Shown piece by piece: positions 1 to 26,907 of a stretch of 26,907 nt of DNA (position 1 is the stretch's first letter; each line of letters starts with the position of its first letter). The notes under the pieces are model-generated. The model saw nothing but the letters and a program-made list of their open reading frames with translations, was not told where the DNA came from and searched no databases. The position numbers were made by a program, and so were the translations under genes. The DNA is from a virus. The stretch is from positions 1 through 26,907 of the IMG/VR virus record IMGVR_UViG_3300020457_000078. One strand, written 5' to 3'.

Positions 1-24
1 TTTTGTTTCTTGAATACCTGCCAT
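1..24 (-). CDS. Start of a gene cut by the window edge
   Basis: Only the first eight codons are present, reading MAGIQETK from an ATG at 24-22. The start is supported by a strong ribosome site AAGGAG at 36-31, six bases upstream, just past the stop of the preceding gene. The product cannot be identified from eight residues. Confidence 0.75.
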
Positions 25-38
25 AATTATCTCCTTAA

Positions 39-530
39 TTAATCGTGTGGGTGATGATGTTCTTCAAATGACCAAACATTACCATCACAATTATGTCTAA
101 TAGTTAATGTCATTTCTTGTTCTCCACACCCTGTCATGGTTGAATTCATTGCAGTACAAGCTGACATCATTGCTGCATCCATTGTTCCTGCCATATCCAT
201 CATTGAATTTGCCCAATGAATACTTTCATCAGCCAAAGCACTTGACATCATATCACCACACATTCCTGACATATTTTCCATTGAGGGCATTGGTGGCATC
301 ATAGGAACTTCCATGTCCTCCGGATCTGCCATTCTAGTAATCATGTCAATCATTCCTGTACATGGTTGACTAGGATCTGCATGAATTAATTGGTCCACCA
401 TATCCATAGCCTCAGGTGGAATTACATTTTTAACCATGTCCTCGACGTGTTCTTTCGCAAGATTAGTTGCAGCATCAGCAACAAGTCCTCCAATAACATT
501 TGTCAACATGGGAACTAACATTGGTAACAT
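39..530 (-). CDS. Methionine-rich small protein, function unknown
   Basis: A longer reading frame opens with GTG at 563, but I choose the ATG at 530-528. It overlaps the stop of the upstream gene as TAATG and has AAGGAA four bases before it. The 163-residue product contains 27 Met (about 17%), mostly in MM, MxM and MxxM spacings in the middle (for example PMMPPMPSMENMSGMCGDMM). It also has five Cys and eight His, with a C-terminal HHHPHD tail. Residues 1-25 are moderately hydrophobic but lack a basic N-terminus, so a signal peptide is not convincing. I do not recognise the family. Met/Cys/His enrichment resembles copper-binding proteins, but amphipathic Met-rich helices in a small virion protein would look similar. 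It sits last before the gene at the window edge. Confidence 0.8.
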   Translation of the reverse strand: MLPMLVPMLTNVIGGLVADAATNLAKEHVEDMVKNVIPPEAMDMVDQLIHADPSQPCTGMIDMITRMADPEDMEVPMMPPMPSMENMSGMCGDMMSSALADESIHWANSMMDMAGTMDAAMMSACTAMNSTMTGCGEQEMTLTIRHNCDGNVWSFEEHHHPHD

Positions 531-1207
531 TAAATTCCTTTCTTGCCATATCTTAAATAACACATGGCTCCAGTTCTTTCGTCTTCTAAAATTATGGGTT
601 CTTTATAATGTTTTAATCCATATTGTCTTATTTCCTCACCGTTTTCAATTTCACCTAAAATTTTACGATAAGGTGCATATTTCTTTTTACCTAATCTAGC
701 TCTCAAAAATGTTGATGTTGGAACTTTAAATACTCTTGCTCCTCTAAATCTTTTACTTGGTCCAGGTGGATTGTTATCTAAACCTGCTTGTCCAGAAGTT
801 ACTGTTCCAGGAGCAGATTCTTTAAGAAATTTATCTATTGGTTCTTTATATTCTTTTAAAAGATCATTACATCTTTGTGAATTTAGAAATTCCATAAAAA
901 GAACCTCTAAAGTATTTTCATTCACATTTTGTTCTTTTAATAAAAATAGTGCTGCGGCAAGACTTCCGATTTTTGATTTACCACCAGGAAGTTTTTCTAA
1001 TAATTTTTTCATATTAAATACTAAAGTATCCATGAGTTTATAGGATTCTTTTTCTTTAGAAGAAAGGGAAGATCTTTTTTTCAAAGTCTTTCCTTTCTCA
1101 TCTATGATTCCTAATTTATATGCTTCAGTATCTTTAAATGGCGTAGTTAATTTTTTTATAAATTGATACGCAAGATAATAATCAACTCCTGTTCCTATTG
1201 CTGACAT
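530..1207 (-). CDS. Conserved T4-like phage protein, function unknown
   Basis: The product has 225 residues with no signal peptide or membrane segment. The N-terminal half is mainly helical and Lys-rich (LTTPFKDTEAYKLGIIDEKG near residues 20-40, then LLEKLPGGKSKIGSLAAALF near 68-88). A Pro/Gly-rich linker around residues 135-150 leads to a compact C-terminal part with GLKHYKEPIILEDERTGAMC and a final LRYGKKG. From memory, proteins with the same 'TEAYKLGIID' and 'EPIIL.DE.TGAM.YLRYG' blocks are common in cyanophage-type myoviruses, without known function; I cannot check this here. The ATG overlaps the stop of the upstream gene (TAATG), so the two are probably translationally coupled. The ribosome site is weak (AAGAAAG). 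It lies among small late genes, so a virion or assembly role is plausible but unproven. Confidence 0.75.
   Translation of the reverse strand: MSAIGTGVDYYLAYQFIKKLTTPFKDTEAYKLGIIDEKGKTLKKRSSLSSKEKESYKLMDTLVFNMKKLLEKLPGGKSKIGSLAAALFLLKEQNVNENTLEVLFMEFLNSQRCNDLLKEYKEPIDKFLKESAPGTVTSGQAGLDNNPPGPSKRFRGARVFKVPTSTFLRARLGKKKYAPYRKILGEIENGEEIRQYGLKHYKEPIILEDERTGAMCYLRYGKKGI
535..540 (-). promoter_or_regulatory. Ribosome site deciding the start of the Met-rich gene
   Basis: AAGGAA read on the minus strand lies four bases upstream of the ATG at 530. Together with the TAATG overlap it favours this start over the GTG at 563, which would lie 34 bases inside the upstream gene. Confidence 0.65.
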
Positions 1208-1599
1208 TAAAACTTTCTTAATTCTTCAATGACTATTGGATCAATAAAAATATCACTGGAATGAATATTTTTTCCATCTATTCCTACAATTGTTTCAGGC
1301 ATCATTGAAAGCTTCAACAAAAATCCTTTTAAAATAGAATGATATTCTTCTTGTATTTTAAAAAACAATATTCTCACTGCATCTTTTACAGGAAAAACAT
1401 TTGTAAAAACTATCAAATGATTTAATATCAATCTTGTTTTCAATTCATTTGTTAATCTATAATGATTAAATAATCTTTTAATATAAGTTATTTTTTTCAT
1501 ATCCTCATGATATTCACTTTCATCATTACATTGAGGATTGTTATAACACTTCATTGAATAAAGATTGATATTACCTTCATGCAAATTATCAAAACGCAT
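1207..1599 (-). CDS. Conserved phage protein, function unknown
   Basis: The frame can open at TTG 1602 or ATG 1599. I prefer the ATG, which gives 130 residues beginning MRFDNLHEGN, although no clear ribosome site precedes it. The protein is helical and basic in the middle, with MKKITYIKRLFNHYRLTNEL around residues 34-54 followed by LKTRLILNHLIVFTNVF and RILFFKIQEEY. I remember this 'IKYIKRL..Y..TGELK.RLILNH' pattern from a small protein widespread in T4-like phages, possibly annotated as a DUF7207-type family, but this is from memory and no function is attached to it. The start of the 225-residue gene overlaps its stop, and its own start lies about four bases after the coiled-coil gene, so all three are probably co-translated. 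Confidence 0.7.
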   Translation of the reverse strand: MRFDNLHEGNINLYSMKCYNNPQCNDESEYHEDMKKITYIKRLFNHYRLTNELKTRLILNHLIVFTNVFPVKDAVRILFFKIQEEYHSILKGFLLKLSMMPETIVGIDGKNIHSSDIFIDPIVIEELRKF

Positions 1600-1602
1600 C
1601 AA

Positions 1603-1821
1603 TTAAGATGAATTGGCAGTTTTTTCATTTTCTTCTTCAGATTCTTCTGATAAAAGTAAATCCAAAACATTCAATGCACCATTTACCATATGTATTTGCT
1701 TTTCTGTTGTAGTAATTTCATTTTGTAAATTTTGAAATTTTTCAGAAAGCAATTGACTAGTTTTATTTAACTCTTCTTTTCTAGCCACCATTTCTTGCAT
1801 AGAAACACTTTTCTTTGCCAT
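1603..1821 (-). CDS. Small coiled-coil protein, function unknown
   Basis: The 72-residue product begins MAKKSVSMQEMVARKEELNK and is almost entirely predicted helix with heptad-like hydrophobic spacing from about residue 10 to 58. It ends in an acidic tail (SEESEEENEK). The ATG at 1821 has GGAGATA seven bases upstream. There is no signal peptide or membrane segment. I cannot assign a family. A small coiled coil in a late operon could be an assembly chaperone or a structural linker, but nothing in the sequence decides this. Confidence 0.7.
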   Translation of the reverse strand: MAKKSVSMQEMVARKEELNKTSQLLSEKFQNLQNEITTTEKQIHMVNGALNVLDLLLSEESEEENEKTANSS

Positions 1822-1853
1822 AATATATCTCCATAATAAAAATTAAAAAACAA

Positions 1854-2171
1854 TTAAGTTGCAGGTGCAGTTGTTCCAGTAGTTACCGTTACCCATGTAG
1901 GATTTGCACCACCGTTAGCTACATCCGCATTATAACATGCCAATGTGGGTCCACCATTGTTATTAGTGATCCATGCTAATTGACCATCTACCATATTTGT
2001 TTTTGCAGTCATCTGTGCAACAGTCATAGCTGGAACAATTTCTGGTAAATTTTGAATTGTTATTTTTTTATTTTGTGGACTAGATTCCCCTGGCCCATCT
2101 ACTATCATAAGAATATCAGTTGAATCTGCGTCAGTAGCTTGACTCAAATCTGTTATTTTTTTATCTGCCAT
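1854..2171 (-). CDS. Small fibre-related structural protein (probable)
   Basis: The 105-residue product opens with KKITDLSQATDADSTDILMI followed by VDG and later NKKITIQNL. This layout is typical of N-termini of phage tail-fibre and tail-associated proteins. The second half (QMTAKTNMVDGQLAWITNNN, then GANPTWVTVTTGT) resembles short beta-structured 'label' modules found near the ends of marine phage fibres. At 105 residues it has only the attachment-like part and no long shaft or receptor domain. The ATG at 2171 has AGGAG nine bases upstream and is preceded by a late-promoter-like octamer at 2217-2210. A small virion protein is the best guess, whether a fibre adaptor or a decoration protein. 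Confidence 0.6.
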   Translation of the reverse strand: MADKKITDLSQATDADSTDILMIVDGPGESSPQNKKITIQNLPEIVPAMTVAQMTAKTNMVDGQLAWITNNNGGPTLACYNADVANGGANPTWVTVTTGTTAPAT

Positions 2172-2209
2172 TGTTAATTCTCCTAAAAATTCAATGTTTG
2201 TTAAAGTAC

Positions 2210-2217
2210 TATTTATC
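2210..2217 (-). promoter_or_regulatory. Putative T4-type late promoter (GATAAATA)
   Basis: On the minus strand GATAAATA begins directly at the last base of the stop codon of the upstream 232-residue gene. It matches the NATAAATA form of the T4/cyanophage late promoter (T4 consensus TATAAATA). It lies 38 bases before the ATG at 2171, leaving room for a leader that contains the AGGAG site at 2184-2180. The match is short and the genome AT-rich, so chance is possible. The intergenic position supports it. Confidence 0.45.
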
Positions 2218-2915
2218 TAAAATCTTAATTGTATCATAGTTCCCATGCTAGGGCTTGACTGCGACCAATCATACAATTTCGTTCCATGTGCACCGGCTAC
2301 AGCTCCCATACTACCTGCTGCTGCAATTGGCATATTGGAATATTGAGCTCCACTTACTGGGCCTCCATATAATGACATCATCGCTTCATTCATCATACCA
2401 TCCCATTGATAGTTAGCTTCCCATTGTACTGAGCCGTCAAGATCAAATCCATCAGAAGTTCCTGGTCCTACATTCACATTTGAACCGGTATAAATTCTTA
2501 ATCCATTGGTAGTCTGTATTGGTCCGCCACTCTTATAGGCTGACCAATCTGCATCTGCTGAAGCTTCGTCTGGATAGCTCATATAAAGTGTGACTACACC
2601 ATAGCCGCCCATTCCTGCTGCGTACGCAACTATTTGACTGTGTAGAGTTACGGCGTATCTTGTACCAGGTTCTGGCATTCCTAAACCTGAATCATCAGAT
2701 GCGCCAACATCAGTTGTAAGGTTCACGGTTACTAATGTTTCTCTTTGAGCATCAGGATTACCATTTCCACCAGCTGGAACTGTCCAACCTTGGTGCATAA
2801 TCTTTGTTGATGCTGTAGTTTCTGTTGTGTCAGCACCTAAACAATCAGCCTTTTCCGTTGTTGTCAACCATTTTGGTTTATCTGATGTTTGGTCTGTTGC
2901 TCCCCATAAAGCCAT
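2217..2915 (-). CDS. Virion structural protein (probable)
   Basis: The 232-residue product begins MALWGATDQTSDKPKWLTTT, and a GWTVPAGGNGNPDAQRETLV segment follows near residues 43-62. The rest is Gly/Ser/Thr-rich and beta-like, with little charge and no catalytic motif. From memory, short virion proteins starting 'MALWG.TD...KPKWL' and containing a 'GW......R..E.LV' segment occur in cyanophage-type myoviruses; this gives the call, at moderate confidence. The C-terminal half (YNMPIAAAGS-like Gly/Ala stretches, YDWSQSSPSM) is Met- and Tyr-rich. The ATG at 2915 has a strong AAGGAGA site that overlaps the stop of the upstream 56-residue gene. A late-promoter-like octamer begins at its own stop codon. 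Confidence 0.6.
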   Translation of the reverse strand: MALWGATDQTSDKPKWLTTTEKADCLGADTTETTASTKIMHQGWTVPAGGNGNPDAQRETLVTVNLTTDVGASDDSGLGMPEPGTRYAVTLHSQIVAYAAGMGGYGVVTLYMSYPDEASADADWSAYKSGGPIQTTNGLRIYTGSNVNVGPGTSDGFDLDGSVQWEANYQWDGMMNEAMMSLYGGPVSGAQYSNMPIAAAGSMGAVAGAHGTKLYDWSQSSPSMGTMIQLRF

Positions 2916-2925
2916 TTTTTTCTCC

Positions 2926-3096
2926 TTAAAAATTTTTACTTAAAAATTTATTATAATGATCTAAAGATTTAAAACCCAATTCTTTCCATTTACCATCATC
3001 TGTCACTTTTTCAGATGACTTAGAAACTTTTTCTTTCTCTACAGTTTCAACTACAACTTCAGGTTTTGCTTTAGATTTTTTGCTTTTTTTAGCCAT
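2926..3096 (-). CDS. 56-residue Lys-rich protein, function unknown
   Basis: A small frame reads MAKKSKKSKAKPEVVVETVE and ends LGFKSLDHYNKFLSKNF before TAA at 2928-2926. The ATG at 3096-3094 has a strong AAAGGAG site at 3110-3104. The stop codon overlaps the AAGGAGA site of the next gene, which suggests translational coupling. The N-terminal 12 residues are nearly half Lys, a middle part is Val/Glu/Lys-rich, and the C-terminus (KWKELGFKSLDHYNKFLSK) looks like a short amphipathic helix with aromatic residues. I recognise no family. It fills the gap between the 410- and 232-residue genes exactly, which argues that it is real. Confidence 0.7.
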   Translation of the reverse strand: MAKKSKKSKAKPEVVVETVEKEKVSKSSEKVTDDGKWKELGFKSLDHYNKFLSKNF

Positions 3097-3112
3097 TTTC
3101 AAACTCCTTTAA

Positions 3113-4345
3113 TTATTCAGCTACAATTTTGTAACCCATCTCCTCATATTTAGGTATTTTGTCGCGCATCACAAATACAAACTCTTCCAATCCATATGTA
3201 TCACCTGTAACTGGTGTATCTAAAAACATTAAAACATTTTTACCTTTTCTAACCATTGCTGAAAGTTGTTGATATCTTTCATCTTCCATATCAGACCAAG
3301 ATTTACCTCTCATTTTTGTTGGATCTGTACTATCAACTTTATCTTTTAATGTTTTTAAAATTTCCAAAGGAGACATAGAACTTTGTGTTATGTTGGTGTA
3401 TGAAGTATTAAAATCTTCATTGTGTATCAATCCCTTTTTTTCATGAACCATATTTTTAAATCTTTGTGCAGATTCACTCTTTGGTCTACCATGTTTATTA
3501 TGTTGAGCCCAAGCTATTGCATATGCCGCATCTTTACCAACTTTACCTTTTAAACTTTTAACTTGATCTTCTCTACCAGGTGGAGCTTTTTCTTTTAATC
3601 CTGTTTTCTTATTATAATCTTCTAAATCATCCTCTGGATTATTGGGAATATTTTTAAGTATTTCCTTGTCAATATCCTTCAATTGATGAATAAGATGATT
3701 TCTTTTTTTCTTTAAATCTTTTAAAGAAGAATTTGTTTTTTTAAATTCAATACTTTCCATTTTTGGATTTATTGTAACTTTTTCTTTTTTCTTTGAAAGT
3801 TTCATGTTCGGTTCTTTTTTAACTTCTTCATCTTCATCACCGATTTCATAGTCCAAATCTTCTCCATCCCCTTGTTGACCTTGCATTTCTTGTGGTGGCA
3901 TTTCTTCTTGTGAAGACATTTCTTCTTCATCATCATGCATACCATGTGATTTCATTGCTGAACGTAAACCATCCTGATGCTGATCCCTTTCATCATCTGG
4001 AAGTGAATCAAATACCGCTTTTGTTATGTGACCTTTTTCATGTTTTGCATCAGAAGTATTTTCTTCAGGTTCAGCTTGATCAGACTTATCTTGAACATCT
4101 AATCTTCTTTTAACTTCTGCCTTTACTTGTGGACCCATACTAGTACCCTCAACCCAATCTTCATAACTAATTCCTTGAGAAATTCTTTTTAAAGCATCTA
4201 TTACAGATGTTTCAAATTTTTCATCTTTTTTTGTTTTTTCTTCTTCATCTATATAAACTTTTTGAAGAATTGGTGATAGTCCTGACCAAGTATTTCCTCT
4301 TAAAAGAGATGGTCTATCATTTTTATTTTGTAAATTTGTTTTCAT
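3113..4345 (-). CDS. Acidic/basic segmented phage protein, function unknown
   Basis: The 410-residue product starts MKTNLQNKNDRPSLLRGNTW. Residues about 40-90 are helical. A strongly acidic Gln/Met/Asp/Glu-rich stretch follows at about 130-180 (EEEMSSQEEMPPQEMQGQQG), then a Lys-rich helical part to about 235. Next comes the block APPGREDQVKSLKGKVGKDA, then AYAIAWAQHNKHGRPK at about 254-290. From memory this APPGRE..VK.LK...AYAIAWAQ block recurs in proteins of marine T4-like phages, without known function. The C-terminal 80 residues look like a small folded domain. There is no signal peptide, and no clear (I/L)-x-E-A leader like those of its neighbours. The start lies one base after the upstream stop, with AGGATGGGG before it. 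A scaffold/core-like or packaged role is conceivable because of the highly charged segments, but this is inference. Confidence 0.7.
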   Translation of the reverse strand: MKTNLQNKNDRPSLLRGNTWSGLSPILQKVYIDEEEKTKKDEKFETSVIDALKRISQGISYEDWVEGTSMGPQVKAEVKRRLDVQDKSDQAEPEENTSDAKHEKGHITKAVFDSLPDDERDQHQDGLRSAMKSHGMHDDEEEMSSQEEMPPQEMQGQQGDGEDLDYEIGDEDEEVKKEPNMKLSKKKEKVTINPKMESIEFKKTNSSLKDLKKKRNHLIHQLKDIDKEILKNIPNNPEDDLEDYNKKTGLKEKAPPGREDQVKSLKGKVGKDAAYAIAWAQHNKHGRPKSESAQRFKNMVHEKKGLIHNEDFNTSYTNITQSSMSPLEILKTLKDKVDSTDPTKMRGKSWSDMEDERYQQLSAMVRKGKNVLMFLDTPVTGDTYGLEEFVFVMRDKIPKYEEMGYKIVAE

Positions 4346-4346
4346 A

Positions 4347-5687
4347 CTACTGCCCCATCCTAATTGATGAATATTTTTGTGCGGATTTTAGATTTTTATT
4401 TGCATGATCAACTCTTGCGCCACCAACTGCTATTTTACGTTGTGTTATTAAATCTCTATATTTTTTAGCATATTCTTTTTTAACTTTTGCTACTGGACCT
4501 TCTTCTTGCGCAAGTTCAACTGTACCATAACCATCCGCCTCACCAGTTACTTCTCTTTGCATTTTATACTTATATGTAGCATATAAAAGTTTTTCAGAAT
4601 TTTGCCCAGGAGTAGCATTCGCATATCTTTGAACCATTTTTGGTGTTCCCCATTCAACAGGACCTTCCATCTGACCAGGGTGTGGACCCCAAGTAATAGA
4701 CTCTAAAATATGATATAAATATGACCTTTGAAAAAGATCTCCCTTTGATGCACCAAAATCATTTTCAATTCCTTCAAAAAGTTTATCTATTTTTTTAACA
4801 GAAGATTCAATATCTCTTTCTAATCCAGAATGACCATTTTCAAAAAGTAACATATTATTAATTAGTTTATCAGTCTCTTTCATTGCTTCAATTACAGAAA
4901 CATTATGTTTTGTTTTAGTAAGTGATATACTTTGAAGTTCTGAAAATGTTTCTTCAACAATTGGCATGTATGAAAAATTTTCTGTTTCATAATTTAAGTA
5001 TTCAATTTCACATTCTTTTTCTGGTTTAGTTATAGTAAGTTTTTCAGGTCTTGTCGGCCATTCTTTTTCAAAAACTGCTTCTTTTAAATTCAATCCTTTT
5101 CTTACAGACCTCAACATATTATGAATTGTTTTTTCAGACATACTAGAAGGAACACCTTTTTTAAATGAATCCATATCATTTTCTGCCGCAGCTTTTCTCA
5201 TTTTAGATGCGGACATTCCTGTTACACCTTCTGCGTCTGGATCTCTGTCACCAGCACTAACAATTTTTATATTATCATAATCATAATACCCATGTTTAGC
5301 TTTTTTGCCATTATATTGTTCTAATAATTTTTTAAAATCCGCAACTCTGTCACTACCTACAACCATAACCAACTGATCATAATTATTATTTAGCTTTACT
5401 GCAACATCTATAGCTGATCTTACGGAAGAATCGTCTTTAATTGCATTTTTAAAATTAGGAAACATTTCTTTCATAAAATCCATTTTTTGTTTATTAGATA
5501 AAGGATTCTTTTTTGGATCTTGTGATTGACTTCCATAAACGTGTAAGTCTGCTCTAAACCTTTTGGATATATTTCCCGCTGATTCTAACAATTTACCATG
5601 GCCAATAGTTGGTGGATTAAATCTACCAAAAACAATAACCGCAGTTTTATCTTTTGCTTCTTTTAAAAAACTAGTATATGTTTTCAT
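4347..5687 (-). CDS. HIGH-type nucleotidyltransferase with capsid-targeting-like leader
   Basis: The 446-residue product has three parts. Residues 1-11 are MKTYTSFLKEA, matching at seven positions the leader of T4 internal proteins as I remember it (MKTYQEFIAEA), with a gp21-type cleavage pattern LKE|A. Residues 14-195 form a cytidylyl/adenylyltransferase fold: AVIVFGRFNPPTIGH at 16-30 with the (H/T)xGH motif as TIGH, NPLSNKQKMDFM at 61-72, VVGSDRV at 109-115, and GMSASKMRKA at 157-166 in the place of the ISxTxxR motif. Residues 200-446 match no family I know; they begin with another LKEA and contain WGPHPGQMEGPVEWGTPKMV. Relatives of the enzyme domain make nucleotide-activated products or NAD precursors, but the substrate cannot be read here. 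The start overlaps the upstream stop as ATGA and has only a weak A-rich ribosome site. A slippery heptamer lies just before it. Confidence 0.8.
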   Translation of the reverse strand: MKTYTSFLKEAKDKTAVIVFGRFNPPTIGHGKLLESAGNISKRFRADLHVYGSQSQDPKKNPLSNKQKMDFMKEMFPNFKNAIKDDSSVRSAIDVAVKLNNNYDQLVMVVGSDRVADFKKLLEQYNGKKAKHGYYDYDNIKIVSAGDRDPDAEGVTGMSASKMRKAAAENDMDSFKKGVPSSMSEKTIHNMLRSVRKGLNLKEAVFEKEWPTRPEKLTITKPEKECEIEYLNYETENFSYMPIVEETFSELQSISLTKTKHNVSVIEAMKETDKLINNMLLFENGHSGLERDIESSVKKIDKLFEGIENDFGASKGDLFQRSYLYHILESITWGPHPGQMEGPVEWGTPKMVQRYANATPGQNSEKLLYATYKYKMQREVTGEADGYGTVELAQEEGPVAKVKKEYAKKYRDLITQRKIAVGGARVDHANKNLKSAQKYSSIRMGQ

Positions 5688-6760
5688 TTTTTCTTTTTTG
5701 CTTTCTTTATATCACGGAGTTTTTTTCTATAATCCATAACTTTTCTGGCTCTTTCATCTTCTTGATCTTCATCACGAGTGGAATGTGTTTTTCCTCTCCA
5801 TTTCATTGCATTATAAGCATCACCTTCAGGTTGTTTTTCGATTTTACCACCACCTTTTTTAAATTTATGTACAGCCCATGTTTTCTTTAATCTTTCTAAA
5901 TTAGTTTCCTCACAAGGATCATCTTTTGCTTCATCAGTTGGACCATATCCCTTTGGTGTAACATCAGTAATTTTAAAACCCAACTTAGCTTCTTTTTTCT
6001 TTCTTACATTATCTATATGTTTAAAAATTTTATCCAAATGAGCTTTCTTTTCTGCGTCAGTTCTTGGGCCTCTATTTTCTTCATCAATAATTTTTTCTTT
6101 TTTATTTTTAACCACTCTAGAAATATACATTGACTCATATTTATCTACATCTTCAACAGTGACTTCTTCACCCATTGTTTTCAGAAGGTAATCTCTTGGA
6201 TCTGTATCTAAAGTTTTGATGAACTTTAATGCACCTTTTTTGTTACCTTTCTTCAACATGGAAGCAGTTTTCATCATATCTTTTTTGTCAATACCTCCAT
6301 GTTTTATTGCATAAGTTTCAATATCATCTGCTGCCATTTTCATTTGTAGAACTGGACTTTCATCAAGTTCAACTTCTTCTTTATTAAGAGTTTTCTTTAT
6401 AGAATAGTCAGCAAATTTTTGTGCTTGTCTTGCTTTCTTCTTAGCTTTTTCAGGATCAGAAACAGACATTTCACCTCTACTTTTTTTCTCAGCTTTATCC
6501 ATTGCACGATATGCCATATCACCAGACATTTCTTCTACATCATCTTCTGGTGGAGTTCTATCAGGTATAATGTCTTTATCAGTAATTCCGTCAACAAAAT
6601 CAACTTTTCTAACACCATCTTGCTCAAATAGTCTCATCAGTTCATCTTTATCATTTTCAGAAACAGATGATTCATTTAACCATTCAGTAAACTTAACAAA
6701 ATCCATATCTAAATTTTTTGCATGATCTACAATTTTTTGTAAATCAATATTAATTCTCAT
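5684..6760 (-). CDS. Lys/Asp/Glu-rich phage protein, function unknown
   Basis: The 358-residue product is very rich in Lys, Asp and Glu and has no signal peptide or membrane segment. Residues 1-45 look like a small helical domain (FVKFTEWLNESSVSENDKDE), with a possible but weak LNE|S protease-type site at about 28-31. Residues 70-125 are charged and probably extended. Residues 130-200 form a helical block with LQMKMAADDIETYAIKHGGI, KKGNKKGALKFIKTLDTDPR and DYLLKTMGEE. From memory, 'LDTDPRDYL' blocks occur in other T4-like phage proteins of unknown function. The C-terminus ends in a Lys-rich tail. The start overlaps the upstream stop as TGATG and has AGGAGA eight bases before it. Its stop overlaps the next start as ATGA. 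It lies between proteins with packaging-type leaders, so a packaged or core role is possible. Confidence 0.7.
   Translation of the reverse strand: MRINIDLQKIVDHAKNLDMDFVKFTEWLNESSVSENDKDELMRLFEQDGVRKVDFVDGITDKDIIPDRTPPEDDVEEMSGDMAYRAMDKAEKKSRGEMSVSDPEKAKKKARQAQKFADYSIKKTLNKEEVELDESPVLQMKMAADDIETYAIKHGGIDKKDMMKTASMLKKGNKKGALKFIKTLDTDPRDYLLKTMGEEVTVEDVDKYESMYISRVVKNKKEKIIDEENRGPRTDAEKKAHLDKIFKHIDNVRKKKEAKLGFKITDVTPKGYGPTDEAKDDPCEETNLERLKKTWAVHKFKKGGGKIEKQPEGDAYNAMKWRGKTHSTRDEDQEDERARKVMDYRKKLRDIKKAKKKK
5693..5699 (-). other. A AAA AAG slippery heptamer at a gene junction
   Basis: Near the 3' end of the 358-residue gene the codons GCA AAA AAG AAA AAA TGA contain A AAA AAG in the correct phase. 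This is the heptamer used in Escherichia coli dnaX. A -1 slip would continue as GAA AAA ATG AAA, in frame with the downstream nucleotidyltransferase gene, giving a fusion of about 800 residues. No strong upstream Shine-Dalgarno stimulator or downstream hairpin is visible. Such strings are common in Lys-rich, AT-rich genes, so the site is only a candidate. Confidence 0.25.
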
Positions 6761-7644
6761 CAGATTCTCCTGTTTTTTCTATATTCTGAAAATGAAGTAA
6801 ATCCAAAATTTTGCTTATCTTTAATTACACCCTTATCTCTTAAATCATTTTCTATAAGAGCTTCTTCATGTGCCAGTTCTACATCAAGTTCTTCAGCATA
6901 TCCTCTACTTGCTGCAAACTTTTTTGCTCCACTCAAAGATGGATGTGACCCCCAATGATGTGTGCTTCCATTTTTAGATATGGCGTGCATTGTAAATTTA
7001 TCTTGAGAACCTCCACCAGATGTTTCTCTTTTTCTAATTTGAAAAGTTCCTTTATCACTTTTGATTTCATGAACAACATCACCAGACATTGATTCTTTCA
7101 TAGAAACTTTTTTAAGTTTATGCATTTTATCTCCACCCTTTTTATCACCTCGATGGCCTTCATCTTTTTTTACATTAGCATTAGCATAATCTTCAGATTG
7201 AGGACGAGCATATTGAGACTTTTTCTTTATCACTTGAGTACTTGCTTTGTTTGCACTCCTATCTTTATGAGTACCACCAAGAGATGCTGGCATTTGTGCT
7301 TTCTGTGCAGCCATTGCTCTATCTTCTTCCCAACTTTCTCCAATCTCTGATTCTTCTTTTTTCAATTTTCCTTTAGCGAGTTCGCGTCTCATCAAATTAA
7401 AGAATTCAGGAGCCTCATCAATCATATCCAAAAATTGATTTAGGACATTGATTAATACTTGTCTTTCCTGAACAGACGTAACTGCACCACCCTTAACTTT
7501 TTTCATTGCTGACTTAAAGTAAGGCAAATCTTTTTTCTCTTTAATTAATCCAGCCATAACTAATTGTCTTAGTTTGGTAGACATTCCTTCTTCTTCATTT
7601 ACCATTACTTGATAAGATGCTTTGTATAAACTATCCATTGACAT
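6760..7644 (-). CDS. Phage protein of unknown function in the internal-protein cassette
   Basis: The 294-residue product begins MSMDSLYKASYQVMVNEEEG. Residues about 20-95 form a helical domain (LRQLVMAGLIKEKKDLPYFK; ERQVLINVLNQFLDMIDEAP). This is similar, as I remember, to a 'two-helix plus turn' segment present in several T4-like phage proteins between structural genes. Residues 100-190 are charged and low in complexity. A second small domain at about 192-255 reads GTFQIRKRE, then KFTMHAISKNGSTHHWGSHP, and looks like a compact beta/alpha unit. The leader contains VNE|E, which does not fit the (I/L)-x-E rule well. GGAG lies eight bases before the ATG at 7644, and an internal ATG two codons later is an alternative start. 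The spacing to the upstream DUF6267-type gene is three bases. Confidence 0.65.
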   Translation of the reverse strand: MSMDSLYKASYQVMVNEEEGMSTKLRQLVMAGLIKEKKDLPYFKSAMKKVKGGAVTSVQERQVLINVLNQFLDMIDEAPEFFNLMRRELAKGKLKKEESEIGESWEEDRAMAAQKAQMPASLGGTHKDRSANKASTQVIKKKSQYARPQSEDYANANVKKDEGHRGDKKGGDKMHKLKKVSMKESMSGDVVHEIKSDKGTFQIRKRETSGGGSQDKFTMHAISKNGSTHHWGSHPSLSGAKKFAASRGYAEELDVELAHEEALIENDLRDKGVIKDKQNFGFTSFSEYRKNRRI

Positions 7645-7647
7645 TTT

Positions 7648-8880
7648 TTAGCTCCAATTTTTTAATTCTACATTAAAATTATTTCTTGAAAATTCTAACC
7701 GATCTACTAACTTTACCGCACCACCTTTAATCTTGTCTACTGCAACAAATCCTTCTGGTGCTGTTACTTTGTATCCGGCTTTATCCTTTACAAAAGTTTG
7801 TGTTAATTGTTCCATTCTTTCTAATTTTGATACTAACATCATTTTAGCATCAATCAACATATTCATTAAACTAAAGATCTTAGTAAGATCTGCTTTATTT
7901 TGTAGGAAGAACTTTAAAAACTGTTCCTTTTTTTGTCTTCGTATATCCTTAGATTTATCTGTTTTTAACTTATCAATTTCTTTATCAAACTTATTCTCTA
8001 TATATTTAACTAACTCATCTGTATGTCTCTTCGGATTACCTATTGTCTGACCTACTCGTATTTTACTGTTATTAAAAGTTTTAATAATTAAATTAATATC
8101 AGATTGTTCCGCTATTGTATTTAATGTATTCGCACTTATTGTTTGAAAAGTTCTCCCTACAAAAGAAAGTATTTTTGTGATAGTATCAGTATCACGTTTA
8201 GTAAATGTTGCAGTTCCAGATGCATCAGTAAACTTAGCATCTCTAAACCATACATCTCTAGGTTTATTTAAACTATTAATATTTATATTGAAAGACGATT
8301 TCATATCCTCCATTTTACTACCTGAATACTCTGTATGAAATACTATTCCCATCTTTGAATTAAGTATCTCTTTTGCTAAATCAGACTTTAAAGGAACCGC
8401 ATAAACAATTGTATTTGGTTGAAAAGTTACATATGATTCACCATCTATTTTTTTCATCTCCAAATCTTCTCTAGCAAACATCATATCACCCTGTAGTATT
8501 CCCTTGATACCCAATTTTGGTAAATTTTGTAATGCTACTTTTAATTTTTCACCAAGTCCTGGTGGGTGATTATTATCTATATCTTGTGGTGTGTAGTTTA
8601 TCTTTGGTGTTTTATTAAAAATACTTTTAGAACCAACAAAAAATTTATTATTTTCTGGATTAATTCCTGCAAAAACTGCTGGGGCACCATCCCACTTAGT
8701 AGTTATAAAAGTATTAGTAGCAGAACTACCAGCTAGCATATCTCTAAGTGATTGAAGAAAGTTAATGGCACCTCTAGTGCCTACTACTCCACCATTCAAA
8801 ACCTCATCTTCTATATGTTCAAGATGAAGATTCTTTCCTTCTTTTGCTTCGTTGATCAAATGTGATTTGAAAGAGAACAT
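7648..8880 (-). CDS. DUF6267-type ligase-like protein with packaging-type leader
   Basis: The 410-residue product begins MFSFKSHLINEAKEG, where INE|A fits the gp21 protease rule. The body resembles the covalent nucleotidyltransferase (RNA/DNA ligase) superfamily. TTKWDGAPAVFAG at 60-72 supplies a KxDG motif with Lys62 as the possible nucleotide acceptor. GILQGDMMF at 127-135 sits where motif III would be, FQPNTIVYAVP at 153-163 is IIIa-like, and MGIVFHTEYSG at 177-187 is motif IV-like. HLEHIEDEVLNGG at 19-31 is a block I remember from the phage family called DUF6267, which has no proven activity. The C-terminal 200 residues are helical (RRQKKEQFLKFFLQNKADLT). There are four bases between it and the upstream stop, and the ribosome site is weak. 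The ligase-like call is moderately sure; the actual reaction and substrate are unknown. Confidence 0.75.
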   Translation of the reverse strand: MFSFKSHLINEAKEGKNLHLEHIEDEVLNGGVVGTRGAINFLQSLRDMLAGSSATNTFITTKWDGAPAVFAGINPENNKFFVGSKSIFNKTPKINYTPQDIDNNHPPGLGEKLKVALQNLPKLGIKGILQGDMMFAREDLEMKKIDGESYVTFQPNTIVYAVPLKSDLAKEILNSKMGIVFHTEYSGSKMEDMKSSFNININSLNKPRDVWFRDAKFTDASGTATFTKRDTDTITKILSFVGRTFQTISANTLNTIAEQSDINLIIKTFNNSKIRVGQTIGNPKRHTDELVKYIENKFDKEIDKLKTDKSKDIRRQKKEQFLKFFLQNKADLTKIFSLMNMLIDAKMMLVSKLERMEQLTQTFVKDKAGYKVTAPEGFVAVDKIKGGAVKLVDRLEFSRNNFNVELKNWS

Positions 8881-8884
8881 ATTT

Positions 8885-11800
8885 TTAATCTTCTGTCATT
8901 TTTTGTGATGATGTTGACCAAGGTCGAGTATCTAAATCATTATGATCTTTTGGATGTGAACTTAATTTTAATTTATCATGATCACCACCATTTACATATT
9001 CTATAGCATGTGCTTTATCTTTAAAATAAGAACCACCATGTTTTCTATATTTATTAGAATCTTCTGAATGATGTCCATGATCATCATGTTTTCTAATAGC
9101 ACCCCATGTTCCTTTTCTTGTTTCCCAAACAAATCCTCTTTTTAATTGAACAAACCCCCTAATCCTTTCTTCGTCTTGATGTATTTGAAGAATACTATGT
9201 TGTGTTGAATGATCAGGATGATCACTTATTGGTTTATCATGATATGTTGCACCAACATAAGAATTAGATGGTTCTGGTTCTTTTTCACTTGGTTTGATAA
9301 CTTGTCGAACTGTTTTTGGTTTTGTGCTTCTAGATTTTTCTGTAGCCCAAAGAGATAAATGAGTAGAATTCTCATGCATTTCATATTCAATATTATTTTC
9401 TTTTAATGCGTCAATAATATCTTTAGATAAACCTGGTTCATATGTATCAATTGTATCCAGTATTTCTTGTGTTATATGCATTTTATTTACTTTAATTTCA
9501 TTAGAAACCATTTCATCCCAAGAACCAGTTGTTTTTTTGTCATCCATATATCCATGTATTCTTTCTTGGAGTTTTGAAGAATGCTTTTTCATTACCATTT
9601 CAACACTATCAAAGTAATTTTTTATTAATTTATTTTTAGATTTGTTATCGGAATTTCTTCCAAATTCAGACCACACTCGCCAAAAATCATTATATTTCAT
9701 ATCATCAATATCAGATTCAGAATATCCTCTAAGTGTCCTAGATCCCTTTATATTTTCTTTCACTATATCTTTACATTTCCAAACTAAATCAGTTTTAAAT
9801 TCTTTTATATGTTCTTGCCAAAAAGGACTGTTATCAAAATAATTCATAGCAACATATCTTCTCCCAGATTCATCTGGTCTACTCATGACATCTTCAGAGT
9901 TTGCCATTAAAATATTTGCTTCAAGTTCCGCAACAATTCCACCCCCATTGTTTATACCATTTCTTATTGGGTGGCTATCCATATTATAAAACGCTGAAAT
10001 TGATTTTTTAGTTCCTTGTAATTCTAATAAATCTTTTACATGATGTGGATCAACTACATGAAATACGGTATCTCTTTTTGTAGGAAATACTCTTTTCATC
10101 ATAGATGGAGAAAGTGGAATTTGTAATGGTTCTTGTATTTCTTCTTGATTATCAAAATCAGGAAAAACTCTGTCAATTGTCCCACCTTGCCATGCTAATC
10201 TTCTATCTTCTTCTTCTCTTAATAATTGTAAAGAAAATGAATTAAAATAATCTTCATATATGTCTCTATGTTCTTCTAAACTATCTAGTATCTTTTGTTT
10301 TGCTTCAGGAGAATAGTGTGAATATTTTTTAGCAGATAATATTTTTTTTCTTCCAGCATCATCTGTTGCTAATAATTTTTTAGCAGTATTTAAATCAGCA
10401 ATTCCATATAATTCCGCACAAGAATTAGATAACTTTTTAGCAAGACCACCATGCAACTTTTGTTCAAACTTCATTTGTCCACCATAATGTCTACCATCTT
10501 GTCTAATACCTATGGCTGATAAAGGAGTAACTTCACCACTATTTTCTGCTACGTGTGCCAAAAATGGTTCACCTTTATCATACTTGACTTGAAGATTTTC
10601 TTTTACTTCATCCCAAGTATCAACACCAAACAAATGTCTTGCGGTATCTTGATTGAAATGCATATGACCAATAGCCATATTTTCTTCACCATCAAAAACT
10701 GATTGTATCGGAAAATTTCCTCCAACCTCTCTCAACATACCAGACAATAAAGAAGGATCATTACCAATTGCTCCTATTGAATTTTTTAAATATTCTGATT
10801 CAACATCATTTAAATCTTGTAAATATTTTTCATTACCTTTCATATTTTTTGCAGTACTATACATTAATTTATTTGTGTCTCTAGCATTACCTTGTCCAGA
10901 TTTTCCTTTATCAAAGTCTTCCATTAATGAATCTAAATCATCATATTTTTTATACATTGCTAAAGCATCTTTATCTTCACGACTTAGTGCCTTTTCATCT
11001 TTTTGTTTTAAACTGGACCACCCATTATCATCAGCTTCTTTAAATTTCTTTTTCCAATATTTTTTAGCATAATCATGATTTTTTTCATCTGAAAAAAAGT
11101 CTGTATGAATTTTTCTTTGATCTTCACCAAACTGTGACATACTGATTTTAGAAAAAGGAACTTGTGTTCCTTTATTATCAATTGTAACCATCTTATCTGC
11201 GACTGATGGTTTTTGTGATTCTAAATCATGATAATCTTTTAAAAAATTATTTGCCTTCTCATGATTTTTTGATTTTGGATTGTCAGCTTGTGAATTAATG
11301 GAAGCCCATGATGAGGGTTTATATCCATATTGATCAAACAAAGATATTTGCTGTGCCGCAAGTCTTGCATTATTTTGTTTCTCATCATCAGACAATATCA
11401 TAGTATTAAATTGTCCTGTACCAGAATTCATAAAATTAACTTTTTCATTTTTCTTCAAGGACTCTTGTTGTATTTCTCTAACCTTACCGAGACCATGAAG
11501 TGCCATATAAAAATCAGTAGAAAAACCTTTATTATTTTTATAATCTATTCCACCCAATCCCCTTTCAACTTCTTGTTCCGTGTCCCAACAACAATGTTCT
11601 GGTGGAATCTTATGACCTTTACTTTTCATATAAGTATGAATAGCCATCCTATTCTCTTGCATAGCATGTATCCAACTAGGATCAATTGCTCTGGTTCCAT
11701 AATCATCACCCATTTTATCAATATGATCAGTTAATGAATCTCTTAACTTTTTAAAATCTTGATTCGTTAAAGATGAAGCGGCCATTGTTAAAATTTCACC

Positions 11801-12799
11801 TGCTTGTGCTTGAATTTTTCCTGCACCACCCGCAACACCTTCAGGTAAAAGATCAGATATGGATGGTTTTGTTCCATCAGAACTTGTCATGGTATTCATC
11901 ATTCTTTCAATAACATCAACATAATGTTTTGGAAATGCAGAATTTTCTAACATTTCTCTTGTTGAACCATCAAACTTAAATGGTTTACCATTCTTAGCTT
12001 CTTCTGATAAATAATTTTGTATTGGAGTTGTACCAGGTTCAAAAAATTCTGAATGAAATTGTTTTGGGTCTTGAGAACCTTCATACAATTTCATTGAATC
12101 ATTAATTGTTTCTAAATTAGAAGTTTTTCCATCCAATTCCAATTGTCTGTTTTGTTCTCTGGGATCTACTATATGATGCTCTTCCCCAGATAAAGCATCT
12201 GTTGAAGATTTTTGTTTACCACTCGCTTGTTTTTTCTGATGTTTTTCTATTTCACTTGCTGCAATTTCTTGTGGTGTACCTTTAGCTTCTGATTTTTTAT
12301 CTTCTGATTTTTTAACTTGTGCATCAGTTTTAGGAGTTTGTGTTTTATCTCTATCTCTTGCTAACTTTGGACCTTGTTTTTCTTTTTGTGGATAAGAAAA
12401 TTGATCAATATTCCCATGAACTTTTGGATCATGATTAAAATCATCAACTTCAATATGACCTTTATGAGTATGATCAGGTCTATCAGAACCACTAACACCT
12501 TTAGTTCCATACTGTTTCATCACCCATCGTTCAGCATTATTTTTTCCCTTTGTTCCAGGATCAAAATACATTCTTTGACCGTCATTTCTTTTACCAACCC
12601 ATCCACCACCATTTGATTGATAGATAATACCTTTTTGTAATTGTTTAAACTCTTTATGTTTTCCCCGATTTTTTTGATCTAAATGATGATCCCATTGTGC
12701 TTTATGAAATTTATGGGACTCACTATTCGGGTTTTCTCGATAGGGACCGAACTCAGCTTCAACAATAAAATTTTGATATGCTTGTAAAAGACTTCTCAT
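8885..12799 (-). CDS. 1304-residue protein with packaging-type leader, function unknown
   Basis: The leader MRSLLQAYQNFIVEAEFG ends in IVE|A, fitting the (I/L)-x-E cleavage rule. Residues 20-135 are His/Lys/Gly-rich, with WVGKRNDGQRMYFDPG near 67-82. Residues about 140-235 are charged and probably disordered. Residues 240-900 are largely helical, without a motif I can name. Residues about 911-985 form a distinctive block: TVFHVVDPHHVKDLLELQGT, KKSISAF, GGGIVAELEANIL, then RPDESGRRYV. I have a memory of similar blocks in other marine phage proteins, but no function. The C-terminal 150 residues are again His-rich with RGFVQLKRGFVWETRKGTWG. There is no signal peptide or membrane segment. AGAGGA precedes the ATG at 12799, and a late-promoter-like octamer with an AT palindrome lies 31 bases upstream. 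Its size and leader suggest a large packaged, possibly ejected, protein. Confidence 0.75.
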   Translation of the reverse strand: MRSLLQAYQNFIVEAEFGPYRENPNSESHKFHKAQWDHHLDQKNRGKHKEFKQLQKGIIYQSNGGGWVGKRNDGQRMYFDPGTKGKNNAERWVMKQYGTKGVSGSDRPDHTHKGHIEVDDFNHDPKVHGNIDQFSYPQKEKQGPKLARDRDKTQTPKTDAQVKKSEDKKSEAKGTPQEIAASEIEKHQKKQASGKQKSSTDALSGEEHHIVDPREQNRQLELDGKTSNLETINDSMKLYEGSQDPKQFHSEFFEPGTTPIQNYLSEEAKNGKPFKFDGSTREMLENSAFPKHYVDVIERMMNTMTSSDGTKPSISDLLPEGVAGGAGKIQAQAGEILTMAASSLTNQDFKKLRDSLTDHIDKMGDDYGTRAIDPSWIHAMQENRMAIHTYMKSKGHKIPPEHCCWDTEQEVERGLGGIDYKNNKGFSTDFYMALHGLGKVREIQQESLKKNEKVNFMNSGTGQFNTMILSDDEKQNNARLAAQQISLFDQYGYKPSSWASINSQADNPKSKNHEKANNFLKDYHDLESQKPSVADKMVTIDNKGTQVPFSKISMSQFGEDQRKIHTDFFSDEKNHDYAKKYWKKKFKEADDNGWSSLKQKDEKALSREDKDALAMYKKYDDLDSLMEDFDKGKSGQGNARDTNKLMYSTAKNMKGNEKYLQDLNDVESEYLKNSIGAIGNDPSLLSGMLREVGGNFPIQSVFDGEENMAIGHMHFNQDTARHLFGVDTWDEVKENLQVKYDKGEPFLAHVAENSGEVTPLSAIGIRQDGRHYGGQMKFEQKLHGGLAKKLSNSCAELYGIADLNTAKKLLATDDAGRKKILSAKKYSHYSPEAKQKILDSLEEHRDIYEDYFNSFSLQLLREEEDRRLAWQGGTIDRVFPDFDNQEEIQEPLQIPLSPSMMKRVFPTKRDTVFHVVDPHHVKDLLELQGTKKSISAFYNMDSHPIRNGINNGGGIVAELEANILMANSEDVMSRPDESGRRYVAMNYFDNSPFWQEHIKEFKTDLVWKCKDIVKENIKGSRTLRGYSESDIDDMKYNDFWRVWSEFGRNSDNKSKNKLIKNYFDSVEMVMKKHSSKLQERIHGYMDDKKTTGSWDEMVSNEIKVNKMHITQEILDTIDTYEPGLSKDIIDALKENNIEYEMHENSTHLSLWATEKSRSTKPKTVRQVIKPSEKEPEPSNSYVGATYHDKPISDHPDHSTQHSILQIHQDEERIRGFVQLKRGFVWETRKGTWGAIRKHDDHGHHSEDSNKYRKHGGSYFKDKAHAIEYVNGGDHDKLKLSSHPKDHNDLDTRPWSTSSQKMTED

Positions 12800-12815
12800 A
12801 AATCCTCTAAGTTGT

Positions 12816-12831
12816 TATAATACTTATTATA
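12816..12831. repeat. AT-only inverted repeat
   Basis: TATAATACTTATTATA is a perfect 7-base inverted repeat around a 2-base centre, in the short gap between the protease and the 1304-residue gene. It overlaps by two bases the late-promoter-like octamer at 12837-12830. With only A-T pairs the stem would be weak, so it is not a convincing terminator. An operator or promoter-associated melting region is possible. Confidence 0.4.
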
Positions 12832-12837
12832 TTTATG
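12830..12837 (-). promoter_or_regulatory. Putative T4-type late promoter (CATAAATA)
   Basis: CATAAATA on the minus strand matches seven of eight positions of the T4 late promoter TATAAATA and all of NATAAATA. Its TAA is the stop codon of the protease gene. It lies 31 bases before the ATG at 12799, giving a leader that includes the AGAGGA ribosome site. It occupies the only intergenic gap between the surface cassette and the packaged-protein cassette. Confidence 0.45.
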
Positions 12838-14632
12838 ACAAAAGATGTGGTCGTATATTCTCTACTCTAGGAAATCTTAATCCTTTATCTTCCGTACCGG
12901 GTCTTCCTAACGTAGCTGAAGCATATTGTCTATGATTAGAATTAACTTTAGGATATATCAAACCTTTTCTTCTTCTAATAGGATAATGTTTTAAAAACCT
13001 ATTGTGAGATCCCATTGTATTTCTCTGCAATTCTGGTTGTGAATCAGGATCAGGAGATCCTACAGAAGCTTGTGAAGACATTACAAAATATTCTTTAATA
13101 TCTGTATATCTATAATGCCTATATCGAGAAATAATTCTTGCTATTACTCCTGAAACTTGTGGTGCTGACATACTTGTTCCACTCTTTCTATCTAGCTTAT
13201 AAGTTGGCGCACCCCTAATATCATCTTGTGGGCCAGAAAATCGAGTTGGAGCATTAATAGCATATCCTGGAGCATATATATCTATTCTACTTCCTTTATT
13301 ACTAAAGTAAACTTTCATATCAGAATAAAAAGTTGATTGATATGTTTCAAATGATGTTGCACCAACAGTAATATTGGGTGTATGATGATTCAAAGAACAT
13401 CCTTGCGCATAGTATCTTTCAGAAGCAGATTGACCCCAACCAAATTGTCCTTGAAAATTAAATGATCCATCAATAACACGATTCATAAGATCTGGATCAG
13501 GAGAACCATCAGCATAATATGAAGTACAAATAGGTACATTATCATTTCCTGCCGCAGAAACAACTATAATTCCTTTATTGACTAAATCATCTATATCATC
13601 CTCCATTGCTACATCATTTCTTGAATAAAGAAAACCTTTCCAACCATATGGTTCAACATCAGTATCATAATATACTGGAACTCCATAAGCGGCAGCAGTA
13701 TTTATATCAAATACAGGAACTACGGACCCTCTAAATTCAACATCAAATGGAAAATCAACTGTACGTCCTAAAATCCAACTATTATTTATTACAGTTGGAT
13801 CTCCATGAGTAGAATTAATCCAACCATTAGTTCCTTGTATATCATCTATGTTATTAATAATAAATTGTAATGGATGATTAGCAGATATCCAATTATTATT
13901 TGTTGAATAAGGATTGAGATTAAAAATTCTTGCTTTGGGTGCCCACCCATGAGTATTTCCTGCTATAGTTCCTGCAACATGATGGCCATGATCATCATTA
14001 CTATTTCCTGCCGAAGAATTATTACCAAATGAATAACTATAACCATTTTGCCATGTAGGATGTGTATTTAATTGATTGGTAGTAGCGTTTTGAAACCAAT
14101 CATATTGAACCATTCTTGATCCACCAGATCCATCTCTATTTACTGCAAATTCTGGATGATCTGAATCTAAAGTTCCATCTACTACAATTACATTTGTATT
14201 AGCACCATCCCACTGACCAGTAGAATAATATCCTAAAGGTAAATCTGTTGGATATTCTGAACCGGATTGATCCCATGTATCTCTAACACATCTTAATTTA
14301 GCCCAATCTACTTCATTATTTAAGTTTGTTTCATTTGTTGTTCTATTAAAACTTTGAGTTCCAAGAAAATTAGCACATGGTACAGAAACGACATTAGGAT
14401 CATTTTCTAATACAACCCCTTTGATTCTTGGATCATCATTTAAATGTCTAGCTTCTTCGTCTGTTAAAGAATATACAGTTTGTTTTCTATTTTCTTTTCT
14501 ATCAACTAATTGTACTTGTCTTTCTGGAACAAATTTATTTTCATCAGTTTTTCCTTCAATTTCCATTTGTTCATAAAATTCATCTTGAGCATCATGTTCT
14601 TTAAATACAACAATGAAATCTTTTTCACTCAT
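12833..14632 (-). CDS. Subtilisin-like serine protease (peptidase S8)
   Basis: The 599-residue product carries an intact S8 active site: Asp152 in VIVVDGTLDSDHPEF, His215 in DDHGHHVAGTIAG, oxyanion Asn363 in VVSAAGNDN and Ser487 in KSGTSMSAPQVSG. The usual HGTHVAG reads HGHHVAG and the usual DTG after the Asp reads DGT, both mild variants. Residues 1-85 resemble an I9-type propeptide (KDFIVVFKE at 4-12; VYSLTDEEARHLNDDPRIKG at 53-72), so the enzyme may be made as a self-inhibited precursor. There is no signal peptide or membrane segment, as expected for a virion or cytoplasmic phage protein. The C-terminal 60 residues are basic (HYPIRRRKGLIYPKV). The start overlaps the last fibre gene as ATGA, with TTGGAG upstream. 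Maturation of fibres or attack on host surface proteins are both possible; the substrate is not indicated. Confidence 0.9.
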   Translation of the reverse strand: MSEKDFIVVFKEHDAQDEFYEQMEIEGKTDENKFVPERQVQLVDRKENRKQTVYSLTDEEARHLNDDPRIKGVVLENDPNVVSVPCANFLGTQSFNRTTNETNLNNEVDWAKLRCVRDTWDQSGSEYPTDLPLGYYSTGQWDGANTNVIVVDGTLDSDHPEFAVNRDGSGGSRMVQYDWFQNATTNQLNTHPTWQNGYSYSFGNNSSAGNSNDDHGHHVAGTIAGNTHGWAPKARIFNLNPYSTNNNWISANHPLQFIINNIDDIQGTNGWINSTHGDPTVINNSWILGRTVDFPFDVEFRGSVVPVFDINTAAAYGVPVYYDTDVEPYGWKGFLYSRNDVAMEDDIDDLVNKGIIVVSAAGNDNVPICTSYYADGSPDPDLMNRVIDGSFNFQGQFGWGQSASERYYAQGCSLNHHTPNITVGATSFETYQSTFYSDMKVYFSNKGSRIDIYAPGYAINAPTRFSGPQDDIRGAPTYKLDRKSGTSMSAPQVSGVIARIISRYRHYRYTDIKEYFVMSSQASVGSPDPDSQPELQRNTMGSHNRFLKHYPIRRRKGLIYPKVNSNHRQYASATLGRPGTEDKGLRFPRVENIRPHLLS

Positions 14633-16137
14633 GAATACTCCAACGGAAGAAATTTTATTGTAACGTATATGTTTGCACTAGAAGTTGTAAGATTTTTAAT
14701 TGTCATATGAAGTTTACTTCTATCTGAACCACTAACATCTTCATTCCAACCATATACACCAGGAGTAATTTTAATCGGTGCTGGGGGATTGCCTGGCATT
14801 GCTTGGTCTTCAAGATGAACAGTTTCGAGAAGTAATCCACTTCCAGGTGTTGGATCAGTATCTATATCTCTACTGGAATCATCATTTCTAGCTGTTGATG
14901 AAGTATATAACCTAATCCAACATTCAGTATCTGCTTCAACCTCCATAATTGCATAAGAATCAACATTAGTAAATGTTGTGTTTAAAGATAATTCTGTTGT
15001 AACATCAGCATTACTAGCAACAGTATTTTGCCAAGCTACTGTTTGTCTAACCGCAGATGTTGGAGATCCACTTCCACCAGACGCAATACCTTTAGTTTGT
15101 AATTGATTACCCATGTATGCATGATTAACACATTGATAATATAAAATAGCTGGAGTTGATGTTGTTACTGCAATTGAAGTAAAATCACCAGCTTGTCCTG
15201 CAGATCCATTACTTACTACTGCAGTTGTATAAGGAATTGTTTTTGCAGCATCTTCATAAAAAAGTAATTCATGATTAGCATTGCTAGGTTCACTTTGATC
15301 AAATTTATAAGTTTTTCCAGGAACTAAATCCAAAAATGGTGATTCATAATCTATTCCATCTATCTTAAACATATAACCTAAACTTGATCCTTGACCATGA
15401 TATCGATGATCAGTAGTTTTTGTTACCACTCTAACATCTATTTGAACTTCTATACCAGTTTCAGCAATAGCAGAATTTGGAACAGTTGATCCTGATGCTT
15501 CTTGAGGTTCCCACGTATTATTCGCCGTCCATGTTAATACGTCGCTTGCTTGTGGTGAAATTGTTAAAGTATCAACATCACCCAAACTATTAATGACCTT
15601 ATTTTGAATAAACCCACTTGCAAGATCAACTCTTCTCGGCTCATACTGATCAGTTTGATCAACCCAATGTAAAACAGCTCCTGCAGTTAATGATGGATTA
15701 CCAATATATGTATCAGCATCCGAATCAACATTAGAAAGACTTCCAATAGTGGAAATTGTTTGATTTGCCACCCAAGCATAATCCGTACCATTCCAACTTA
15801 AAACATCACCAGAGGAAGCAGAAGATTGATTTAAATGAGTGTCAACATCACTATCTGCATAACCTTGTGGAGCCAATTGCGGTTCCCATGTACTATTTGC
15901 AGTCCATGTTAAAACGTCGCTTGCTTGTGGTGAAATTGTTGAAGTATCAACATCAGAATGAACATTTATTGTGGATGATTGTGATAAAATTCTATTGTGT
16001 GTTCCATCATTGTATGCAATCCATGAAGTTCCATCCCATTTATAAACTATATCATGATCTTGAAAACCTCCATCAGAAACAGTATGGACAAAAGTTTGTC
16101 CTATAGTTGGATTACTTGGAAAATTAATTGCCGCCAT
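14629..16137 (-). CDS. Tail-fibre-type protein with a cupredoxin-like module
   Basis: The 502-residue product has an N-terminal module (FPSNPTIGQTF, VYKWDGTSWIAYN) seen in phage fibres. It then has repeated short modules at about 60-95, 95-125, 130-170 and 185-212 of the type DVDT..ISPQASDVLTWTAN..WEPQ. Residues about 228-350 form a cupredoxin-like domain: HGQGSSLGYMFKIDG, VPGKTYKFDQSEPSNANHEL with His289, and ILYYQCVNHAYMG with Cys336, His339 and Met342. These four residues are the ligand set of a type-1 copper site. The C-terminal domain at about 362-502 (ECWIRLYTSSTARNDDSSRD; ITPGVYGWN) is a beta domain that I remember from marine phage fibres. The ribosome site is weak, and the stop overlaps the protease start. 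It probably forms part of the fibre or baseplate surface. Confidence 0.75.
   Translation of the reverse strand: MAAINFPSNPTIGQTFVHTVSDGGFQDHDIVYKWDGTSWIAYNDGTHNRILSQSSTINVHSDVDTSTISPQASDVLTWTANSTWEPQLAPQGYADSDVDTHLNQSSASSGDVLSWNGTDYAWVANQTISTIGSLSNVDSDADTYIGNPSLTAGAVLHWVDQTDQYEPRRVDLASGFIQNKVINSLGDVDTLTISPQASDVLTWTANNTWEPQEASGSTVPNSAIAETGIEVQIDVRVVTKTTDHRYHGQGSSLGYMFKIDGIDYESPFLDLVPGKTYKFDQSEPSNANHELLFYEDAAKTIPYTTAVVSNGSAGQAGDFTSIAVTTSTPAILYYQCVNHAYMGNQLQTKGIASGGSGSPTSAVRQTVAWQNTVASNADVTTELSLNTTFTNVDSYAIMEVEADTECWIRLYTSSTARNDDSSRDIDTDPTPGSGLLLETVHLEDQAMPGNPPAPIKITPGVYGWNEDVSGSDRSKLHMTIKNLTTSSANIYVTIKFLPLEYS
15506..15580. repeat. Fibre module repeat, copy 1 (pair with 15881-15955)
   Basis: This 75-base stretch matches 15881-15955 at about 69 of 75 positions by eye. 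Both copies encode the WEPQ/DVLTWTAN/SPQAS module in the same gene and phase. Diverged copies lie in the 1035-residue fibre gene near 17065 and 17565. Confidence 0.75.
15770..15839. repeat. 70-base block shared by two fibre genes (pair with 17325-17394)
   Basis: The block matches 17325-17394 in the neighbouring 1035-residue fibre gene at 68 of 70 bases. Both encode HLNQSSASSGDVLSWNG followed by YAWV. The flanking codons diverge at once, which suggests recent exchange or duplication of a module. Confidence 0.85.
15881..15955. repeat. Fibre module repeat, copy 2 (pair with 15506-15580)
   Basis: This is the second in-frame copy of the 75-base module, with the differences clustered in its first half. 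It indicates module duplication within the fibre gene. Confidence 0.75.
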
Positions 16138-16147
16138 TATTTTCTTT

Positions 16148-19100
16148 CTATGCTACATGAATTGTTAAAAGCCATTCTGAAGTCGTATTACATACACCTT
16201 TAATTGTGTAACTACACATTTCCATTCCGACTGGTGTTATTCCTGATGTTCTTACTTGCGACGCAGCAACACCATCAATATTTACTTCAGTAATATTTTT
16301 TGGATATGACCCATTCCAAACAAAAATAGTAAAATCTAATGTTGCCCCAGGAATAGGCGCAGCACCATGAAAATTTACTGTGTATCCCGCAACTCCTGGA
16401 TCATAATTTGGAGTTTGTTCCACAAAATATGATTTCATTGCTCTTAAATCTATTTCAAATGTACTAGTTACTGATTGGGGAGTAGTTATTCTATGGCCTT
16501 GTGGTTCTTGTGAAAAAACATTATCATAATCATTATTTGTATAATTACCTGAAGATTCAGGGGGAAATAATTCATTAACAGTAACATTTAATTCCACATC
16601 AATTGATACCCAATTTCCATTTAAATATTCAAGAACTGATAATAATTCTGTTAAATTTAATTCAGATACCTCAGTATAAGTTTTTGAAAAAGTAGTATTA
16701 ATCCACGAAATTGCGCCAGCACTATTTAATGAAGTCCAACCAGAATGACTTGTTATTGAACTTGGCCAGACAGACTTTTTTCTCTTTTTTGTTTTTACTT
16801 TTCCACCCTCAATTGACATTTTATGTTCATCACCAATCCATAAAGAATTATCTGATAAGAACAAATGTCTAACTTTATATTCAGCATTTCCAAGATCATA
16901 TTGTGCGTTACTTGTAGGTATAAAATGTCCATTATAATCGAATCTATTATAAGCAGTATTTGCTGTTAAATGTACATTATTACCTGTAATTGAACTACCA
17001 GAAGGTATTGTTGGTGTATTGGTTAATGAATTATAGTCACCATCAAAACCTTGTGGGGCTAATTGAGGTTCCCATACATTATTTGCAGTCCAAGTTAAAG
17101 TATCTCCGGTTGATGGTGTAGTTGAAGAAACATCTGTTAAATCATCTATGTTTGATAATTGTTGAAAAGGAGAAGCATCAACCCATTGGTTACTAGAACC
17201 ATCATTATAATAAATTTTTAATTTTCCTTCAAAAGAATCCCACCACATATCACCATCACTCGGTGTTGATGGTGAGTTTTCTGATACTGAAACTGTTGCT
17301 CCACCACTTCCACCACTTTGAACTACCCAAGCATAATCAGAACCATTCCAACTTAAAACATCACCAGAGGAAGCAGAAGATTGATTTAAATGAGCATTAA
17401 CATCAATATTAGTATAAAGTGTTGGTCTATTAGTTAATGAATTATAATTACCATCAAACAATGTTGGTTTATTAGTTAATGAATTATAATTACCATCAAA
17501 CAATGTTGGTAAATTTGTTAATGAATTATAGTCACCATCAAATCCTGCAGGAATTTCTTGGGGTTGCCATGAATTATTTGCAGTCCACGTTAGAACATCT
17601 GTAACTTGTGGTGTAGAAGAATTAACATCTGTTAAATCACTAATATTAGATGGTATTGTTGGTTTTCCTGTCAAAGAACTATAAGTTCCATCAAACAATG
17701 TTGGTTTGTTAGTTATGATTGACCATGATACTTTAGCATCAATCCAGCCAGATCCATCATAGTAAAGAACACTTTCATTTTGTGGTGAAGATAAATTGAC
17801 ATCAGATAAATGATCAATACTAGTTGGAATTGTTGGTACATTGGTAAAATTATCATAGTCAAGATAATATGATCCTGAATAATTTTCTAAAGTGGTAGCA
17901 TTTGTAAATGCAGTTTGATCTGTTGGCATCCATGTAGTACCTGTCCATGCAAGAAACTGACCATTACTAGGTGCCGCAGAAGAAACATTTGATAAATCAC
18001 TTAGATTTGCTGGTATTGTTGGTTTATTAGTTAAACTATCATAGTCACCATCAAACAAAGATGGTCTATTAGATAATGAATTATAGTCACCATCGAATAA
18101 TGTTGGTTTATTAGTTAAACTATCATAGTCACCATCGAATAATGTTGGTTTATTAGTTAAGTTATTATAATTACCATCAAAGGCATCAGTAATTCCAAAC
18201 CCAGCAATTGTTGTTGGTTTATTTGTAATATTTGACCATTCAATAGAAGAAGAAATCCATTGTGATCCATTGTACATAAGAAATTTTCCATTTTGTAATG
18301 ATCCAATATTAACATCAGATAAATCAGTTAGTTCTGATGGTATAGTTGGTTTATTTGTTAGATTATTATAATCAACAACTCCCGCAGACGCAGGTTCCCA
18401 TTTACCATTTGTAGAATTATATTTTAAAACTGATTCATTAGAAGGACTGCCAGAAACATCATCCAAATCACTTACTGAAAATGAAGAAGTAATTGAGGCA
18501 GGTAAACCATCAGAAACTTTTACTACTTCTAAGGATCCTGAATTTGATTTAAGATCTACTGTTCCTAATCTAATGGTGCTTCCTGAAAGATATAAATCTT
18601 TCCACTTTCTAGAATTAGATCCTAAATCACGAAGACTGTCTTGATCTGGTTCAATATTTTGATCCACATTTGCTAAATCAATATTGCCGGCAGCTGCTGA
18701 TGCTGAAGCAAAAACAAATTTGTTAAGACTTGCATCCCATCTAATAAATCTACCGTCAGCTAATGAAGTAGTATCAACATCATCCGCATCTTTTAGAAAA
18801 ACTATACCACCACCAGAACCTCCCATATAATTTTTATTAATTCTGGCGGTCAATTTTGTTATCTTATCATCAAAATCAGCTTTTAATTTTTCAGTAAGAA
18901 AATCATCTTCTTCTTTTATTTTAAATCTTAAATTCTCAATGTCTTTTGGAACATCTTCAAACTCATTATATTTCTCTCCCAACCATGCAACAGCATCACT
19001 TAAATTTTTAATTAAATGTGATACTTCAATAATTTTTAAATTTTCACTAGAAGATATAAAATTCTTCAACTCATTTAAAGCATCAGTCAAAGATTTTAAT

Positions 19101-19255
19101 TCTTCTATTGTTCCAGAATCTGCTATCTGTTTAAATTCTTTTACTGCATGATCTTCATTTACATAATGATTTCCGTCAGTAATTTTAAACGCTTTTCTTT
19201 CGACTGTTTCTTTTTCAATCTCTTTAACTTGCTTTAAAGAATCTTTAATGTTCAT
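16148..19255 (-). CDS. Repeat-rich tail fibre protein
   Basis: The 1035-residue product begins with a helical, coiled-coil-like segment to about residue 140. A Gly-rich hinge (MGGSGGG) and an attachment-type module (LKDADDVDTTSLADGRFIRW) follow. Residues 208-240 carry DLGSNSRKWKDLYLSGSTIR, a marine-phage fibre signature shared with the 2152-residue neighbour. From about 295 to 750 come many 14-residue units of the type FDGDYNSLTNKPTL or YNNLTNKPTIP, broken up by LSDV..SSPQNESVLYY-like modules. Residues 786-827 (YDLGNAEYKVRHLFLSDNSL, WIGDEHKMSIEGGK, then a Lys/Arg patch) begin the C-terminal tip region of about 250 residues. There is no enzyme motif. The start at 19255 has GAGAG upstream. It is likely a trimeric shaft with a C-terminal receptor-binding or tip domain. 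Confidence 0.85.
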   Translation of the reverse strand: MNIKDSLKQVKEIEKETVERKAFKITDGNHYVNEDHAVKEFKQIADSGTIEELKSLTDALNELKNFISSSENLKIIEVSHLIKNLSDAVAWLGEKYNEFEDVPKDIENLRFKIKEEDDFLTEKLKADFDDKITKLTARINKNYMGGSGGGIVFLKDADDVDTTSLADGRFIRWDASLNKFVFASASAAAGNIDLANVDQNIEPDQDSLRDLGSNSRKWKDLYLSGSTIRLGTVDLKSNSGSLEVVKVSDGLPASITSSFSVSDLDDVSGSPSNESVLKYNSTNGKWEPASAGVVDYNNLTNKPTIPSELTDLSDVNIGSLQNGKFLMYNGSQWISSSIEWSNITNKPTTIAGFGITDAFDGNYNNLTNKPTLFDGDYDSLTNKPTLFDGDYNSLSNRPSLFDGDYDSLTNKPTIPANLSDLSNVSSAAPSNGQFLAWTGTTWMPTDQTAFTNATTLENYSGSYYLDYDNFTNVPTIPTSIDHLSDVNLSSPQNESVLYYDGSGWIDAKVSWSIITNKPTLFDGTYSSLTGKPTIPSNISDLTDVNSSTPQVTDVLTWTANNSWQPQEIPAGFDGDYNSLTNLPTLFDGNYNSLTNKPTLFDGNYNSLTNRPTLYTNIDVNAHLNQSSASSGDVLSWNGSDYAWVVQSGGSGGATVSVSENSPSTPSDGDMWWDSFEGKLKIYYNDGSSNQWVDASPFQQLSNIDDLTDVSSTTPSTGDTLTWTANNVWEPQLAPQGFDGDYNSLTNTPTIPSGSSITGNNVHLTANTAYNRFDYNGHFIPTSNAQYDLGNAEYKVRHLFLSDNSLWIGDEHKMSIEGGKVKTKKRKKSVWPSSITSHSGWTSLNSAGAISWINTTFSKTYTEVSELNLTELLSVLEYLNGNWVSIDVELNVTVNELFPPESSGNYTNNDYDNVFSQEPQGHRITTPQSVTSTFEIDLRAMKSYFVEQTPNYDPGVAGYTVNFHGAAPIPGATLDFTIFVWNGSYPKNITEVNIDGVAASQVRTSGITPVGMEMCSYTIKGVCNTTSEWLLTIHVA
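17325..17394. repeat. 70-base block shared by two fibre genes (pair with 15770-15839)
   Basis: This is the partner copy in the 1035-residue fibre gene. The only two differences fall in the codons for the residues between WNG and YAWV. Confidence 0.85.
17421..17546. repeat. Three tandem 42-base repeats in the fibre gene
   Basis: Units at 17421-17462 and 17463-17504 differ at one base. The third, 17505-17546, is more diverged. Each unit encodes 14 residues of the type FDGNYNSLTN(K/R)PTL. Confidence 0.85.
18018..18185. repeat. Four tandem 42-base repeats in the fibre gene
   Basis: Units begin at 18018, 18060, 18102 and 18144. Units one and three differ by only a few bases, while units two and four are more diverged, giving a mosaic pattern. 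Each encodes FDGDYDSLTNKPTL or a close variant. Confidence 0.85.
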
Positions 19256-19276
19256 ATGTACTCTCTAATTTATAAA

Positions 19277-22200
19277 TTATGAATGCAAATCTACCCAAGA
19301 AATACCACCAGATCCATCAGAAATTAAACCTTGCATTTTATTAGTATCTGTATTATAAACTTGTGCACCAATATGTGCGGTTGTTGTAAATGCCGCATCT
19401 CTTTCTGCAGTTGTCATATGTGGTGGACCAAATGGTTTATATTCAACGTTAATATTATTATTTAGAGATGGATTATATGCAACTATACTTCCCGTAGGTT
19501 TACTAGCAGGAGAAAGTGATTTAAAATTATTTAATTTTTGTGCTGGCGGAGTAAACCATTTTGCATTCCCTGAAGGAGATGCAACATTTGTATCTGTAGT
19601 AAAATTAGTCCATGTATTATTTAAAGCATAAACTAAACCTGAAGTGGAAGTATTTGTTGCACTAATTCCTCTTGAGTCAGCTTCAGCTAACCAATCAGGA
19701 GCACATCCTCCTTTAATACCATGTTGATATATATTTCCTCCTGAATCATGTGTACCAAAACCCGCAGTAGCAGTACCTGATGTTACTCCTGATAATGCTT
19801 TTCTAAATCTCCATGAATCTAAGTATCCATGAAGACATTCGAACATCTCTTCACTAGCAGAAGTACCATTATAGTTTCCAACTCTCGAACCAGATCCTAA
19901 GTAAAATCCAGTATGATTATCTGCCCAACCTCCTTCATTCTTTACACCATAATGAGGATAATTTGGTGATTGAAGCCCAATTTGGGGATAACTAGAAATA
20001 TTATTATTAGCAGTATGATTTTGACTAGGTAACATATTATACCAAAAATAACTATTATTATTTCGATTTTGATAATACACCAAATTACCATTCATAAAAA
20101 CCAAGAAATGATTTTGTGTTCTCATAATTGCAAAATGATACCATACTGAATTTGTAAGTCCTGTTATATTTTGGGTTATAGTTTGATCCCAACCAGAGGT
20201 TGAACCAGCCGGCCAGTAACTTCCATCTTCATAAATCCATGTTTTTTCATTCCAGTGAATTCTTAAAGTATCACCTTCAAAACCAGCACAAAAACCATAG
20301 CCATGAGTATTATTATTCCAACTAGCTAATGTTTCAGTTCCAAATGCAAACAATTGGTTTGGATACCAACTATCCGAGATGGTTTTTTGAGCATGTATTT
20401 TAAACCATCCATCTATACAAAAATCATAATAACTAGGAATATCAAAATCTCCATGGTGTGGAGTTGAAGATCCTGTATCAGGATTGGTCCAAGTGCTTTT
20501 TTGTGCAGTTTTTGCAAAAACTTCAAGCAGTCCACCAACTTGAGAATCTTGACCACCGATCATAATACATTCACTTCCGTAATAAGGACCATTAGTACTT
20601 GTAAAACTATCATCCGCATAACTCTGTACATAGAGTGTATTTGTATTGTTACTATATTGTCTTGCACCAGTACCATCAGATTGTACAATCACCCACGTAG
20701 GAGAAGTACGCACACCCATATTATTAGTGTCTACTGCAGATATAGAACCATAAATTGGCATTATAAGTCTTGCTGCTCCATTCGCAGATCCATGAGTAGA
20801 AATATCTTTAAATCCTCCAAATCCTGCGTGTGGCACCATTTGATTGGTATGATCAGAACTAACATCATAAAGACCATCCAATAAAAATACAGTATTTGCA
20901 TCTGCATCAAGTGCTGTATATTCATAATATTCTTTGGTTAATATAGCTCCTGGTTCATTCATTGGTATATTAGTAGCCAAAGTAGACGAAAAATCTACTG
21001 TTCTTAGTGCGTGATATGTTGAACCTGATCCAATCATAGTATCAACACTATGGGGTTCCCATATATTATTACCTTGATGCCAAACTAAAAACTGATTTTC
21101 TGCTTGAGCGTTAGCATTAGAAGAAGCACTATTATTTACATTTGACAGATGATCAATTTCGATTCCCCAATCTTGTAAATTATGAGCTCGCCATTCTCCA
21201 GACATTCCATTAGTGTACCAACCTAATAAACGTCTATGATGAACTGATGATCCAAATGTATTTGGATCATCTGGGATATAACTTGTATTCATATTGGATA
21301 AATCACCAACAGCACTAGGAATAGTTAAAGTATGATTTGACCATGCCCCATTTTTATATTGTAATACTTGATTTTCTATAACTGCTACACCATTTGTACT
21401 AACAACAAAATTGTTTTTGCCCATTCCAGACATATCTGCGTCTGACCTAATTTTTTCTAAATTTGTGACATCATCTGCAGTAGCACCAATACAATACATA
21501 TAGCATTGTCTATTATTTGGTGGAGCTGTAGTATCTGGTCTGTCAGCAAAAGCAATTACTTTTATATTTACTGGTGTTAGAGCTGGAAGTGTCTCTGTTG
21601 CTGGAACTACTGTTCTATAGATTGTCATATCAACTAAATCTTCAACATTAGGACCATGACTTGGTGATATAGATCTAGTAGTTTGCTGTGATGATGCCCA
21701 AATTTGAAAACCTGGTTCAAAACCTCCGGAAGTAGATGTTTTATATCCACCATATAGTCCCATCATCAAATCTACGCCCAAGGGTTGACCTTGATTATAT
21801 CCACCAAACCAAAAGAATGAAGTCAACGCATCATATAACATAATACTAGTAACTTGTGTACCATTCGCCTCCTCACCATTAACAGTAATAAATTGATCAG
21901 CACCAAAATCTATATCTATTCTAATAGATTGTTCTCCTTGTCCATTATTTGTACCAGTAACCATTGTAGCTGATCCATCTAAATCAAAATTATAAGCATC
22001 AGTCTGTCCACCAATTGCTGTACCAGTTTTAAATTTGATAGATTCACCAGACCATGAAGTTGTTCCAAATCCTGCTAATGCAGTAGAATCACTCATAGGA
22101 TCATAACCATCCGGACCGACGCCTAAACGAATAGACAAAACAACATTTGAACCATTTTGTCCAGTGACAGTTGGATTATAACCAGTATTATTATAATCAA

Positions 22201-25200
22201 GCAATAACATTGTCTTACCATTTGTGCCAGTATTAGCTGGTAATCCTGAACCTGGTGATCCTGTTCCTCCTGACCACGCATCATCAAAAGCAGAACTTGT
22301 TGAAGTAGTTCCTGGATAATGTATACTTTGATCATAAGTTGCTGGTGGAGCACAATAAAAATCATGCGTTGTATTTTGTGAGTCATTGACTGGCCCGCCA
22401 TGATCAATCTGATATGCATCAAGAGTAGCAAGTCTATCTACAAAACTTGAAAATCTTGTATCAGCTTTTATTGCTGTTAGTACATGATTAGTATCTGATA
22501 CACCATAATGATCAGTTCCTGTAGCTGTTGTTGCAGTCACATCTGTCAAAAGTGGTATCTGATATATTTCTGTATCTGAAGAAATTCCACCAGATGTATT
22601 TGCAGTTGTTCCAGGACCTGTACGAAGATCATATATGTGTGCAGGTATCCCACTCGCAAGTGTAACTCCTGCGCTATAAGCATCAAACCAACCAGTAGGA
22701 TCTGAAATTTCGTACTGATTTTCGACAGAACCTTTTTTCGGTACATCTTTTATGTTTATTGTATCAATTGCAGATCCACTCCCATTTGACATAATAGGTA
22801 AATATGGAATACCTTCTGATATTGAATGTTTAAATGATCTGTCATAACTAATATCACGAAATAATGTATCACCATGATCACCTTTGTCTATAATAAGAAC
22901 AGTATTTTCATCACCCGTAAAATCTCCTGACGGTGGTGTAAATCCTGCAGATGTATATCTCGCTATATCTGATATTCTAAAATTATCAATAGATCCTCTC
23001 CAACTATCACTTATAGTTGGATTTACAGTATTTCCAATCATAAGTTTAGGAAAAGGATTATTAGACATAGTAAAAGCACCGTTCCAAGAATACCCTCCCG
23101 CAACATTAGTAATATCTTCTCCATCCAAATACATGAATATTTTATTATTATTTCTAACTACTGCTATGTGATACCATCTATTTGGAAACAATCCGTTATA
23201 ATAACCATCTCCTGCTCCAGGTGAAGATTCATTATTTTGAAATACTGTAAATGGATCATCGTCCCAAGATTTAATTGTTGAAGCTTGGGTATTTGAACCC
23301 ATAACTAACTTAAATGTTTTAGTTCCATTATTAGCTTCATGATATAATCTTAATCCAAAACCAGAATAATATTGAGGATAGTTAGAACCATTCTGCTCTA
23401 ATTCTACACCAGATTGTGTTGAATCTCCATGTTCAAATAATGTAAGAGATGTTGCTGTATTTCCTGAATATCCATTATCACCAGAAAATATTTCAGATGG
23501 TGTAGTCAAATATCTACTTGCATCTGACATTGACCAAGTTCCGCTTTCATCATAACCATGATAATAGGCTCCACCTGCACCACTATAACCACCCAACATA
23601 AAATTCATTTCATATGTGAAATCTTGATTTTGCTCTATATCATGATGTGCTTGACTTCCCATTTCTATCCCAGAAGGTTCTAATGCTTCTGAATATACGT
23701 TTCCAGTTTGCGCGGATGCATCAGGAGCAAATTCTATTGCGGTTTTTCCTCTTGTTCCTGAATCAAAATAAGAAGACCAATTTAATTTTGCTGATACTTG
23801 TGCATTAGCATTAACATAATATCTGAATGTAGCTTTCTTATTTGATCCCAGAGGAACATTGGATAAACTATTTTCAGGAGAAGCGTATGTATACCATTGA
23901 TATATTGCACCACCCCAATTAGACAAATTACCAAGATCATAGTTTCTATGACTATTAATGTTTATTGCGTGATATGCTTTCAAGTAATTGGTTTCGTCTG
24001 GACAAACAAAATATATATCTGTCATTGGGCCACCATAATATGGATCAGTCGCATCTCTTACACCTATGACAGTTGCATCCCATTCTACAAACTGTGTTCC
24101 TCCCCAAACTCTATATGTTCCTTGATTATTCACCGTATCAGTTTCTATGGTATAATCATTTTCAATATCAGGAAATCTAATTTGTATTTGCATTCCAAGG
24201 CCATAGTAATTATTATAATGATACCATTCACCATTATTATTATTACGTTGAGACAAATAGAATTGAGTTGATCCATCTCCATAACGTCCACCAGCTAGGT
24301 TTTCTTCCATAACTTCAAACCACCCTTTTGTTATATCATTTCCAGCTTCATCATCAGCATAAAGAGTAGATCCTCCCGTGATTCCAAATTTTCCACCATA
24401 CATGGTTACTGCTGAAGTTCCATCCGCATTGATATCTTGAATTGGTCCTGTTGGCCATGCCCATCCTGTCGGATCATTATTAATATATGCTGCGTCACCT
24501 CTATTTTGTGGATTTGGTGATAAAACAGGATTGTCCCACAGTCTACCTTTAAGATGAAAATGCATAACATTGTTTGTATTGTAGCTTTGGTGTGTTTGAC
24601 CACCTTCATATCCCCAATTGTTGAAACCATTGGATGTGAGGTAAACATCCGCAAAAACTGAACCAAAGGCTTGTCCAGGTGCCAATGTCATATTTGAACC
24701 GGATGTATCCCATTGTCCCGAGACCACATGACATCCTGTTGCTGGATACCAACTGGCACCTTCAGCAATATTAGGCATATTAACATTAGCATAATCAAAA
24801 TCCATTGTTCTATTAGTAAAGTGCCAAGTATCAACTGAGGATATTCCGCCCTGTATTGGACCTTCCCACATATGAGAACTTGGTGTTGATCCACCTTTTG
24901 TTAATTTTTCTTGATGCTTTGCTGTTTCAGAAAATCTAACACCATTTCCAACAACAGTAAGCATGTCACCGCCACCAGTACCACCACCGCCACCAGTTTC
25001 TGCATCTATTTCTTTAACTTTTATTGAAACTCTATCACCAGCGGTGCCATGAGCAGAAGTAGTTGCTCTTTTAATTTCAACATCTCCTTCAGCAGTCGAT
25101 TTAATTTCAACATCACCCAATCTTAAAGTACTTCCAGAAAGATATAAATCTCTCCATTTATTAGCATCAGAACCCAAATCATATGTTTCATTAGCTGAAG

Positions 25201-25735
25201 GAACAATGCTTTGGGAAACTGCTGACAAATCTTCTGGTGGATCAGAAGCTCCACCAGTTGCTGCACCAGCTTTCCATTTACCCGTACTTGAATCATAAAC
25301 CAAAGCTTGACCATTTGATGCTGAAGAAACAGAACTTCTATCAACATCATCTAAATTTTTCAACCAAACTTCACCAGAACCACTTGTCCCAACCAAAGTT
25401 GTCATTCTAGAACTAACTTGAGCAATAGCTTCTGTCAATTCTTCTTTAATTTCTGCGGTTAAAACTTCTGCAGTTTTTGATGTTTTTATTACTTTTTTAA
25501 GATTGTCAAGTTCTTTAAAAGTTGTTGCATCAAGTTTGGAAAAAACTTCTTCCAAGTTAGATACTTTAGAATCTAATTCAACTATTTGTTTTTTATTTTT
25601 TGTGAATTTTTCTAAATTTTCTGCTAATATAATAAGTTCAGTAACTTCATCTACACTTAATTCTTCATATAATCTAGAATTGTCATTGTTCTTATCAAAT
25701 CCTTGAACTTTTTCTAAAGCTTTTCTAATACTCAT
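19277..25735 (-). CDS. Giant 2152-residue fibre/adhesin with two LamG-like domains
   Basis: Residues 20-110 are a probable coiled coil. An attachment-type module (VWLKNLDDVDRSS at 123-135) and the fibre signature YDLGSDANKWRDLYLSGSTL at 185-204 follow. A Gly-rich linker at 247-256 leads into a long beta-rich, Asn/Tyr/Trp-rich body. A first LamG/concanavalin-like domain spans about 700-950 (RWYHIAVVRNNNKIFMYLDG, then SWRGSIDNFRISDIARYTSA). A second spans about 1770-1990 (DFCIDGWFKI, VWYHFAIMRTQNHFLVFMNG, LHGYLDSWRFRKALSG). The C-terminus, PPHMTTAERDAAFTTTAHIG then AQVYNTDTNKMQGL, is a terminal label module common in phage fibres. LamG-like domains often bind glycans. The protein is large even for a phage fibre and has no visible protease or lyase motif. 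AAGGAA lies upstream of the ATG at 25735. Confidence 0.85.
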   Translation of the reverse strand: MSIRKALEKVQGFDKNNDNSRLYEELSVDEVTELIILAENLEKFTKNKKQIVELDSKVSNLEEVFSKLDATTFKELDNLKKVIKTSKTAEVLTAEIKEELTEAIAQVSSRMTTLVGTSGSGEVWLKNLDDVDRSSVSSASNGQALVYDSSTGKWKAGAATGGASDPPEDLSAVSQSIVPSANETYDLGSDANKWRDLYLSGSTLRLGDVEIKSTAEGDVEIKRATTSAHGTAGDRVSIKVKEIDAETGGGGGTGGGDMLTVVGNGVRFSETAKHQEKLTKGGSTPSSHMWEGPIQGGISSVDTWHFTNRTMDFDYANVNMPNIAEGASWYPATGCHVVSGQWDTSGSNMTLAPGQAFGSVFADVYLTSNGFNNWGYEGGQTHQSYNTNNVMHFHLKGRLWDNPVLSPNPQNRGDAAYINNDPTGWAWPTGPIQDINADGTSAVTMYGGKFGITGGSTLYADDEAGNDITKGWFEVMEENLAGGRYGDGSTQFYLSQRNNNNGEWYHYNNYYGLGMQIQIRFPDIENDYTIETDTVNNQGTYRVWGGTQFVEWDATVIGVRDATDPYYGGPMTDIYFVCPDETNYLKAYHAININSHRNYDLGNLSNWGGAIYQWYTYASPENSLSNVPLGSNKKATFRYYVNANAQVSAKLNWSSYFDSGTRGKTAIEFAPDASAQTGNVYSEALEPSGIEMGSQAHHDIEQNQDFTYEMNFMLGGYSGAGGAYYHGYDESGTWSMSDASRYLTTPSEIFSGDNGYSGNTATSLTLFEHGDSTQSGVELEQNGSNYPQYYSGFGLRLYHEANNGTKTFKLVMGSNTQASTIKSWDDDPFTVFQNNESSPGAGDGYYNGLFPNRWYHIAVVRNNNKIFMYLDGEDITNVAGGYSWNGAFTMSNNPFPKLMIGNTVNPTISDSWRGSIDNFRISDIARYTSAGFTPPSGDFTGDENTVLIIDKGDHGDTLFRDISYDRSFKHSISEGIPYLPIMSNGSGSAIDTINIKDVPKKGSVENQYEISDPTGWFDAYSAGVTLASGIPAHIYDLRTGPGTTANTSGGISSDTEIYQIPLLTDVTATTATGTDHYGVSDTNHVLTAIKADTRFSSFVDRLATLDAYQIDHGGPVNDSQNTTHDFYCAPPATYDQSIHYPGTTSTSSAFDDAWSGGTGSPGSGLPANTGTNGKTMLLLDYNNTGYNPTVTGQNGSNVVLSIRLGVGPDGYDPMSDSTALAGFGTTSWSGESIKFKTGTAIGGQTDAYNFDLDGSATMVTGTNNGQGEQSIRIDIDFGADQFITVNGEEANGTQVTSIMLYDALTSFFWFGGYNQGQPLGVDLMMGLYGGYKTSTSGGFEPGFQIWASSQQTTRSISPSHGPNVEDLVDMTIYRTVVPATETLPALTPVNIKVIAFADRPDTTAPPNNRQCYMYCIGATADDVTNLEKIRSDADMSGMGKNNFVVSTNGVAVIENQVLQYKNGAWSNHTLTIPSAVGDLSNMNTSYIPDDPNTFGSSVHHRRLLGWYTNGMSGEWRAHNLQDWGIEIDHLSNVNNSASSNANAQAENQFLVWHQGNNIWEPHSVDTMIGSGSTYHALRTVDFSSTLATNIPMNEPGAILTKEYYEYTALDADANTVFLLDGLYDVSSDHTNQMVPHAGFGGFKDISTHGSANGAARLIMPIYGSISAVDTNNMGVRTSPTWVIVQSDGTGARQYSNNTNTLYVQSYADDSFTSTNGPYYGSECIMIGGQDSQVGGLLEVFAKTAQKSTWTNPDTGSSTPHHGDFDIPSYYDFCIDGWFKIHAQKTISDSWYPNQLFAFGTETLASWNNNTHGYGFCAGFEGDTLRIHWNEKTWIYEDGSYWPAGSTSGWDQTITQNITGLTNSVWYHFAIMRTQNHFLVFMNGNLVYYQNRNNNSYFWYNMLPSQNHTANNNISSYPQIGLQSPNYPHYGVKNEGGWADNHTGFYLGSGSRVGNYNGTSASEEMFECLHGYLDSWRFRKALSGVTSGTATAGFGTHDSGGNIYQHGIKGGCAPDWLAEADSRGISATNTSTSGLVYALNNTWTNFTTDTNVASPSGNAKWFTPPAQKLNNFKSLSPASKPTGSIVAYNPSLNNNINVEYKPFGPPHMTTAERDAAFTTTAHIGAQVYNTDTNKMQGLISDGSGGISWVDLHS

Positions 25736-25770
25736 ATTTAAAATTCCTTGTTATTGATATAAATTTCAAT

Positions 25771-26907
25771 TTAAGCTTGGGACTCTGACCAACTAATTTT
25801 TCCTGTAGTAAAAAATGGTTGGGATTCTGAAGTCCTTGAGGTATCTTGTGGTTGTACAGCCAGAGTTAATAAATCAGGACCTGCTGGGAAAATACCATCT
25901 CCACCTAAAATACTATTTCCCATTTCCATCAATTCACCAATGTCAAATGTAGACGAACCCGTACTAACTTTACTACTGTATATAGTCGTGCCATTCAATA
26001 GTGTATCACCAGAACTATGTTTAAGAACTTCACTTAAACTAGGATTTTGTGCTTTAACAAAACTCATTTCACTAGGTAATGGATTTTGAATCAAAAATAC
26101 TTCAGCATCTTGGTTTACTGTTATACTAGCAGATATTAATTTCAATTGCATCCTATTAATAACTTCTCTTTCACCCATTTTTCCCGTCAAACTACTATCG
26201 ACACTAGGTGCCAATCTAATACTAATTAAAGGAAGAGGTCTTGTTAAATCAACTGGTAAATTTATACCTGAAGCACTCTCACCAAGAATAAACGCAGACC
26301 CACTAGTGATTGAATCATATACACCACCACCATCAGGATTAGATGATGTTGCTGGATAATTTAAGTAAATTTTACTAGATGCACCGTCCACCTTTACTTG
26401 TGATATATATGTACCAACTGGTAATGTTGTTCCTTCTGATACTGCTTGACCAACAGTAGTAGCTGATGCATCAGTTTGAGAAACTTGAATAGAATATACC
26501 CAAACTCTATTACCATCTAACGTAATTTGTTCAAATCCAGATACTGCAGTTGAAGTAATGATTCTTGATTGTCCTTGAGTAAATGCGAAAGGTTTACTTT
26601 GTCCAGTAAATTGATATGCTTTATCATCATCAAATTTACCATCCATTATAACAGAAGTACCAAAGTGAAATAATGTAGGTGCCGTAGTTGCATTAGTTCC
26701 ATTTTCAATCTCATATCTTGCTGGCAAGTTACCACTTCTGAAATAACTTTCATCCAATATATTGTTGTGAATGTATTCATGAAAATATCGAATATGTCCT
26801 TTGCCATCTTTAAAACCATATCTAATTTTACCAGCACCATACCAAGAATAATCAATGTAAGCCATTTGAATTTTCTTAGTATCTAAAATAAATCCAGTAA
26901 AACCAGT
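25771..26907 (-). CDS. C-terminal part of a large virion structural protein (5' end outside window)
   Basis: An ATG at 26865 gives 364 residues, but the frame stays open for 14 more codons to the window edge (TGFTGFILDTKKIQ before MAYIDYSWYG). No ribosome site precedes the ATG, so I read this as the C-terminal part of a longer protein. IDYSWYGAGKIRYGFKDGKG, then HIRYFHEYIHNN, is a block I remember from the interior of very large cyanophage virion proteins. The rest is beta-rich, with DLTRPLPLISIRLAPSVDSS and REVINRMQLKLISASITV. There is no enzyme motif. It lies upstream of the fibre genes, so a baseplate, tail or fibre-proximal location is likely. Confidence 0.7.
   Translation of the reverse strand, partial: TGFTGFILDTKKIQMAYIDYSWYGAGKIRYGFKDGKGHIRYFHEYIHNNILDESYFRSGNLPARYEIENGTNATTAPTLFHFGTSVIMDGKFDDDKAYQFTGQSKPFAFTQGQSRIITSTAVSGFEQITLDGNRVWVYSIQVSQTDASATTVGQAVSEGTTLPVGTYISQVKVDGASSKIYLNYPATSSNPDGGGVYDSITSGSAFILGESASGINLPVDLTRPLPLISIRLAPSVDSSLTGKMGEREVINRMQLKLISASITVNQDAEVFLIQNPLPSEMSFVKAQNPSLSEVLKHSSGDTLLNGTTIYSSKVSTGSSTFDIGELMEMGNSILGGDGIFPAGPDLLTLAVQPQDTSRTSESQPFFTTGKISWSESQA

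Follow-up and report, generated by a model that had tools for sequence, protein, structure and literature searches.

Short N-terminal leaders on genes in the window (the whole stretch of DNA analysed here, a 26,907-base IMG/VR virus record) are very probably T4-type capsid-targeting propeptides, and the gene block that carries them very probably encodes head-packaged cargo, most likely entering the host with the DNA. The virus is a marine relative of phage T4, and the large genes of the window all lie on the minus strand. Three open reading frames with such leaders had been described in the earlier note, and all are present on the minus strand (4347-5687, 7648-8880 and 8885-12799). The block and its immediate surroundings contain the following features.

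3113..4345, minus strand: 410-aa module-built protein adjoining the block, no clear leader (ORF and module matches).
4347..5687, minus strand: 446-aa HIGH-type nucleotidyltransferase with a C-terminal extension (PF01467, E 3e-6; PHROG 3041, E 1e-61).
5079..5093, minus strand: internal cleavage-like site LNLKE/A where the nucleotidyltransferase domain ends, kept in close relatives.
5658..5687, minus strand: nucleotidyltransferase leader MKTYTSFLKE, residues 1-10, predicted cut before Ala11; kept in orthologues.
5684..6760, minus strand: 358-aa protein of short shared modules (local matches to differing proteins in 19 loci).
6671..6706, minus strand: weak, possibly leader-like stretch MDFVKFTEWLNE within the 358-aa protein (residues 19-30), its position depending on the start codon.
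6760..7644, minus strand: 294-aa block protein with a probable leader variant; orthologues keep Y-x-V-M-(I/V)-x-E near the N-terminus.
7594..7644, minus strand: probable variant leader MSMDSLYKASYQVMVNE of the 294-aa protein, weaker than the three main leaders.
7648..8880, minus strand: DUF6267 protein with the ligase/capping-enzyme motifs KWDGAPA, LQGD, EGFVAVD and VKLVDR (PF19782, E 2e-115).
8848..8880, minus strand: DUF6267 leader MFSFKSHLINE, residues 1-11, predicted cut before Ala12.
8885..12799, minus strand: 1304-aa protein, a fusion of two proteins tagged separately in relatives (N-part and C-part separate in L015, L017 and L020-L025).
8888..10195, minus strand: C-part of the 1304-aa protein, residues 869-1304, by alignment with separate C-part genes.
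10214..10246, minus strand: leader-like junction FNSFSLQLLRE, residues 852-862, aligned with MKSFAQFTKLTEEKKRLAW (L015) and MKSFSQLNNLLELRQGEKLAW (L017).
11450..11587, minus strand: WDT...STD...SLKK region, residues 405-450, conserved in five divergent sequences.
12758..12799, minus strand: leader MRSLLQAYQNFIVE of the 1304-aa protein, residues 1-14, predicted cut before Ala15; orthologue leader MPQSFNQFIRE/E in L022, L024 and L025.

The T4 leader given in the earlier note is correct: ipII and ipIII of T4 (NC_000866) both begin with MKTYQEFIAEA, while ipI of the same genome begins with MKTFKEFTS. As had been claimed, MKTYTSFLKEA of the nucleotidyltransferase is identical to the ipIII leader at 7 of 11 positions. 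The DUF6267 gene starts with MFSFKSHLINEA (leader split MFSFKSHLINE/A) and the 1304-aa gene with MRSLLQAYQNFIVEA (leader split MRSLLQAYQNFIVE/A). The latter is closer to T4 than had been said, its core YQNFIVEA matching T4 YQEFIAEA at 6 of 8 positions after a four-residue extension. The 294-aa protein has the variant MSMDSLYKASYQVMVNE/E, with MQDLVKTAYGVMVNE/D and MDSLTQTSYKVMIDE/E in its orthologues. The consensus (I/L)-x-E site is present in the leaders, cleavage itself being predicted. The capsid-targeting sequence of T4 IPI, IPII and IPIII is described by Mullaney and Black (1996), as reviewed in PMC9026906; residues 4 and 7 of the T4 leader mainly target the protein, and residues 8 and 10 govern its processing (PMC9026906).

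If the leaders work in the same manner, an aromatic/hydrophobic pair three residues apart would dock each protein on the prohead core while the head is being assembled; a protease of the gp21 type would then cut after (I/L/V)-x-E, leaving the mature protein in the DNA-filled head. The cargo would comprise the nucleotidyltransferase, the ligase-motif DUF6267 protein, the two proteins in the 1304-aa chain (which may be re-split at the leader-like junction) and probably the 294-aa protein; it would enter the host with the DNA and act before phage genes are expressed. The leaders, their modularity, the block and the protease in relatives can be read from the sequences; cleavage, ejection and function of the tagged proteins we infer.

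The call of a nucleotidyltransferase was borne out by the PF01467 match (E 3e-6), and the motifs characteristic of the HIGH superfamily, GRFNPPTIGH and SASKMRKAA, are intact. Its nearest annotated relatives occur in Methylophilales phage Melnitz, phage C48C1 and many Synechococcus and Prochlorococcus phages, the last two groups belonging to the T4-type family Kyanoviridae. The leader is retained in diverged orthologues (MKTYQRFMTE at 37% identity, MNKTYEQFLTE, MITFKQFFTE) and also occurs in cyanophages S-RIM4, P-TIM68 and ACG-2014f; in homologues of 200 residues the catalytic domain follows the leader nearly directly. The internal LNLKE/A site is similar in Melnitz and C48C1 and absent from other relatives.

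The second protein had been called ligase-like, a description that holds at the level of motifs. K-x-D-G-A-P-A, Q-x-D, EG(F/Y)V and a subsequent K-L are near-invariant in 32 DUF6267 sequences, with K62-x-D64-G65, Q130-x-D132, E376-G377 and K390 invariant; the putative motifs KxDG, III, IV and V thus appear in the order of ligases and capping enzymes (covalent nucleotidyltransferases). The structure model is moderately confident (pLDDT 73), motifs IV-V being poorly modelled, and its PDB matches, with non-significant E-values, included RNA editing ligase 1, T4 Rnl2, DNA ligase adenylation domains and capping enzymes. When DUF6267 and portions of the 1304-aa protein were compared by sequence with the PDB, chance matches or none resulted, and a literature search on DUF6267 found no paper. 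The leaders of DUF6267 orthologues differ in their letters and keep the pattern (MNFTEFLNEA, MQSFKQFINEE, MLNFREYLVEA). One group retains the front half only, e.g., FSFKGY or FSFKGF; in another the N-terminus is longer and includes LVIE; in the examined Synechococcus-phage orthologues the leader is absent. Since the leader is kept, halved or missing among orthologues, the tag is gained and lost independently of the domain. Some DUF6267 orthologues are without the leader or its cleavage site, which was counted against packaging; leaderless orthologues, named beforehand as adverse evidence, were encountered among the DUF6267 proteins of Synechococcus phages and of part of a marine clade, and not elsewhere.

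The giant protein reported earlier is present with its leader, but the description as a single protein had to be corrected to a fusion of two. The N-part is a gene of its own in L022 and L025 (MPQSFNQFIREE..., 671 aa), as is the C-part in L015 (MKSFAQFTKLTEEKKRLAW...) and L025 (MKTFKGYLKEDPPAW...). At the join the window retains FNSFSLQLLREEEDRRLAW, which aligns with the leader of the C-part, and the junction FNSFSLQLLRE may be both a remnant of that leader and an internal cleavage site. No second contig with the fusion was found, and an assembly or frame error is therefore possible. The WDT...STD...SLKK region of the N-part had no Pfam match and, at the level of motifs, possibly resembles a PD-(D/E)XK nuclease. 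The structure model of the C-part was of low confidence and matched no fold; an ADP-ribosyltransferase reading of its VFHV / SIS / ExE pattern was dropped for lack of support. Neither a direct IMG/VR search with the 1304-aa protein nor a comparison with 50,697 phage records gave a relative, and the relatives described here came solely through the neighbours of DUF6267. In L020-L025 the C-part occurs in two tandem diverged copies, with a leader on the first only.

Proteins of the nucleotidyltransferase family are reported from virions of cyanophages S-CREM2, S-SZBM1, S-SCSM1 and S-SM1 (PMC10665884, PMC9146016, PMC9602691 and PMC3037559). For S-CREM2, in whose purified virions 52 proteins are reported (PMC10665884), the whole-genome translation was scored with the strict leader pattern and compared with the virion list. 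The pattern was carried by five virion-detected proteins versus two undetected ones (Fisher p = 0.009), the five being a SAM hydrolase, an APH/ChoK-like kinase, the nucleotidyltransferase, gp13 and gp136; with a looser pattern the association was not significant (p = 0.13). Another detected protein, gp12, whose annotation is that of a Cas9-type nuclease, contains LRFASFMAEA at about residues 17-26, a sequence outside the pattern. Virions of S-SZBM1 were found to contain the nucleotidyltransferase gp140 (MRFRQFIIEA), whereas its leaderless DUF6267 neighbour gp141 is undetected. Two tagged small proteins of S-SZBM1 are likewise undetected in virions, and in this phage alone leaders were not enriched among virion proteins (p = 0.45). 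The T4-like tag, together with the virion location of relatives of one enzyme, suggests that ocean T4-type phages probably deliver ready-made enzymes to the host. A partial literature search found no paper tying these proteins to a capsid-targeting signal.

In S-CREM2, gp6, gp12, gp13 and gp14 (OR473000, 3.8-12.8 kb; L005) are grouped together, are all virion-detected and carry or contain leader-like sequences. Their products are the SAM hydrolase, the Cas9-type-annotated nuclease, a small protein and the APH/ChoK-like kinase, and the four genes constitute a second putative packaged-cargo block.

Virion presence does not equal ejection, and the tagged proteins, although packaged, might have a helper role in the core or scaffold, or be retained in the empty head, with no role as effectors in the host. 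The module-built nature of the 294-, 358- and 410-aa neighbours, which recalls scaffold proteins, fits such a role. We consider it rather unlikely: the enzyme motifs of the nucleotidyltransferase and the DUF6267 protein are intact, and in T4 itself the proteins that bear this leader enter the host by injection and have their effect there (PMC12373910, PMC9391042).

The S-CREM2 authors (PMC10665884) suggest that the proteins are carried into the host, the alternative they give being carry-over or co-purification of abundant proteins. On the latter account the proteins would be ordinary intracellular enzymes, the leaders serving another purpose, e.g., complex assembly or translation start, and the orthologues without a leader would be in keeping with this. 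That explanation is improbable, given that detection in virions was repeated across several phages and laboratories, that unrelated proteins bear one leader of the same form as the T4 signal, which is proven, and that DNA replication enzymes, which are expected to be abundant, are missing from the S-CREM2 virion list.

The spread of the leader supports the reading as a capsid-targeting propeptide. A T4-derived pattern, M.{1,3}[FYLW]..[FYHWILMV][ILVMF].E, was scored at true starts, with the rate at internal Met as expectation, in 98 IMG/VR loci collected via DUF6267, the nucleotidyltransferase and the 358-aa protein. It was found at the start of 124 of 1089 ORFs (4.0 expected) and in 14 of 248 cluster representatives (0.54 expected), an excess of about 26-fold. 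The DUF6267 and 1304-aa leaders of the window miss this anchored pattern by their length, while their orthologues match it. With three larger contigs and the S-CREM2 and S-SZBM1 genomes added to the loci, the tagged proteins comprised 29 families among which no homology was detected; about four of these are likely false, leaving about 25. The search for the leader on otherwise unrelated proteins of related phages, proposed in the earlier note, was thereby carried out with a positive outcome. Lys at position 2, which lies outside the pattern, occurred in 17 of the 29 families (versus 16.5%, p = 3e-7). Ala, Gly or Ser after the Glu was significant per leader (p = 3e-10) but not per family (p = 0.12), and was therefore left out of the argument. 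A single phage may bear the same leader on unrelated proteins, as seen in G008 and G002. The pattern occurred in none of 46 T7 ORFs and in 5 of 220 ORFs over about 150 kb of T4, namely ipII, ipIII, gp61.1 and two others. Matches at UvsX N-termini (MSFLTDMIKE, S-CREM2 gp30) were counted as false positives. That the pattern is a chance product, a short motif common at AT-rich phage N-termini, is very improbable: such a motif surely yields some false matches, UvsX among them, but the excess over internal Met, the lack of matches in T7, the clustering in one block and the conservation across diverged orthologues all argue against it.

T4 gp61.1 (NC_000866, 18966-19130, minus strand; locus L138), a protein of 54 residues annotated as hypothetical, begins with MKTFKEFIKEDM, which closely resembles the ipI/ipIII leader. 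In G002 (1165-3180; L056, L123), a leader opens each of four small ORFs in a row that are unrelated to one another; immediately upstream lies a fifth ORF, with a leader when read from an alternative start.

Of 13 related records, 7 (G008 among them) encode a gp21-type prohead protease, versus 0 of 14 control genomes. It is absent from the window, which is a fragment, and the 26,907 bases hold no head genes, a point counted against packaging. A subtilase-family protease (PF00082; 12833-14632, minus strand) adjoins the block and has no leader. The DUF6267 protein of G008 is 80% identical to that of the window, and all five tagged ORFs of G008 lie within 28-39 kb, around the DUF6267 gene. Most of the tagged families of relatives are located in a single gene block. 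Related blocks have leaders on an adenylate kinase, a CCA/polyA polymerase and a P-loop/zeta-type kinase; they also hold HAD phosphatase-like proteins, some relatives of which bear leaders. These tags may point to a packaged kit for tRNA repair or nucleotides, but the full enzyme set was not seen together in one phage. The earlier proposal of a packaged set of nucleotide-handling enzymes is supported as regards packaging, nucleotide handling being clear for part of the cargo only. A more far-reaching reading is tentative and, taken as a whole, doubtful: an exchangeable packaged nucleic-acid and nucleotide toolkit of ocean T4-type phages, with removable tags, active before phage gene expression, its fused cargo cut by the head protease. 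Its members might be the DUF6267 protein, the nucleotidyltransferase, the kinases, the CCA-type polymerase, the phosphatase-like proteins and possible nucleases, acting, e.g., to undo tRNA or NAD damage inflicted by host defences, an equally doubtful proposal. The 1304-aa fusion, the DUF6267 ligase/capping motifs and the tags on kinases and a CCA-adding-type polymerase are new here.

T4 internal proteins, which are injected and inhibit restriction enzymes (PMC12373910), share with the present system a 10-residue leader with aromatics at 4 and 7, a hydrophobic residue at 8 and Glu at 10, its occurrence on unrelated proteins, and a gp21-type protease (here in relatives). In contrast to those small restriction inhibitors, the predicted cargo consists of enzymes and large proteins, the leader lengths vary, and the proteins of the window are known from their genes, their packaging being predicted. 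The T4 ADP-ribosyltransferase Alt is a head-packaged enzyme that gp21 cuts at both the N- and the C-terminus (PMC5694885); the nucleotidyltransferase similarly has a second cleavage-like site after its enzyme domain, but the Alt leader, MELITE, differs and no homology to Alt was detected. The virion-associated cytidylyltransferase/NMNAT-like cyanophage proteins have a homologous domain, tagged in S-CREM2, S-SZBM1, S-RIM4, P-TIM68 and ACG-2014f, whereas their C-terminal region differs and the accessible text on them describes no sorting signal. Packaged or polyvalent myovirus effectors (PMC9503650, PMC5512222) are likewise head-packaged proteins with enzyme domains proposed to act early; unlike those MuF/portal fusions or single long chains, the proteins considered here are separate, each with a short, probably removable leader.

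If the leaders function as in T4, a 10-residue pattern would predict head-carried proteins of very common ocean phages. It would also explain the enzymes in cyanophage virion proteomes and would point to candidates for injection, many of them functionally uncharacterised, that may have roles at the very start of infection.

Two further forms of modularity were observed. The proteins at 3113-4345, 5684-6760 and 6760-7644 of the window contain modules common to otherwise different proteins, as if shuffled, an example being EKAPPGREDQVKxLKxKVGKDxAYAIAWAQHNKHG. A small LGLxGxGxGxWxDKxG-like module is shared by several tagged proteins between leader and enzyme domain, before different enzymes (L081, L141, L143, L004 and S-CREM2 gp14).
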